This document shows positions 1 through 60,597 of a DNA stretch of 60,597 bases, one piece after another (position 1 is the stretch's first letter; each line of letters opens with the position of its first letter). The translations under genes were made by a program, and so were the position numbers. Source of the DNA: Bacteroidales bacterium (GTDB lineage: Bacteria > Bacteroidota > Bacteroidia > Bacteroidales > ML635J-15); contig JAQIBY010000043.1 in NCBI GenBank assembly GCA_027858835.1, forward strand, positions 1-60,597, written 5' to 3'. The notes below the pieces were generated by a model. The model was given only the letters and a program-made list of their open reading frames with translations. It did not search any database and had not been told where the DNA came from.

Positions 1-416
1 TCAGCAACAATGTCTTTGTACAATTTTACTTTAGCAGTAAAGTTGCCAACTTCTTTTACATTATCACCAACTTCAATGTTTTTACGCTCAACAGTAACGC
101 CTTCTTTTTCGAGTGCTTCAGCAAGCATAATGTTGTTTACTGAACCGAAAATTTTACCGGCACTACTTGCCTTGGCTCCAATGCGCACTTTAATTCCGGA
201 GATTTTATCAGCAATTGCCTGAGCTTCATTGCGAATTTTCTCAATTTTATGAGCGCGTTGACGTTGATTTTCTTCATGCATTTTTACTGCAGATTTTGTT
301 GCAGCAATTGCAATTCCTTTAGGAATCAAAAAGTTGAGTGCGTAACCGTCTTTAACCGTTACGATATCATCTTTGTGTCCTAAGTTATTCATATCTTTTT
401 TCAATATAATATTCAT
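1..416 (-). CDS. rplI: 50S ribosomal protein bL9 (C-terminus cut by window edge)
   Basis: This is the large-subunit protein bL9, which binds 23S rRNA near the L1 stalk and helps maintain reading frame. About 138 codons are present, starting MNIILKKDMNNLGHKDDIV and including the family-typical VKDGYALNFLIPKG segment; the long connecting helix and much of the C-terminal domain follow. The 3' end lies beyond base 1. The ATG at 416 is preceded by AGGAGG at a 7-base spacing, which fixes the start. It is the third gene of the rpsF-rpsR-rplI operon, an order conserved in many bacteria. Identification is certain; only the end is missing. Confidence 0.97.
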   Translation of the reverse strand, partial: MNIILKKDMNNLGHKDDIVTVKDGYALNFLIPKGIAIAATKSAVKMHEENQRQRAHKIEKIRNEAQAIADKISGIKVRIGAKASSAGKIFGSVNNIMLAEALEKEGVTVERKNIEVGDNVKEVGNFTAKVKLYKDIVA

Positions 417-423
417 AATGTCT

Positions 424-429
424 CCTCCT
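424..429 (-). promoter_or_regulatory. Perfect Shine-Dalgarno site of rplI
   Basis: On the minus strand AGGAGG lies directly after the rpsR stop codon and 7 bases before the rplI ATG. Strong sites like this are rare in Bacteroidota, where the anti-Shine-Dalgarno end of 16S rRNA is usually masked. The same arrangement precedes rpsR, so the pair is unlikely to be chance. Confidence 0.85.
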
Positions 430-696
430 TTATTTCATCAAGTCAGTTACATATGGGAGCAATGCAAGATGCCGTGCTCTTTTAATTGCTTTCGCCACTT
501 TACGTTGGTATTTCAATGAAGTACCAGTAAGTCTTCTTGGAAGAATTTTTCCTTGTTCATTCAGGAATTTTTTCAAAAAGACGGGGTCTTTGTAATCGAT
601 GTATTTAATACGATTCTTTTTGAACCGGCAATATTTTTTCTTCTTTACATCAACGGTTGGGGGTGTGAGATATCTGATTTCTGATTGTTGTGCCAT
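430..696 (-). CDS. rpsR: 30S ribosomal protein bS18
   Basis: Small-subunit protein bS18 (88 aa) binds 16S rRNA as a heterodimer with bS6 on the platform. The sequence carries the usual [19 protein letters not shown] segment, the [10 protein letters not shown] motif and the C-terminal [10 protein letters not shown], all diagnostic of bS18. It follows rpsF after 2 bases. The ATG at 696 has AGGAGG 7 bases upstream, embedded in the last codons of rpsF. In Bacteroidota ribosome structures bS18 and bS6, with bS21, form the pocket that sequesters the 16S rRNA tail, so a strong site here could be self-regulatory; that last point is inference. Confidence 0.97.
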
Positions 697-698
697 AA

Positions 699-1055
699 TT
701 ACGCCTCCTGATTTTCGGTTTTAGCTTGTTTTAACTTACGTTTCTTTTCACTGTAAAGCACTGCGAATTTATCCATTTTCATTGTTAAGAAACGGATGAT
801 ACGTTCGTCACGCAATAATTCGATTTCCAGTTTTTTAATTGCTTCACCATCAATTTTGAACTCCAACAAGTGATAAAATCCTGTGGATTTGTGTTGGATG
901 TTGTAAGCAAGTTTTTTCAGTCCCCATGACTCTTCATGGATAATCTCTCCTCCTGAATTTTTAATCAGGTCTTTGAATTTGCTGACCGTTTCCTTCATCT
1001 GTTGTTCAGACAAAACGGGAGTTGCAATGAAAACGGTTTCATACTGATTCACCAT
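699..1055 (-). CDS. rpsF: 30S ribosomal protein bS6
   Basis: Ribosomal protein bS6 (118 aa), partner of bS18 on the 30S platform. [19 protein letters not shown] opens the family fold, and [20 protein letters not shown] and the [14 protein letters not shown] strand match the bS6 core. It is the first gene of the rpsF-rpsR-rplI operon. The ATG at 1055 has no Shine-Dalgarno site, only an AT-rich leader, unlike the two downstream genes. Its last codons contain the ribosome binding site of rpsR, so termination and reinitiation are probably coupled. The charged lysine-rich C-terminal tail is common in this phylum. Confidence 0.97.
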
Positions 1056-1086
1056 AATGTAATTTTTTATTAATTAATTTGAGCCG

Positions 1087-1118
1087 CAAAGATAATAAAA
1101 AATCAAAAAGTACAACAA
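1087..1118 (-). promoter_or_regulatory. Bacteroidota-type promoter for the rpsF operon
   Basis: On the minus strand TATCTTTG (1087-1094) matches the TAnnTTTG -7 box, and TTG (1113-1115) lies 18 bases upstream as the -33 box. The predicted leader to the rpsF ATG is roughly 25-30 bases. This is the best-formed promoter on the minus strand of this segment. Confidence 0.75.
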
Positions 1119-1337
1119 TTTGTCTGCATGCATTTTATATGTTTTTTGTAAAAAGTGTGAATCTTGATAATTAATGTCGGTTTTGCCCCTTATCGTTTGT
1201 GCGCTTTGCTTTTTTTGATGATTGACTTTTTGGTTTTATATGACTGAAAAATAGTGTGTTATGTAGTGGTTCGCTTGTTTCTGTTTCTTGGGAAGCTCCG
1301 GAATCAAGTAATTTGCATTAATTATTGCGTTATTTTT

Positions 1338-1366
1338 TTTGCACTAATGAATATTTTCTATATTTG
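1338..1366 (+). promoter_or_regulatory. Promoter for the tandem tRNA genes
   Basis: TTTG (1338-1341) and TATATTTG (1359-1366), separated by 17 bases, match the -33 / -7 consensus of the housekeeping sigma factor in Bacteroidota. The first tRNA starts 18 bases downstream and no other promoter is seen before the second, so both tRNAs are probably cotranscribed. Confidence 0.7.
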
Positions 1367-1383
1367 CATCCTCAAAAAGTGCT

Positions 1384-1467
1384 GCCCAGATGGCGGAATT
1401 GGTAGACGCGCTGGTTTCAGGGACCAGTGGCCGCAAGGTCGTGCAGGTTCGATTCCTGTTCTGGGCA
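1384..1467 (+). tRNA. tRNA-Leu (anticodon CAG)
   Basis: This is a class II tRNA with acceptor stem GCCCAGA / TCTGGGC, discriminator A, D arm GCG...CGC, anticodon stem CTGGT / ACCAG and a 7-base loop TTCAGGG, so the anticodon is CAG (reads CUG). The long variable arm is a 4-bp stem around GCAA, and the T arm is GCAGG-TTCGATT-CCTGT. CCA is not encoded. The tRNA-Leu identity features (A73, long variable arm) are all present. It is followed 36 bases later by a near-copy with a different anticodon. Confidence 0.96.
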
Positions 1468-1503
1468 CAAAGGTTCTAAAACAAGTTTGAAAATAATACT
1501 AAT

Positions 1504-1587
1504 GCCCAGGTGGCGGAATTGGTAGACGCGCATGGTTGTGGGCCATGTCCACGTTAGTGGGTGCAGGTTCGATTCCTGTTCTGGGCA
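1504..1587 (+). tRNA. Leucine-type class II tRNA with GUG (His) anticodon
   Basis: The body is almost identical to the tRNA-Leu(CAG) just upstream: acceptor GCCCAGG / TCTGGGC, discriminator A, the same D arm and T arm, and a long variable arm with stem CCAC / GTGG around GTTA. The anticodon stem is CATGG / CCATG and the 7-base loop is TTGTGGG, which makes the anticodon GTG. That would read histidine codons CAC and CAU. It lacks tRNA-His features: no G at -1 (the base is T), no C73, and it has a class II variable arm. Leucyl-tRNA synthetase does not generally rely on the anticodon, so leucylation is expected by inference. It could be an A35-to-U change of a tRNA-Leu(GAG), or a base error. Existence of the tRNA fold is certain; its decoding role is not. 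Confidence 0.9.
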
Positions 1588-1590
1588 CAC

Positions 1591-1626
1591 AAAAAGCCGA
1601 CTTTAGAAATAAAGTCGGCTTTTTTT
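1591..1626 (+). terminator. Intrinsic terminator after the tRNA genes
   Basis: AAAAAGCCGACTTT and AAAGTCGGCTTTTT form a stem of up to 14 bp around a 6-base loop, followed by a T run. The symmetric A and T flanks mean it could also stop transcription from the dnaX side. Confidence 0.9.
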
Positions 1627-1786
1627 ATTTTTGTTTTGTCTTTATTATTCGATTTTTGAAATTTCAGATGAAGCAAAAAACTTGTGGGTAACGTTTCGTT
1701 TTTGTACCGTCAATAGTTTTGTCACAATCTTTGATTGCTTCGCCTCAAAGATATGCGCCAAAACGGTATTTTATTAACTTTAATCA

Positions 1787-1835
1787 CCATGGGTTATCAC
1801 TCATGGCTATTAATAGTTTGACCCACTTCGGGGTC
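1787..1835. repeat. REP-like double hairpin
   Basis: Two adjacent hairpins are visible: CCATGGGTTATCACTCATGG (1787-1806, with internal mismatches) and GACCC-ACTTCG-GGGTC (1820-1835, perfect 5-bp stem). Paired short hairpins in an intergenic gap resemble REP or REPIN elements. No second copy was recognised in the window. Confidence 0.4.
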
Positions 1836-1870
1836 AGAACTCGCCAGTTGAGTTAGTGAATAATAATACC

Positions 1871-1920
1871 GATTAAACATCAAAATTTCTTTATCAATCA
1901 TTTTGAAACACAATTGGTAT
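1871..1920. repeat. Short interspersed repeat, copy 1
   Basis: GATTAAACATCAAA followed by TTATCAATCATTTTGAAACACAATTGGTAT recurs at 43563-43647, where about 35 extra bases separate the two blocks. The function is unknown; both copies lie in intergenic DNA. Confidence 0.6.
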
Positions 1921-1994
1921 AATTTATATGCGTTTAATAATCGGTTTTAAAATAAAATATTAAAACTCCCCTCAGTTTTTTGCTTGATCCTTTT

Positions 1995-3749
1995 TTATCT
2001 CAAATTTCCATCAATTGCTTGTCTGAAATTTTGAATTTCGGGGTTTTCAATCGCCATTTCTTTGTACTTTTCTTCTGCAGTATAAGCACGGCGTGGAGCA
2101 TTATCATCTGTTTTAGCAGTGCTGATTATTAAATCAATTTCCCCATTATTTAAGCTTACTTGTAAGTCGGAGAGCAAATCCATCCTAAGTTGTTTAATTA
2201 CTTTTGTTAAACTTTCTGACGGCAATTGAACTTCAATAATATTGTTCGCTTTTTTCTGTGGTAAATAGCTTAACAAATTTTGATGTAAGCGTGGTTGATT
2301 TTTTTGCTTTTCCGCTAACACTTTCCATGCCGATTCTAATTCTTCCTGTGAAAAATCCTTTGTCTCAGTTACTTTCGGACGTACAATTTCATTTTCTGCT
2401 TGTTTTTCTTCATCCGGTTTTCCCACATCCGTTTTAATCGAAAAGCTCATGGGCTTAGTTTTTGGTACAGATGGTGGTTCGGCAGCGCTTTGTGTCGATT
2501 TCGGAGGCTCTGCTTTTTTGTATGCTTGTGGTTCTTCTTTAGCAGAAGATGTTTCTTTTGTTGGTGAAGCTTGTTGGGCTTGCGATACTTGTTTTCCTTC
2601 AGCTTTAGTTACTTGTTGGGGAGTTGTTTGTGGATTTGATTTTGGCTCAGTTCTCACTTTATTCAAACTTGCCATGCGGATTAATGCGAGCTCAACATGC
2701 AGCCGTTTATTATGACTTGCTTTGTATTTATAGTCGCAATCGCTGGCAATATCAAGTGCTTTAATTAAAAATTCCTCTGAAGTGTTAGCGGCTTTTAGCA
2801 TGTATGTTTCCCTTATGCTTGACCCGACTTCGAGTAATTCTGCTGATTTTGTATCTTTACTGATAAGGATATCTCTGAGATGTTCTGCAAGACCGGTAAT
2901 GAAATAATTTCCCTCAAATCCCTTTCCCAAAATCTCATTGAAAATTAGAAGGCTGTTAATGTGGTCAGCGGCCTGCAGTGCATCTGTCAGACGGAAATAA
3001 TAGTCATAATCCAGAACATTCAGGTTGTCAATTGCATCTTGGTAAGTCAGGTTTGCCCCCGAAAAACTTACAATCTGGTCGAAAATTGACAGTGCATCCC
3101 GCATTGCGCCATCCGCTTTTTGTGCGATAATTTGCAAGGCTTCTTCTTCTGTCTGAATATGTTCTTCTTCAGCAACAAATTTCAGTCGATTAACAATGTC
3201 TGTAACGGTAATCCGATTAAAATCATATACCTGACAACGTGATAAAATTGTCGGTAAAATTTTATGTTTTTCAGTTGTTGCAAGGATGAATACAGCGTGT
3301 TTTGGTGGCTCTTCCAGTGTTTTAAGAAATGCATTAAATGCTGAAGAGCTAAGCATGTGAACCTCATCGATAATATAGACAGAGTATTTTCCGATTTGGG
3401 GTGGAATCCGAACTTGATCAATCAAATTGCGAATATCTTCTACTGAGTTGTTTGAGGCAGCATCCAGCTCGTGGATATTCATGGAGCGTTGTTGGTTAAA
3501 TGCTTTACATGATTCACATTCGTTACATGGATTTGTGTTTTCGTCCAGATTGTAACAATTGATTGTTTTGGCAAAAATCCTAGCATTAGTAGTTTTTCCG
3601 ACACCTCTTGGACCGCAAAACAAATAGGCTTGCGCCAGATGTTGTTGTTTGATGGCGTTTTTGAGTGTTCGGGTAATATTTTCTTGTCCCACGACAGATT
3701 CAAAGGTATCGGGGCGATATTTTCTTGCGCTAACAATGTAATTACTCAT
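1995..3749 (-). CDS. dnaX: DNA polymerase III subunit gamma/tau
   Basis: This 584-aa protein is the clamp-loader ATPase that loads the beta clamp and organises the replicative polymerase. The N-terminal AAA+ domain (about 1-220) has Walker A GPRGVGKTT (46-54), zinc-binding cysteines C65, C75, C78 and C81, a DEVH Walker B and the LSRCQ sensor/arginine-finger motif. Clamp-loader domains II-III follow to about 365. A low-complexity K/P/S/Q-rich linker (about 370-450) and a small C-terminal domain complete it. It stands alone on the minus strand, convergent to the tRNA genes. No slippery frameshift signal for a short gamma form was recognised. Confidence 0.97.
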   Translation of the reverse strand: MSNYIVSARKYRPDTFESVVGQENITRTLKNAIKQQHLAQAYLFCGPRGVGKTTNARIFAKTINCYNLDENTNPCNECESCKAFNQQRSMNIHELDAASNNSVEDIRNLIDQVRIPPQIGKYSVYIIDEVHMLSSSAFNAFLKTLEEPPKHAVFILATTEKHKILPTILSRCQVYDFNRITVTDIVNRLKFVAEEEHIQTEEEALQIIAQKADGAMRDALSIFDQIVSFSGANLTYQDAIDNLNVLDYDYYFRLTDALQAADHINSLLIFNEILGKGFEGNYFITGLAEHLRDILISKDTKSAELLEVGSSIRETYMLKAANTSEEFLIKALDIASDCDYKYKASHNKRLHVELALIRMASLNKVRTEPKSNPQTTPQQVTKAEGKQVSQAQQASPTKETSSAKEEPQAYKKAEPPKSTQSAAEPPSVPKTKPMSFSIKTDVGKPDEEKQAENEIVRPKVTETKDFSQEELESAWKVLAEKQKNQPRLHQNLLSYLPQKKANNIIEVQLPSESLTKVIKQLRMDLLSDLQVSLNNGEIDLIISTAKTDDNAPRRAYTAEEKYKEMAIENPEIQNFRQAIDGNLR

Positions 3750-3771
3750 GTTTTTGTTTTTAATTGAGAGT

Positions 3772-3779
3772 CAAAATTA
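3772..3779 (-). promoter_or_regulatory. -7 element upstream of dnaX
   Basis: On the minus strand TAATTTTG matches TAnnTTTG 22 bases upstream of the dnaX ATG. No clear TTG -33 box is seen at the right distance, so this is a moderate-confidence promoter. Confidence 0.5.
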
Positions 3780-3853
3780 ATGATTTTTATGCAGAAACCC
3801 TTCTTGAGATTTGAAAATCTATTAACATATTTTGAAGGAGTTTTATACGGTAA

Positions 3854-4810
3854 CTATTTAAATGTTTTGGGATTCTGATGGTTTTTTATGCTATTTTCCA
3901 TTTCCTCTAAAATGCGTTCCATTGGATTATTTACATCAATCCAATGAATTTTATGTCCGTCTTTTTCCATTTTACGAAACCATGTCATTTGGCGTTTAGC
4001 GAATTGATGAATTGCTATTTCAAGTTTTGCTTGCATGCTGTTGTAATCAATTTGTCCTGAAATATACATGCCTAGAAATTTGTACTCCAGTCCGTAGTAG
4101 ATCATGTCATCTATACTAAGCCCGTTTTCGTGAAGTCGTTTTGCTTCATCAATTAAACCCTCATTTAAACGGATCTTAAGCCGTTCTGAAATTCGATTTC
4201 TACGTAATTCACGAGAAATATTTGTTCCGAAAATAATAGGTTTTATTTTCGGGATGCTGAGCGAAATTTCCGGATGAATTTTGTAATATTCCTGTATTTC
4301 GATTGCTCTGATTGCTCGTTTTTTTGTGTCAGTATCGCTGCGGTTGTGTTCTGATTTGTATTTGCTTAATATTTCTCGCAATTCTTCTAATGATTTTTCG
4401 TCTAAATCTTTACGGAGAGATTCGTTGACGGGGACATGCACCAGTTTATATCCTTTCAAAACCGCATCAATATACATTCCTGTCCCACCACATAGAATTG
4501 GTATTTCCCCCTTTTCTGTTAAGGATTTGAATACTTTAAAAAAATCATTTTGATATTCAAAGACATTGTATTTGTATCCCGGGTCAACAATATCAATTAA
4601 ATGGTAAGGAATAGTTTTGTTTCCAACTGTAAAATCGGCTAAATCTTTTCCGGTTCCGATGTCCATTCCACGATATACTTGCCTGCTGTCTGCGCTAATT
4701 ATTTCAGCATTTATATTTGCTGCGAGCTGTGCTGCAATTTTAGTTTTCCCACTGGCTGTGGGTCCCAAAATTACGATTAAGTTTAGATTTTCATTTGGTT
4801 GCAGTTTCAT
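3854..4810 (-). CDS. miaA: tRNA dimethylallyltransferase
   Basis: MiaA (318 aa) transfers a dimethylallyl group to N6 of A37 in tRNAs reading UNN codons. The P-loop GPTASGKT near residue 15, the following SADSRQVYRGMDIGTGK segment, HLIDIVDP and the GGTGMYIDAVLKG motif are hallmarks. YYGLEYKFLGMYISGQ and KRQMTWFRK in the C-terminal half match the tRNA-binding region. The length is typical. It is divergent from the Yip1-like gene across a strongly palindromic spacer. Confidence 0.97.
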   Translation of the reverse strand: MKLQPNENLNLIVILGPTASGKTKIAAQLAANINAEIISADSRQVYRGMDIGTGKDLADFTVGNKTIPYHLIDIVDPGYKYNVFEYQNDFFKVFKSLTEKGEIPILCGGTGMYIDAVLKGYKLVHVPVNESLRKDLDEKSLEELREILSKYKSEHNRSDTDTKKRAIRAIEIQEYYKIHPEISLSIPKIKPIIFGTNISRELRRNRISERLKIRLNEGLIDEAKRLHENGLSIDDMIYYGLEYKFLGMYISGQIDYNSMQAKLEIAIHQFAKRQMTWFRKMEKDGHKIHWIDVNNPMERILEEMENSIKNHQNPKTFK

Positions 4811-4815
4811 GTTAA

Positions 4816-4823
4816 CAAAAATA
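4816..4823 (-). promoter_or_regulatory. -7 element of miaA
   Basis: TATTTTTG on the minus strand fits TAnnTTTG and lies only 5 bases before the miaA ATG, so transcription from it would give an almost leaderless mRNA or one starting at the codon. No good -33 box is seen. Confidence 0.4.
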
Positions 4824-4867
4824 GTGGAATTTTTCAGGGAAACATATGGAGTGTGTGATGTTTTCCG

Positions 4868-4875
4868 TATTTTTG
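4868..4875 (+). promoter_or_regulatory. -7 element facing the Yip1-like gene and smpB
   Basis: TATTTTTG on the plus strand matches TAnnTTTG. Transcription from here would include the nested inverted repeat at 4886-5004 as a long structured leader before the gene at 5040. Confidence 0.45.
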
Positions 4876-4885
4876 TTTAATAACT

Positions 4886-5004
4886 CTCTGCAAGAAAACG
4901 CCAAATATTGCGTTATTCTCGTTTCTGAAGCAGTCGCTTACAAAAGTAAACACCTTGTTTTCAGAAACTTCGAAAGCCTTTTCTTTGGCGTTTTCTTATC
5001 AGAG
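4886..5004. repeat. Nested inverted repeat / structured leader
   Basis: CTCTG (4886-4890) and CAGAG (5000-5004) flank a perfect 14-bp pair AAGAAAACGCCAAA (4892-4905) and TTTGGCGTTTTCTT (4984-4997). Inside it is a second perfect 9-bp pair, GTTTCTGAA (4921-4929) and TTCAGAAAC (4960-4968), and a small TTAC-AAAA-GTAA hairpin (4938-4949) at the apex. The whole 119 bases can fold as one long interrupted hairpin. It could be a MITE-like insertion or a cis-acting leader of the downstream operon. Confidence 0.75.
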
Positions 5005-5039
5005 ATTGAAAAATAGTAGTTTTCTTGCAAGCACTAATA

Positions 5040-5627
5040 ATGAAGCGAATGGATATAAATAGGCGGTTTGAGTTGCTTGGGCAATTAATCGGGAATCCTC
5101 CGGAAACTTGGAAACTTGTTAGGAAACAGGATTTCTCAGTGAAACAGTTTCGCAATGAGTTCATGTTTCCTGCGATTGGAATTTTTGTATTGGCCCAAAT
5201 GGTCGGGATGTTGATTGATGCGGAATCGCAGTTTGGGCCGAACTGGTTTATCGTTGTGTATTCAATCGTGATTGGTTTTGGATTGTATTTCAGCTATTAT
5301 CTTTCTGTTTTTTTAATGCGATTTTTGCTGAAATCATTTGAATACAAAGGAAAGACTGATTTTCTTTATTGGATGCTTGGGCTTCCACTGATTATCGGCT
5401 ATGTTCCGATAGAAATAACAGTTTTGTTTCAATCTATGTTTTTTCTGATTTTGTTATCTATTTATGCTTTTGTCGTATTTTGGTTTGGGACGCAGAAGTT
5501 GGTAAAATTAGCCTCTGATAAAAAACAAGTTTTTGGAATTTTGTCTATTGTGTTTAGTATTGCTGCACATGTTTTTGTGTTCTTTCTTATTCATGCAATA
5601 AGAAGACCTATTATTGAACTATTTTAA
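5040..5627 (+). CDS. Yip1-family membrane protein
   Basis: This integral inner-membrane protein has about 195 aa. The N-terminal soluble part contains GNPPETWKLV, the short PxxTW motif typical of bacterial Yip1/DUF1282 proteins. About five hydrophobic segments follow (from about residue 45 to the end). A TTG at 5025 is in frame, but the ATG at 5040 is the likelier start. It ends 9 bases before smpB, so the two are probably cotranscribed. The family has no established biochemical role in bacteria; the annotation is by motif and topology. Confidence 0.75.
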   Translation: MKRMDINRRFELLGQLIGNPPETWKLVRKQDFSVKQFRNEFMFPAIGIFVLAQMVGMLIDAESQFGPNWFIVVYSIVIGFGLYFSYYLSVFLMRFLLKSFEYKGKTDFLYWMLGLPLIIGYVPIEITVLFQSMFFLILLSIYAFVVFWFGTQKLVKLASDKKQVFGILSIVFSIAAHVFVFFLIHAIRRPIIELF

Positions 5628-5636
5628 AAGTGATTT

Positions 5637-6092
5637 ATGGAACATCAACGGATTCGTGAATTTAAAAATAAAAAGGCATCGTATCAATATGAGTTAACTG
5701 AACATTTTGTTGCCGGAATTCAATTGCGTGGAACTGAAATTAAATCAATTCGTAACGGGAAAGTGAGCTTTACGGATGCATATTGCGTGGTTGAAAATGA
5801 AGAAATTTATGTTCGCGGTTTACATATTTCCGAATATCGTTTTGGGACAATTTATAATCATGAACCAAAACGGCAGAGAAAGTTATTGTTAAACAGACAA
5901 GAAATTCGTAAAATTCATAAACGGGTGAAAGAACGTGGTAATACCGTTATTCCGGTTGCATTATTTATCAATGAAAAAGGACTTGCAAAACTTGAAATTT
6001 CCTTGGCTCAGGGGAAACGCCTACATGATAAGCGGGAAGGTATTAAAGAAAAAGACATGAAACGTGATATGGAACGTATCCGTAAATTTTAA
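5637..6092 (+). CDS. smpB: SsrA-binding protein SmpB
   Basis: SmpB (151 aa) binds tmRNA and delivers it to stalled ribosomes in trans-translation. The RGTEIKSIRNGKVSFTDAYC segment, HEPKRQRKLLLNRQEI and the basic C-terminal tail DMKRDMERIRKF are conserved landmarks. The tail, which inserts into the empty mRNA channel, is intact. It follows the Yip1-like gene closely. Its last 13 codons including the stop are repeated in degenerate form about 244 bases downstream, within a palindromic array. Confidence 0.97.
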   Translation: MEHQRIREFKNKKASYQYELTEHFVAGIQLRGTEIKSIRNGKVSFTDAYCVVENEEIYVRGLHISEYRFGTIYNHEPKRQRKLLLNRQEIRKIHKRVKERGNTVIPVALFINEKGLAKLEISLAQGKRLHDKREGIKEKDMKRDMERIRKF

Positions 6093-6146
6093 TACTTCAG
6101 ACAGACTTATTCATCAACATAATTCTCATGCGAATTGAAGAGTTAA

Positions 6147-6478
6147 TCAGCACAATTAACGCTAATACTGCTTGTGCATCATCACAATTAACGCTAATTG
6201 TGATTGTCAATCAGCACAAATAACGTTAATTATGCTGATTAGTTCGTATGATTAGCATTAAAATTGTTATGTTTTTATTTTAACATCAATGTAAAATGAC
6301 ATGAAACGCGATATGAGTCGTATCCATAAATTTTGATTCTTTAGATCTATTTATTCATCCACATAATTCACGTTAATATTGTTTATGCATCAGCAGAATT
6401 AACGGTAATTATGTGTGTTTATCAGCAGAATTAACGTGAATTGTGATTATTAAATAGCACAAATCACGTTAAAATTGT
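6147..6478. repeat. Array of about seven degenerate AT-rich palindromes
   Basis: Units share a core like CAGCACAATTAACGTTAATT. The clearest are ATCACAATTA-ACGC-TAATTGTGAT (6181-6204, perfect 10-bp arms) and AATCAGCA...TGCTGATT (6209-6240). Weaker units lie near 6150-6177, 6364-6390, 6391-6416, 6421-6448 and 6455-6478. They fall in two blocks separated by a duplicated smpB tail, which suggests a tandem duplication of about 244 bp followed by drift. It ends about 40 bases before the ATPase gene. Confidence 0.75.
6298..6336 (+). pseudogene. Duplicated 3' end of smpB
   Basis: GAC ATG AAA CGC ... TTT TGA encodes DMKRDMSRIHKF and a stop, against DMKRDMERIRKF in smpB (6054-6092). Similarity continues into the following bases (TTATTCATCxACATAATTC). 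It has no start of its own and is a fragment. Either tandem duplication or a past integration that regenerated the gene end would explain it; the shared downstream sequence favours tandem duplication. Confidence 0.8.
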
Positions 6479-6518
6479 TGGTTGTATTTTTTTTATTTGT
6501 ATATTTGAAGAAAAAATC

Positions 6519-7649
6519 ATGTACGTTAAGCGAAAGTTAGCTAGTTCAATTAAGCGAAAATTATCTCAGAATAAGCTTGTTGTTTTATTTGGAGCCAGGC
6601 AAACTGGAAAGACAACCTTCATACGATCTTTAATGTCAGATTTGAAGGGGAGAAAATTGAGAGTGAATGCTGATGAAAAGATGTATGCTGAAGTATTATC
6701 CTCGAGAAACCTACAGCAACTAAAAGGACTGGTTGAAGGATATGATATATTATTCATTGATGAAGCTCAGCGCATTCCTGAGATAGGATTGAATTTAAAA
6801 CTTTTACATGATGAGATTCCCGAGTTAAAAGTAATCGTCACCGGATCATCTTCATTTGATTTGTCAGGGAAAATTAATGAGCCATTAACCGGTAGAAAGC
6901 AAATCTATCAAATGTTTCCGTTATCGATGCAAGAAATGCTATATACTGGGAACCGTTTTGAATTGAATCAGCGATTAAATGAATTTTTGATTTATGGGAT
7001 GTATCCCGAAGTATGCATGCTGACTAATATTAGCGATAAAGCTGATGCCCTCTACGAAATTGGAGATTCATATTTGTTGAAAGATGTGACAGAGCTTCAA
7101 AATCTGAAACACGAAACAAAACTTCGACATCTGTTACAATTATTGGCTTATCAAATTGGCTCGGAAGTGTCAGTTAACGAATTAAGTAAGCGTTTACAAA
7201 TTAGTCGTGATGCAGTAAATAATTATTTGAGTTTGCTTGAGAAAGCGTTTGTTATTTTTCGACTTGGTGGATATAGCAGGAACCTGAGGAAGGAAGTAAC
7301 AAAAATGGATAAGTACTATTTTTATGACAATGGGATTCGAAATATGTTAATCGATAATTTAAAGGTTTTAGATTTCCGTAATGATATTGGACAATTATGG
7401 GAGAATTTCATTGTTTCAGAACGTAAGAAATACTTATCTAATTCGAATATTCGATCTAGTCCTTATTTCTGGAGAATTTATACGGGGGCAGAGTTGGATT
7501 ATATTGAAGAAGGCAATGAAACATTGAAAGCTTGGGAAATTAAATACAGTAAAAAGACAAAACGTCCTCATCAGTCTTTTATCCAAGCTTATCCTAATGC
7601 AAAAACGTATTATGTTACGAAGGATAATTACTGGGAGTTTATTTCTTAG
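6519..7649 (+). CDS. AAA ATPase with DUF4143 domain
   Basis: This 376-aa protein belongs to the AAA_14/DUF4143 group, which is abundant and patchily distributed in Bacteroidota. Walker A GARQTGKTT lies near residue 25, Walker B ILFIDEAQ near 75, and a VTGSSSFDL sensor-like segment near 107. The DUF4143 region (about 185-360) has a winged-helix-like stretch (LSKRLQISRDAVNNYLSLL) and a C-terminal nuclease-like segment with GAELDYIEE...AWEIKY, which resembles a PD-(D/E)XK core. The function is not established; roles in genome defence or toxin-like activity are speculation. It is monocistronic, following the palindrome array and followed by 370 bp without genes. Confidence 0.85.
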   Translation: MYVKRKLASSIKRKLSQNKLVVLFGARQTGKTTFIRSLMSDLKGRKLRVNADEKMYAEVLSSRNLQQLKGLVEGYDILFIDEAQRIPEIGLNLKLLHDEIPELKVIVTGSSSFDLSGKINEPLTGRKQIYQMFPLSMQEMLYTGNRFELNQRLNEFLIYGMYPEVCMLTNISDKADALYEIGDSYLLKDVTELQNLKHETKLRHLLQLLAYQIGSEVSVNELSKRLQISRDAVNNYLSLLEKAFVIFRLGGYSRNLRKEVTKMDKYYFYDNGIRNMLIDNLKVLDFRNDIGQLWENFIVSERKKYLSNSNIRSSPYFWRIYTGAELDYIEEGNETLKAWEIKYSKKTKRPHQSFIQAYPNAKTYYVTKDNYWEFIS

Positions 7650-8018
7650 CAAGTGATTAGTTTGTGTGATGATTGGAGGGATCTTCACGTGATTTCCATT
7701 CATCCCTAGACCGGAATAAGCAGTAAACCAGATTTTATCTTCCCATAGATTTATCCTGTAACTCTCTAAAAAACAAGGCGCTGTCTGTTGTTTGCAATCT
7801 TAATTGTGCGGTTATTATCCGCGAACATCGCATGTCTTTTAGTTTCCAGACTTATTGATGCATGCCATTTGTTTTAATTTATTGTTCAAACCCTAGTTGT
7901 ATTTTTGGACCCATTGAGTTGTATGAGTCTAAACTATATGATGTGTTGAGCGTTACCCATGAGTCTTTGTTCTGTGCATGATGCGAATAAAATCAATAAG
8001 TAAACTTAAGTCATTTCA
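7650..8018. other. Gene-free stretch
   Basis: This 0.37-kb stretch lies between convergent genes and contains no supported coding sequence, terminator or tRNA. The only structure noticed is a short GCGG...CCGC hairpin near 7807-7821. The in-frame ORF on the minus strand overlapping the ATPase end is a shadow. Confidence 0.5.
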
Positions 8019-8729
8019 TTAGAAATTTGGTTTATGTTCGTACTTCTGATAAAATTCATTAATAACTTTAACCGCTTCATCTGCAGTATTTACAATATGG
8101 AAAATATCTAAATCCGATGGGGAAATATTATGTTGGTCGTTGAGTACTTTTGCCTCTATCCATTTAAACATATCACACCAATAATCCTTACCGACTAGCA
8201 CAATCGGGAAGGATGCAATTTTTTTTGTTTGAATCAGCGTAATGGACTCAAACAGCTCATCAAAAGTTCCGAAACCTCCGGGAAAGACTATAAAACCCTG
8301 AGAATATTTCATGAACATTACTTTGCGAACAAAGAAATAGTCAAAGCTAACAAGGTTTTCTTCTGGAATATATTTGTTAGGTGCTTGTTCAAATTCCAGA
8401 ATAATATTACATCCTACTGACTTTCCGCCTGCCTCTAAGGCTCCTTTGTTTGCAGCTTCCATAATCCCCGGTCCGCCACCTGTAATAATTCCGTAACCGA
8501 ATTTGGTGAGTTTTCCGGCCACTTCTTCTGCAATTTCGTAATAAATGTTTTCACGTTTTGTTCTGGCAGAGCCGAAAACTGAAACACAGGGTCCAATTCT
8601 GGCGAATTTCTCATATCCTTGAACGAATTCAGACATAATTTTAAAAATTCCCCAACTGTCATTGGACTTTATTTCTTGCCATGATTTATTTTCAAACGAT
8701 TCCCTTATTCTATCTTCATCTGTCATCAT
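8019..8729 (-). CDS. LOG-family nucleotide phosphoribohydrolase-like protein
   Basis: This 236-aa Rossmann-fold protein of the TIGR00730/LOG family (formerly called lysine decarboxylase-like). It has the nucleotide-binding VFGSAR and GGGPGIMEAANKGA segments and the diagnostic PGGFGTFDELFE motif (PGGxGTxxE). Family members cleave nucleoside 5'-monophosphates at the N-glycosidic bond, in plants and some bacteria to release cytokinin bases; in most bacteria the physiological role is a nucleotide-monophosphate housekeeping activity. The ATGATG start at 8729 gives the usual N-terminal extension of the longer class. It follows the pseudokinase gene after 45 bases on the same strand. Confidence 0.88.
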   Translation of the reverse strand: MMTDEDRIRESFENKSWQEIKSNDSWGIFKIMSEFVQGYEKFARIGPCVSVFGSARTKRENIYYEIAEEVAGKLTKFGYGIITGGGPGIMEAANKGALEAGGKSVGCNIILEFEQAPNKYIPEENLVSFDYFFVRKVMFMKYSQGFIVFPGGFGTFDELFESITLIQTKKIASFPIVLVGKDYWCDMFKWIEAKVLNDQHNISPSDLDIFHIVNTADEAVKVINEFYQKYEHKPNF

Positions 8730-8774
8730 AATTTTCTTATTTGTGATAATTTAAAAGTACAAAAAGTTTTTGTT

Positions 8775-9767
8775 TTATGATTTATTCAATAGCTTTTTTA
8801 TTAAGGCTGTTTTTGGCTTAGGTTTTTCTCCCGGATCTTTAAGAAAGACAATCATATCTTCTTTCATAGCTTTGGCTGTTTTGTATCTAAGCTTAATTCC
8901 CTCTTGCAAAATTGTTAAAATAACATCGTTGGGTATTTTTTGCAGTGACCCTTGTACCGGGAGTTTGTCAGTTGCTTTGTAAATAATATTAAAGAAGCGA
9001 TGATACATTTTCTTCGACTGTTTCAATTTTTTCTTTAGCTGCATGTCAATCAGCTTTGCAGGATTTTCTGCAAAAAATGCTGGTTCTCCCGTAAACATTT
9101 CCATAATGATTAAGCCAATGCTATAAAGGTCTGTTGCAGGAGTTGCTAGACTATCATATTGTCTGAGTAAAATCTCAGGTGAGGAATATACGATTGAGAA
9201 CGGACTGCGTCGTTCATGTTTCGTATATACAGGAATGTTGTCTTTTGTTTTGGACAAATCAAAATCAATTAGTCTGACATCCGGATTGTCCCAATTAATT
9301 TTATTCGTTTCAGGCTTGTATGCAATTAGAATGTTAGATGGTTTGATATTTCTATGAATGATTCCATGTTCATGCATCGCTTGCACAGCATCTAAAAGCT
9401 TAATGGATATTTTTGCAATCAACTTATGGTTTGATGTAACTGTGTTTTCTCGTATGAGTTCCTTTAGACCAATTGACGGAATATATTCTTGAACCATATA
9501 GCGTGTGTCTCCCTGTACAATTAAGTCCAGTGTGTTTATTATGGCTGGATGATCAACTTGAATGTTTGCTTCCGATAGAAATCGAATGGCTGCATGTTTG
9601 TCTTCTTCAATTTTTGGATGCAATCGTTTTATAATGCATTTCTTTTTTGTTTGCAAGTTAGCACCTAAATAGACAATTGAAAATTTTCTTGCTGATAAAA
9701 TCGTGCTTTCATCTTCAGGGAAATACAAGTAATTTCCATTCATTCCCTTTAAAACGGTTCCATTCAT
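8775..9767 (-). CDS. Serine/threonine kinase-like protein, probable pseudokinase
   Basis: A single-domain Hanks-type kinase fold of 330 aa, with no membrane segment. Conserved parts are the beta-3 lysine K47 (CIIK), the helix-C glutamate E66, K142 and N145 of the catalytic loop, D168 and SSPE of the activation segment. Key positions are altered: the catalytic loop reads HRN (138-140) instead of HRD, the metal motif reads DFD (168-170) instead of DFG, and the glycine-rich loop is reduced to SARKFSIVYLG. Loss of the catalytic aspartate suggests weak or no phosphotransfer. It starts 1 base after the GWxTD gene on the same strand, implying cotranscription and perhaps a shared pathway. Confidence 0.85.
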   Translation of the reverse strand: MNGTVLKGMNGNYLYFPEDESTILSARKFSIVYLGANLQTKKKCIIKRLHPKIEEDKHAAIRFLSEANIQVDHPAIINTLDLIVQGDTRYMVQEYIPSIGLKELIRENTVTSNHKLIAKISIKLLDAVQAMHEHGIIHRNIKPSNILIAYKPETNKINWDNPDVRLIDFDLSKTKDNIPVYTKHERRSPFSIVYSSPEILLRQYDSLATPATDLYSIGLIIMEMFTGEPAFFAENPAKLIDMQLKKKLKQSKKMYHRFFNIIYKATDKLPVQGSLQKIPNDVILTILQEGIKLRYKTAKAMKEDMIVFLKDPGEKPKPKTALIKKLLNKS

Positions 9768-9768
9768 A

Positions 9769-11214
9769 TTAATGACTGTTATAATATTCTAATGCTCTGT
9801 TTCCCCACTGATCATCGCTTTGCATTACGTCTTGATTATAAAGGTCATTATTCCGTTTGTTTAATATTCTATGCCAGTTTGGAGTTTGTAATTCCCCTCT
9901 GAGATTGGAGTGTAACAATTCATAATCATTGCCCGCTAAATTCGGGTTATAAAAGACAAATTTTTTGTTTCGTTGATTTTGAATTTTATAAAAAGACCAA
10001 ATTTCATAAGGATACGCACTCGGTTCGTGTCCTGATTGATAAGTGTCATCCGGTGAGCCGTAAGCCAGAAAGACTCTGCCTCTGTCAGATTCAAAGCCTT
10101 TTTTAATACGAGTGCCAAATAGTTTATCTGATAATTTTACTTGCTTGTAATACACATCCCATTCATTTCCCGGATCCCCCGGATTTCTATCGAACCAGAA
10201 TGAATAGAAAAAGCGTTGTTTTATTTTCACATCACTGCTTTTTATTTTTCGATCAATAAATTGCTTTTCACGTTCGTTGGCAATGGGGCGTAGGCTTTTA
10301 ATGTAATTTGTTAATGAATCCGGATGTTCCATGTTTCCGGTAAACATTTGGTTCATTTCAAATGTCTCTAGTTTTTCAAAATCAATGGGATCAAGCGGTT
10401 TGCTGCGTTGGAAAAAATAGGAGACTTCCTTTCGCTTTTTGTTGTCCTTATCAAGCACTTCAATAACCAATTGATAATTTCCTGAAGGCAGACTTTCAAT
10501 ATTTAATTCCCCGAGTATCGGTAAATATTTTTCTGCCGACATGCGTTTAAACCTGGCAATATTCGGAATTGTCTTACCGCTTTCATCTTCTTTAATGTAA
10601 TAACGAATTAAGAAATCATCGCTTATCACTTTTTTACTGTTATATAATTCGGTGTAAAATTTAATGGAATTGATATTCCCCGGGAAAAAGTTTGATACAT
10701 AAGGGATTAAATCAATGCTGTTCTTTGTCAAAATACTTTCCTCCGTTGATTCGTAGTAATCTTCTAAAATTTGAATCCCTGAAAAGCTTAGCATGTTTTC
10801 AGGGAAATCTATGCGGATTATATCATTTATTTTGAATTGGTTGTCTTCTGCATTCAAATCTTTAATTACGAGTTCAAAATTGTAAATCCCGGGTTTAATT
10901 GGAATTCGCTGTTGATCTAAAAAATTTGGTTTCGGATCATCTTCATTTTTGATTACCGGCGATTTTAGGACATATTTTTCAAAAGTGCGAATCGTATCTT
11001 GTTGTTTAAATAGGATGGTAACTTCAATTTGACTCTGGTATCCGTTTTCTGTGGCTTTGAAAACCGCAGAACTGCCGATTGTGCTTAAATAGGTTTCAAC
11101 ATAGGCTCCATCAGGAGAGTTAAATGGTGCATAATGAAAATAAGACTCTAGGCTCTGAGCGTTTGTATTGATAGCAATCAGTCCTGTAAAAATTATGAAT
11201 AATATTTTTTTCAT
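9769..11214 (-). CDS. Secreted GWxTD-domain protein
   Basis: This 481-aa protein starts with a signal peptide (MKKILFIIFTGLIAINTNAQ). The middle is beta-rich with bundle-like repeats, as in proteins that contain extracytoplasmic Ig-like modules. The C-terminal 130 residues carry the GWxTD-domain signature: the FWFDRNPGDPGNEWDVYY segment, then SDRGRVFLAYGSPDDTYQSG and YPYEIWSFY. The family is restricted largely to Bacteroidota and relatives and has no known biochemical function. It is immediately upstream of the pseudokinase gene (1-base gap). Only the domain assignment is firm. Confidence 0.85.
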   Translation of the reverse strand: MKKILFIIFTGLIAINTNAQSLESYFHYAPFNSPDGAYVETYLSTIGSSAVFKATENGYQSQIEVTILFKQQDTIRTFEKYVLKSPVIKNEDDPKPNFLDQQRIPIKPGIYNFELVIKDLNAEDNQFKINDIIRIDFPENMLSFSGIQILEDYYESTEESILTKNSIDLIPYVSNFFPGNINSIKFYTELYNSKKVISDDFLIRYYIKEDESGKTIPNIARFKRMSAEKYLPILGELNIESLPSGNYQLVIEVLDKDNKKRKEVSYFFQRSKPLDPIDFEKLETFEMNQMFTGNMEHPDSLTNYIKSLRPIANEREKQFIDRKIKSSDVKIKQRFFYSFWFDRNPGDPGNEWDVYYKQVKLSDKLFGTRIKKGFESDRGRVFLAYGSPDDTYQSGHEPSAYPYEIWSFYKIQNQRNKKFVFYNPNLAGNDYELLHSNLRGELQTPNWHRILNKRNNDLYNQDVMQSDDQWGNRALEYYNSH

Positions 11215-11248
11215 AGCATTATGTTTATGTAATAGAACGATTTTAAGT

Positions 11249-12052
11249 TTAATTTTGTTTTGTATTCATAAACGCTTGTACGATTGACATGAAATCATCA
11301 TGCAAAAGCCCGTTTGTTGCGACAATTTCACCTCCATACACATATTGATTTTTATTATTAAAATCCCCGACTTTTCCTCCCGCTTTTTGAACAATATATC
11401 CACCTGCAGCAACATCCCAGGGTTCTAAGCTGTATTCATAAAAGGCTTCAAAGCGCCCGCAAGCAACATATGCCAAATCAGTGGCTGCGCTACCTAAACG
11501 TCTAACTCCATGAGAGTGATGCATGAAATAATTTAAGCTTTTCATGTAATTATCCAATCTGGAAAAATCATTGTACGGAAATCCTGTCGCAATGAGTGAT
11601 TGATTAATGCTGTCAGCTTTTGAAACTTTTATTGGTTTATCATTCAAATAGGCATGTGTTCCTTCGTAGGAATAGAAAATTTCATCTAAGGATATTTCGT
11701 AAACAATGCCAAGTATTGTTTCTTGATTTCGTTGTAAGGCAATTGAAATTGCATAGGGAGACAATCCGTGAATGAAATTTGTCGTTCCGTCAAGCGGATC
11801 AATAATCCAAGTGTATTCTTGTTTGCTTTCAGGAATCGTTTTTTCCTCGGTAACGAATCCGGCACCTTTTACTAGTGGTTTAAGAAAATCAACCAAACGC
11901 TTTTCTGCTTCTTTATCCACATAAGTGACAAAATCATTTAGTCCTTTTTTTTCAATATTATCGAAGGAAATTTTCTTTTGTTGTTGTTGAATGAATTTTC
12001 CGGTTTGAACCACTATCTGTATTACTTGACTGCATAAATGTTGTAAGTTCAT
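11249..12052 (-). CDS. Inositol monophosphatase family protein
   Basis: A Mg-dependent sugar-phosphate phosphatase of the FIG/IMPase superfamily, 267 aa. The metal-binding motifs are visible: the GFVTEEKT glutamate, IDPLDGTTNFIHG, and EPWDVAAGGYIVQKAGG in the C-terminal part. The substrate may be myo-inositol-1-phosphate or another small phosphate; the sequence does not decide. A TTG at 12073 is in frame, but the ATG at 12052 leaves a clean 4-base gap after mtaB and is preferred. It is the third gene of a uvrA-mtaB-IMPase run. Confidence 0.9.
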   Translation of the reverse strand: MNLQHLCSQVIQIVVQTGKFIQQQQKKISFDNIEKKGLNDFVTYVDKEAEKRLVDFLKPLVKGAGFVTEEKTIPESKQEYTWIIDPLDGTTNFIHGLSPYAISIALQRNQETILGIVYEISLDEIFYSYEGTHAYLNDKPIKVSKADSINQSLIATGFPYNDFSRLDNYMKSLNYFMHHSHGVRRLGSAATDLAYVACGRFEAFYEYSLEPWDVAAGGYIVQKAGGKVGDFNNKNQYVYGGEIVATNGLLHDDFMSIVQAFMNTKQN

Positions 12053-12056
12053 AAGT

Positions 12057-13343
12057 TTATATTTTACTTTCAAAAAATCCTTTCGGATTCAATTCATCTA
12101 AGTTACATATTTTAATGGTATTAATAAATTTTTTATTGTTTGGGATGGCTACTTTGATATAGTTATCCGTAAAGCCGTACATCAATGTTTTGTGTTTTGA
12201 TTGCTCAAAAAGTGCAGTGCGTTTTTGTCCCTGTTGTGATAAATAAAATTGATGATGTTTTGATTCGGAAATGTCATGCATAATCTCGCTGCGTGCTTTT
12301 CGCTCAGAATGCGGAACTATCGGCTTGATTTTCAGGGCTTGTGTGCCTTCTCGCTCAGAGTAAGTGAAGACATGCACGAAAGAAACGTCCAGAGATTTTA
12401 CAAATTCAACGGACTCCTGAAATAAACTTTCCGTTTCCCCTGGAACACCCACAATTAAATCAATTCCAATAAAAGCATTTTTATTTTTATTTCGGATATA
12501 CTCAATTCGTTCCCGAAAAAGTGCCGTGTCGTATTTCCGCTTCATGAGCTTGAGCATACTGTCTGAGCCGCTTTGCAATGGAATGTGAAAATGTGGCATA
12601 AACTTAGGGTGCTCCAGTACAAAATCAATGATTTCATGATGTAGTAAATCGGGTTCTATGCTAGAAACTCTGTATCGCTCTATTCCATCAATTTTTCCTA
12701 AGGCTTGAAGTAATGCATAAAATGATTCATCGCTTGATTTCCCGAAATCTCCGATATTAACACCCGTTAATATGATTTCTTTAAAACCTGAGTCGGCAAT
12801 GGCTTTTGCCTGTTTTAAAATTTTAGCAATAGGAATGTTTCGACTGTGTCCACGTGCCAAAGGGATGGTGCAATAGGAGCAGAAGTTGTCGCAACCGTCC
12901 TGAACTTTTAAAAAACTGCGGGTTCTGCCGCTTGACCATGCCGGATAATAGCCTTCAATTGATTTAAAATCGGAACTGATGATTTGCGGCGTTTTTTGTT
13001 TTGTTAAATCTTCAATAATTGATTCGATGCTTTGTTTCTGCCCGGTTCCGAAAATATAATCAACGCCCTGAATATTAGCAATTTCATCCGGCTTTAATTG
13101 CGCATAACATCCTGTTACTATAATAATTGCACTCGGATTTTTTCGGATGGCCTTGGTGATTGCTTTTCGTGATTTCGCATTGGCCGTTTCTGTTACTGAA
13201 CAGGTGTTAATTACATAGACATCTGCTTCTTGATTAAAGGGAACTTGCATATAATTGTGCGAGATGAAATCTCCGGATAACGATGATGCTTCCGCAAAAT
13301 TTAATTTGCAGCCCAGTGCATGATATGCGATGCGTTTTTTCAT
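12057..13343 (-). CDS. mtaB: tRNA t6A37 methylthiotransferase MtaB
   Basis: MtaB (428 aa) is a radical-SAM enzyme that converts t6A37 to ms2t6A37 in tRNAs reading ANN codons. The N-terminal MTTase domain has the GCKLN, INTCSVTETANAKSR and VTGCYAQ cysteines; the radical-SAM motif is CDNFCSYCTIPLARG; a C-terminal TRAM-like region ends the protein. The GCKLN opening and the absence of MiaB-specific features point to MtaB rather than MiaB or RimO. Its ATG overlaps the uvrA stop by 4 bases (ATGA). Confidence 0.93.
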   Translation of the reverse strand: MKKRIAYHALGCKLNFAEASSLSGDFISHNYMQVPFNQEADVYVINTCSVTETANAKSRKAITKAIRKNPSAIIIVTGCYAQLKPDEIANIQGVDYIFGTGQKQSIESIIEDLTKQKTPQIISSDFKSIEGYYPAWSSGRTRSFLKVQDGCDNFCSYCTIPLARGHSRNIPIAKILKQAKAIADSGFKEIILTGVNIGDFGKSSDESFYALLQALGKIDGIERYRVSSIEPDLLHHEIIDFVLEHPKFMPHFHIPLQSGSDSMLKLMKRKYDTALFRERIEYIRNKNKNAFIGIDLIVGVPGETESLFQESVEFVKSLDVSFVHVFTYSEREGTQALKIKPIVPHSERKARSEIMHDISESKHHQFYLSQQGQKRTALFEQSKHKTLMYGFTDNYIKVAIPNNKKFINTIKICNLDELNPKGFFESKI

Positions 13344-16198
13344 TCCGATTTAGATTCATTTTGCTTCAAAATATCGCGTAAAAATGAACCTGTCAGTGAC
13401 GATTTTATTTTTGCGACTTCCTCGGGAGTTCCGCTTCCCATGAGTTTTCCACCTTTTCTTCCGCCTTCCGGACCTAAATCAATAATATAATCAGCAGATT
13501 TAATGATATCCGGATTATGCTCTATGATAAGTATAGTATTTCCTTTGTCTGTGAGTTTATTCAACACATTCAACAGTACCCTGATGTCTTCAAAATGCAA
13601 ACCGGTTGTCGGTTCGTCCAAAATGTACAGGGTTTTTCCCGAGTCTCGCTTCATGAGTTCTGTTGCAAGTTTAACTCGCTGTGATTCTCCGCCCGATAAT
13701 GTGGTTGAGGATTGTCCGAGTGTGACATAGCCTAAGCCGACTTGCTGTAAAACTTTTAATTTGTTTTTTATTTGCGGGATGCCGCTAAAATAATCGACAG
13801 CTTTATTGATGGTCAGGTTGAGTACGTCGTTAATGTTTTTTCCGCGATATCTAACCTGTAAAGTTTCTTTGTTGTATCGTTTGCCCTGACAGTCGTTGCA
13901 GCGAACATAAACATCAGGAAGGAAGTTCATTTCGATCGGGATAACACCTCCACCTTTGCAGGTTTCACAGCGACCGCCTTTTACATTGAATGAAAAGCGA
14001 TTGAGTTTATACCCACGGATTTTACTTTCGGGGAGTTCTGCAAAAAGTTTTCTTATGTCCGTAAAGATTCCTGTATAAGTGAGCGGATTTGAGCGGGGAG
14101 TTCTCCCCAAAGGCGCTTGATTTACTTCAATTACTTTGTCAATATGTTGAAGCCCGCTGATTGATTTAAACGGCAAAGGATTTTTTGTTGAGCGATAAAA
14201 AGTTTTGCTCAAAATCGGATAAAGCGTGTTGTCAATTAAGCTGGATTTTCCTGATCCGGAAACGCCGGTTATGCAAATGAATTTTCCGAGCGGAAACTCG
14301 ACATCAATATTTTGCAAATTATTTCCGGTGCATCCGCTTAATGTGATGGACTTTCCGTTTCCTTCACGCCGTTTTTCCGGCAGTGGAATAACTTTTCGTC
14401 CGGATAAGTAATCTGCTGTAAGGCTTTTGCTTTGTAAAATATCGTTTAAATTTCCTTCGGCAACAATTTTTCCTCCGTATGCACCTGCACCGGGACCAAG
14501 GTCGATGATGTGGTCTGCAGCTCGCATCATACTTTCGTCGTGTTCAACCACAATAATTGAGTTGCCTTTATCTCGTAAATCTTTGAGTGATTTTATCAAA
14601 CGTTCGTTGTCGCTGTGATGAAGTCCGATGCTGGGCTCGTCAAGAATATACAATACATTGACAAGTTGTGAGCCGATTTGTGTTGCCAATCGAATTCGTT
14701 GCGACTCTCCTCCTGAAAGTGTTCGTGCAGAACGGTTCAAAGACAAGTAGTTTAGCCCGACATCAATTAAGAATTGTAGTCTTGTGCGAATTTCTTTTAA
14801 AATTTCGCTTGCAATTTTCAATTGCCTTTTGTTCAGATTCTTTTCAATATCCTGCAACCAAAACAGCAATTCGCTGATGTCCATTGCAGCAAGTTCTGCT
14901 ATGGTCTTATCATGAATTTTAAAGTGTAGAGATTCTTTTCTTAATCGCTGTCCATTACATGCCGGGCAGGTTTCCTTATTGACAAATTGCTTACTCCAAC
15001 GTTTGCTTTCTTTTACCTGATTTTCTTCTTTGGCTCTGCTTTCCAGCAGATTGAATAAGCCGTCGTAGCGTATTTGATAACCGGCACTGTTGCCCAATGG
15101 TGTGTTTTTCAAAATAAGCGGTTTGTCACATCCGTGCATTATTTCGTTCAATGCCTCTTTCGGAATGTCTTTGACAGGTGTTTCCAGACTTAATTTGTAG
15201 CGGTGTAATAAGGCTTCAAGTTGCCAGAAAAGTAGCATGTTTTTGTATTTCCCAATCGGTGTTATCGCCCCCCGGCTGATTGAAAGTGTATTGTCTGGGA
15301 TGATTTTATTTATGTCAAATTGATTGATAAGGCCTAATCCATTACATTCGGGGCAAGCGCCTTGCGGGGAATTGAATGAAAAATGATGCGGTGCCGGCTC
15401 ATCATATGAGATTCCAGTGTCCGGACACATGAGGTGTTTGCTGAGATATCTTGATTGATTTGTGTCGTTATCAACAATTAAAACCACTCCTTCGCCTAAA
15501 TCGAGGGATAAGTCTAGGCTTTTTTTTAAGCGATTCAGACTTTTTTCATTAATATTTAGTTTATCGACAACCACTTCAATAAAGTGATTTTTGTATCTGT
15601 CTAATTTCATTCCGGGTGTAATGTCGATAATTTCCCCGTCAACTCTGATTTGTATATAGCCTTTTTGTCTGGTGCGTTCGAATAATTCCTGATAATGCCC
15701 TTTTCTTCCTCTTACCAATGGAGCAAGCATGATGATTTTCTTTTCAGGATAATCATCATATATGATGGATTTGATTTTTTCAGTGGAGTATTTCACCATC
15801 GGAGCGCCTGATTTGTATGAATATGCAATTCCGGCTCTGGCAAAAAGTAGTCGCAGAAAATCGTAAACTTCTGTAATTGTCCCGACTGTTGATCGTGGAT
15901 TTTTATTGGTTGTTTTTTGCTCGATGGATATAACGGGACTGAGTCCAGTGATTTTATCCACTTCAGGTCGTTCAAGATTTCCAAGAAATTGTCTTGCGTA
16001 AGCGGAGAAGGTTTCCAGGTACCGCCTTTGTCCTTCTGCGTAGATGGTGTCAAATGCCAAAGAGGATTTTCCGCTTCCGCTTAAGCCAGTAATGACAGTC
16101 ATTTCATTTCTGGGAATTTGACATGTAATATTTTTCAGATTATGAGCTTTTGCACCGATTACATGTATCCATGCCCTTTTGTTTGTTTCCATTTTCAT
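13340..16198 (-). CDS. uvrA: Excinuclease ABC subunit A
   Basis: UvrA (952 aa) is the damage-recognition ATPase of nucleotide excision repair, dimeric and acting with UvrB. Two ABC modules are present, with Walker A GLSGSGKSS (near residue 40) and GVSGSGKSS (near 645), and two LSGGESQRIRLA / LSGGESQRVKLA signatures. Zinc-binding sets CPECNGLG and CETCKGGG...CNDCQGKR are intact. It starts MKMETNKRAWIHVIGAKAHN; the second ATG, two codons on, is an equally good start. It is followed by mtaB with a 4-base overlap. The length is typical. Confidence 0.98.
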   Translation of the reverse strand: MKMETNKRAWIHVIGAKAHNLKNITCQIPRNEMTVITGLSGSGKSSLAFDTIYAEGQRRYLETFSAYARQFLGNLERPEVDKITGLSPVISIEQKTTNKNPRSTVGTITEVYDFLRLLFARAGIAYSYKSGAPMVKYSTEKIKSIIYDDYPEKKIIMLAPLVRGRKGHYQELFERTRQKGYIQIRVDGEIIDITPGMKLDRYKNHFIEVVVDKLNINEKSLNRLKKSLDLSLDLGEGVVLIVDNDTNQSRYLSKHLMCPDTGISYDEPAPHHFSFNSPQGACPECNGLGLINQFDINKIIPDNTLSISRGAITPIGKYKNMLLFWQLEALLHRYKLSLETPVKDIPKEALNEIMHGCDKPLILKNTPLGNSAGYQIRYDGLFNLLESRAKEENQVKESKRWSKQFVNKETCPACNGQRLRKESLHFKIHDKTIAELAAMDISELLFWLQDIEKNLNKRQLKIASEILKEIRTRLQFLIDVGLNYLSLNRSARTLSGGESQRIRLATQIGSQLVNVLYILDEPSIGLHHSDNERLIKSLKDLRDKGNSIIVVEHDESMMRAADHIIDLGPGAGAYGGKIVAEGNLNDILQSKSLTADYLSGRKVIPLPEKRREGNGKSITLSGCTGNNLQNIDVEFPLGKFICITGVSGSGKSSLIDNTLYPILSKTFYRSTKNPLPFKSISGLQHIDKVIEVNQAPLGRTPRSNPLTYTGIFTDIRKLFAELPESKIRGYKLNRFSFNVKGGRCETCKGGGVIPIEMNFLPDVYVRCNDCQGKRYNKETLQVRYRGKNINDVLNLTINKAVDYFSGIPQIKNKLKVLQQVGLGYVTLGQSSTTLSGGESQRVKLATELMKRDSGKTLYILDEPTTGLHFEDIRVLLNVLNKLTDKGNTILIIEHNPDIIKSADYIIDLGPEGGRKGGKLMGSGTPEEVAKIKSSLTGSFLRDILKQNESKSE

Positions 16199-16229
16199 TT
16201 CCCTAGTAACTTGAAATCACAAATAAAGT

Positions 16230-17213
16230 TTAATCTTCAAAGAAGTTTTCGACGGCATTTTTGCTTGCACGTGTATCGGCTTTAGGAATGGTGATTTCAT
16301 AAACTTTGCCGGACTTGTTAATCAGATATTTGTTGGTTAACCAAGGATTAAGCGTTTTAAGGGTTTTGTAATTTGTTCCGTGTTCGAAAGCGAAGTCAAC
16401 CAGGCTGTTAATTGCCGTGTCAACTTCAATAATTTCAGTTTCAAGTGGTTGGTATTTGAATTTGTCCTCAATAATAAATCCGTATGCCTCATGTTCAGGC
16501 ATCATGTATTTCATTGCAATGATGCGATAAACGTAGCGGGCAGTTTCGGAATTTAACAATAAATCATAGTAATTATCAACCTTTTGTTCTTTAATTCTGC
16601 GTCCTAAACCCCCACTGCCCATATTATATGATGCAGCAGCTAATGTCCAACTTCCAAATTTCTCGTACGATTTTTTCAAGTATTCACATGCAGCATGTGT
16701 TGATTTTTCGAGATGAAATCGTTCATCGACATAGGAGTTGATTTCTAGTCCGTATTCTTTTCCGGTGCTTTCCATAAACTGCCAAAAGCCTTTTGCACCT
16801 GCCGGTGATGTGACATTTCTTAAGTTGCTTTCAATCACGCAGAGATATTTGAAATCATCCGGGACACCGTGTGATTCCAAAATTGGTTCAATCACAGGAA
16901 AGAAACGTGCTGCCCGTTTTAGGGTTTGTATTGTGGACGAATGCCAATAAGAATTCACAACAAATTCATTGTCAACAGCTTCGTAAACATCAAATAAGTG
17001 AGTTGGCACGGTTTCACCTGCGAGTTCAAGTGTTTTCGGAATTGTGGGTTGCTTCACTGCATAGTTCAACTCCTGAGTTTCGGTTTTGTTCTTGTTATTG
17101 GTTTGTGGTTTATCAGCTCCAGTGAAAGTTTGTAAAACAAACCAACCTCCGAGAAAGAGTACTACCAATGAAAGAGATGCTTTATTCCAGAGTTTTTTTT
17201 TCTTTGTCATCAT
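16230..17213 (-). CDS. Membrane-anchored lytic transglycosylase (SLT family)
   Basis: A murein lytic transglycosylase of 327 aa that cleaves the MurNAc-GlcNAc bond to 1,6-anhydro ends. An N-terminal membrane anchor (about 12-28) precedes the SLT domain (about 110-230), with catalytic ESNLRNVTSPAGAKGFWQFM, then the AAASYNMGSGGL motif. The C-terminal segment NYKTLKTLNPWL...VYEITIPK resembles a LysM-like module, as in MltD. Its ATG overlaps the stop of the WecA-like gene (TAATG), so translation is probably coupled. That links wall remodelling to the polysaccharide cluster. Confidence 0.9.
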   Translation of the reverse strand: MMTKKKKLWNKASLSLVVLFLGGWFVLQTFTGADKPQTNNKNKTETQELNYAVKQPTIPKTLELAGETVPTHLFDVYEAVDNEFVVNSYWHSSTIQTLKRAARFFPVIEPILESHGVPDDFKYLCVIESNLRNVTSPAGAKGFWQFMESTGKEYGLEINSYVDERFHLEKSTHAACEYLKKSYEKFGSWTLAAASYNMGSGGLGRRIKEQKVDNYYDLLLNSETARYVYRIIAMKYMMPEHEAYGFIIEDKFKYQPLETEIIEVDTAINSLVDFAFEHGTNYKTLKTLNPWLTNKYLINKSGKVYEITIPKADTRASKNAVENFFED

Positions 17214-18277
17214 TATTTTGCTTTCGTTATTTTTGTCAAACTGTATAAGCTTGCAAAGATAATAAAAGCGAGACTAATTAACGACCAAAACCAAGTTGAA
17301 TTCCAGTTGGGTGTATTGTAAATTACATAAAAAGCAATGCTGATGCAGATACTGTTAATAATGAAAAGGGTAAGCGCAACTCCACGATCAGAAAGGCCAG
17401 CATATGATAAGTGATGCGTTGTATGGTCGCGTCCTCCGACAAAAGGGGATTGGCCTCTCATTAATCGATTAATTGTAACAGTCGTTGTGTCGGTTAATGG
17501 GACGATAAAAGCGAAAATGACAATAACAACTTGTTTTGAGTTAAATCCAAAAGAAACTTCTTCGAGTGGAATTGCATTCCAAAAATACACGATTCCGATG
17601 TATGCCAGAATGGTTCCGAGAAATTGCGAACCATTATCACCCATATACATTTTTGCCGGATTCCAGTTGTAATGTAAAAAGCTAATCATACTCCCTGCAA
17701 GTACAGCAAGCAAGAATGTCATGAAATCTGCTTCTCCATTTGTTAGAATCAAACTAAAAAGAACGCCTCCGATTATGCTCAGCGATGTTAGGTTTGTGAT
17801 GCTGTCCATATTGTCTAACATGTTGATGGAGTTCATAATTCCGACAACCCAAAGACCAGTGATAATGTAATTTAAAACCGGGAACGGTGAAATTACGATA
17901 TAGACATCTAAAGAAATAAAAATAATTGCATTTAGAACCTGAATAATGAATTTGAAGGAAGGCGGAGTGTTAATTATATCATCAGCCAGTCCCATGAAAA
18001 ATGATAATGTCACGGTGATAAAAAGCGCAATATATTTGGGATTTGTGAGAATGCTATTGTCAATAATCAACATGTAGGCGATAAAACCCAGAAAGAAAAT
18101 TGAAAAGAATGTAATGCCGCCAAAAATTGGTTTTGATTGACTGCTCCATCGAACAGCAGATTTATTTGCTTTTTTTACGAGAAATTTCAATGGTCTGTTC
18201 AGAAAAAATCTGTTCAAACTGTAACCCAAACCCAGAGCGATAAAAAAGGCAAAAATAAGTGTAATGTGAAAGGCCAT
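17213..18277 (-). CDS. Polyprenyl-phosphate sugar-1-phosphate transferase (WecA/TagO-like)
   Basis: A polytopic inner-membrane protein of 354 aa in the MraY/WecA/TagO family. It transfers a sugar-1-phosphate, commonly GlcNAc-1-P, from UDP-sugar to undecaprenyl phosphate, starting a lipid-linked glycan. GLADDIINTPPSFKF carries the DDxxD-like Mg motif, NSINMLDNMD the conserved asparagine/aspartate loop, KMYMGDNGSQFLG the next, and GGRDHTTHHLSYAG the histidine-rich cytosolic loop typical of WecA rather than MraY. About ten hydrophobic segments are seen. It sits between wzc and the transglycosylase in the polysaccharide cluster. Confidence 0.9.
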   Translation of the reverse strand: MAFHITLIFAFFIALGLGYSLNRFFLNRPLKFLVKKANKSAVRWSSQSKPIFGGITFFSIFFLGFIAYMLIIDNSILTNPKYIALFITVTLSFFMGLADDIINTPPSFKFIIQVLNAIIFISLDVYIVISPFPVLNYIITGLWVVGIMNSINMLDNMDSITNLTSLSIIGGVLFSLILTNGEADFMTFLLAVLAGSMISFLHYNWNPAKMYMGDNGSQFLGTILAYIGIVYFWNAIPLEEVSFGFNSKQVVIVIFAFIVPLTDTTTVTINRLMRGQSPFVGGRDHTTHHLSYAGLSDRGVALTLFIINSICISIAFYVIYNTPNWNSTWFWSLISLAFIIFASLYSLTKITKAK

Positions 18278-18279
18278 GT

Positions 18280-20742
18280 TTATTTATTTTTTCGTTTCAG
18301 AAATTTGAACCAGGATTTTTTTTCTTTTTCCGGTTCATCATAATAATTCTGGTGGTTTACGTAATCTTTGTATCCGTATGAATATCCATATCCGTATGAA
18401 TATCCATAATTGTATCCATAGCCATATCCGTATTTTCCAGAGCTTTCTTCAACCCCGTTTAATACGAGACTCAGATTGTTAATGATGTTGCTTTCAGAAA
18501 GCTTGTTAATGTACGAAATAAATGTCCGTGGCGAGTGGCTGGCTCTTGTGATATACAATGAATAATCAGAGTTTTGATATGAGCGTATTGCATCGGTAAC
18601 AATACCAATTGGTGGAGTATCGATAACAATAAAGTCAAATGTTTTTTTCAAATCTTCAAGAAGGTCCAAATAGTTTTGTGTTAATACCAGTTCTGATGGA
18701 TTGGGTGGGACAGGCCCAGAGGTCAGAATTTTAAGGTTATCAATTTCTGAGTCATGTAAACATTCTTCAATGCTGTGTTTTTTAATCAGAATAGTAGATA
18801 TTCCTTTTGTATTGTCTAGTTCAAAAGAGTTGTGTAGTCTTGGTTTTCTAAGATCAAGGTCAATTAGCACGACTCTTTTATTTGTCATTGCCAAAATTCC
18901 TCCCAAATTGATCGCCACAAAAGTTTTTCCTTCTCCTGAAACGGTTGAAGAGATGGTAATCACCCGCGATGATGTTGAATCGGTCAGAAATTCCATGTTT
19001 GAGCGAATGTTCCTGAATGATTCAGTAATTATTGACTTTGGACTTTTATGAACCAGCAATTGGGAATGTTGTGATTTTTTGTTGTGGAGTGGTATTGCTC
19101 CAATAATCGGGATATCCGTAAAATTAGATATTTCCTGAATTGTACTGATTTTGTTGTAAAACAAGTAGCGGAAAAGAATAATAACGAAGCTAATAAATAA
19201 GGCAATAATGGAAACCAATAGCAGTATATTCTTTTTTGAAGGGGAAACCGGGTATTTAGGAATGCTTGCATTTTCCAGAATAATGTTGTCAGAAACATAT
19301 CCGGCTTGTGAAATCATGTATTCAGCCTTCTTTTGAATAAGCTGATGATAAAAGTTTTCATTAATTGTGTACAGGCGTTGTAATCTAGAAAATTCAATTT
19401 CCTGATATGAGGTGTCACTGAAAATTTCGCTTTCGTATTCATTGATTTTTGACTGATAGTTTTCTTTGCTTTGTTCTAAACGTTCAATGGTCGTTTCAAT
19501 GAAATTGAGAATTTGTTCTTTTTTTGCTTCAATCTGTTTGTCAATTGTTTTTATTTTGTGATTATCTTCAGTTACATCGTTTAGTAAAACAGCACGCTCA
19601 TCGTATAAGTCAAGCATGGATTTTAACATATTCGACATAAATCCCTCGCTACGTGTTCCTGTTAGCATAGCCATCAACTCATACACATTAATGTTATGAG
19701 CTGATTGAATTTGTGAAGAAATGTGTTTGAGGGTTTGTATTTCAAAACTGATATTTATAACTTCATTTTCAAATTCTGTGATTTTTGTTGTAAATAGGGG
19801 CATTCCAATACCTGATGAGCTCATCTGACCAGAGGTGCGATCAGGAAACCCTGAAATTTTATTCGTTTTTCTGAAATCATGCAACTCTTTTTCGGTAGAA
19901 TCCAATTGAGTGAAAACCAGCCCGAGTTGTTTATTAATGTAATGAATTATGTTATCAGCAGATTCCCGTTTCTTTTCAATATCATATTTAATAAATTCAG
20001 AAGATATCGTATTAACAATGTCTGCGGATTTTCTTGAATTTTTATCAACAAATGTGATTTCTATGGTTCCCGCAACTTTGTTGAGTATGTTGATTTTTAA
20101 ACGATTGGAGTAGTCATTAATGATTTGTTTTGATGAATTAACAACAAAATAATATTCATTTTTTGATAATTGTCCCTGACTTAAACTGATTTGATCAAAA
20201 TTCTGTATTTTGATTTTTATCAGACCACCCTCAATTTCAACCCATTGATTTGGGATTAGGGTGTATTCAAAATCTTGACCATTAAGTTCATATGATAAAA
20301 TAATTTTTCCATCCTTGAAGTTTACATACATTGGCTGGTTTAAGAGGCTGCCGTTCGTAATTTGATAATCAACTTCGAAAGGGGAGGATTTGTACAATTC
20401 ATTTGAAAGGAAAGTTCCTTGTTTATAATAACTAATTTCCAGCGGTAATAAGTTGAAACATCGTTTTAAAAATTCGGTAGAGCGGAGTAACTCAATAACA
20501 GGTTCCAGTCCTGTATCATATATGTCATCTATTCCAAGAATTTCATTTGTTTTGTTTTTGGTCGATACCTGAAGTGTACTACTCGATTCGTATTTTGGTG
20601 GTGTATATCTTAAATAAATGAAGCCAACTGCAAAAGCCAGTATAAAACTGGTGATAATTATCCATACGCTTTTCTTCAAGACCTTGAGAAAGGTGAAAAG
20701 ATCAAATTTTTGGTTTATAACTGGTATTTTATTTTGATTCAT
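18280..20742 (-). CDS. Exopolysaccharide co-polymerase / tyrosine autokinase (Wzc-like)
   Basis: An 820-aa inner-membrane protein controlling polysaccharide chain length and export. The N-terminal Wzz domain is flanked by transmembrane segments (about 25-47 and about 485-510) with a long periplasmic coiled-coil part between. The C-terminal BY-kinase domain has Walker A SGEGKT, Walker A' LIDLDLRKPRLH and VIDTPP. The C-terminal tail is unusual: residues 771-791 alternate tyrosine with G, N or S (11 tyrosines), with more at 794, 800 and 801, before a lysine-rich end. Such clusters are autophosphorylation sites in this family. It follows the Wza-like gene after 3 bases. Confidence 0.93.
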   Translation of the reverse strand: MNQNKIPVINQKFDLFTFLKVLKKSVWIIITSFILAFAVGFIYLRYTPPKYESSSTLQVSTKNKTNEILGIDDIYDTGLEPVIELLRSTEFLKRCFNLLPLEISYYKQGTFLSNELYKSSPFEVDYQITNGSLLNQPMYVNFKDGKIILSYELNGQDFEYTLIPNQWVEIEGGLIKIKIQNFDQISLSQGQLSKNEYYFVVNSSKQIINDYSNRLKINILNKVAGTIEITFVDKNSRKSADIVNTISSEFIKYDIEKKRESADNIIHYINKQLGLVFTQLDSTEKELHDFRKTNKISGFPDRTSGQMSSSGIGMPLFTTKITEFENEVINISFEIQTLKHISSQIQSAHNINVYELMAMLTGTRSEGFMSNMLKSMLDLYDERAVLLNDVTEDNHKIKTIDKQIEAKKEQILNFIETTIERLEQSKENYQSKINEYESEIFSDTSYQEIEFSRLQRLYTINENFYHQLIQKKAEYMISQAGYVSDNIILENASIPKYPVSPSKKNILLLVSIIALFISFVIILFRYLFYNKISTIQEISNFTDIPIIGAIPLHNKKSQHSQLLVHKSPKSIITESFRNIRSNMEFLTDSTSSRVITISSTVSGEGKTFVAINLGGILAMTNKRVVLIDLDLRKPRLHNSFELDNTKGISTILIKKHSIEECLHDSEIDNLKILTSGPVPPNPSELVLTQNYLDLLEDLKKTFDFIVIDTPPIGIVTDAIRSYQNSDYSLYITRASHSPRTFISYINKLSESNIINNLSLVLNGVEESSGKYGYGYGYNYGYSYGYGYSYGYKDYVNHQNYYDEPEKEKKSWFKFLKRKNK

Positions 20743-20745
20743 AGG

Positions 20746-21522
20746 CTAAGGGGCAATGAAAATTCCATAAACGGTTAATCCCATCGTAAGCAAGGTGATA
20801 TAAGGACTAATTTCTGTCAGCACACGGTTTAAATATTTAGGCTTACTTTCAATGTAAATAATATCATTAGCTTCTAGCAGAATATTACTGCCTTGCAATT
20901 CTTTAAGATGTGAAATATTGTAATAATATACTTTTGGTTCTCCTGTTAAATCGCCGCGAATAAGTTTAATTTGATAGGATTTACTGATTTCTGTAATTCC
21001 TCCCGATTGTGCCAAGGCTTCAACGAGCGTTAGGTTTTCAGAGGGAATGGTAATTACACTACCTTTTGTACCGCCGTCTTTAAAAATGATGACTTTCCGG
21101 TTGGTTACTTCGATGAGCACAAAGGGTTGTTGATAATACTCGGAGTACATCTCTTCAAGATATTTTTCCGCTTCACGGATTGTTTTTCCGGTAATACTTA
21201 CTCTGCCAAGCGTTGGAAGTTTTATCTGACCGTCGTATTCAACCAGATATTGCAACCCTCTTTGTCTTTCCTGGTTATTTCCTCCAGATTGTTGGCTGTT
21301 TCCCAATCCAATTAAAGAAAAACCGTCATTGGTTGTTATCCGAAGTGCCAGTTTGTCAAATGGTTTAATCTCGTATTCTTTTTCACTCGGCTCAAATTCA
21401 GCCAAAGGATAATCGTCTTCAATAATAAACATTTCTGAGGGACGAAGGCTGCGACAGGAGCTAAGACTGAGGCTTAGGGCTGCCAGCACAATCAATAAAT
21501 ATGTGTAATGTCTGCTTTGCAT
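20746..21522 (-). CDS. Polysaccharide export lipoprotein (Wza-like)
   Basis: A 258-aa lipoprotein of the Poly_export/SLBB family, part of the outer-membrane or periplasmic channel for exopolysaccharide. The signal sequence ends in a lipobox LSSC with lipidated C23. The export domain begins with YEIKPFDKLALRITTNDG, then a conserved LVEYDGQIKLPTLGRVSITG segment; an SLBB domain follows (about 145-225). A hydrophobic segment near the end may anchor the C-terminus, as in the small Wza-like proteins of Bacteroidota. It is 3 bases upstream of the Wzc-like gene and forms a transport pair with it. Confidence 0.92.
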   Translation of the reverse strand: MQSRHYTYLLIVLAALSLSLSSCRSLRPSEMFIIEDDYPLAEFEPSEKEYEIKPFDKLALRITTNDGFSLIGLGNSQQSGGNNQERQRGLQYLVEYDGQIKLPTLGRVSITGKTIREAEKYLEEMYSEYYQQPFVLIEVTNRKVIIFKDGGTKGSVITIPSENLTLVEALAQSGGITEISKSYQIKLIRGDLTGEPKVYYYNISHLKELQGSNILLEANDIIYIESKPKYLNRVLTEISPYITLLTMGLTVYGIFIAP

Positions 21523-21648
21523 GCTTTCATTTTAATATTTCCAAAAGTAATAAAAATCGCTTTTTAAAGATAAGTTTTTTTAATTTATTCTTTTGAAACG
21601 TTTTGCTGGTATTTTTATTTGGGATTTTGTGTCCGTTTTTTTTGCGAA

Positions 21649-22836
21649 TTATTCTGCCAGTAATTCATTATACAAATTTTTCATATCGCTTACTAAACGG
21701 TTATAATGGAAGCGCTGGCTGACAAAATTCCATCCTTCTTGTTGCATGGATTCTCTCATTTTGTCATTTTGAATGATTTCCGATAGTTTTAGGGTAAAAT
21801 CATCCGTGTTGTTGTTCAGTGCTAAAAGTGCAGTTTTATTTGGGATAACCACATTTTCAATTCCTCCGACATTCGTTGAAACAATTGGGGCACGACCGGC
21901 CTGTGCTTCAATTAAACTAACTGGCGTGCCTTCATTTAGCGAGGTTAGGCAGGCTAAATCTAAACCAGCATAAGCCCAGTCAATGTCATGTATCCAAGAG
22001 GTGAAAATGATATCGGGTATTTGTCCGTTTAGTTTTGCATCACAGGTTTGTAGGCCTAAATATTGTGCTTGCGCAATCAACTCGGTTTTTAATTCTCCGT
22101 CGCCGATTATAAAAACCCGAATCTTCTTATTAGTACTTGCTTTTATTTTTGCGATTGAATCGATGAACATTCTGTGATTCTTAACATGAACCAACCTGCC
22201 GACAATTCCAATTGCAAGCACATCATCTTGTAACTTGTATTTTGCTCTGAAACTCACTCTTTTTTCTGCGTAATTGTCTTGAAATCGTTCTAAATCAAAG
22301 CCTAAGGGTATTACTCTGATTTTTGATTCATTAGCGATTTTGTGGATATTACATAATTCATGTTTTTGGATATCACTAATTGCAATGATTTTACTTGAAT
22401 TTTTTGCGAGATTTCTTTCTATTCCTTTGTAAAACAGTGTTTTGTATTTATTAAAATAGGAGTGAAATACATGTCCGTGAAAAGTGTGTACAATAACAGG
22501 AACGTTCAGGCTGCTCGCTGCTTTCCGACCAAGAAACCCGGCTTTTGATGCGTGTGTATGAACGATGTCTGGTTGAAATCTTTTAATGATTTGTTTTATC
22601 TTTTGATAAGCGATGTAATCATTTCTCGCATTGATTTCTCGTTGCATTTCCGGAATAATTATGGGATGCAAGCCGAGTTTTTTTATTATGAAATCTGATG
22701 AACCTTCCGATTCTCCAAATTTTCCGCCGATTAACAGTGTTTCGAATTCCGGAGCCATATACTTGCTCAGGTATGCAACATTGTAAGTGGGGCCTCCTAA
22801 ATTAAATCGGTTTATTATGCGTAAAACTTTTGGCAT
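21649..22836 (-). CDS. Family 4 glycosyltransferase
   Basis: A GT-B fold glycosyltransferase of 395 aa with the GT4 N-terminal domain (about 1-190) and GT1/GT4 C-terminal domain. It opens MPKVLRIINRFNLGGPTYNV, where the GG loop binds the acceptor; the HTHASKAGFLGRKAA and VHTFHGHVFHSYF segments are typical of the N-terminal domain. GIVGRLVHVKNH, the DLACLTSLNEGTPVSLIEA segment carrying the donor-binding EX7E motif, and the following ARAPIVSTNVGG confirm it. The sugar donor is unknown. A GTG at 22857 is in frame, but the ATG at 22836 overlaps the asnB stop (TAATG) and is the likely start. Confidence 0.9.
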   Translation of the reverse strand: MPKVLRIINRFNLGGPTYNVAYLSKYMAPEFETLLIGGKFGESEGSSDFIIKKLGLHPIIIPEMQREINARNDYIAYQKIKQIIKRFQPDIVHTHASKAGFLGRKAASSLNVPVIVHTFHGHVFHSYFNKYKTLFYKGIERNLAKNSSKIIAISDIQKHELCNIHKIANESKIRVIPLGFDLERFQDNYAEKRVSFRAKYKLQDDVLAIGIVGRLVHVKNHRMFIDSIAKIKASTNKKIRVFIIGDGELKTELIAQAQYLGLQTCDAKLNGQIPDIIFTSWIHDIDWAYAGLDLACLTSLNEGTPVSLIEAQAGRAPIVSTNVGGIENVVIPNKTALLALNNNTDDFTLKLSEIIQNDKMRESMQQEGWNFVSQRFHYNRLVSDMKNLYNELLAE

Positions 22837-24728
22837 TAGCTTAAATATTTTTTCCACCAGGTTTGAAATACTAACATTGCCCAGATACGTGCATGAATAT
22901 CTCCGGGATTGCGGCTAAACAGTTGTTTTTTCATTTGCAAAACAGCGTCCACGTGAAATATTCCTTGTGATTCCAGAAAATCTCTGTTGAATACGGTTTT
23001 ATTGAGCTCGTCTGATAATTCAGTACGGAACCAATTTAAGAGCGGCACTTCAAACCCGTGTTTTGGTTTTTGAAGTAGTGTTTCCGGAATCTCATCCCGA
23101 AAGGCATCCCGTAAAATTCGCTTTTTAATTCCGTCTTTCATTTTGTAATCAAACGGTATTTTAAAGGCGTAATCTACCAAATGATGATCCAGAAATGGAG
23201 TCCGAACTTCTAAACTGTTTCCCATTGACATCAAATCAACTTTCATCAACATGTCCTGACAAAGAACCATGCGCATATCTGATAACAAGACAGCATGCAT
23301 ATCCTGAGGATATTTTTTTACAAAATACAATAAATCGGATTTGCGATCATCGTACAGCTTTTTATCTACAGGTAACTTTATTAATTTTGAGATGCTTTCT
23401 TCGCTGGAAAGGCTGCACCAAAGCCAATATCTTTCTGCATTATCAAGCCGTAATCCATTCGAAAAACGTTCTAACTGTCTGATTCTGTTAGATATTTTCC
23501 CTTGACGGGATTTTGGGAGTTGTTTCCACAACCCGTTTAAATTCTTAATACTTGTGTTTCGGAAATTGCTTTCTAATGCTTTTTGATGGGCAAGATGTTT
23601 ATTATATCCTGAAAACATTTCATCAGCGCCATCGCCGCTTAATGCAACGGTTACATGTTTTCTTGTGTGTTGGCTAAGAATATGTACTGCCAATGCTGAT
23701 GAGTCAGCAAAGGGTTCATCAATATAATCCAACACCTGATGTAAATTTCCGTAAAGTTCAGCTTTGCTTAATGAAAAACTGGTGTGATTCGTTTGGTATT
23801 TCTTTGCAATAAGCTCTGCATCAGAAGTTTCATCAAAAAATGCTTCGTCTTTGAATCCAATGGAAAATGTGTTGAGATGTTTTGTGTGTTGAGATGCTAA
23901 AGCAACAATAATAGATGAGTCTAACCCTCCGCTAAGAAACGCTCCAAGCGGAACATCGGAAATCATACGCCTTTCTACAGCATTGTTGAGTAACTTTTTT
24001 ACTTGTTTTTGTGCATCTTCATAATTATCAGGTTTTCCGGTTTGACTGGAGGGATTCGGTATTTTATAAAAACGTTCCTTAATGACTCGTTCTTTGTGAA
24101 TCAGCATGTAATGCCCGGGCTCTAGTTTATGTACATCCTGAATCATGGATTGATGGTCAGGAACATAATTCAACTGGAAATAACTGAATAAGCTTTCCGG
24201 GTTTATTTTTCGCTCAATCGGGTATTGCAAGAGCGCTTTCATTTCAGATGCAAAAGCAAAGAAATCACTATTTTGATAATAGTAAAGCGGTTTTATGCCG
24301 AGTCGGTCTCTTGCAATAAGTAGTTGTTCTTTGTTTTTGTCCCAAATTGCAAGGGCAAAACATCCATTAATGAATTTGATAACACTAAGCCCGCATTTTC
24401 GATACAAGTGCAGAATTACTTCAGTATCTGAATTTGAACGAAATTGAATTCCGTCTTGCATTAATTCTTTACGGAAACTTTTATGATTATAAAATTCGCC
24501 ATTAAATATAACGACGATGTTTCCGTCATCGCTTATGAAGGGCTGATTACCTGATGGACTTGGGTCAATTACAGAAAGCCGTGTATGTCCCAGGCTAACT
24601 TGCTTGTCAGTGTGATGGCCTGTATTGTCCGGGCCTCTTTGTTTGAGTTGTTCTGTCGCTTTAACTGTATGTTCAGTAAAGCGCTCGGCCTGCTCGTTAA
24701 ATGAAAAAACTCCGGATATTCCGCACAT
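22836..24728 (-). CDS. asnB: Asparagine synthase (glutamine-hydrolysing)
   Basis: A class II glutamine amidotransferase of 630 aa. It starts MCGISGVFSF with the nucleophile Cys2 exposed after Met removal, then the glutaminase domain (about 1-200). The synthase domain has the PP-loop SGGLDSSIIV near residue 270. In polysaccharide clusters such enzymes are often not for free asparagine but amidate sugar acids on a glycan, so the assignment to asparagine synthesis is uncertain; the family is firm. It is the first gene of the minus-strand polysaccharide block and overlaps the glycosyltransferase start. Confidence 0.88.
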   Translation of the reverse strand: MCGISGVFSFNEQAERFTEHTVKATEQLKQRGPDNTGHHTDKQVSLGHTRLSVIDPSPSGNQPFISDDGNIVVIFNGEFYNHKSFRKELMQDGIQFRSNSDTEVILHLYRKCGLSVIKFINGCFALAIWDKNKEQLLIARDRLGIKPLYYYQNSDFFAFASEMKALLQYPIERKINPESLFSYFQLNYVPDHQSMIQDVHKLEPGHYMLIHKERVIKERFYKIPNPSSQTGKPDNYEDAQKQVKKLLNNAVERRMISDVPLGAFLSGGLDSSIIVALASQHTKHLNTFSIGFKDEAFFDETSDAELIAKKYQTNHTSFSLSKAELYGNLHQVLDYIDEPFADSSALAVHILSQHTRKHVTVALSGDGADEMFSGYNKHLAHQKALESNFRNTSIKNLNGLWKQLPKSRQGKISNRIRQLERFSNGLRLDNAERYWLWCSLSSEESISKLIKLPVDKKLYDDRKSDLLYFVKKYPQDMHAVLLSDMRMVLCQDMLMKVDLMSMGNSLEVRTPFLDHHLVDYAFKIPFDYKMKDGIKKRILRDAFRDEIPETLLQKPKHGFEVPLLNWFRTELSDELNKTVFNRDFLESQGIFHVDAVLQMKKQLFSRNPGDIHARIWAMLVFQTWWKKYLS

Positions 24729-24902
24729 AGTTTTGTTAACTGGTTTATGACAAAGTTACTAAAAAAATACGCAGGGCGAATACGTGTATTTGCGTATATA
24801 CGCTGTGGGCAAAATATTTAACACTTGACATTTTTTTTGAAATCGATTAATATTTATCCTTACTTATTTTTAAAAAAAATAAGCTCATATTCCTTTCCTT
24901 TA

Positions 24903-26297
24903 TTATTTGTCCTGCATAAACATTGGATCCCAAGGTGGAAGCTTAATTGGTTTTTGATCCAACACTTTCAAGGTGCTTTTGTCGAGGAATTTTTTGTGAA
25001 TTACCAGACGGAACATGTATTCATTAAACCATTCGTCTGTAAAGCTGAGATATCCATCGTTTCCGTAGGAGGGGCCCCATGAATTCTCAAATTGCCATTT
25101 TGTCGGGTTTTCATTCTCATCCACATCAACCGCCATTAATAGCATTGCATGTGATGAGCCACTTTCTTTACTGATGATGCGTTCGCGTTTATCCATGGTG
25201 AAATCTACGCCGTAAAGTGAGCCGTAATCGAAATTGTTCATGTCTAGGGTGCCGGCATCTTTGCTGAGTTGCTTGCCGACATCACAACTTGCGTACATAC
25301 CTTCGTTTGCTTTTATACTCGCCACGGCAAATTGCTTAAACTTGTCGTTCGGTAAATTAATATATGTCCAGTTTTTGCCTTCCATCACATTTCTGTCATA
25401 TTCAATTTCATACAATTTATAATATTCCCTTGTGGGATCGTTCATGAGCATTACATAATCCTTGGGGCTATATTCGGGCAAGAGTGCATTGTAAAATGAA
25501 AGCGGTGTGTAGGTTTTAGTGGCACCAATCTTGCCATCTTTATCAATAAAACGATAAGAAAACTCTGTTGGTGGTTCACCCAAACTCAGTGCCAGAATAC
25601 GATAAATAGCTTGCAGCATTTCTGTTTTTTGCGCTTGAATTTGTTCTGCTGATGCTTTTGTCTTTGCTAATTCACGTAATTCAAGTGCTTGTTCGCGGAG
25701 TTTTCGTTTTAAAATTTTTCGTAAAAATGCCGTGTTGGATGAATGATGTGTTTCGGGCATGGCAGATGCAGGAACTAAACCATATTTTTCAACCAGATTT
25801 GAAAACGAATTCCATACACCACCGTCGCCAATCGGGTTACTGAAAAGCCAGTCGTTTTTGCGGTCATCCATAGGCTTGTCACTATTTTCAATTACCGCTT
25901 CAAAAAAAAGATTCGATTTTTCCATCATGTCCCAGAAATACAGATAGTTTTCCGAAAACCGAAAATCACTTAAATTGTATTTTTCAATGACTTCAGGACG
26001 TAAACTGTTCAAACTTGTGAACATCCAGCAACGACCGGAGCTCTCTTGATTTGTAATCCCGGTAACATTCACCTTATATTTAAAATGATGATCTACTTTT
26101 CCGACATTATTTCGATTAATTGCCAAATCATTGATTTTGTTATTGCTGATTGCGTTCATCAATGCTTTGTTGTCAGGATCAGTATTGTCATAGCTTCCTC
26201 TAATTTCCTGAATCACTGTTTCATTAAGTGTTCCATTTTGTGCATAAATACTACCCACAAAGCTCATCATAAAAAGAAATACAATGTATTTTTTCAT
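24903..26297 (-). CDS. Secreted C1B-type cysteine peptidase (PepC/bleomycin hydrolase-like)
   Basis: A papain-fold peptidase of 464 aa with an N-terminal signal peptide (MKKYIVFLFMMSFVGSIYAQ), so it acts in the periplasm or outside. The active-site cysteine lies in NQESSGRCWMFTSLNSLRPE, the histidine in GSSHAMLLMAVDV and the asparagine in FENSWGPSYG, as in bleomycin hydrolase and aminopeptidase C. The length fits that group. Exported versions are common in Bacteroidia. It is separated from asnB by 174 bases and has no obvious operon partner. Confidence 0.92.
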   Translation of the reverse strand: MKKYIVFLFMMSFVGSIYAQNGTLNETVIQEIRGSYDNTDPDNKALMNAISNNKINDLAINRNNVGKVDHHFKYKVNVTGITNQESSGRCWMFTSLNSLRPEVIEKYNLSDFRFSENYLYFWDMMEKSNLFFEAVIENSDKPMDDRKNDWLFSNPIGDGGVWNSFSNLVEKYGLVPASAMPETHHSSNTAFLRKILKRKLREQALELRELAKTKASAEQIQAQKTEMLQAIYRILALSLGEPPTEFSYRFIDKDGKIGATKTYTPLSFYNALLPEYSPKDYVMLMNDPTREYYKLYEIEYDRNVMEGKNWTYINLPNDKFKQFAVASIKANEGMYASCDVGKQLSKDAGTLDMNNFDYGSLYGVDFTMDKRERIISKESGSSHAMLLMAVDVDENENPTKWQFENSWGPSYGNDGYLSFTDEWFNEYMFRLVIHKKFLDKSTLKVLDQKPIKLPPWDPMFMQDK

Positions 26298-26481
26298 AAG
26301 TCATAATTTTTATTGATGTAAAAATACAAATAATGCCGGCAAATCAAATAAATTTGTTTCAATGAAAATGACTGCTGCATTCGATGCTTATGATTTGTTT
26401 TTTTTCTTTGAGATAAAAGAAATCCTTGTGCATTTAATGTCAAAAGCATAAAAACCCTTATTTTAGCTAAAATTTAAATTC

Positions 26482-28635
26482 ATGAACAATTCACAAATAC
26501 AATCCGTTGCAGAACAGCTAAATTTGCAGCCAAAATATGTTAAATCCTGCCTTGATTTGTTGCAGGAAGGCGCTACTATCCCCTTTATCAGTCGTTACCG
26601 AAAGGAAAGGACCGGCAGTATGACTGAAGTGGATGTCGAAAATGTGAAAAATGCCATGGAAAGCATGCTCGCGCTTGAAAAACGAAAAGAGAGTGTTTTA
26701 AAATCAATTGATGAGCAAGATTTGTTAGATGATGCATTAAAAACTAAAATTCAGACATGTGATAATCTTACCGAGTTGGAAGATATTTATTTGCCTTATA
26801 AGCCCAAGCGAAAAACGCGTGGCAGTATCGCAAAAGCAAAAGGACTTGAGCCTTTGGCAAAAATAATAATGAGTCAAAATGAAACGGACATTGATTATAG
26901 AGCGCAACAATTTGTTAAAGGTGAGATTGAGTCGCCGGAGGAAGCTTTGCAGGGTGCACGGGATATTATTGCAGAATGGGTAAATGAAAGTGCTCATGCT
27001 AGAAATGCCATGCGAAGATTATTTCAGCGGCAGGGAGTTATTGAGTCTAAAGGGATTAAAAAACAGCTAGAAGAAAATCCGGAAGCAGCTGCTAAATACA
27101 GTGATTATTTTGATTTTTCAGAACCAATACGAAAAGCTGCAGCTCATCGGATTCTGGCAATTCGTCGCGGGGAAACTGAAGGCTTTTTACGTGTGCATGT
27201 CGCACCTGAAAGTGATGAGGCATTGGAGTATTTATATCGCATTTTTATAAAATCAAAAACTGAGGCAGGAAATCAGGTGCAAGTTGCGGTTGACGATTCA
27301 TATAAACGCTTGCTTCAGCCTGCAATGGAAACGGAATTCAAGGCATTGTATAAGGAAAAAGCTGACGAGGAATCAATTCGTGTATTTGCTGAAAACCTGA
27401 AGCAGTTGCTGATGTCACCGCCATTAGGACGAAAAGCTGTTTTGGCAATCGATCCAGGATTTCGTACAGGTTGCAAGATTGTATGTTTGAGTTCGGTAGG
27501 CGAATTGTTGCATAATGAAACCATTTTTCCTCATCCGCCAAAGCGGGATGTGAAAACGGCTAAAAAGAAAGTTTCAAGCCTTGTAGATGCCTATAAAATT
27601 GATGCCATTGCAATTGGGAATGCAACTGCAAGCCGGGAAACTGAAGCCTTTATAAAAACGGTGAGTTTTTCGCGTGATGTATCTGTATTTATGGTAAGTG
27701 AAAACGGTGCATCCATTTACTCAGCTTCTGCCGTTGCAAGAGAAGAATTTCCTCAGTATGATGTCACTGTACGCGGTGCGGTCAGTATTGGACGTCGTCT
27801 AATTGATCCGCTTGCCGAATTGGTGAAAATTGATCCGAAATCGATAGGTGTCGGGCAATATCAACATGATGTGGATCAGAAGAAATTGCAGGAAAGCCTT
27901 GACAGGGGAGTGGAAAGTTGTGTGAATGTTGTTGGTGTTGATGTGAATACCGCATCCCGACATTTATTAACCCATGTAAGCGGATTAGGTCCAAAATTGG
28001 CACAAAATATTGTGGATTTTCGGACGGAAAACGGAGGAATAAAGCGTCGCTCAGATTTGAGAAAAGTAAAACTCATGGGCGATAAGGCTTTTGAGCAGGC
28101 TGCCGGCTTTTTGCGTGTAAAAAATGGTGACGAATTGCTTGATGATAGCGCAGTGCATCCCGAAGCATACGGGTTAGTTAGAGAAATTGCCCGTCAATCC
28201 GGAAAATCTTTAAATGAACTCATCGGGAATTCAGAATACATTAAAACCATTCGTAAAGCGGATTTTGTTACTGAGGAATTTGGATTGCCGACGATTAATG
28301 ATATTCTTAAGGAGCTTGCAAAGCCGGGGCTTGACCCGCGACCTCCAATTAAAGTTTTCACTTTTTCGGAAGCGGTTCGGACAATGGAGGATTTGCAAGC
28401 CGGAATGAAACTTCCTGGAATTGTAACTAATTTGACTCGCTTTGGCGCTTTTGTCGATGTGGGAGTAAAGCAGGACGGTTTAATTCACGTTTCAAATATG
28501 GCAGATCGTTTTGTTTCTGATCCGGCAGAAATTGTAAAATTGCATCAACATGTTATTGTTGAGGTGCTGAATGTTGATGTCGCAAGAAAGCGGATACAGT
28601 TTAAATTGTTGAAAACTGACGCTGAGGTGTTTTAG
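26482..28635 (+). CDS. tex: RNA-binding transcription accessory protein Tex
   Basis: Tex (717 aa) is a conserved nucleic-acid-binding protein acting on transcription elongation. Domains in order: an N-terminal helix-turn-helix-like part, the YqgF-like domain with AIDPGFRTGCKIVCL (near residue 325), helix-hairpin-helix motifs (HVSGLGPKLAQNIVDFR near 497), and a C-terminal S1 domain (about 645-712; GMKLPGIVTNLTRFGAFVDVG). The length is slightly below the usual 730-780. It is transcribed on the plus strand, divergent from the C1 peptidase, and is followed 56 bases later by the DEAD-box helicase. Confidence 0.95.
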   Translation: MNNSQIQSVAEQLNLQPKYVKSCLDLLQEGATIPFISRYRKERTGSMTEVDVENVKNAMESMLALEKRKESVLKSIDEQDLLDDALKTKIQTCDNLTELEDIYLPYKPKRKTRGSIAKAKGLEPLAKIIMSQNETDIDYRAQQFVKGEIESPEEALQGARDIIAEWVNESAHARNAMRRLFQRQGVIESKGIKKQLEENPEAAAKYSDYFDFSEPIRKAAAHRILAIRRGETEGFLRVHVAPESDEALEYLYRIFIKSKTEAGNQVQVAVDDSYKRLLQPAMETEFKALYKEKADEESIRVFAENLKQLLMSPPLGRKAVLAIDPGFRTGCKIVCLSSVGELLHNETIFPHPPKRDVKTAKKKVSSLVDAYKIDAIAIGNATASRETEAFIKTVSFSRDVSVFMVSENGASIYSASAVAREEFPQYDVTVRGAVSIGRRLIDPLAELVKIDPKSIGVGQYQHDVDQKKLQESLDRGVESCVNVVGVDVNTASRHLLTHVSGLGPKLAQNIVDFRTENGGIKRRSDLRKVKLMGDKAFEQAAGFLRVKNGDELLDDSAVHPEAYGLVREIARQSGKSLNELIGNSEYIKTIRKADFVTEEFGLPTINDILKELAKPGLDPRPPIKVFTFSEAVRTMEDLQAGMKLPGIVTNLTRFGAFVDVGVKQDGLIHVSNMADRFVSDPAEIVKLHQHVIVEVLNVDVARKRIQFKLLKTDAEVF

Positions 28636-28664
28636 CAGCATTTCGCAAGTACAATATTTTCTGT

Positions 28665-28672
28665 TAGATTTG
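28665..28672 (+). promoter_or_regulatory. -7 element of the DEAD-box helicase gene
   Basis: TAGATTTG matches TAnnTTTG exactly, 19 bases downstream of a partial -33 box (TTCG near 28642). It lies between the tex stop and the ATG at 28692, so the helicase can be transcribed independently of tex. Confidence 0.5.
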
Positions 28673-28691
28673 CAAGATTAGAAAAGAAATT

Positions 28692-29930
28692 ATGCGATTT
28701 GACGAAATAATACAAGATGATGCCTTAATAGATGCCATCGCTTATATGGGATTTACCGATGCGACAGAAATTCAAATACATGCAATTCCTTTAATTTTAA
28801 AACAATCGGATTTGATTGCATGTGCCCAAACCGGAACCGGAAAAACAGCGGCATTTGTTATTCCCTTGTTAAGTTTGTTGCGCGATCAAAATCTTAATGT
28901 AAAAGGAGTTAAAGCCTTGATTGTTGTGCCGACAAGAGAGTTGGCAGTACAGATTGACCGTGAGATTCAAGGAATCGCCTATTTTTTAGATTTAACATCC
29001 ATCGCGATCTATGGTGGAGGAGACGGCTCAGGATGGGATACCGAAAGACGAGCCTTAACGGATGGAATTGATATTGTGGTTGCAACACCGGGGCGCCTGC
29101 TTTCTCATTTGAAGCTGGGCGGTGTGCATTTTTCAAATTTGCGACATTTTATTTTAGATGAAGCGGATAAAATGTTGGACATGGGATTTTTTGAAGATAT
29201 TGTGAAAATCAGTACTTATCTCCCGGAAAAGCGTCAAACACTGATGTTTTCAGCGACCATGCCTCCGAAAATTCGTCAATTAACCGGAAAATTGCTTCAT
29301 AAACCTGTGGAACTCAATTTTAATCTGTCTAAGCCGGCTGAAGGTGTTGATCAGCGGGTTTATCCGGTATTAGAAAAACATAAATTACCGTTAATTGAGC
29401 ATATTTTGACCGAAGCACAGTATGAGCGTGTGCTTATTTTTACTTCGACAAAGTTGAAGGTGCGGGAGGTGGTACGTGCACTCAAGCGGACCAAACTAAA
29501 TGTTGAAGGCGTATCCTCTGATCTTGAGCAGAATGAACGCGAAGAAATTTTGCGTCAATTTAAAGCCGGAAACCTTAGGGTTTTGGTTGCGACTGATGTT
29601 TTGAGTCGGGGAATTGACATAAAAAACATTCATCTTATTATTAATTACTCAGTTCCCAATGATGCCGAAGATTATGTGCATCGTGTCGGGCGAACTGCTA
29701 GAGCTGACAAAACCGGTGTAGCTGTAACTTTCGTAACGCCTGACGAGATGCGTAGTTTTGATCAGATTGAGCGGCTTATTGAAACAAAATTAAATAAGTT
29801 ACAAATTCCATTTGCTCCTGAAGAAACCCCTGCTTGGGCTACTGGTCCAGGAAGGAAGAATTTTAAAAAGCGTAACTATAAATCATCAAAAAAGCCTCGG
29901 AATAATAAAAATTCCGGAAAGCATCGTTAA
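28692..29930 (+). CDS. DEAD-box RNA helicase (RhlE-like)
   Basis: An ATP-dependent RNA helicase of 412 aa with the motif series TEIQIHAIP (Q motif), AQTGTGKT (I), PTRELA (Ia), ATPGR (Ib), LDEADKMLDMGF (II), SATMP (III), TDVLSRGIDI (V) and HRVGRTAR (VI). The C-terminus is a basic tail (FKKRNYKSSKKPRNNKN) that probably binds RNA. Bacteroidota carry several RhlE-like helicases; the subtype is inferred from length and tail. The role is probably ribosome assembly or RNA decay. Confidence 0.95.
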   Translation: MRFDEIIQDDALIDAIAYMGFTDATEIQIHAIPLILKQSDLIACAQTGTGKTAAFVIPLLSLLRDQNLNVKGVKALIVVPTRELAVQIDREIQGIAYFLDLTSIAIYGGGDGSGWDTERRALTDGIDIVVATPGRLLSHLKLGGVHFSNLRHFILDEADKMLDMGFFEDIVKISTYLPEKRQTLMFSATMPPKIRQLTGKLLHKPVELNFNLSKPAEGVDQRVYPVLEKHKLPLIEHILTEAQYERVLIFTSTKLKVREVVRALKRTKLNVEGVSSDLEQNEREEILRQFKAGNLRVLVATDVLSRGIDIKNIHLIINYSVPNDAEDYVHRVGRTARADKTGVAVTFVTPDEMRSFDQIERLIETKLNKLQIPFAPEETPAWATGPGRKNFKKRNYKSSKKPRNNKNSGKHR

Positions 29931-30159
29931 TCAAATTTTCATAATGTTTTATCACAAGAGATTGGTTATTCATCAAAGCGAATTGTTTTTTTTGTGATAT
30001 GATCGTATCTTTAAGTCGAATTTAGAGGCATGACAAATCAGAACCTTATCTTTAATTAGTTCAATCCCTGAAATGATTATAGTGATGTTTTGATTTGTTG
30101 AGCTTGTTTGAAATTTTACAATATTCTTTGCAGTTGTCTGAATGTTTGACAATGCATTT

Positions 30160-30296
30160 AATTTTTTCCATACCTCGGTATGGATTTATTAAGCTTAGTC
30201 AGCGTGGCGAAATCCCTTGTGAACTGACCCTCCTGATTTAAGCGTGCTTTTTCTGTTGTGGCTTAACCCGGAGTGTGGCGCTCCGGGTTATTTTTT
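30160..30296 (+). ncRNA. Candidate structured RNA with alternative pairings
   Basis: Elements in order: hairpin CCATAC-CTCG-GTATGG (30168-30183); GCTTAGTCAG (30193-30202), whose GTCAG pairs with CTGAC (30224-30228) and whose GCTTA can pair with TAAGC at 30239-30243; a second option in which TTAAGC (30238-30243) pairs with GCTTAA (30261-30266); then a terminator hairpin. The two pairings of TTAAGC exclude each other, as in attenuators. No Rfam family was recognised by eye. It may be a free-standing small RNA or the leader of the gene at 30427. Boundaries are approximate. Confidence 0.45.
30265..30296 (+). terminator. Strong intrinsic terminator
   Basis: AACCCGGAG-TGTGGCG-CTCCGGGTT is a perfect 9-bp GC-rich stem followed by ATTTTTT. 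It is unusually GC-rich for this AT-rich intergenic region. It is too far from the helicase stop (335 bases) to be an ordinary terminator of that gene. Confidence 0.85.
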
Positions 30297-30426
30297 CAAA
30301 AAAATATGCTGAGTTTTATTTTTGTATTATTGTTTTTTTTAGATTTGAACAGTTGAGATTAACAATAATAAGGGATTCTTAATCGCAAACTTATTTATTA
30401 ATCATTTTGAAAAAATTTACCCAACT

Positions 30427-30753
30427 GTGAGCAAATTACGTGTTATCAAAGATTATGACAAGCTTGATCTGAACATCAAAGAGCAGATTAAACTAACTTA
30501 TCCTGAGGGATTTATGCAGCATTTGATTACTTTTACTAATCGTGAGGGTAAATTAGTGAGTGCGTTACCTTTTGAAACTGAGGATAAGATTTATCTTGTA
30601 CGAATGAATCAAGAGGAGGCATCAAATATCATTGATTTGGATAATGATTATGATGATTCCGGATTTCTCAAAGATGAAATTAAAGAGGAATTTGAAAACA
30701 AGTACGACCTTGCCGATGATGAATTTGATGATGATGATGACGATGACAAGTAG
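30427..30753 (+). CDS. Small conserved protein with polyaspartate tail
   Basis: A 108-aa protein starting with GTG (no ATG is available upstream in frame). The folded part (about 1-70) reads KLRVIKDYDKLDLNIKEQIK, HLITFTNREGKLVSALPFET and EDKIYLVRMNQEEA. The C-terminal 35 residues are strongly acidic and end in DDEFDDDDDDDK. Proteins of this appearance occur across Bacteroidota, sometimes mislabelled as DNA primase; no function is established. The acidic tail recalls the RNA polymerase delta subunit of Firmicutes, but no homology is visible. It is monocistronic and faces the HSDR_N protein gene. Confidence 0.75.
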   Translation: MSKLRVIKDYDKLDLNIKEQIKLTYPEGFMQHLITFTNREGKLVSALPFETEDKIYLVRMNQEEASNIIDLDNDYDDSGFLKDEIKEEFENKYDLADDEFDDDDDDDK

Positions 30754-30762
30754 AAATCGTTT

Positions 30763-31209
30763 TTATAAATCAGAATAATTTGGCATTACTTTTAAAAATT
30801 TCATTGTGTTGTTTCCCTCGATTTTGCAGATATAGTGGGACAAGCCATTGCTTACAAATAAATAGGGAACATGAAAATGCAAGTTGTATTCAGCAATTTG
30901 TTGGAATACTGCTTGGCTAATCTTAATTGAAGGCGCTTTACATTCAATTAAGACGATGGGTTTTCCTTGTTTGTCGGCAATTAGGGCATCGTAGCGCTTG
31001 CTGAGTCCGTTGATATGAACTTCTTTTTCTACAGAAATCAATCCTGCAGGCACCACTTTTTCTTGTATGAAAAATTGAATTAAATGCTGTCTGACCCACT
31101 CTTCCGGGGTGCATAAAATGAATTTTTTACGAATTGCATCGAAAATAAAGTTTTGATTATTACGTTTTTCAAATCGAAATTTGTATTTTGGAAGATTAAG
31201 TTCCTGCAT
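30763..31209 (-). CDS. Type I restriction enzyme R N-terminal domain (HSDR_N_2) protein
   Basis: A stand-alone 148-aa protein with the nuclease-like HSDR_N_2 domain. CTPEEWVRQHLIQFFIQEK is followed by VEKEVHINGLSKRYDALIAD and PIVLIECKAPS, which supplies the D...ExK core of a PD-(D/E)XK fold. There is no helicase or modification subunit nearby, so it is not a restriction enzyme by itself. Single-domain versions are widespread in Bacteroidota core genomes with unknown function. A TTG at 31227 is in frame; the ATG at 31209 is preferred. It is divergent from the AMP nucleosidase gene. Confidence 0.85.
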   Translation of the reverse strand: MQELNLPKYKFRFEKRNNQNFIFDAIRKKFILCTPEEWVRQHLIQFFIQEKVVPAGLISVEKEVHINGLSKRYDALIADKQGKPIVLIECKAPSIKISQAVFQQIAEYNLHFHVPYLFVSNGLSHYICKIEGNNTMKFLKVMPNYSDL

Positions 31210-31258
31210 TATATTAATTTTGGACAAATTTAGTGATTCTCATTAAAATAAACAGATT

Positions 31259-32026
31259 ATGAAAACAAAACAAGAAATTGTTGAAAATTGGCTGCCCCGA
31301 TATACACAAATCCCACTCAATGAATTTGGAGAATATGTTTTATTGACAAATTTTCAATTGTATGTCGATATGTTTGCTGAAAAATACAATGTCGCAGTTA
31401 CAACGGATGCAAATATGCCGACTGCTTCGGCCAATGGAGTCACAATTATTAATTTCGGTATGGGAAGTCCGAATGCTGCTACCATCATGGATTTATTGGC
31501 AGCTGTGCATCCGAAGGCTGTTTTGTTTCTCGGCAAATGCGGCGGACTTAAAAAGAAAAATCAACTCGGCGATTTAATTTTGCCCATTGCAGCGATACGC
31601 TCTGAGGGAACATCCGATGATTACCTTCCACCCGAAGTACCGGCTTTACCGGCTTTTATGTTGCAGCGTGCTGTTTCAACAAGTATTCGTGATGCAAAAC
31701 GTGATTATTGGACAGGAACTGTTTTGACTACTAACCGAAGAGTTTGGGAATACGATGAACGATTTAAAAAGTATCTGAAGAAAACCCGTGCTATGGCTGT
31801 TGATATGGAAACTGCTACGATTTTTATAACCGGATTTGCGAACGGAATTCCTTCGGGAGCTATATTGCTGGTGTCGGACCAACCAATGATTTCGACCGGA
31901 GTAAAAACTGATAAAAGCGATCAGAAAATAACCGAAAAATTTGTCGGGGATCATATTAACATTGGAATTGAATCGCTGCGGATTATTCGTGACGAAGGTC
32001 GTTCTGTTAAGCATTTGCACTTTTAG
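31259..32026 (+). CDS. amn: AMP nucleosidase
   Basis: A 255-aa PNP/UDP-phosphorylase-fold enzyme of the short AMP nucleosidase group found in Bacteroidota; it hydrolyses AMP to adenine and ribose 5-phosphate. Landmarks are NFGMGSPNAATIMDLLAAV, LFLGKCGGLKKKNQLGDLIL, the AIRSEGTSDDYLPPEVPALP segment and AVDMETATIFITGFANGIP, which carries the catalytic-site ME. It lacks the long N-terminal regulatory domain of the E. coli enzyme. Its stop overlaps the convergent M64 peptidase stop by 3-4 bases. Confidence 0.9.
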   Translation: MKTKQEIVENWLPRYTQIPLNEFGEYVLLTNFQLYVDMFAEKYNVAVTTDANMPTASANGVTIINFGMGSPNAATIMDLLAAVHPKAVLFLGKCGGLKKKNQLGDLILPIAAIRSEGTSDDYLPPEVPALPAFMLQRAVSTSIRDAKRDYWTGTVLTTNRRVWEYDERFKKYLKKTRAMAVDMETATIFITGFANGIPSGAILLVSDQPMISTGVKTDKSDQKITEKFVGDHINIGIESLRIIRDEGRSVKHLHF

Positions 32027-33306
32027 TCCGATTCGCTTTCTGAATAATAATTTATCATTTCAACTAAAATATCCTGACAAACAGGGCAAAAATCGGTGTC
32101 ATTGCTTTTCATTCTGCAGTTTCTGACTGGGCGATAAATTCCTTTGCTTAAGTATCTTGCGCCTTCAAATACTCCAACCACTTCGTCGTATTCTTTTGTG
32201 TCAGGAGTTGGAATGGGAGTAGTATCGGAAAGCATGTGTTTCCATTTCTTGTCAAAATTAACCAGATTGGTAATATTCGGCTCAATTAATTCAAAATTTA
32301 AATCAGGATGCTCAACATAAGCTGTTGATGAGCTATAATATTCATCTGCTAATCCGCCGAAAGCATGTCCGAATTCATGGGTAAGTACAATTTCTGATAA
32401 ATAGTGATCTGAACTGACTACTGAAAAGTGATTAAATACGCCTCCTCCGCCATATTTATCTGTATTTACAAGAATAATTATCTGATCGTGCGGAATTCCG
32501 TTCAGGAGATCCATACTTTGGTGATATGATAATGTTGTAAGATATCGCTCACTGCCGAATGTGTGAAACCGACTGTTTGCAGCAGTTTCTTTCCAGATGT
32601 TTTCTCCAGGTAAATCCGTTCCGCTTTCTGTTGACACAGATTTTACCGCATAAAAATTAAATTTTTCTTTGTGTGCGCTAAATGGTGCTGTATTCAGAAA
32701 ATGATTTGTCATTCGATTTGCATCATTCGTGAATTTGTCCATCTCTGCTTCTGTGTAACCTTCTGCGATAATGGCGATATCAACCGCTTTTTGGGGATTT
32801 TCTTTCCCGTAAATGAGAGAAAAATCTGTTTTTTGTTGAGGGATTTCTGTTTCGCTTACTTCTGGGTCAAAATAGCTTTCCCAAATTTTCTTGAAATTGC
32901 CGAGATGCGCTTGGTAAATAATTTCTATATGCACTCCAATTTTTGGATAGGGAATGAATACCGTTTCTTCAAATATGCGTTTTCTGTTGGGTGCTTCTTT
33001 CGTATCTTGCCATTCTTCAAACATGGTTTCAAAAGGCATTGCAAAAAGCAAGTTGTCATTGTCTCTGCGACGAACTTGCAGGATGTAAGACGCATGCAAC
33101 TGCTCCGGCAATAAATTATTTTTTGGTCCGCTGTACGGTGTTTCCCTCACAAATCGTTTTAAACTGTAATTTTCCGTGCTGTCTGTTCCGAAATGATATA
33201 AATCCAAACGAAGCCTATCTTTTGTAAAGTTTTCGTCGTATGATTGTGCAACCAGTATCGATAGGCATCCAAATAGGCTTATAATTGTAACTAAATATTT
33301 TTTCAT
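32023..33306 (-). CDS. Secreted M64-family metallopeptidase
   Basis: A 427-aa peptidase of the IgA-peptidase-like M64 family. The signal peptide is MKKYLVTIISLFGCLSILVAQ. An N-terminal beta domain precedes the catalytic part, with AIIAEGYTEAEMDKFTND, a tyrosine/aspartate-rich region and the zinc motif LTHEFGHAFGGLADEYY (HExxH with the downstream GLADEY loop). Cysteines near the C-terminus (CRMKSNDTDFCPVCQ) may form disulphides. A TTG at 33315 is in frame; the ATG at 33306 starts a proper signal peptide. Family members are often found in gut and marine Bacteroidota; the substrate is unknown. Confidence 0.9.
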   Translation of the reverse strand: MKKYLVTIISLFGCLSILVAQSYDENFTKDRLRLDLYHFGTDSTENYSLKRFVRETPYSGPKNNLLPEQLHASYILQVRRRDNDNLLFAMPFETMFEEWQDTKEAPNRKRIFEETVFIPYPKIGVHIEIIYQAHLGNFKKIWESYFDPEVSETEIPQQKTDFSLIYGKENPQKAVDIAIIAEGYTEAEMDKFTNDANRMTNHFLNTAPFSAHKEKFNFYAVKSVSTESGTDLPGENIWKETAANSRFHTFGSERYLTTLSYHQSMDLLNGIPHDQIIILVNTDKYGGGGVFNHFSVVSSDHYLSEIVLTHEFGHAFGGLADEYYSSSTAYVEHPDLNFELIEPNITNLVNFDKKWKHMLSDTTPIPTPDTKEYDEVVGVFEGARYLSKGIYRPVRNCRMKSNDTDFCPVCQDILVEMINYYSESESD

Positions 33307-33456
33307 AATATGCAATGCTAGTTACAGGCTAAATTAGTGAAAATTTGGAAATGCACTGTGTTTTTTTGATAAGATGTGATTGTTGATGGAAAGTTTATGC
33401 ATTGTCTCTCATCTGAAAACATTTTTATTATATTCGTCTGATTAAAATTTGATATC

Positions 33457-34665
33457 ATGAAAGAAAATATTGGGATTACAATTGAAAAGTGGTTAATGGA
33501 TTTAGGACTGGGTTTTCAGTTCGCAGAGATATTATCTGTATTGGTTATTTTGATTGCGATTGCCGTGCTTGGATTGCTTGTTGATTTTTTAACAAAACGG
33601 ATTTTATTGGCATTACTTACACGACTAATTCGGAAAACTAAAACTCTGTGGGATGATATTTTACTTGAAAAGAAAGTGTTTTCACGAGTTGCTCATTATG
33701 CACCAGCAGTTTTGGTTTTACTTACCATTGAATTTGCATTTCCTAATGTTCCCGTGCTTACGAATTTGATTGAAAAAGGTACGGCGATTTATATGCTTGT
33801 TTTGAGTATTCTGGTTGTTAGCTCGTTTTTAAACGGAGTGAATGAAATATATGAACGCACTACGGGTGAAGCGCGCGGAACAAGTATTAAAAGCTATATT
33901 CAGGTATTGAAAATCTTTACCTATTTTATGTTTGGAGTTGCGATATTGGCAATTTTGTTAAATAAAGAGCCTGCAGTTTTTGTTGGTGGATTGGGTGCTA
34001 TGGCAGCAGTGCTGATGTTGGTTTTTCGTGATTCCATTTTGGGTTTAGTTGCCGGAATTCAAATTTCTGCAAATGATATGGTAAGGCTTGGTGATTGGAT
34101 TTCTATGCCTATACATAATGCAGATGGAATAGTTATTGAAATTACCCTAAATACAGTAAAGGTTCAGAATTGGGACAAAACAATTGCAACGATTCCAACT
34201 TATGCACTGGTTTCTCAAAGTTTTAATAACTGGCGAGGAATGGAAGAGTCTGGTGGACGACGAATTAAACGTGCACTTTACCTGGACATGAATTCCGTGC
34301 ATTTTGTTGGCGAAGAGGAGATTGATAAAATTTCGCAGAATAAACTCGTTAAAAAAATTATTGAAACAAAAACTACTAATGGGATCAGAATTACGAATTC
34401 CGGAATTTTCCGTGATTATGTGGCTGCATATTTGAAATCACGCGATGACATTAATCTGGATATGACATTTTTAGTGCGTTTACTTCAACCTGAATCTAAA
34501 GGATTGCCATTGGAGATTTATGTGTTTAGCAAAGTGCAGGCTTGGGCTGATTATGAAGCAATACAGGCCGAAATTCTCGACCATTTACTGGCTACCTTGC
34601 CTGAATTTAACTTGCGTATTTACCAAGAACCAAGTGGCCGGGATATTGCTCAGCTAAAGCAATAA
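33457..34665 (+). CDS. MscS-family mechanosensitive channel (YbdG-like)
   Basis: A 402-aa inner-membrane channel opened by membrane tension. About five transmembrane segments occupy residues 20-200, with the pore-lining helix in VFVGGLGAMAAVLMLVFRDSI, then the MscS beta domain with DMVRLGDWISMP and the NTVKVQNWDKTIATIPTYAL strand, and a C-terminal alpha/beta domain. The length and the LVSQSFNNWRGMEESGGRRIKR segment resemble the larger YbdG/MscM type rather than short MscS. Its 3' end overlaps the rmlD-like stop by 12 bases on the opposite strand. Confidence 0.92.
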   Translation: MKENIGITIEKWLMDLGLGFQFAEILSVLVILIAIAVLGLLVDFLTKRILLALLTRLIRKTKTLWDDILLEKKVFSRVAHYAPAVLVLLTIEFAFPNVPVLTNLIEKGTAIYMLVLSILVVSSFLNGVNEIYERTTGEARGTSIKSYIQVLKIFTYFMFGVAILAILLNKEPAVFVGGLGAMAAVLMLVFRDSILGLVAGIQISANDMVRLGDWISMPIHNADGIVIEITLNTVKVQNWDKTIATIPTYALVSQSFNNWRGMEESGGRRIKRALYLDMNSVHFVGEEEIDKISQNKLVKKIIETKTTNGIRITNSGIFRDYVAAYLKSRDDINLDMTFLVRLLQPESKGLPLEIYVFSKVQAWADYEAIQAEILDHLLATLPEFNLRIYQEPSGRDIAQLKQ

Positions 34666-35517
34666 GAGTGCGAGACATTCTTTAGCGGCATCTGTCCAAT
34701 GCGGGATTTGGTACTGAAATGTTTTCTCAAATTTTGTTTTGTCTAAAACAGAATATAATGGTCTCCTCGCCGGTGTTGGATATTGGTCTGTTGTAATTGG
34801 ATGAATTTTGCAGTTGATTTTCCCTTCTTCCATAATCCATTTCGCAAAATCGTACCAAGAGCAAATACCTTGATTTGAAAAGTGGTAAGTACCTGCCCTC
34901 CAGCTTTTTTCTTTTTGATAAATCTGCAGAATCCGTATGATGCCCAGTGCAAGTGAGCCAGCATAAGTAGGACTACCGGTTTGGTCAAAAACAACATTTA
35001 ATTCCTCACGATCTTTCCCCAATTTTAGCATGGTTTTCATAAAATTTGAACCAAACTCTGAGTACAGCCATGAAGTCCTTAAAATTATTGCGTCGTATAA
35101 GCAGTTGCGCACGGCGTTTTCTCCGGATAGCTTTGATTGACCATATGCTGAAAGCGGCTTGCAGCGGTCTGTCTCAATATAAGGTTCATTCTTTTTTCCG
35201 TCAAATACATAATCCGTGGAAATATGTATCATTTTACATTTGGATTTTTTACATTGTAATGCGAGCTTATAGCTTGCAATATGATTGATTTTATGCGCTG
35301 TTTTTTGCTGTGATTGAGCTTCATCTACTGCTGTATATGCTGCGCAATGAATTAAAATATCAGGCTCGTGCTGTTTGAAAAATGTTTCAATCTTTATGGA
35401 TTGAGTGATGTCCAAGGTTTCAATATCTGTAAATATCCAATTTGCCTGAATCGCCTTGCTGTTTTTTATTATGCTTTGTCCTAGTTGTCCGTTTGCTCCT
35501 GTTACAACAATTTTCAT
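34654..35517 (-). CDS. rfbD: dTDP-4-dehydrorhamnose reductase
   Basis: RmlD/RfbD (287 aa) reduces dTDP-4-keto-L-rhamnose to dTDP-L-rhamnose with NAD(P)H. MKIVVTGANGQLGQSI is the Rossmann start, HISTDYVFDGKKNEPY is the family-typical serine/tyrosine loop, and YGQSKLSGE carries the catalytic YxxxK. ILRTSWLYSEFGSNFMKTM and FDQTGSPTYAGSLA are further RmlD motifs. A TTG at 35559 is in frame, but the ATG at 35517 starts the conserved fold. The other rml genes are not adjacent, so rhamnose genes are split in this genome or partly elsewhere. Confidence 0.93.
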   Translation of the reverse strand: MKIVVTGANGQLGQSIIKNSKAIQANWIFTDIETLDITQSIKIETFFKQHEPDILIHCAAYTAVDEAQSQQKTAHKINHIASYKLALQCKKSKCKMIHISTDYVFDGKKNEPYIETDRCKPLSAYGQSKLSGENAVRNCLYDAIILRTSWLYSEFGSNFMKTMLKLGKDREELNVVFDQTGSPTYAGSLALGIIRILQIYQKEKSWRAGTYHFSNQGICSWYDFAKWIMEEGKINCKIHPITTDQYPTPARRPLYSVLDKTKFEKTFQYQIPHWTDAAKECLALLLL

Positions 35518-35595
35518 ACTATTTTTTTTGTAAAAATACTGAAATCTGATGATTTTCAAAGTATATGGGACTGTTTTTCATGTGAAAGAAATGTC

Positions 35596-35603
35596 TAACT
35601 TTG
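35596..35603 (+). promoter_or_regulatory. -7 element of the HEAT-like gene
   Basis: TAACTTTG matches TAnnTTTG exactly, 16 bases upstream of the ATG at 35620. The short spacing implies a leader of about 10 bases. Confidence 0.5.
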
Positions 35604-35619
35604 TAAAAAAGTTTGAATC

Positions 35620-36132
35620 ATGTCAGAAAAATTGAATGAAGAGCAAAAGGCACTTGTGAAACAATTGTCATCCAATGATAGCGTGGTACTTACAGACAGT
35701 ATAAATAAAATTAGGGAAATGGGTAGTGTGAAAATGTTTCCTGCTGTTTTTGATTTGTATCAACGCAATGTTTCCGGTGATGTGCAAAAAGCGATTATTA
35801 AATTAGTGATGGATGTTAAAGATAAGGCAGTAGCTGCTCATATTGCTGAAGCCTTGTCGTCACGCGAGTGGGATGCTGGACTTTCTGATATGCTGTCAGC
35901 AATTTGGCAATCGGGGCTTGATTACGGCGCACATTTGCCTGTTTTTGTGCCTTTTGCAAAATCGGAAGATATGAATGTTGCGATGGAAGCGTTGACGTGT
36001 ATTGAGGAATTCTTTTACAATGAATCGGTTGAAAACAGAGAGGCAATTCGAGGCGATCTCAAACAAATCGCTCTCGATTCATCTGGACATCATCGGGATT
36101 TAGTGATGATTTATCTGAATAATTTGAAATAA
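35620..36132 (+). CDS. HEAT-repeat-like protein
   Basis: A 170-aa all-helical protein with no signal peptide. Repeating helix pairs such as SNDSVVLTDSINKIREMGS, VSGDVQKAIIKLVMDVKD and EDMNVAMEALTCIEEFF look like HEAT units. Similar small cytoplasmic proteins are conserved in Bacteroidota with unknown role. It stands alone between two minus-strand genes, so it is not part of a visible operon. Confidence 0.6.
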   Translation: MSEKLNEEQKALVKQLSSNDSVVLTDSINKIREMGSVKMFPAVFDLYQRNVSGDVQKAIIKLVMDVKDKAVAAHIAEALSSREWDAGLSDMLSAIWQSGLDYGAHLPVFVPFAKSEDMNVAMEALTCIEEFFYNESVENREAIRGDLKQIALDSSGHHRDLVMIYLNNLK

Positions 36133-36142
36133 AAATCTCAAA

Positions 36143-36185
36143 ACTTGTCCGGTGTAACGCCGTGAAGACGGAAACTTCTAACCTC
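36143..36185 (-). repeat. Intergenic repeat, copy 1 (inverted copy at 60414-60453)
   Basis: ACTTGTCCGGTGTAACGCCG followed by TGAAGACGGAAACTTCTAACCTC is repeated, inverted and with few mismatches, after the photolyase gene. The core CGGtGTaACGCCG is nearly palindromic, so it could form a small hairpin between the convergent HEAT-like and acyl-CoA synthetase genes. Confidence 0.75.
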
Positions 36186-36187
36186 TT

Positions 36188-37810
36188 TTACTTATACAAA
36201 TACCGTTTAATGCTTTTCTTTGGAGTTTTTTCAAATTCTTTTTCGCGAATTTCGATTTTGCTGATATTCATGTAAGCAGGTAATTCTTCGTTTATTTCAT
36301 TTTTGTAATCTTCAAATGCGGCTTCGAGCTCATCTTCTTTGATTCCAAATAATTTCCGTTTATCATGATCCGGATAAACCATAGCAACAACTTTTGCGTC
36401 TCTGCCTACAACCAAACATTCGCTGACAAGTGGCAGATTGTCTAATTTAGATTCAATATCTTCAGGATAAATATTTTTACCTGAAGCGCCTAGTATCATG
36501 CTTTTGTTTCGTCCTTTAATAAATAAATATCCGTCTTTGTCAATAATTCCGAGGTCTCCACTGTGCATCCAACCGTCTTTATTAATTGTTTGAGCTGTTA
36601 TTTCAGGATTTTTGTAATATCCGAGCATGACATTTTCTCCTCGTATCAAAATTTCGCCGACACGATTTTGCGGATCACGGGAATCAATCTTTAATTCCAC
36701 TGCATCAATTGCCTTTCCGGTTGAATGGATTTTTGTTGTTTTCCATCCATCATAAGCAATTAATGGCCCGCATTCTGTCATGCCATAACCTACAGAAAAT
36801 CTAAATCGTATCTTTTTTAGGAAAACCTCAACTTCACGGTTAAGTTTTGCTCCACCGATAACCACTTCTTTAAAATTGTTTCCGAAACTTTCTTCAAGTG
36901 ATTTTCGAATTTTATTAAAAATAATTTTATTGACAAGTGGAATTTTTATCATAACACGTACAGCCGGTTTGTTCAGCACGGGTTTAATTTTGTTTTTATA
37001 TATTTTCTCCATCACCAATGGTACTGTAAGAATCAGGCGAGGCTTAATTTCGTTAAACGCCTGAACAACAATGCTTGGTGTCGGTAGTTTTCCCAAGAAT
37101 GTAATTGTACAGCCTAAGCTGAAAGGATACAAAAATTCAAAGGCGCAGCCGTAGGAGTGAGCCAAGGGCAAGAATGAGACAATTCTGTCCTCAGAAATGA
37201 GCGGCATGTTTGCTTGGGCATATCTGATATTTACTGCAAGACTGTTATGATTTAACATAACCCCTTTGGGTTGTCCGCTAGTTCCAGATGTGTATAATAT
37301 TGCTGCCAAGGTATCATTAGGAACTTCAGTAAATTTGAAATCGTTTTCCTTTACGTCAGGATGCTGTTCCGGAAATTTCACACCTTTTCCGTTGCAGTCA
37401 TGATTAAAACTAAAATTATCCAGATTGTAAATACACGATAAATTCTCAAACTGGTCAATTTCTAAATTTTCCAAAATGAAAGGAGAGCCAAACAGAAGTT
37501 TAGATTCGGAATGATTTATAAGGTTGTAGATATCAACAGGTTTGAAATCTTGTAGTAAAGGTACAATTACAGCCCCGTATGAAATTGTTGCCAGATAAAC
37601 ACTTGCCCAATTTGCTGAATTTTTTCCGATCAAACCAATTTTATCTCCTTTACGAATTCCGTTATCCTCAAAAAGTTTGTGAATTTTTAAAATATTATTT
37701 GCAGTTTCTCCGTAAGTTAGATGTCCGTTACCATAATCGCAGAGTGCTTTTTTATCCCAATTTTCACGAATTGCATTTTCAAAATACTTTATCAAATTCT
37801 CTTTTATCAT
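36188..37810 (-). CDS. Long-chain fatty acid-CoA ligase / AMP-dependent synthetase
   Basis: An ANL-superfamily enzyme of 540 aa that activates a carboxylic acid, probably a long-chain fatty acid, to acyl-AMP and then acyl-CoA. AAILYTSGTSGQPKGVML is the P-loop-like A3 motif, FSVGYGMTECGPLIAY the A5 region, GWMHSGDLGIIDKDGYLFI the A7 aspartate and KGRNKSMILGASGKNIYPED the A8 hinge. The sequence ends KTPKKSIKRYLYK, with the catalytic lysine. Bacteroidota carry several paralogues; substrate specificity cannot be read from the sequence. Confidence 0.92.
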   Translation of the reverse strand: MIKENLIKYFENAIRENWDKKALCDYGNGHLTYGETANNILKIHKLFEDNGIRKGDKIGLIGKNSANWASVYLATISYGAVIVPLLQDFKPVDIYNLINHSESKLLFGSPFILENLEIDQFENLSCIYNLDNFSFNHDCNGKGVKFPEQHPDVKENDFKFTEVPNDTLAAILYTSGTSGQPKGVMLNHNSLAVNIRYAQANMPLISEDRIVSFLPLAHSYGCAFEFLYPFSLGCTITFLGKLPTPSIVVQAFNEIKPRLILTVPLVMEKIYKNKIKPVLNKPAVRVMIKIPLVNKIIFNKIRKSLEESFGNNFKEVVIGGAKLNREVEVFLKKIRFRFSVGYGMTECGPLIAYDGWKTTKIHSTGKAIDAVELKIDSRDPQNRVGEILIRGENVMLGYYKNPEITAQTINKDGWMHSGDLGIIDKDGYLFIKGRNKSMILGASGKNIYPEDIESKLDNLPLVSECLVVGRDAKVVAMVYPDHDKRKLFGIKEDELEAAFEDYKNEINEELPAYMNISKIEIREKEFEKTPKKSIKRYLYK

Positions 37811-37859
37811 AGCTTGCTTGATTTAGTCAACTTGTAAAGTTAGTATTATTTATCGTGAA

Positions 37860-37971
37860 GATTTCGTTTTGGTCTTAAAATCGATGAAATAAAATCTTTT
37901 ATTTACAATTGATTCATTGAGTTAGATGAACGGATTAATGCTCGATTGTTTCTTTGACTCAAAACGAAATC
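37860..37971. repeat. 112-bp element with 12-bp perfect inverted ends
   Basis: GATTTCGTTTTG (37860-37871) and CAAAACGAAATC (37960-37971) are exact inverted repeats bounding an AT-rich, non-coding 88-bp interior. It could be a miniature transposable element or a long hairpin between the divergent/codirectional genes. No second copy was found in the window. Confidence 0.5.
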
Positions 37972-38001
37972 ACAGATATTATTATCTTACGAACTGATAA
38001 A

Positions 38002-39609
38002 TCAATTTGTTTTTATCAATTTGAAGTATTGAGGTTTACCTGCTTCAGGATAAATTATACCTTGGTAAGAACCTGCAGGTATATTTTCTAAATTTATGCG
38101 TTGGTGAGTATCATAAATGTTGTCTGAAAGCAGAGTTCGTCCATTTAAGTCTATAATTTTGTATGAAATGGCAGCCATTCCTTCGATTTCTAATTGAACA
38201 TAGGTTTTTGCGGGATTCGGAAAAATATTGATTGTGGGTTTTGAGTTGAATTCTGAATATATGACCTCTGAATACTCAAATTTTCCGTCAAAATCTGTTT
38301 GTTTCAGACGATAGTAATTCATTCCGTTCACTGGTGATTTGTCCAAAAAATCATAATTGATTGTCGTGTTGCTATTCCCATTTCCGGGAATAATATCAAT
38401 TGTTGTGAAATCAATTCCGTCAAAGCTTCGTTCAAGTGCGAAAAAGTCATTGTTTTTCTCTGATGCAGTTATCCATTCCAGTTTGATTGCATCTTGAGCT
38501 TCTTTAGCAGAAAAATGAATTAATTCAACGGGAAGAATTCCTCCACTTCCGTCACGTAAATAGGGATATCCCTCATTAATTGCAGGGTCTATTCCCCAAA
38601 TTGAAGTAAAATCGTAATCAATAAAGGTTGATTGCTTATTCATGTTCACGGTGGTTTCTCCTACTCCGGAAGGGCTTGTTGCCCAACCTGAGGTTTGTAG
38701 GTCCCAGAAGGAACTGGTAATGGTTGTATTTCCATCCGAAGTTCCAGTCAGCCCACCTACATTTGTTACTGAAGGGTTACTAACCGGTACGTTTACAAAA
38801 GTTGATGAATAGGAATATAAAATTTCTCCTCGCTGCAAACCACAGCCTACTAATCCGCCGACACGTTCAATAGAACTTAATTTAGCCGTTGTGTTGTCAA
38901 CATTAACTGAGCCTCTTGCATATGAATTAATTATTCTGCCTTTTTGGGTACAACCAGCTAGTCCGCCAAATTTGTCACCGGTAGTACGCTCTGACCAATA
39001 TACGTCAACATTAGCAAATGATTTTGAGATTAAGGGTTTATAACCGTCTGAATTTGCAGTTTCCCGATAAGAATTGTTTGATCCTACAAGACCACCGACC
39101 GCACCATCGCCGATTACTGTTCCGTAGCGTACAAAACTGTATTCGATTTTCGTAAGGGAATTTGCAGTTACACGACCGACTAAGGCTCCGACACCTCTGC
39201 CTCCATCGATGTCAACGCTGATTAAACCTACATTGACAATTTCAATAGGTGTTACATCATCGCTAATGCCTATATGTCCAAATAAGCCAACATTTGCAAT
39301 TCCAGGACGATTGATGGTTAAATTGTAAATAATAAAATCTTGTCCGTCGTAATGTCCGCGAAATTGTTGTCCAGTACCTGCTCCGGCTATAGGCATCCAA
39401 GCTTTACCGTCATTGTCATGATCGTAGTTTTTTAGGTTAATGTCATTAATTTGAATAAAATGACTCGTTAAATAATTTCTAACCTCACTGAGTTGTTCAG
39501 GCGTAGAAACCTGAAATGGATTAGAAGAACTGCCGTCTCCACCGGCAAATTGTGCTGCGCTTTGAAAAAAGGCAAACAGAACTATAGGGAGTAATATAAG
39601 GTTTTTCAT
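38002..39609 (-). CDS. Secreted GLUG-repeat protein with T9SS sorting domain
   Basis: A 535-aa extracellular protein. Signal peptide (about 1-19), then GSSSNPFQVSTPEQLSEV, the usual start of GLUG/beta-helix surface proteins. Several GLUG-like repeats follow, for example NVGLFGHIG, GVGALVGRV, AVGGLVGSN, KFGGLAGCT, RVGGLVGCG and NVGGLTGTS (about 100-300). A fibronectin-like or immunoglobulin-like part occupies about 360-450, and the C-terminus is a type A sorting domain beginning INIFPNPAKTYVQLEI, used for export by the type IX system and attachment to the surface. Ligand unknown. Confidence 0.88.
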   Translation of the reverse strand: MKNLILLPIVLFAFFQSAAQFAGGDGSSSNPFQVSTPEQLSEVRNYLTSHFIQINDINLKNYDHDNDGKAWMPIAGAGTGQQFRGHYDGQDFIIYNLTINRPGIANVGLFGHIGISDDVTPIEIVNVGLISVDIDGGRGVGALVGRVTANSLTKIEYSFVRYGTVIGDGAVGGLVGSNNSYRETANSDGYKPLISKSFANVDVYWSERTTGDKFGGLAGCTQKGRIINSYARGSVNVDNTTAKLSSIERVGGLVGCGLQRGEILYSYSSTFVNVPVSNPSVTNVGGLTGTSDGNTTITSSFWDLQTSGWATSPSGVGETTVNMNKQSTFIDYDFTSIWGIDPAINEGYPYLRDGSGGILPVELIHFSAKEAQDAIKLEWITASEKNNDFFALERSFDGIDFTTIDIIPGNGNSNTTINYDFLDKSPVNGMNYYRLKQTDFDGKFEYSEVIYSEFNSKPTINIFPNPAKTYVQLEIEGMAAISYKIIDLNGRTLLSDNIYDTHQRINLENIPAGSYQGIIYPEAGKPQYFKLIKTN

Positions 39610-39726
39610 AATTTTTATTATTTATAACAAATCTAAATAAAAATTGTTTGAATAATAAAGGGAATGTGGAAGAAATTACGTAAAAAAGCGTAGTCCGTGA
39701 TGTGGTAACTGTTTTTAACTTTTCGC

Positions 39727-40500
39727 TTAATTCTGCTGAATAAATTGATATGTAATTTTTCCTTTGGTGGATTTTTCGGAGGTTTTAATTCCAAAAATGC
39801 TAGCTTCTGCTGCTCTGACGGCTTCATTTATCATGCAGTCTAAATCTTGTGATGCTTGAGCTTCAGCAACTTTCGTTTTGGAAACTTTTCCGTATTGGTC
39901 AATTTCAATCTCAACGACAATGGTTCCGGCACCTCTGCAAACAAATACCGGAATGTCAATATAGACATGGTTTCGTTCACGATCCTCCAATTCTACTTTA
40001 ACTAAGGCCGGACCTGAATAATAATTTTGATTTCCTTTTTTGTCGGCTTGTTCAGCATCTGGACTAAAGTCAAACTCTTGTATTTCAGCGGTTTCATTTA
40101 ACTTTTGATTTATTTCATCGTAATCTTCTCCGTACATTTCTTTTCGTAAGGCATCTTCGTATTGTTGTTTTAAGGCTTCTGCACTCATTTTTTCATATTC
40201 CTCGTTCCAGGTTTTATTTTCCGGAAGTTTTGAGTTTGTTGATAGGTTTCGGATATCCTCAAGGGAAATGTCTTGTGATTTTGCGAGCTCTTCCATTTTT
40301 TCTTTAATGGCTTCTTCTGCTTCAAAAAATCGTTCCATTTCCTCCAGATTTTCGGGATCCATAATGATAATGGCTTCGTTTTGCTGCTGCGGAGGTTTTA
40401 GTTGCACCAACAGAAAGACAAACAATAGCACCAAATGAATGACAACTGTAACCAGAATAGCATTCAGATTTGTACCCAATATTTTGTCCAAAAATTTCAT
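39727..40500 (-). CDS. TonB-like energy transducer
   Basis: A 257-aa inner-membrane protein. One N-terminal transmembrane helix (about 13-35, LNAILVTVVIHLVLLFVFLL) is followed by a long charged periplasmic region with coiled-coil character (E/K-rich, about 50-160) and a C-terminal domain (about 165-257) with RGAGTIVVEIEIDQYGKVSKTKV, the TonB C-terminal strand pattern. ExbB/ExbD genes are not nearby, so it probably pairs with proteins encoded elsewhere. A TTG at 40509 is in frame; the ATG at 40500 is preferred. Confidence 0.8.
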   Translation of the reverse strand: MKFLDKILGTNLNAILVTVVIHLVLLFVFLLVQLKPPQQQNEAIIIMDPENLEEMERFFEAEEAIKEKMEELAKSQDISLEDIRNLSTNSKLPENKTWNEEYEKMSAEALKQQYEDALRKEMYGEDYDEINQKLNETAEIQEFDFSPDAEQADKKGNQNYYSGPALVKVELEDRERNHVYIDIPVFVCRGAGTIVVEIEIDQYGKVSKTKVAEAQASQDLDCMINEAVRAAEASIFGIKTSEKSTKGKITYQFIQQN

Positions 40501-40630
40501 TCTTTGCAAAGCTATATCAAATCCTTTAAAGTTTGCTAATGAAAAAACAATGAATTTACAAAATAAGTTGACTTAATTGTCGTTACATAAATGTAAAAGT
40601 TCTTTACATGATTTGTTTTACTAAAGCCTA

Positions 40631-40813
40631 ATGCCAATGAGTAAAAACTCTACTTTTCTTTTTATTTATGACAGTTTCGAAAACACTCAGGTCCTCTGTC
40701 AGCCTGTGAAAATTGAAGAGGAATTTAAAAACGTTTTTGCATCTCTGCCTCTTTTATCACCCTCTGAGAAGAGCGTAGAACGTTTAATGAAAATGCTTGA
40801 AAATGATGATTAA
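40631..40813 (+). CDS. Small hypothetical protein
   Basis: A 60-aa reading frame starting ATGCCAATGAGT (either ATG is possible). The C-terminal part PSEKSVERLMKMLENDD resembles the short helical tail found in many tiny conserved Bacteroidota proteins. It lies in an otherwise empty gap and ends by overlapping the convergent lgt stop by 3-4 bases, as real neighbouring genes here often do. The amino acid composition is normal for a soluble protein. Function unknown; it could be spurious. Confidence 0.5.
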   Translation: MPMSKNSTFLFIYDSFENTQVLCQPVKIEEEFKNVFASLPLLSPSEKSVERLMKMLENDD

Positions 40814-41667
40814 TCATTTCGCTGTCCCGATTCTGATGCAGAGTCGGGATTTTTTTTGCGTAAACTGTAAATAAGCAATCCAATACCAATAATTATAAAC
40901 GGGATGCTGAGAATTTGTCCCATATTTAGCGTCATGCTTGCTTCAAATGCGACTTGAGGCTGTTTTACGAACTCAATAAAGAAGCGGAATACAAAAACAA
41001 GTATTAAAAATAAACCGATGTAAAAACCATGTTGTTTTTTCTTCCAATTTTTGTTGTATAAAATTAAAAGCACCGCAAAAATCGCCAAATATGCTAGTGC
41101 TTCATAAATTTGTGTGGGATGTGATGCAGTGGTATCCCCATTATTCACGAAAACAAATCCCCAGGGGAGTGAGGTTTCATTTCCATAGATTTCGGAGTTC
41201 ATTAAATTGCCGATGCGAATTAAAGCTCCTGCCAGTGCCGTTGGTATTGCAACAAAGTCGAGTATCCTGAGATAATTTTTTAAAGCAGATTTTCTAACAA
41301 ATAAAATCAATGCGATGATAATTCCGATTGCCCCGCCGTGACTTGCCAGCCCCGCAAAACCTGTAAACTGAAACTCAGGTTGAAAACGTACGGGTAGAAT
41401 AATTTCCAGTAGGTGTTGGCTAAAATATGCCCAGTCATAAAACACACAATGCCCGATTCTTGCGCCGGCTAAGCCTCCGACAACAACAAAAATCAATAAT
41501 CTGTCAAGTTCTTTAATTGGAATGTTTTCTCGCTCAAATATTTTTTTGACAATAATATAGCCGAGAATAAATCCTAATGCAAACAAAAGCGAATAATATC
41601 TGAGTTGAAAATTCCCAATTTGGAAAATTACAGGGTCAATACTCCAGACAATTTGATTTAGCAACAT
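40810..41667 (-). CDS. lgt: Prolipoprotein diacylglyceryl transferase
   Basis: Lgt (285 aa) transfers diacylglycerol from phosphatidylglycerol to the lipobox cysteine of prolipoproteins, the first step of lipoprotein maturation. Seven transmembrane segments are visible. The signature GNLMNSEIYGNETSLPWGFV is present, with the upstream FTGFAGLASHGGAIGI loop carrying the essential histidine and GGLAGARIGHCVFYDW the first motif. It supplies lipidation for proteins such as the Wza-like lipoprotein. Confidence 0.96.
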   Translation of the reverse strand: MLLNQIVWSIDPVIFQIGNFQLRYYSLLFALGFILGYIIVKKIFERENIPIKELDRLLIFVVVGGLAGARIGHCVFYDWAYFSQHLLEIILPVRFQPEFQFTGFAGLASHGGAIGIIIALILFVRKSALKNYLRILDFVAIPTALAGALIRIGNLMNSEIYGNETSLPWGFVFVNNGDTTASHPTQIYEALAYLAIFAVLLILYNKNWKKKQHGFYIGLFLILVFVFRFFIEFVKQPQVAFEASMTLNMGQILSIPFIIIGIGLLIYSLRKKNPDSASESGQRND

Positions 41668-41797
41668 AATCTTGATATTTTATGAAAACACGAAGGTACA
41701 GTTTTTTTTTGTTTCGGCTCAGAAAGTGTGAGTTTTTTAAAAATCTCATTTTTGGCACGATTTTTTTTGTATTTTGCGTCAATTTAAAATTTGAAAT

Positions 41798-43480
41798 ATG
41801 AAAAAGATATTGCTTAGATTTTTAATGCTTGGTGTTTTGGTCAGTGCTTATTCTGCCGGCATCGCATGTACAAACTTTTTGGTGACTAAGGGCGCATCAA
41901 AAGATGGCTCAACGATGATTAGTTATGCAGCTGATAGTCATTTACTTTATGGTGAATTATACTATCGTCCGGCAGCCGATTATCCTAAAGGAACAATGGT
42001 GAAAGTGTATGAGTGGGATACCGGAAAATTTCGTGGTGAAATTTCTCAGGTGGAGCACACTTATAGTGTGGTTGGTAATGTAAACGAACATCAGTTGGCA
42101 ATCGGAGAAACGACTTATGGTGGACGCTCTGAATTGCGTGATACAAGCGCTATTGTTGACTATGGAAGTTTGATTTACTTAACCCTGCAACGTGCAAAAA
42201 CTGCTCGTGAAGCAATAAAAGTAATGACAGAATTGGTTGCAGAATATGGGTATGCCAGCTCAGGTGAATCGTTTTCAATTGCTGATGCTAATGAAGTTTG
42301 GTATATGGAGTTGATTGGTAAAGGTCCGAATAATAAAGGCGCTGTTTGGGTTGCCCGCATGATTCCTGACGGATATATTTCTGCACATGCAAACCAGGCA
42401 AGAATTACCACTTTCCCAAAAGCGAAGAAGAATAAGTGGGATGATCCGAAACAAACAACTTTCCATTCTAAAGACGTAATTAGTTTTGCTCGTGAAATGG
42501 GTTATTATGATGGAAAAGATGAGGATTTTAGTTTTTCTGATTCTTATGCTCCTGTCGGTTTTGGTGGTGCTCGTTTTTGTGAAATGCGTGTTTGGGCATT
42601 TTTTAATGATATTACTACCGGTATGGATAAATACTGGGAATATGCGAAAGGAAATATTGAACATGGTGAGCATGGATACGCCAATAATCGCATGCCCTTA
42701 TGGGTAAAACCAACTGAAAAGGTTGATGTTTATACTGTAATTGAAAATATGAGAAATCATCTTGAAGGAACTGAGCTTGACATGAGTAAAGATATTGGTG
42801 CAGGTCCTTTCGGAAATCCCTATCGCTGGCGTCCTTTAACTTGGGAGGTTGATGGTGTAGAATATTGCAATGAACGTGCAACTGCAACTCAACAAACTGC
42901 CTTTTCATTTGTGGCACAGTTACGAAGCTGGATGCCCGACCCAATTGGTGGTATTAACTGGTTCTCTGTTGATGATGCTGCGACAACTGTTTATGTACCG
43001 CTTTATTGTGGAATAACAGAAAGTCCTAAATCATTTACTGAAGGTTTTGGAAGCTTAATGGACTTTAATTACGATGCTGCATTTTGGGTTTTCAATTTGG
43101 TTTCAAATTATACTTACACTCGTTATAATTTGATTTATCCTGATGTCAGAGAAGTGCAACAAAGTCTGGAGAAACGTTATATCAAAGAAACGGTAGAAAT
43201 GCAAGATAAATTACAAGCCATGTATGAAAAGAATCCTGAGGAAGCAATCGCAATGGCAACAAAGTATTCCGTTGAAACTGCTGATAAAACCACTGAAAGA
43301 TATCAACGTTTATTTGAATCACTTTTTGTGAAATATATGGATGGCAATGTGAAGGAAAAAGCAGAACCGAAAGAAAATTACAAATATGTGAATCCAAATC
43401 TTGAGCAACCCGGATATGGTGAAGCGTGGTATCGCAAAATTATTGAGGAAACCGGTGATCAATTTAAAATGAAAGAATAA
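41798..43480 (+). CDS. Secreted C69-family dipeptidase
   Basis: An Ntn-hydrolase of the PepD/C69 family, 560 aa. The N-terminus is a signal peptide whose cleavage exposes Cys24 (AGIA-CTNFLVTKGASKDGSTM), the family nucleophile. YAADSHLLYGELYYRPAADY and the VVGNVNEHQLAIGETTYGGR segment are typical, as is GESFSIADANEVWYMELIGKG. The enzyme cleaves dipeptides and probably serves peptide fermentation in the periplasm. It is followed by a terminator at 43487-43518, so it is monocistronic. Confidence 0.93.
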   Translation: MKKILLRFLMLGVLVSAYSAGIACTNFLVTKGASKDGSTMISYAADSHLLYGELYYRPAADYPKGTMVKVYEWDTGKFRGEISQVEHTYSVVGNVNEHQLAIGETTYGGRSELRDTSAIVDYGSLIYLTLQRAKTAREAIKVMTELVAEYGYASSGESFSIADANEVWYMELIGKGPNNKGAVWVARMIPDGYISAHANQARITTFPKAKKNKWDDPKQTTFHSKDVISFAREMGYYDGKDEDFSFSDSYAPVGFGGARFCEMRVWAFFNDITTGMDKYWEYAKGNIEHGEHGYANNRMPLWVKPTEKVDVYTVIENMRNHLEGTELDMSKDIGAGPFGNPYRWRPLTWEVDGVEYCNERATATQQTAFSFVAQLRSWMPDPIGGINWFSVDDAATTVYVPLYCGITESPKSFTEGFGSLMDFNYDAAFWVFNLVSNYTYTRYNLIYPDVREVQQSLEKRYIKETVEMQDKLQAMYEKNPEEAIAMATKYSVETADKTTERYQRLFESLFVKYMDGNVKEKAEPKENYKYVNPNLEQPGYGEAWYRKIIEETGDQFKMKE

Positions 43481-43486
43481 TTACTG

Positions 43487-43518
43487 AAAGGCAGAGGTGG
43501 TTTACTTCTGCCTTTTTT
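43487..43518 (+). terminator. Terminator of the C69 peptidase gene
   Basis: AAAGGCAGA and TCTGCCTTT form a 9-bp stem around an 11-base loop, followed by TTT. It starts 6 bases after the stop codon. Confidence 0.85.
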
Positions 43519-43562
43519 CATTATGATGATTAAAGTTAATAAACAAACTTTGGACTCATATT

Positions 43563-43647
43563 GATTAAACATCAAAGTGTATGCTATAACTGTAATATCT
43601 GTAGATTCAGAAACTCATTATCAATCATTCTGAAACACAATTTGTAT
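43563..43647. repeat. Short interspersed repeat, copy 2
   Basis: GATTAAACATCAAA (43563-43576) and TTATCAATCATTCTGAAACACAATTTGTAT (43618-43647) match the element at 1871-1920, with about 35 additional bases in between. It lies upstream of the rplS promoter. Confidence 0.6.
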
Positions 43648-43694
43648 TATGTTAAGGCCGGAAGAAAATTACTTTAAAAGAATTTTAAGAAAAC

Positions 43695-43726
43695 TTGCAT
43701 AGATTGAAAAAATATTCGTAATATTG
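43695..43726 (+). promoter_or_regulatory. Promoter of rplS
   Basis: TTG (43695-43697) and TAATATTG (43719-43726, one mismatch to TAnnTTTG) are 21 bases apart, about 40 bases upstream of the rplS ATG. Confidence 0.5.
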
Positions 43727-43765
43727 CAAGCCCAAAAATGAAGGAATAATTTAAAGATTACAGCA

Positions 43766-44113
43766 ATGGATTTAATGAAGGTTGTCGAAAAAGAATACAG
43801 TAATGAAAGTAAGTTTCCTGAATTTAATGCAGGAGATACAATTACAGTTTCATATAAAATTAAAGAAGGTACAAAAGAACGTATCCAGGAGTTTCGTGGT
43901 GCTGTTATTCAGCGTCGTGGTGAAGGACTGACACGTACTTTTACCGTGAGAAAACAAGTTGGTGCTTTTGCAACTGAGCGTATTTTCCCGGATAATTCTC
44001 CGTTTATTGAGAAAATTAAGGTTGAAAAACGCGGTAAAGTTCGTCGTGCTCGTATTTATTACCTGCGTGGATTGACAGGTAAAAAAGCCAGAATTCAGGA
44101 AAGAAGATTTTAA
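43766..44113 (+). CDS. rplS: 50S ribosomal protein bL19
   Basis: bL19 (115 aa) sits at the 30S-50S interface. FNAGDTITVSYKIKEGTKER, the IQEFRGAVIQRRGEGLTRTFTVRK strand region, and KRGKVRRARIYYLRGLTGKKARI are diagnostic. It is monocistronic here, flanked by a promoter and a perfect terminator; rimM and trmD, its usual partners, are not adjacent. Confidence 0.97.
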   Translation: MDLMKVVEKEYSNESKFPEFNAGDTITVSYKIKEGTKERIQEFRGAVIQRRGEGLTRTFTVRKQVGAFATERIFPDNSPFIEKIKVEKRGKVRRARIYYLRGLTGKKARIQERRF

Positions 44114-44142
44114 TCTTAATAAAGATATTCTAAAAAAAATAG

Positions 44143-44180
44143 CTTCTCCAAAGTTTAAAACTTTGGAGAAGTTTTTTTTT
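44143..44180 (+). terminator. Terminator of rplS
   Basis: CTTCTCCAAAGTTTAAAACTTTGGAGAAG is a perfect long palindromic stem followed by a run of nine T. It serves rplS and, being nearly symmetrical with an upstream A run, may also stop the convergent phosphatase operon. Confidence 0.95.
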
Positions 44181-44191
44181 TAAGAAGTTCT

Positions 44192-45376
44192 TTAGATGTA
44201 TTTAATACTGGTTTCTTTAAGATATTTCTCCTCCAGTATGCGTGCGATACGATTTACGGCTGTTCGTCTGATGTCGAGGTCAACCGGAACGTTTGGATCC
44301 TGATGTGCTTCGTTAATTCTGGTTCCCACAATGAAATCAATGCTGTCAGATTTTAAAATCAGTTTCATCATTTCATCGGCAGGTCCTTTGCCCAATTCAG
44401 GCAATCTGAGATTCATTTTTAGCAGTTTGTTGACTTTATTTAAGGTTAAAATGCCTTCGGTAACCAAATCAATTCCCTTCATGTAGGAGATGGGTGGGAG
44501 CTCCTTGTCAACAAAATCAAAGCTGTCTTGTACTTTTATATCAAGCTCACGTGAAATAATGTCGGTGGTCGTTCCTCCAGCCAGTACTTTCTTACCGGGA
44601 TAATTTTTGACCATCTCACCGAGTGACTTATCGCTTTTTGGATCCATTGGTGGCCCAGTAATAATCAGAAGTTTCCGTGGATTTCTGAAATATACCGATG
44701 CACAAGAGGTATCGTCTTTTGATTTGTATCTGTCATTTTGTACTGCCTTAACCACAACCTTTTCTGCAAGTTTTGCGGCAGATATTCCGGGTTGGCTTTC
44801 CAAGGTGTTTTCTACGTAATTCTGAACATTTTTATCTCCCCAACCGAAAGGATAGCGGTCTGAGCCCAATCCGCTTTGCGTAATACCGTCACTCATAAAG
44901 AGAATTCTGTCCTCTTTTTTGTGATAGAAGCTGCAATATCTCAATTTTTTCCCCTTGTGTTTTTCACTGCTCATCACAATTTTTTGCCAATTTAGCGGAA
45001 GGTGTTTTTTGTTTCTTATCAGGATACAGTGGGGATTGTCGTATTCCAGAATATGAACTTTTCCGTTGAATTCAATGTCGATAATTGAAAATGTAGCGTA
45101 TGATAATTGCCGCTCAGAGCAAACCGGCAGCGTATTCATAATGGTTTCTGCAATTCGTTCGGGATGCCGATGTTCAATGGTGAAATTCATCGCCATAGTT
45201 GCCGTTAGCGTTGCCAGCATATTTGCTTTAACACCGTGCCCCATACCGTCAGATAAAACTGCAATAAAGCGCTTGTCTTCTTTAATGCGCTTTTTTAAAA
45301 AGACATCGCCACAAATGCGTTCACCACTGTGATTGACTTGATGGGCTTCTATTTCAATAAAGATTTCCTGGCTCAT
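44192..45376 (-). CDS. SpoIIE/PP2C-type phosphatase linked to sensory hydrogenase
   Basis: A 394-aa protein. The N-terminal half is a SpoIIE-like PP2C domain with ICGDVFLKKRIKEDKRFIAV, LSDGMGHGVKANMLATLTA and ILFMSDGITQSGLGSDRYPFG, covering the metal-binding DGMGHG and DG aspartates. The C-terminal half (from about 235: LLIITGPPMDPKSDKSLGEM) is an extra domain of unknown role seen in phosphatases next to sensory hydrogenases. Its ATG overlaps the hydrogenase stop by 4 bases, so they are translationally coupled. It is the likely output of H2 sensing, dephosphorylating an unidentified Ser/Thr phosphoprotein. Confidence 0.88.
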   Translation of the reverse strand: MSQEIFIEIEAHQVNHSGERICGDVFLKKRIKEDKRFIAVLSDGMGHGVKANMLATLTATMAMNFTIEHRHPERIAETIMNTLPVCSERQLSYATFSIIDIEFNGKVHILEYDNPHCILIRNKKHLPLNWQKIVMSSEKHKGKKLRYCSFYHKKEDRILFMSDGITQSGLGSDRYPFGWGDKNVQNYVENTLESQPGISAAKLAEKVVVKAVQNDRYKSKDDTSCASVYFRNPRKLLIITGPPMDPKSDKSLGEMVKNYPGKKVLAGGTTTDIISRELDIKVQDSFDFVDKELPPISYMKGIDLVTEGILTLNKVNKLLKMNLRLPELGKGPADEMMKLILKSDSIDFIVGTRINEAHQDPNVPVDLDIRRTAVNRIARILEEKYLKETSIKYI

Positions 45377-47241
45377 TCTTCGTCGCTTTTACGTTCCTTG
45401 GCAAAACTTTCTATGATGGTGTTTAGCATTTGTTCTGTTTCAGATGCTCCTTCTCCCAACAAAAATCCGATTTTTTGAACCATTTCCAAATTTTTATCAA
45501 TGACTTCGCGCACACGGGTTATGACTTCCTCTTGTCTAACGGCGGGTTCGTGAAGGTCACGGATAATTGCACCGATAATTTCTTTTCGTTTTATTGCAAA
45601 AATAGAAATGTTTAACAAGTTGTCCTCCAGTGCAATGTCTTTATTTTGAATGGGTTTATTTTGCTCCAAAACATATTTAAAGAGATTGGTGATTTGGAAT
45701 GGCAAGAGCGATTGGAGGTCTGCTGTTTGAAGCCCGGGAATGACATCGTTTATTGCTCTGGCATCCTCGCCGAGTATATTTACAAATCGATTATTGCTTT
45801 GTATGATTCGCAGGTCTTTATCAACAATTACTACACCGCTCGGCAGTTTTTGCATCACGGATGTAGTCATTTGCATGGCTTCTTTTACTGCCTCATGCTC
45901 TTCTTTTGCTTTAATTTCAGATTTTTGCAGGGCATCTTGTGTTTTTGCAAGTTGTCGGTTACTGCTTTGCAATTTTCGGATGTATTCTTGTCGATTTCGA
46001 GTACTGAAAATTACGCACATTTCCGGTTTTGTCAATTCTTTTGCAACATCCACAGCGAAATCGTAGCATGTGTCATATCCACATAATCCACAATCTAAAT
46101 CCATGGGCTTGTCTTTTCCAAGCAGCATTAGAACATCCTCAATTTTATGTTTTTCAGGAAAGGGGAGTCTCTGGTCATCGATTTCAAATTTTCTCGTGAA
46201 ATCGAGTGATTCGTATGCTTTCATGTTTTTCTCCCAGATTTTTTTGTCTAAAAGTTCAACTCGTTTTTTTGAGTAATTGATAACTAGGGAGTTACGTTGT
46301 AGTTTTCGAGTCGATTTTTGTGTTGTCAGTGGTCCCATGGCACATCCTTCACAGTAAAACTGATTGATGTGATGTTTTATGGTTGGTATTGTGGAAAAAT
46401 CATCAATTGCTTGTTTGAAAATGGGTTTCCCTTCAACACTCAGAATTTGATTTTCAGTGAATTTGTCATCAATGTTTCCGGCTTGTAAAACTCCTCTCAA
46501 GATTGGATAAAGAGAGCCTTTGTATCCGTGAGGCGGGTCAAATTCGGAAAATTCCACTGTGTTTTCGGTCATATTTACGGCGGTAAACATTTCACGAAGC
46601 TCATAAAAACCTAGGACGGCATCAATCGGGCTGTCTTTTCCCAATTGCTCAATTTCCAGCTTTTGTCCGATGCATGGGCCGATATAAACAATTTTGGTGT
46701 TTTTCTCATGCAGTTTTTTAATGGCAAGCGCTGTTGCTATCATGGGTGACGCTAATGGCAGAAGGCTATCAATGAGTTTTGGCTGATACTTTCGGATGTA
46801 TTCGCGCACCGGCGGACAAAATGAGCTGATGTAATATTTCCCTTTGGATTTTTCAATGTATTCTTTGTATTTTCCGGCAACCAGATCAACTCCGAATGAC
46901 ACTTCGTGAACAAAGTTGAATCCGAGACTTCGAATCATACCGACAAAATTCCTGTAATCTGTGACATCGGGGAATTCAGCGGCAATACTTGGAGCCACAA
47001 TTGCAGCAACTGTTTGTTTTGAGTCGATGAATGATTTTACGGTGTCAATTTCTTTTTGATATTCTATGGCGCCTGAGTTGCATTGGACAAAACAGTTTCC
47101 GCAAGCAATGCAGCGATTATTATCAATTGTTAAGATTTCATTATCGTTGTCATTGTTGTATTGTATGGCTTGTACCGGACAAACTTTGACACAAGTGTTG
47201 CAGTGTTTGCATTTATCGTTATTGATGCGAATTATCGGCAT
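45373..47241 (-). CDS. Sensory [FeFe] hydrogenase with PAS domain
   Basis: A 622-aa protein, probable hydrogen sensor. Two 4Fe-4S ferredoxin clusters (C11, C14, C17, C21; C44, C47, C50, C54) precede the H-cluster domain, whose ligands are C142 (SSFCPP), C190 (IGPCIGQKLE), C297 and C300 (CEGCAMGPL). The residue before C142 is F141, where catalytic enzymes have the proton-relay cysteine of CCP. An additional 4Fe-4S set (C384, C387, C392, C409) is followed by a coiled coil (about 415-450) and a PAS domain (about 455-560). There is no hydrogenase small subunit or maturase nearby. It lies between a [2Fe-2S] protein and a PP2C phosphatase gene. Confidence 0.9.
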   Translation of the reverse strand: MPIIRINNDKCKHCNTCVKVCPVQAIQYNNDNDNEILTIDNNRCIACGNCFVQCNSGAIEYQKEIDTVKSFIDSKQTVAAIVAPSIAAEFPDVTDYRNFVGMIRSLGFNFVHEVSFGVDLVAGKYKEYIEKSKGKYYISSFCPPVREYIRKYQPKLIDSLLPLASPMIATALAIKKLHEKNTKIVYIGPCIGQKLEIEQLGKDSPIDAVLGFYELREMFTAVNMTENTVEFSEFDPPHGYKGSLYPILRGVLQAGNIDDKFTENQILSVEGKPIFKQAIDDFSTIPTIKHHINQFYCEGCAMGPLTTQKSTRKLQRNSLVINYSKKRVELLDKKIWEKNMKAYESLDFTRKFEIDDQRLPFPEKHKIEDVLMLLGKDKPMDLDCGLCGYDTCYDFAVDVAKELTKPEMCVIFSTRNRQEYIRKLQSSNRQLAKTQDALQKSEIKAKEEHEAVKEAMQMTTSVMQKLPSGVVIVDKDLRIIQSNNRFVNILGEDARAINDVIPGLQTADLQSLLPFQITNLFKYVLEQNKPIQNKDIALEDNLLNISIFAIKRKEIIGAIIRDLHEPAVRQEEVITRVREVIDKNLEMVQKIGFLLGEGASETEQMLNTIIESFAKERKSDEE

Positions 47242-47262
47242 GTTTTTTCCTTTGAGTTCAGC

Positions 47263-47293
47263 GAAAGATACAATTTCCCGCTTGATTATGCAA
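47263..47293 (-). promoter_or_regulatory. Internal promoter of the sensory hydrogenase gene
   Basis: On the minus strand TATCTTTC (47263-47270, one mismatch) and TTG (47291-47293) are 20 bases apart, between the [2Fe-2S] gene and the hydrogenase ATG. An AAAGGA sequence lies just before the ATG. Confidence 0.5.
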
Positions 47294-47336
47294 GGTTATT
47301 TATCATGATTTTGCTGTGTGTTTTGGCTTGTAGTTC

Positions 47337-47588
47337 TTATGCATTCAACATGGAGTCGATTGCAGTAATCGCAGTCTCTGGATTAACCGATTTGAAAGTT
47401 TTTCCGTTAACAATCATAATAGGTCCCTCGGCACAGTTTCCAAAACAATGACCTCCTTTAAAGTTTGTTTTTTCTTTCATCTCAATATCTTCGAGATATT
47501 CTTGAATTGCGTCAACTATGTCTTTGTTTCCCCTTGAAAAGCAGGAGCTTCCTAAGCATATGGTGATATTTAGTATTTTTTCTTCCAT
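47337..47588 (-). CDS. Thioredoxin-like [2Fe-2S] ferredoxin
   Basis: An 83-aa protein with a NuoE/HoxE-like thioredoxin-fold 2Fe-2S domain. Its four cysteine ligands are C11, C16, C48 and C52, with spacing CX4C and CX3C (CFGNC). It is the first gene of the operon, 95 bases upstream of the hydrogenase gene. It probably carries electrons to or from the sensory hydrogenase; no NADH-binding partner is encoded nearby. Confidence 0.9.
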   Translation of the reverse strand: MEEKILNITICLGSSCFSRGNKDIVDAIQEYLEDIEMKEKTNFKGGHCFGNCAEGPIMIVNGKTFKSVNPETAITAIDSMLNA

Positions 47589-47627
47589 TTAAAATTGTCT
47601 TACAAATGCACGCATTGTATTTTGCGG

Positions 47628-47635
47628 CAAAGGTA
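47628..47635 (-). promoter_or_regulatory. -7 element of the hydrogen-sensor operon
   Basis: On the minus strand TACCTTTG matches TAnnTTTG exactly and lies about 40 bases upstream of the [2Fe-2S] protein ATG. A suitable -33 box was not clear. Confidence 0.55.
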
Positions 47636-47683
47636 ATACCTTTCTACAATCAATCCACATATTGTACGGCATGTTTTTGTGAT

Positions 47684-47716
47684 AAAAAAAAGACTGCCCG
47701 TTTTGGACAGTCTTTT
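47684..47716 (-). terminator. Terminator after the ammonium transporter gene
   Basis: On the minus strand AAAAGACTGTCC and GGGCAGTCTTTT form a stem with one bulged base, followed by eight T. It is 21 bases downstream of the amt stop. Confidence 0.85.
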
Positions 47717-47736
47717 AAGTATATGATTTCGAAAAA

Positions 47737-48960
47737 TTATAATGCACCTTCGTCGTAAGCATTTTCACCATGTAATGCCTGATCAAGTCCGATTTCCTCA
47801 TCATCTTCAGAAACTTTAACTTTTGTGAAGAAGTTAATTATGATGAGCATGACATAGGTAAAGATAAACGCATATGCCGCTGCAATTGCAACAGAGATAA
47901 GCTCTTTAAAGAAGAATGAGCTGTTTCCTTCAATGAGTCCAGCTTGTCCACCAACGGCTTCAACAGCAAAGACGCCAAGTAGAATAACACCCAGTGTACC
48001 GCCGATTCCGTGAACACCCCAAACATCAAGTGCATCATCCCAGCCGAGTTTGTTTTTAAGTTGAACAGCGAGATAGCACACTGCACCGGCAGAAATACCA
48101 ATTACGATAGCAGCCCAGAGCGGAACAAATCCGGCAGCTGGAGTAATGGTTGCCAGTCCAGCAACTGCACCGGTGAGTAAACCGACAAATTTTGGTTTTC
48201 CTTCACGTACCCATTCAATAATCAGCCATGTAATTGCTGCAAATGAAGCGGCAACATCAGTGTTGAGGAACGCGAGTGTTGTAATTTCATCAACAGCTAA
48301 TTCACTTCCGGCATTGAAACCATACCATCCGAACCATAGTAAAGCTGTACCGATTGCTACCAATGGGATACTGTTCGGTGGTGAATTTTGGTCGCGACGT
48401 TTTCCAACATAGAATACTGATGCAAGGGCTGCAAAGCCTGCTGTTGCATGGACAACGATTCCACCTGCGAAATCTAGAACGCCCCATTCTGCGAGTAATC
48501 CTCCACCCCAAATCATGTGTACAAAAGGATAATAAACAAATAATTGCCAGAAAATTAAGAAAATTAAATAGGCTTTGAAGCTTACTCGATTTACAAATGC
48601 ACCGGTAATTAGGGCAGGTGTAATAATTGCAAACATCATTTGATAGGCAATAAAGATGAAGGTTGGGTATTCTTGTCCGGTACCCGGATTAAAGGTGTCT
48701 GAAAAGCTGATTCCGTTAAGAAATATGTGATTAAAGTTCCCAATAATTCCCCCTTCTCCTCCAGAGAAGCATAGTGAATAGCCTACAGCTACCCACATGA
48801 TTGAAGAAATTCCCAATGACACAAATGTTTGCATCATAATTCCGAGAATGTTTCGTTTTCCTGCGAGTCCTCCGTAGAAGAATGCCAGACCCGGTGTCAT
48901 AAGCATGACAAGGCTGGTCGCAAGAATCATAAAAGCGGTTGATCCAGTATTAAAATCCAT
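47737..48960 (-). CDS. amt: Ammonium transporter
   Basis: An Amt/Rh-family channel of 407 aa with about 11 transmembrane segments. FNTGSTAFMILATSLVMLMT opens the family, with conserved GLAFFYGGLAGKRN, a twin-histidine pair in FVHMIWGGG and VWGVHGIGGTLG, and a cytoplasmic DQALHGE near the C-terminus, where PII proteins dock. The TorF-like porin gene lies just upstream (18-base gap) on the same strand, so the two are probably cotranscribed. No glnK gene follows; a terminator does. Confidence 0.97.
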   Translation of the reverse strand: MDFNTGSTAFMILATSLVMLMTPGLAFFYGGLAGKRNILGIMMQTFVSLGISSIMWVAVGYSLCFSGGEGGIIGNFNHIFLNGISFSDTFNPGTGQEYPTFIFIAYQMMFAIITPALITGAFVNRVSFKAYLIFLIFWQLFVYYPFVHMIWGGGLLAEWGVLDFAGGIVVHATAGFAALASVFYVGKRRDQNSPPNSIPLVAIGTALLWFGWYGFNAGSELAVDEITTLAFLNTDVAASFAAITWLIIEWVREGKPKFVGLLTGAVAGLATITPAAGFVPLWAAIVIGISAGAVCYLAVQLKNKLGWDDALDVWGVHGIGGTLGVILLGVFAVEAVGGQAGLIEGNSSFFFKELISVAIAAAYAFIFTYVMLIIINFFTKVKVSEDDEEIGLDQALHGENAYDEGAL

Positions 48961-48978
48961 AATTATATGTTTTATTGG

Positions 48979-49734
48979 TTAAAATGACATTGTTGCAACG
49001 AGAAAGACTTTCTCGCTTTGTGGGTTATTAATTAATGATACAGAAAGGGGAAGGCTGAATGCTTCTGTGATTTTTATGTCCTTGCTAACAGTACATCCAA
49101 TGTTTACGAAGCCTAAATTATCTCCGTAAAATCCACTTTCGCCTTTGTCGGTATCTGCCGCGGTCAGGTTAGCACCTGCAAATACATCAATAAATTTAAA
49201 GCTGTAAGAGAGTTCTGCATAGCTTGAGAATTGATTGCCGGCAACGCTTCCATCATCATTTAGACGTTTGGCATCAGCACCATATACATTGCTGGCTATT
49301 AAGAAGCCGAGCGGCAGGTCTTCAGAGCCATTGAATGATAGTGCCGCTTCAAAAATATGTCCTGTAAAGTCTTCACGGTAATCAAAATAGTGGTCATTTC
49401 CAATGGTTTCATCCGGGAAAAAGTAATCTGTTACTGTCAAAGAAATCATATCGTTCAGGAAAGTATATCCGATGTACAAATCTAATTCCTGAGCTCCCGG
49501 CAGATTGGTGGTAAAAGCTCCCCATGAACCGACTGTCAGCCCTTTAAAACTGTATTCTAATCCGGGTTGCAAACTAGGTGAACCTCCAAAATCGGTTCCA
49601 CGCCAGACATAGCGGCTTGCAATATCAAGACTTATGCTGAATGGGTTTTCTTTGGACTCTGTTTGAGCAAAACTGCTAACAGAGGTTAAGCTTAAAATAG
49701 CTAAAATAAGAATGGCAAGTGATTTTTGTTTCAT
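48979..49734 (-). CDS. TorF-family outer-membrane porin-like protein
   Basis: A 251-aa beta-barrel protein with a signal peptide (about 1-23). It opens NPFSISLDIASRYVWRGTDF, the TorF/TIGR02001 signature, with further alternating strands such as LELDLYIGYTFLNDMISLTV and an aromatic C-terminal residue. TorF-like proteins commonly lie next to amt genes and are presumed to let ammonium or another small solute through the outer membrane. It is 18 bases upstream of amt. Confidence 0.88.
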   Translation of the reverse strand: MKQKSLAILILAILSLTSVSSFAQTESKENPFSISLDIASRYVWRGTDFGGSPSLQPGLEYSFKGLTVGSWGAFTTNLPGAQELDLYIGYTFLNDMISLTVTDYFFPDETIGNDHYFDYREDFTGHIFEAALSFNGSEDLPLGFLIASNVYGADAKRLNDDGSVAGNQFSSYAELSYSFKFIDVFAGANLTAADTDKGESGFYGDNLGFVNIGCTVSKDIKITEAFSLPLSVSLINNPQSEKVFLVATMSF

Positions 49735-49750
49735 GTCATTGAGTGATTAG

Positions 49751-49771
49751 TTACAATGACAAAAATTGTAA
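49751..49771. promoter_or_regulatory. Candidate operator upstream of the TorF-like gene
   Basis: TTACAAT-GACAAAA-ATTGTAA is a perfect 7-bp inverted repeat with a 7-base spacer, centred about 27 bases upstream of the porin ATG. The 21-bp palindrome could bind a dimeric regulator of the porin-amt operon. No specific family site was recognised. Confidence 0.5.
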
Positions 49772-49821
49772 TATTGTAGATGCCCGTCAATTAGGGGATG
49801 CCGTAAAATGTCTTACGTGAT

Positions 49822-50487
49822 TCACGTATCTAAACGAATGAGTTTATGTTTTATGGCATATTTAACAAGATCGACCGTGCTTGAAAATTTAAGTTTTTTG
49901 AAAAGATTTGTTTTGTGGGTTTCCACTGTACGGATGCTAATACATAGCTGATCAGCAATTTCAGCATTGCTTAAGCCCTCTGCAACTTTAGTCAGAATTT
50001 CTTTTTCGCGAGTTGTGATGATAGCGTCTTCTGTTTCTGTTTGATTGACACCTATTTTTGTACGACGCATCATTTCGAGAAATAGTTTTTCAGAAATGCT
50101 TTTGCTGAAATAATCGTTTCCTTGATAAATTGTATTAATTGCTTCACTGAGTTCCTGATGGGTGGTGTTTTTTGGCAGATATCCGCTTGCGCCGGCTTTT
50201 ACGGCATTAATTACAAAATCTTCGTTATTGTACATTGAAAGCATTAAGAATTTTAGGTTTGGGAATTCAGGTTTTAGCATTCTGACAGCTTCTATCCCGG
50301 AAATGTTTGGAAGGTTGATGTCCATTAAAATGACATCTGCATTTAAATCAGTTAAGATGGATTTTAGCAGGTAGAAATCACCGGCCTCCCCAATAACTTC
50401 AATTTCAGGAGATTTTGAGAGTAGTGATTTTATACCGTCTCTAACCAATTCGTGGTCATCAACTAATATGACGCGGATTTTATTCAT
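49822..50487 (-). CDS. LuxR/NarL-type response regulator
   Basis: A 221-aa response regulator. The receiver domain (about 1-120) has the phosphorylation aspartate D56 in DVILMDINLP, the acidic pair D10/D11 and the lysine in GYLPKNT. The DNA-binding GerE helix-turn-helix (about 150-215) contains TTREKEILTKVAEGLSNAEI and SIRTVETHKTNLFKKL. It starts ATG within the 3' end of the kinase gene (8-base overlap). It presumably controls genes nearby such as the porin-amt operon, but no target site is proven. Confidence 0.93.
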   Translation of the reverse strand: MNKIRVILVDDHELVRDGIKSLLSKSPEIEVIGEAGDFYLLKSILTDLNADVILMDINLPNISGIEAVRMLKPEFPNLKFLMLSMYNNEDFVINAVKAGASGYLPKNTTHQELSEAINTIYQGNDYFSKSISEKLFLEMMRRTKIGVNQTETEDAIITTREKEILTKVAEGLSNAEIADQLCISIRTVETHKTNLFKKLKFSSTVDLVKYAIKHKLIRLDT

Positions 50488-52216
50488 GAGTTTTATGATT
50501 TATCGGTAAACTGATAATAAGTTTGGTGCCGGATTTTTCTCTTGATTTTATCTGAATTTCACCACCCAGTATGTTTGCTCTGTCTTCAAGGTTTTTTAGT
50601 CCGTGATGCTGATTGCAGTTAATCGGTTCGTCTGTCATGCCTTTTCCGTCATCTTTGATTAAAATAATTAGTTCATCATCTATTGTTTGGAATATTATCT
50701 CCGCATTTTCTGCCTCTGCATGTTTGATAATATTGTGTATTCCTTCCTGCACAATTCTGTAGATATAGGTTTGAAGCTTTCTGCTCATCTGAGAGGGGAG
50801 TGCCTCTGTGTCTAAATAAATTTTTAGTTTACTGATGGATTCTCCGGTTTTGCAAAGCCTCTCCAGTGCAGAATTCAGACCAAATTCATCGAGCTCTGCC
50901 GGTTTTAAGTCGTTTGATAATCTGCGTGTTTCTTCAATGGTTTGGTCGATAAGTTTTAGTAATTCATTGCTGGCATTTTCGTCGGTTTCGGATTGATATT
51001 TTAACTTTAGTGCAATGAGCATTTGACCCAAGCTGTCATGAAGTTCGCGGGAAAGTCGTTGTCTTTCTTTTTCTTGTCCGTCAATCATTGAGCGAAGTGA
51101 GCGTATTTTTGAAAGCCGAAGGTTTTGCGTTTGCTCATGGATTTTTTTTGCCATTTCGTTAAATTGTGCGGCTAAATCGCTGATCTCATCATTGCTTTTA
51201 ACTTCTACCGTCTTTGGCAAACCACCTTCACTAAGCATTTTTGATGCATTGTTGAGGGCAATAATCGGACGACTGAGCCATCTTGATAAAAACCAAGCAA
51301 GCACAAATAACAAACTTGCTACCAGAACTCCGAGAAATAGAAATTTATTTCTCAAATCGTGGATTGGAATCATGGCTTCACTTAAGTCAATTTCTGCCAG
51401 AATTGCCCAGTTTAAATTCTTTATTTCCAGTGGGGCGTATGAACTGATAACTTCGGTGCCGCGATAATCAGGAAAAATATCTGTTCCTGTTTGTTTTGAA
51501 AGTGCTTTATGTACGCCGGCAGTTTTTACTGAGATTTTCATAACAGCTTCTTTTTGAAATCTTGAAGTGCTGCGCATTAAGCTGTCACATCCGACAAGAT
51601 AAGCTTCGCCTGAATTTCCTAATCCGTTGTGTGGATTGTTTTCAAACATAATTTCATTAATAAAATCCTGTGAAATATCAATTGCAATAATGCCGATGAT
51701 TGAATCCTCTGACTTTACAAGGCTAAGCATGTGAAATACGTACTTGTTTTTTTGATTTTTTGTGTAATCGATGATTTGTATATCACTAATTGTTTCCAGA
51801 TTTTGTGGTAGCCAATCAGGAGTTGCTTCAGTGGATTGAATTGCCTTAACTCCTTGATGAATGAAACGGATGCATTGCCTTGAATTCACAGGAATATAGT
51901 ACAGGCTGTTAATGTAATTGTTGAACAGAAAATCGGGAGGCGCTTTTGCTAAATCGGATGGATATTCTTTTTTTAAATATTTTTTGGTTTCCGGTAAATT
52001 GCTTATGTGTTTTAGTTCTCGTTTTCTATCAGTGAAAAAGCTTTCTAATCGGTTTTGTTTTTCAGTTCTTACAGATGTTAGCTGTTCGTAGGTTCGATCC
52101 AGCATGGCCTTCCCAGATGCATAATATGCATATGTTCCAAGTATAATTGTCGCAAAAATACCTGTCAAAATTAATTGCAGGGTAATTTTATGAGCGATGG
52201 AAAAGAAATTTCGCAT
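50480..52216 (-). CDS. Sensor histidine kinase (NarX-type, HisKA_3)
   Basis: A 578-aa membrane kinase. N-terminal transmembrane helix (about 12-32), a large periplasmic double-Cache-like sensor domain (about 35-285; VSRFNNYINSLYYIP-like and IGIIAIDISQDFINEI segments), a second transmembrane helix (about 292-312), a HAMP domain (about 312-365), then HisKA_3 with the phosphoacceptor histidine in RELHDSLGQMLIALKLK, and HATPase_c with VQEGIHNIIKHAEAENA and DDGKGM. It pairs with the LuxR-type regulator by an 8-base overlap. The ligand is unknown; proximity to amt suggests a nutrient signal. Confidence 0.92.
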   Translation of the reverse strand: MRNFFSIAHKITLQLILTGIFATIILGTYAYYASGKAMLDRTYEQLTSVRTEKQNRLESFFTDRKRELKHISNLPETKKYLKKEYPSDLAKAPPDFLFNNYINSLYYIPVNSRQCIRFIHQGVKAIQSTEATPDWLPQNLETISDIQIIDYTKNQKNKYVFHMLSLVKSEDSIIGIIAIDISQDFINEIMFENNPHNGLGNSGEAYLVGCDSLMRSTSRFQKEAVMKISVKTAGVHKALSKQTGTDIFPDYRGTEVISSYAPLEIKNLNWAILAEIDLSEAMIPIHDLRNKFLFLGVLVASLLFVLAWFLSRWLSRPIIALNNASKMLSEGGLPKTVEVKSNDEISDLAAQFNEMAKKIHEQTQNLRLSKIRSLRSMIDGQEKERQRLSRELHDSLGQMLIALKLKYQSETDENASNELLKLIDQTIEETRRLSNDLKPAELDEFGLNSALERLCKTGESISKLKIYLDTEALPSQMSRKLQTYIYRIVQEGIHNIIKHAEAENAEIIFQTIDDELIILIKDDGKGMTDEPINCNQHHGLKNLEDRANILGGEIQIKSREKSGTKLIISLPINHKTHE

Positions 52217-52311
52217 ATTGCAAATTTACATAAAAATGCAATTACTTGTTTTCCATTATCTCAGAAGCTAATTATGTTTTATTCTTTCTGTGTTTTCAAG
52301 CTTAAGAATTT

Positions 52312-53865
52312 TTATTCTTTAATAAAGCTGTTTGCATTGCAGTACGGATTATCGGTTTTGATATAATAAGCTCCTTGCGGTAAATCTCGGATGTCGATTG
52401 TCTCGGATGCTTGATAAATCAATCCTTTTTGAACAAGTTTCCCCTGATTGTCTATAATGGTGTATCCGATAGGAAATTGCTCATATTTTGAGATTTCCAA
52501 TTGGATTGTTGATTTTGTGGGATTTGGATATAAACTTATTTCATGTTTTAATTGATTGCTTTCCAATGCTGTTAGAATGTCAAGGCTGAATATCCAGCCG
52601 TCAGCGCCTCCATGGGAAGTGGATAGATCATCGGTTGAGGAATTACTGCTGCTTGAAATAAGGATTTGATTGTCAGTTTTTTGAGTAGAAACATATGAGC
52701 CTTCAGTGAAGGGTTCATTGCCTTGTCCGCCAAAATGATTGATATAGGTTTGATTATTTTCATCAAATTCAACAAGGACAATATCAGTTTCTCCGTAATT
52801 GTTGAATGCGGTGTTTTGTTGAGTGCTTAGTAGTGCATAGTAGCGTCCTTCATACTCAAAAACATCACTGATTACTTCATCAGAGTCACTCCAGCCGAGT
52901 GATTTAGTCCATAAGATATTGTCTTCCCAGTTTTCTTCAGTCATTGTGAATTTCACAACAAAGCCATCTATTCCCCCGAGGTGATCCTCTACATACAGAT
53001 CATCAGAATTTGAAAATCCATACATCATATAATTTCCATCACTGTTTTCATTAAACCCTGTAACTCTATCGTATGCTGAGCCTCCAACTCCAATTTCCAT
53101 TTCTAATTCACCCAGGCTATTGAGCTTAACTGCCCAGAAAGTTGGGTTGTCATCTTTAGGAAACTGAGTGGTTCCTACGAGTATGATTTCATTTTCATTG
53201 GTTATTGCTCCATCTATAAATGATTGCTCGTGTATCCAGCCAATTTTAATTGACCAAATAGAGTCTAATGTTGGAGATAAGCGGTAAATCCATGCGTCCT
53301 GGTCTGGTGTGCCATTGTTCGGCAATGATCCGTCGTTTGATTCACTGTCGCCAATTAATAAAAATCCGTTAGTATTCGTACGGATTATTTTGTTAATATT
53401 GTCATTATTACTCCCGCCATATTTAGTAATGTACATAATGTTGCCTAGCGTATCAACTATCGCTAAAAATGCATCATATCCTCCATAATGCGTTAGTCCA
53501 ACAAAATCACCATCGGTTGAGCTTGTTTGTCCGACGACCATGAGATTATTTTCGCCTCCTTCAATCACATCAAAGATGATTTCCGTTCCGGAGCCGTTAA
53601 TGAATTTGCTTAATATAGAGTCCCCATCATAATTACATCCATAAATCCAGGCTTTTGTGTCCCCAATTTTTTGTTGTGATGAAATGTCGTCTGATTCTGA
53701 ATATCCGACTGACCATAATCGATCATGCGCAATGCTACTATTAAGAAACATGTCGTTTTCACTGCCTCCAATCTGCTTAGAAAAATTGATTTCTGCTGAC
53801 TGAGAAAAGACAATTGAACTTACAAAAATGAAGATTGTTGTTAATTTAAGATTTTTCATAGTCAT
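52312..53865 (-). CDS. Secreted protein with T9SS sorting domain (beta-propeller-like)
   Basis: A 517-aa extracellular protein with a signal peptide. Repeats such as GGSENDMFLNSSIAHDRLWS, GGYDAFLAIVDTLGNIMYIT and GGIDGFVVKF, each with a DxW/D-rich strand, indicate an SBBP/beta-propeller fold. The C-terminal type A sorting domain begins ISLYPNPTKSTIQLEIS. Either ATG (53865 or 53859) starts the signal peptide. The gene is divergent from another sorting-domain protein. Confidence 0.85.
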   Translation of the reverse strand: MTMKNLKLTTIFIFVSSIVFSQSAEINFSKQIGGSENDMFLNSSIAHDRLWSVGYSESDDISSQQKIGDTKAWIYGCNYDGDSILSKFINGSGTEIIFDVIEGGENNLMVVGQTSSTDGDFVGLTHYGGYDAFLAIVDTLGNIMYITKYGGSNNDNINKIIRTNTNGFLLIGDSESNDGSLPNNGTPDQDAWIYRLSPTLDSIWSIKIGWIHEQSFIDGAITNENEIILVGTTQFPKDDNPTFWAVKLNSLGELEMEIGVGGSAYDRVTGFNENSDGNYMMYGFSNSDDLYVEDHLGGIDGFVVKFTMTEENWEDNILWTKSLGWSDSDEVISDVFEYEGRYYALLSTQQNTAFNNYGETDIVLVEFDENNQTYINHFGGQGNEPFTEGSYVSTQKTDNQILISSSSNSSTDDLSTSHGGADGWIFSLDILTALESNQLKHEISLYPNPTKSTIQLEISKYEQFPIGYTIIDNQGKLVQKGLIYQASETIDIRDLPQGAYYIKTDNPYCNANSFIKE

Positions 53866-53971
53866 GTGGTTTTAATGCAAAGATACTAAAAATTATGGGA
53901 TAGTGAGAAATTATTCATGTTTGTATGTTTTTTTTGTTTTGAAAGTTTTTTGTATCTTTCCGTAAAAAACT

Positions 53972-55873
53972 ATGAAATATTTATTCATTATTGTTGCATT
54001 CTTGTTTTGCAGTTTTAGTTTTGGGCAGTCCTTATCAAAGCATCATTATAATCCGTTAAATAAAAATAGCAATTTGGATGTTAAGGATAGGCAAATTCTT
54101 GATTATGAGCATGTAATTGGAGATGATTCGCCTGATGAAACATGGGTTATTACCGGTGATAGTGTGTTGACAGGCGATTTGCTTTTGCTGAATCAAGGAA
54201 AGTTAATTTTACAGGAAGGAAGCGCTTTGAGCATAAGCGGAAACCTTGTGAGTTTGAATACTTCACAAATACTTGCTCAACATGCCGATTTGATTGTCGC
54301 CGGACATTATTACGCCCTGGGACAGTCAGTGATGCAAGTTGATTTTTGCAATCTTAGTTTTCCGATGGATTATCGCTATCAGTACGGAATTTTTGTGATG
54401 GATACCGCGAATGTCAGCATTCGGGATACTGATTTTGATTTTGCTGATGGGCAGCTTGAAGGGTCCGTGATTGGAAGTGCCAGCCTGAATTTTGAGCGGG
54501 ATAGTTTTGCACAGTCGGTGACTATTTCCGCTATGGGTGAATCCGTGCTGAATGTTGAAAGTTGTGTAAATGCCTGGGAATTTCTGTTAACAGATTCCTG
54601 CTCGGCAAGTTTTGCGCATAACGAATCGTTAATTTTATGGTTTTATTTTCCTGAAAATGTGACTGCAAATTATGCTTTCCCGGCAGGAGTTTGGGTTGAG
54701 GATATGGATTTCAATCAGACAATTCCGGGATTGGAGGAAATTCCGTACAGTGTGAGTATAGATTCTTGCACAAATGTCAATTGGGGGATGTTCCCTATGG
54801 CAGGTTCTAATGTTACAATTACAAATTCTGATATGCGAACTTGCGGTTGGATATTCAATGATGGAGGAGAGCATACTGTCACAGGCATGATGAATGAGCA
54901 GTTTTATGCCATGGAAAGTTTTAATCCGGGTGACCGGCAATTGAATCTTGTGAATTCTCGAGTCCGGACATGGAATTTTTATTCCATGAACGCTAGTTTG
55001 CTCAATATTGAAGGCTGTTTTTACGGAGAGGCACTTTCTATGGAAGATGGTACGATCCAGTCTTTTGGTGGAATATGTGATGGTTCCGGTGGTTATTTTG
55101 GAGCAAATCATGGTAATATTAATGCATTTGCAAGTCAAATTGAGTGTCAAGTGGTGATGGAGGGTCGCTCAAGCGGAACATTTATTAATTCTGAATTATA
55201 CTACCCTTGGGCTGAACATGTGTTTGCCGGACATAGTATTGCTGTGTTTGCAAATACTGAAAGGAACCAAGGTTTTTCTGTGCGTGACACTTCCTTTCTT
55301 GTAGATTTGGCTTTGGATAGCTTGAGTATGCAGTCCATTGGTGATTTTGTGCCTGTCAGAGGAAATGCGCAGGATTTTGTTGGTCAGGATGCCCCATATT
55401 TTGTCAATGAGTATCGCTTGTATTATGCTTCTGCAGATTTGCCTGATGATAGAAATCTGATTGCCGAAGGAATTTCCGGTGCGATATATCAAGATGTAAT
55501 TGCCCACTGGAACACCCATGGCTTAATGCCGGGAGATTACATTCTCTACCTTCAAGCAATTATCAATGGAGCTTACGATGAACCGGTGGAAATCGCCCAG
55601 GACGTAAATTTGTATGATTTTACCGGAATATCCACAGAATCTAATTTTGATTTTTCCCTTTATCCAAACCCTGCGACTGCTGCCATCTACTTATTTGTCC
55701 CAGAAAGCAACACAAATTGTACCTTTTCTGTTTTCAATGTAGCTGGAGAGCAGGTGATGAATAAGAAGTTTGAGTCTCATGCTCAACCGATAAAAATTGA
55801 TATCAGAAACCTTGCTAAAGGCTCGTATTTTTTGAAAACTGATGATAAGGTTTTATCTTTTGTAAAGGAATAG
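53972..55873 (+). CDS. Secreted protein with T9SS sorting domain (beta-helix-like)
   Basis: A 633-aa extracellular protein with signal peptide MKYLFIIVAFLFCSFSFGQ. The body consists of irregular short strands with repeated glycine/asparagine turns (GDLLLLNQGKLILQEGSALS, SVMQVDFCNLSF, ISAMGESVLNVESC), suggesting a parallel beta-helix. It ends in a type A sorting domain starting FSLYPNPATAAIYLFV. No catalytic motif was recognised; it is probably an adhesin or carbohydrate-binding surface protein. Confidence 0.82.
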   Translation: MKYLFIIVAFLFCSFSFGQSLSKHHYNPLNKNSNLDVKDRQILDYEHVIGDDSPDETWVITGDSVLTGDLLLLNQGKLILQEGSALSISGNLVSLNTSQILAQHADLIVAGHYYALGQSVMQVDFCNLSFPMDYRYQYGIFVMDTANVSIRDTDFDFADGQLEGSVIGSASLNFERDSFAQSVTISAMGESVLNVESCVNAWEFLLTDSCSASFAHNESLILWFYFPENVTANYAFPAGVWVEDMDFNQTIPGLEEIPYSVSIDSCTNVNWGMFPMAGSNVTITNSDMRTCGWIFNDGGEHTVTGMMNEQFYAMESFNPGDRQLNLVNSRVRTWNFYSMNASLLNIEGCFYGEALSMEDGTIQSFGGICDGSGGYFGANHGNINAFASQIECQVVMEGRSSGTFINSELYYPWAEHVFAGHSIAVFANTERNQGFSVRDTSFLVDLALDSLSMQSIGDFVPVRGNAQDFVGQDAPYFVNEYRLYYASADLPDDRNLIAEGISGAIYQDVIAHWNTHGLMPGDYILYLQAIINGAYDEPVEIAQDVNLYDFTGISTESNFDFSLYPNPATAAIYLFVPESNTNCTFSVFNVAGEQVMNKKFESHAQPIKIDIRNLAKGSYFLKTDDKVLSFVKE

Positions 55874-55888
55874 TAAGAGATTGTTTCC

Positions 55889-56449
55889 TTAATTTAATCG
55901 TGTTTTCAAAAATTGAGTTATTATTTCAACATCTTCAGTAATTGCATTTACAGAAATTGTGGCACCACTTATTGCATCAATGTTTTTATTGACTTTTAAT
56001 TTTTCAGAGCCGTCATAACCGATAAACTGTTTTAACCAGCCTCTTGATGTGATTTCATATCCATGAGAAGCTTGATAATTAAAGACTTTGATTTTTTTTA
56101 CTGACTTACTGTTATCAAAGAGCATATAATAGTCGAAATATTCTGAATTGCCTTTTTGGAGCGTGTTCTCTGATGAAGAACAGCCACCGGTACGGCAGCT
56201 GTAAACTCGTCCAACGTAGATGTATTGAAAGTTGCTTTTTTTAATCCTAAAGAACTTTCCATTCATAGTGTTTGTATGCTGAATTGATTCCGGTAGTGTC
56301 ATTTCTTCGACCAATGAGATGTCTGAAATGCCTGCTTTTTTCAAGGTTCTTATGAGTGATTTGTGCTTGTAATTTATCTCACTTTGAGCAATAGTTACAG
56401 CGCTGATCAAAACAGCAATGATGAGTGTTATAGCTGACTTTAGTCTCAT
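55889..56449 (-). CDS. Exported FMN-binding-domain protein (flavinylation target)
   Basis: A 186-aa exported protein. Signal peptide about 1-22. The C-terminal FMN_bind domain (about 100-175) ends with D158-A-I-S161-G162-A163-T164, which fits the Dxx(s/t)gAT flavinylation motif; ApbE would attach FMN to T164. Two cysteines in CRTGGC (about 84-89) are also present. Cotranscribed with the porin gene upstream (11-base gap). Function is inferred as extracytoplasmic electron transfer; no quinone reductase gene is adjacent. Confidence 0.85.
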   Translation of the reverse strand: MRLKSAITLIIAVLISAVTIAQSEINYKHKSLIRTLKKAGISDISLVEEMTLPESIQHTNTMNGKFFRIKKSNFQYIYVGRVYSCRTGGCSSSENTLQKGNSEYFDYYMLFDNSKSVKKIKVFNYQASHGYEITSRGWLKQFIGYDGSEKLKVNKNIDAISGATISVNAITEDVEIITQFLKTRLN

Positions 56450-56460
56450 ATCTCTTTTGT

Positions 56461-57666
56461 TTAAAACATTACTCCGATTCCTGCATTTATTGTTTTTGTG
56501 TATTCGTTCGAGGCAGCATTCTTCAATAACTGTATGTCCGTTTTTACAATAGCACCTTGTGTTAATTTCAAGCTCAATCCTGCAGTAATTGCACTTATTT
56601 CATAGCTTGGATTTTTGCTTATGCTTTTTTCTACACTGTTGTGCGTATTTAAAAATTCATATCGGATAAATGGAATTAACTGTGTTTCGGTTTTAACAGG
56701 ACGTAATATATTGTATCCGATTTCAGCATAATATCCGGTCATAGAACTGCCAAGGTCATTTATTATGCCATCTGCATCTTTAGTGAATAGGTTATATTGT
56801 TCTGAATTTGATAAGTTTGAATAATACATTTGTCCACGAAAGTGAAATCCTTTGATGCTATAACGGGCATCTAATCCCATCATTGAAACTCCAACTACAG
56901 ATGAATCTGCCATTGCAACTGCTTCTGCATTATTTTTATCAATGCCGTCATACAAGGTGCTCTGAGTTTCTCCAAAGTATCCGGAGAGCCCAATGTTTAG
57001 TCCTCTGATGCCATAGTATTCCAATTTTCCTGACACGTTTGGTGAACTGCTGAATGATTCTGCACCCTTTTGGCGACCTTTGCGCAAGCCGTTCGATCCG
57101 CTTAGATTTGCGGTTCCGTCATATCCATTAAAACCATTTAATATGTATGCCTGGTATTTAATTGAGGCAGGAAGGATATTTCCAGTTATTCCAAAGCCAA
57201 TTTCTCGCCAAGTGGTTGGAACAATGTATTTGTCTGTGAGGGGCCGCTCTACGCCATTAAAAGTGTTAGGTTCATGATACTCATTGATAATACCCATAGG
57301 TACCAACATTAATCCCGCTCGGAGATTTATGTAATCATTAAGTTTATGTTGCAGGAATGCCTGTTCCACATAAACTTCCTTTACATGTTCAAATTCAAGT
57401 TCGGTAATGAATTGTGTTTTATCGGTAAAGTTATATCCAAATAACATTACAACTCTGTGAACGTCCAGTTTGCCATTGTTGTAAACCGAGGGATCCAATA
57501 ATTGATTGTAATGGACTTCACCATATCCCCCAACGAGTAATTTGTTATCTTTTAATAAAAGATTTTCTGCTGAGTTTGAGTACAGATTTGAATTGTTGTC
57601 CGATGTTTGTGATATGGCGGTTATGCCAGTCACAACCATTAAGAAAAAAATCAATAAAGCTTTCAT
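56461..57666 (-). CDS. Outer-membrane porin
   Basis: A 401-aa beta-barrel protein with signal peptide MKALLIFFLMVVTGITAISQ. Strand-turn patterns such as LLVGGYGEVHYNQLLDPSVYN, QFITELEFEHVKEVYVEQAF and REIGFGITGNIL match phosphate-selective-porin-like proteins of Bacteroidota; the C-terminus ends in an aromatic residue. In-frame upstream codons to 57708 exist, but the ATG at 57666 starts the signal peptide. It is transcribed before the FMN-binding protein, with 11 bases between. Confidence 0.85.
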   Translation of the reverse strand: MKALLIFFLMVVTGITAISQTSDNNSNLYSNSAENLLLKDNKLLVGGYGEVHYNQLLDPSVYNNGKLDVHRVVMLFGYNFTDKTQFITELEFEHVKEVYVEQAFLQHKLNDYINLRAGLMLVPMGIINEYHEPNTFNGVERPLTDKYIVPTTWREIGFGITGNILPASIKYQAYILNGFNGYDGTANLSGSNGLRKGRQKGAESFSSSPNVSGKLEYYGIRGLNIGLSGYFGETQSTLYDGIDKNNAEAVAMADSSVVGVSMMGLDARYSIKGFHFRGQMYYSNLSNSEQYNLFTKDADGIINDLGSSMTGYYAEIGYNILRPVKTETQLIPFIRYEFLNTHNSVEKSISKNPSYEISAITAGLSLKLTQGAIVKTDIQLLKNAASNEYTKTINAGIGVMF

Positions 57667-57994
57667 ATTATTATCGTTTTTATTGTTTATTACTAATTTA
57701 CACTGCAAAAATGGGGTGATAAATTGACGGTCGCAATCCCAAATTATTGGTATTTAATTAGACTGGCTTTAAATAACAGCGTTGTTTGTAAGTGTTTGTA
57801 AATTAGGTGTTAATGCTTGTTTGTCTGTTGTTGGGATTATGGCAGTTTAGAGATGGTGATTTTTATCAGTAAATGAAATCGCTATAAATTGTGAGTGCTG
57901 TTTTTTTTATTTTAAGTGATTTCAAGTGGATGATTCTAATTTCGAAGCGTATTCATTAATGCTTTTGAATCTTTGAAACATGATTTAAAAATTG
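57667..57994. other. Gene-free stretch
   Basis: The 0.33 kb between the porin and the small beta-barrel gene contains AT-rich DNA without a supported gene, terminator or clear promoter on either strand. Confidence 0.5.
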
Positions 57995-58513
57995 CTAAAA
58001 ACTTAACCCAACACTAATTCCCGCAGGAATAAGTACAAGCCCACTTTCATTATTTGATCTATAAAAAACATAATGCGCATAAATTCTAAAATTTACACGG
58101 TATAATTTAAAAGGAATAAACCGATAGGCAATGATAGGATATAAAACGTAATTTTGGTAATCTTTGCCGTAAAGAAGTGTGCCTCCAATTCCAAGTTCTA
58201 AAAAACTTCGCTTTCTGCCCAAATTTCCTGTAATGTGATGTGGGATAGTAATGAGTTTTTCCGGTGTATCACAGCCACCCCAAAGACATAGCTCAAATGT
58301 TTCTTGATATCCGATTCCCAGTTTTGTGTTAATGAAAATGTCTGTGGGCGTACGGATTATTCTTGAATAGTTAAGGGATAAAATAGAGGCATCACCGAGA
58401 AAATTGATGTCAATGCTATTCAATGGATTCCTGTTTTCAATTTGCTTGATGTTTTGTGCAAAGAGTAGGTTGCTAAAAGTGAAAAGTAATAATATGAAAG
58501 CTATTTTTTGCAT
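57995..58513 (-). CDS. Small exported beta-barrel-like protein
   Basis: A 172-aa protein with signal peptide MQKIAFILLLFTFSNLLFAQ. Alternating strands such as LSLNYSRIIRTPTDIFINTK, KLGIGYQETF, SFLELGIGGTLLYGKD and IPAGISVGLSF suggest a small outer-membrane barrel with an aromatic C-terminus. No family was recognised. It is monocistronic and divergent from the photolyase gene. Confidence 0.65.
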   Translation of the reverse strand: MQKIAFILLLFTFSNLLFAQNIKQIENRNPLNSIDINFLGDASILSLNYSRIIRTPTDIFINTKLGIGYQETFELCLWGGCDTPEKLITIPHHITGNLGRKRSFLELGIGGTLLYGKDYQNYVLYPIIAYRFIPFKLYRVNFRIYAHYVFYRSNNESGLVLIPAGISVGLSF

Positions 58514-58858
58514 TGCTTGTTGTTTCAGTATTTTATCCAGAGTAGCTAAGTTAGTTGTTTTTATGGAAATTGCAAAATTGATTAATCGGTTTGTGCCTCT
58601 TTATTATTGGTTTAGTATATATTTGTGGATGATAGCTTTTGAGTATTCGTATAATAGTGGTTTTATTTGTGATATTTATTGATTGTTCGCTGTGGAAATT
58701 CAGTAAAAACACCTACGTGAAATTACCTATATAATCTTTGTAATGTAGGCTAAATTGAGTATTAAAACATGAATTTTTGTTGCTTGGGATTTTGGAATAT
58801 TTTGAAGTTTCAAAAATTATAATTACATTCAGCATCTTGTATAATCAAACTGCCAAAT
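58514..58858. other. Gene-free stretch
   Basis: The 0.35 kb between divergent genes contains AT-rich DNA and no supported gene. A plus-strand open frame covering part of it also runs antisense through the beta-barrel gene start and is rejected. Confidence 0.5.
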
Positions 58859-60379
58859 ATGAAATTGCGTTTAATATTATCTGATCAGTTAAATATAAAT
58901 CACTCCTGGTTTCAAACAAAATCTGAGGATGTTTTATATGTGATGATGGAGACTCGTCTGGAGATGGAATATGTTTGTTTGCATCGTCAAAAACAGCTTG
59001 GAATACTGGTTAATATGCGTGATTTTTCAAGTAAAATTCGATCCCGAGGGAATAATATGCATTACATATGCCTTGATGATTCGGAGAATGAGCAGCAATT
59101 AGATTGGAATTTATTGCGATTATTATCAGAATATCCCGTTACGAAATTTGAATTTCAAGAAGCCGATGAGTATTCTACTCATGCGATGTTGCAGCAATTT
59201 GTGACTTCCTTGGATATTCCTTACGAAGAAGTTTCTTCAGAACATTTTTTTACTGAAAAAGATGAGCTTGGAAAGTTTTTTGCCGGTAAGAAAAAATTCC
59301 TGATGGAGCATTTTTATCGTCACATGAGAAAACGCCATCATATTTTAGTGGACGGAAATGACGAGCCGGTTGGTGGAAAGTGGAATTATGATGGACAAAA
59401 TCGCGAGCGATTTCCGGATGATATGCCGGTACCAGAACCTTATGTTTTCCATCATGATTTGACTTCAATAAATGAGATGCTCGATAAAATGGAAATAAAA
59501 TCCATGGGGCATGTGAATCAGAAAGATTTTATTTGGCCGGTTGGTAGAGAGGAGGCACTAGAAATGCTGAATCATTTTTTACAGCATTTATTGCCACATT
59601 TCGGTACCTATCAAGATGCGATGACAACCCGCGGCTGGACATTGTTCCATTCTCGGGTTTCCTTTGCACTAAATCGTAAGTTGGTATCTCCCAAAGAGGT
59701 TGTACAGGCTGCTTTAGATGCTTATCAAAATGATGCTTCTGTGACATTGCCGCAGGTTGAAGGGTTTATCCGGCAAATCATTGGTTGGCGGGAGTATATG
59801 CGTGGTGTGTATTGGAATCAGATGCCTGAATATGCAACAAAGAATCATTTTTTTGCTGACAGACCTTTGCCCGCTTTTTATTGGACAGGAAAAACCGATA
59901 TGAATTGTTTGCGCCATGTCATTACTCAAAGTTTAGATTATGGTTGGGCTCATCATATTCAAAGATTAATGATTCCGGGCAATTTTGCTATGTTGATTGG
60001 TGCTGATCCCGATCAGGTTGATGATTGGTTTCTGGGAATGTATCATGATGCTATTCAGTGGGTTGAGATGCCTAACGGACGCGGAATGAGTCAGTTTGCA
60101 GATGGTGGCATTGTCGGGACAAAACCCTATGCTGTATCAGCAAATTACATCAATAATATGAGTGATTATTGCCAGTTTTGCACTTTTGATAAGAATAAAA
60201 AAGTTGGAAAAGATGCCTGTCCGTTTAATGCATTATATTGGCATTTCTATCATCGAAACCGGAAGCGCTTGGCATGGTATCCTCGCTTAAATCAGATTTT
60301 TGCAATTTGGGATCGTATGCCTGAAGACAGACGAACTGCCTATTTGAAACAAGCAGAGGATTTTTTGAAACGATTGTAA
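58859..60379 (+). CDS. Iron-sulfur cryptochrome/photolyase (FeS-BCP, PhrB-like)
   Basis: A 506-aa FAD protein of the prokaryotic (6-4) photolyase/cryptochrome clade (deoxyribodipyrimidine photolyase-related). The N-terminal Rossmann domain starts MKLRLILSDQLNINHSWF. Four cysteines match the 4Fe-4S ligands described for Agrobacterium PhrB: C350 (DMNCLRHV), C438, C441 (YCQFC) and C454 (DACPFN). GNFAMLIGADPDQVDDWFLG and the downstream WVEMPNGRGMSQFADGG belong to the FAD-binding domain. It repairs UV (6-4) lesions using light. Monocistronic; followed by a repeat. Confidence 0.93.
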   Translation: MKLRLILSDQLNINHSWFQTKSEDVLYVMMETRLEMEYVCLHRQKQLGILVNMRDFSSKIRSRGNNMHYICLDDSENEQQLDWNLLRLLSEYPVTKFEFQEADEYSTHAMLQQFVTSLDIPYEEVSSEHFFTEKDELGKFFAGKKKFLMEHFYRHMRKRHHILVDGNDEPVGGKWNYDGQNRERFPDDMPVPEPYVFHHDLTSINEMLDKMEIKSMGHVNQKDFIWPVGREEALEMLNHFLQHLLPHFGTYQDAMTTRGWTLFHSRVSFALNRKLVSPKEVVQAALDAYQNDASVTLPQVEGFIRQIIGWREYMRGVYWNQMPEYATKNHFFADRPLPAFYWTGKTDMNCLRHVITQSLDYGWAHHIQRLMIPGNFAMLIGADPDQVDDWFLGMYHDAIQWVEMPNGRGMSQFADGGIVGTKPYAVSANYINNMSDYCQFCTFDKNKKVGKDACPFNALYWHFYHRNRKRLAWYPRLNQIFAIWDRMPEDRRTAYLKQAEDFLKRL

Positions 60380-60413
60380 TAAATCGAAGATGTTGATAGG
60401 TTAGAGGTTGGAA

Positions 60414-60453
60414 GTTAGAGGTTTCCGTCTTCACTGCGTTACGCCGGACAAGT
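60414..60453 (+). repeat. Intergenic repeat, copy 2 (inverted copy at 36143-36185)
   Basis: GTTAGAGGTTTCCGTCTTCACTG then CGTTACGCCGGACAAGT is the reverse complement of the 36143 element with few mismatches. It is flanked here by tandem GTTAGAGG units (60400-60475), which may be part of a longer family element. Confidence 0.75.
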
Positions 60454-60597
60454 TCAGTTAGAGGTTAGAGGTTAGTCAATGTCAATGCCTGAATAGGGTT
60501 GACCGTTTAAAACTATTTACTAATTATGTTTTTACACATTAAATTCTGACTATACTTAATTTGTTTTGTTGTCATCTTTAATAATTTAACATTCCTA

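Follow-up and report, generated by a model that had tools for sequence, protein, structure and literature searches.

A leucine tRNA gene with a histidine anticodon

The window, by which we mean the entire 60,597-nucleotide stretch of Bacteroidales DNA that was analyzed (contig JAQIBY010000043.1), carries a pair of tRNA genes on the forward strand. The first, at positions 1384 to 1467, encodes tRNA-Leu(CAG). The second, at positions 1504 to 1587 (tRNA positions 1 to 73), has the body of a leucine tRNA and the anticodon GTG. ARAGORN calls these genes tRNA-Leu(cag) at 1384-1468 and tRNA-His(gtg) at 1504-1588, and they score 53.9 and 50.9 bits, respectively, against the Rfam model RF00005, for which the cut-off is 29 bits.

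The second tRNA has a class II body with a long variable arm, A73, and leucine-type D and T arms, as the first-pass annotation had described. Also borne out by the sequence are its observations that both arms are identical to those of tRNA-Leu(CAG), 36 bases upstream, and that the anticodon stem-loop, CATGG-TTGTGGG-CCATG, is well formed. All seven pairs of the acceptor stem are present, one of them G7-U66. The anticodon bases G34, T35, and G36 occupy positions 1538-1540, and the odd base is thus T1539, one base downstream of the position (1538) assigned to it in the annotation. This T replaces the A35 expected of a tRNA-Leu. The resulting GUG anticodon is that of a bacterial tRNA-His, but the G-1 and C73 of that class are missing, with T at position -1 and A at position 73. 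Single-strand folding of the RNA predicts a long rod rather than a cloverleaf and was not used.

Upstream of the pair is a Bacteroidota promoter-like element, TTTG-N17-TATATTTG, read by eye at positions 1338-1366 of the forward strand. The TATATTTG box is also found upstream of the tRNA pair in G001, the sole other species of the genus in our comparison set. An intrinsic terminator-like hairpin lies directly 3' of the GTG tRNA (positions 1591-1624, forward strand), and similar hairpins also follow the orthologous genes in G001 and G005. By Pfam matches, the tRNA genes are flanked by the S18 gene on one side and dnaX on the other. Past dnaX, about 2.3 kb from the pair, a tRNA isopentenyltransferase gene (IPPT, Pfam PF01715) occupies window positions 3854-4810 on the reverse strand. 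A prophage or mobile origin was considered and rejected, given the position between the S18 gene and dnaX and the synteny of the S18 side with G001.

Orthologous genes in related genomes carry GAG

The corresponding block of G001 consists of the S18 gene, tRNA-Leu(CAG), and tRNA-Leu(GAG), and is syntenic with the pair in the window. The GTG tRNA differs from its G001 orthologue at four bases: anticodon base 35, base 7, and one base each in the D loop and the variable loop. Full-length orthologues in G001, G005, G029, and G046 are 91-95% identical to it (95% for G005, 94% for G029, and 91% for G046), which shows that the match is no coincidence, and all have GAG. Further genomes of the order likewise carry the orthologous tRNA with GAG, such that base 35 is A in all orthologues examined. 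Orthology of the GTG tRNA with tRNA-Leu(GAG) is clear. It shares with the tRNA-Leu(GAG) of Bacteroidota (RF00005) the body, A73, the long variable arm, the neighborhood, the promoter-like box, and the terminator, and differs in having U rather than A at position 35, which makes the anticodon GUG. The gene therefore carries a single anticodon change, absent in relatives, in an otherwise intact tRNA.

Two further origins were tried and rejected. Pseudogene decay does not fit a tRNA in which every stem is paired. Apart from base 35, this tRNA departs from that of G001 at one D-loop base, at one variable-loop base, and at base 7, where G-U pairing is kept. An assembly chimera with tRNA-Leu(CAG) or tRNA-His is not compatible with GGTTGTGGGCC, which is present in neither sequence.

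We consider it very likely that the GTG tRNA is the second gene of an ordinary Leu(CAG)-Leu(GAG) unit with one A35-to-U difference (T1539) private to this assembly, reflecting either a very recent mutation in the sampled strain or an error or minority base in the draft consensus, and that it is neither an established agent of mistranslation nor a converted tRNA-His. As the simplest alternatives, the first-pass annotation had named a base error and a recent A35-to-U mutation of tRNA-Leu(GAG), and the synteny with G001 matches both. The deliberate chimeric tRNA that it had also entertained is not supported: the anticodon is not conserved in relatives, and the gene sits in an ordinary CAG-GAG transcription unit. 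When the same GTG tRNA is sought in related genomes, a check that the annotation had proposed, the orthologues examined prove to have GAG; non-conservation, which it had named as counting against its idea, is what we observe.

A base error, or a minority variant that became the consensus in the draft, would mean that the gene in the cell has GAG and encodes an ordinary tRNA-Leu. We give this explanation close to an even chance. All but one base of the gene fits a functional tRNA-Leu(GAG), and the change is private to a single assembly of 184 contigs. Conversely, isolated single-base errors are rare at such genome quality. Moreover, no further damage is seen, in that the reading frame of rpoB is open and, with the exception of the tRNA-Gly(CCA) described below, the 37 remaining distinct tRNAs show nothing unusual.

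tRNA set and codon usage of the genome

A normal tRNA-His(GUG) with G-1 and C73 is present elsewhere in the genome, at G000:C81:72458, as the first-pass annotation had suggested checking. The same check for a tRNA-Leu(GAG) gave no recognizable second gene in the 184-contig draft; some tRNAs, for example tRNA-Phe, are missing from this draft, and thus a second GAG copy in a gap is conceivable. The remaining leucine tRNAs have the anticodons TAA, TAG, CAA, and CAG, and the syntenic position of tRNA-Leu(GAG) is occupied by the GTG tRNA.

The codons CUU and CUC together account for 28.7% of leucine codons in a sample of the genome, compared with 27.7, 28.2, and 28.4% in G001, G005, and G029. In rpoB their share is 48%, and CUC is enriched in this gene (26/112, or 23%, versus 338/3777, or 9%, in the genome sample; p = 8e-6). 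Usage equal to that of relatives, combined with this enrichment, indicates that a GAG tRNA was at work in this lineage until a short time ago. Undiminished use of CUU and CUC is also what a base error would leave behind. At conserved sites of rpoB, histidine is encoded by CAY in 14 of 15 cases, tryptophan by UGG in 7 of 7, and leucine by CTY in 36 of 85. The CAY counts led us to reject a recoding of CAY to leucine. The genetic code is standard, and adaptation to the anticodon change is not visible in codon usage.

The base could instead be real. A recent mutation would have cost the cell its tRNA-Leu(GAG) and supplied a leucine-charged tRNA that misreads histidine codons, a change that would be mildly deleterious or tolerated, and unselected. 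We regard this as a serious possibility, although somewhat short of an even chance. Leucine insertion, in competition with tRNA-His, at histidine codons, which make up 2% of all codons, should be costly, and the tRNA shows no attenuation, its stems being intact. On the other hand, loss of tRNA-Leu(GAG) may be bearable, as the distribution of this tRNA in the order indicates.

Rarity across genomes

A pattern search for leucine-body tRNAs in which position 35 is not A covered 782 distinct genomes, 393 from the order and 395 from the phylum, with some overlap. The tRNA in the window is the only true match; two other matches in the 782 genomes are not tRNAs according to ARAGORN. The lack of a second case in this set, together with the retained use of CUU and CUC and with CAY at conserved histidine sites, indicates that the change is very recent or is an error in the draft.

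Among 199 near-complete genomes from the order, 176 have a recognizable tRNA-Leu(GAG). In families f5, f42, f34, and f106, it was recognized in none of the two or three near-complete genomes sampled from each (G034, G152, G249, G071, G180, G273, G063, G176, G135, and G234). When a loose GAG pattern was applied to genomes without a recognizable tRNA-Leu(GAG), the matches listed were near the control rate. Absence of the tRNA from these genomes is thus likely, and suggests either lineage-wide loss in the four families or an unusual D loop. If these families do lack it, tRNA-Leu(UAG) alone may suffice and the loss need not be lethal, which favors a real mutation in the present case. In E. coli, CUU is decoded by both the GAG tRNA and the cmo5UAG tRNA (PMC6599085).

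A broader scan of GTDB 220 used one genome per species and a slightly too strict pattern that misses the tRNA in the window, and its counts are therefore lower bounds. At least six loci with a leucine body and GTG were found, five of these six being tRNAs, and all six come from genomes titled as metagenome-assembled genomes (MAGs), a circumstance consistent with base error. Three of the tRNAs (L070, L073, and L074) have A73, whereas those at L071 and L075 have G-1 and C73 and are surrounded by numerous other tRNA genes, an arrangement seen in large phages. The L070 tRNA (positions 165-248, from a Gemmatimonadota MAG) has A73 and G at position -1 and is an additional gene, in that its genome also has a normal tRNA-Leu(GAG). 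In the anticodon arm, the L070 tRNA is similar to the tRNA-Leu(UAG) of the same genome. The occurrence elsewhere of A73 leucine-body tRNAs with GTG, in this instance alongside a normal GAG gene, lends support to a real mutation. Taking these considerations together, we judge that the draft is about as likely to contain a base error or minority base as the strain is to carry a real, recent mutation.

Comparison with other tRNAs of mixed identity

In the assembly sequence, the locus resembles the alloacceptor anticodon shifts described by Rogers and Griffiths-Jones in 2014 (PMC3923123), in that a syntenic tRNA gene has acquired the anticodon of another amino acid through a one-base change. Position 35 is the most frequent site of such shifts (PMC3923123). 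Those cases occur mostly in many-copy eukaryotic families, with one in Enterobacteriaceae, whereas the gene considered here is a single-copy gene in a draft bacterial genome.

tRNA-ProX of Streptomyces and Kitasatospora (PMC11415595) likewise combines the body of one amino acid's tRNA with the anticodon of another, and mistranslation is predicted for it. By analogy, the GTG tRNA might have an established role in deliberately generating statistical proteins wherever histidine codons occur. The tRNA and its transcription unit are intact and leucine identity has been kept, which speaks for such a role. However, tRNA-ProX is conserved as an additional gene, has a dedicated synthetase, ProRSx, and carries the hallmarks A33 and A34 (PMC11415595), whereas the tRNA in the window has ordinary U33 and G34, is not conserved even within the genus, and replaces the normal gene instead of supplementing it. 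The Pfam-matched neighbors at the locus are S18, dnaX, and the IPP transferase, with no dedicated synthetase among them, and codon usage shows no adaptation. We consider a deliberate role of this kind quite improbable.

Phages offer a different apparent precedent, on which the tRNA in the window might have been remolded from a leucine tRNA into a true tRNA-His that is charged by HisRS. Such remolding seems to recur in phages, with 25 distinct leucine-body GTG tRNAs in viral contigs, and these share with the tRNA in the window a leucine-type D arm and the GTG anticodon. Base 73 differs, however. It is C in 21 of the 25 viral tRNAs, T in three, G in one, and A in none, and 14 of those with C73 also have G-1, while A73 is present in 82 of 89 viral leucine-body tRNAs with GAG. 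Several of the phage tRNAs lack the long variable arm, which is complete in the window. The window tRNA has A73 and T-1, compared with C73 and G-1 in the tRNA-His of the same genome. Conversion to a tRNA-His is accordingly the least credible explanation, and one to which we assign very little probability. From the phage comparison comes a rule that phage leucine-body tRNAs with a histidine anticodon have an altered base 73. Many leucine-body tRNAs with a histidine anticodon, C73, and often G-1 are found at viral loci L079-L107, as well as at L071 (6972-7060) and L075 (2390-2477). Judging from these sequences, phages have apparently converted tRNA-Leu to tRNA-His repeatedly.

Predicted behavior of the GTG tRNA

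In E. coli, leucine identity depends on A73 and on D- and T-loop contacts, and the anticodon is not an element; C73 abolishes leucylation of minimal tRNAs (PMC9976931). In bacteria, G-1 and C73 specify histidine identity together with the anticodon (PMC9976931). Should T1539 be real, retention of A73 and the lack of G-1 and C73 predict that LeuRS would charge the GTG tRNA with leucine and that HisRS would reject it. The charged tRNA would then compete with the normal tRNA-His and insert leucine at some CAC and CAU codons, and decoding of CUU and CUC would be left to tRNA-Leu(UAG).

Confirmation of the base would reveal a natural bacterial missense tRNA, inserting leucine for histidine in place of a single-copy tRNA, and would provide a test of how cells survive the loss of a cognate tRNA with simultaneous miscoding. 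More generally, odd anticodons in draft genomes should be compared with the syntenic orthologue, and bases -1 and 73 inspected, before chimeric decoding is claimed.

The A35-to-U change also creates U33-G34-U35, the sequence recognized by Tgt. As a putative Tgt target, the GTG tRNA might gain queuosine at G34.

A glycine tRNA with a tryptophan anticodon in the same genus

Both species of the genus have a tRNA with a glycine body (U73) and the tryptophan anticodon CCA, located at L025 1501-1572 (G000:C135:32813-32884) and L299 (G001:C310:1564-1635). Other examined members of this glycine tRNA family have CCC. A Gly(CCA) pattern with an extra D-loop base, which misses the CCA gene itself, returned only CCC among the matches listed. 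A normal tRNA-Trp is also present in addition to tRNA-Gly(CCA). The anticodon stem contains a mismatch that differs by species, A28-G42 in G000 and A29-A41 in G001, and thus selection may have been relaxed or the tRNA attenuated.

An anticodon found in both species is more than a lone base error can account for, and tRNA-Gly(CCA) is better supported than the leucine-body GTG tRNA. Its presence in both species indicates that real anticodon shifts occur in the genus, which keeps alive the reading of the GTG tRNA as a real mutation. Conceivably, the genus tolerates ambiguous decoding, with a glycine-body tRNA that reads UGG in both species and, here, a leucine-charged tRNA that reads CAU and CAC, yielding low levels of statistical proteins at tryptophan and histidine codons; we think this quite improbable. 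Near a contig end of the same genome, at G000:C171:55-84, a 30-base stretch matches the 3' end of tRNA-Gly(CCA) exactly and is possibly the attachment site of an integrated element.
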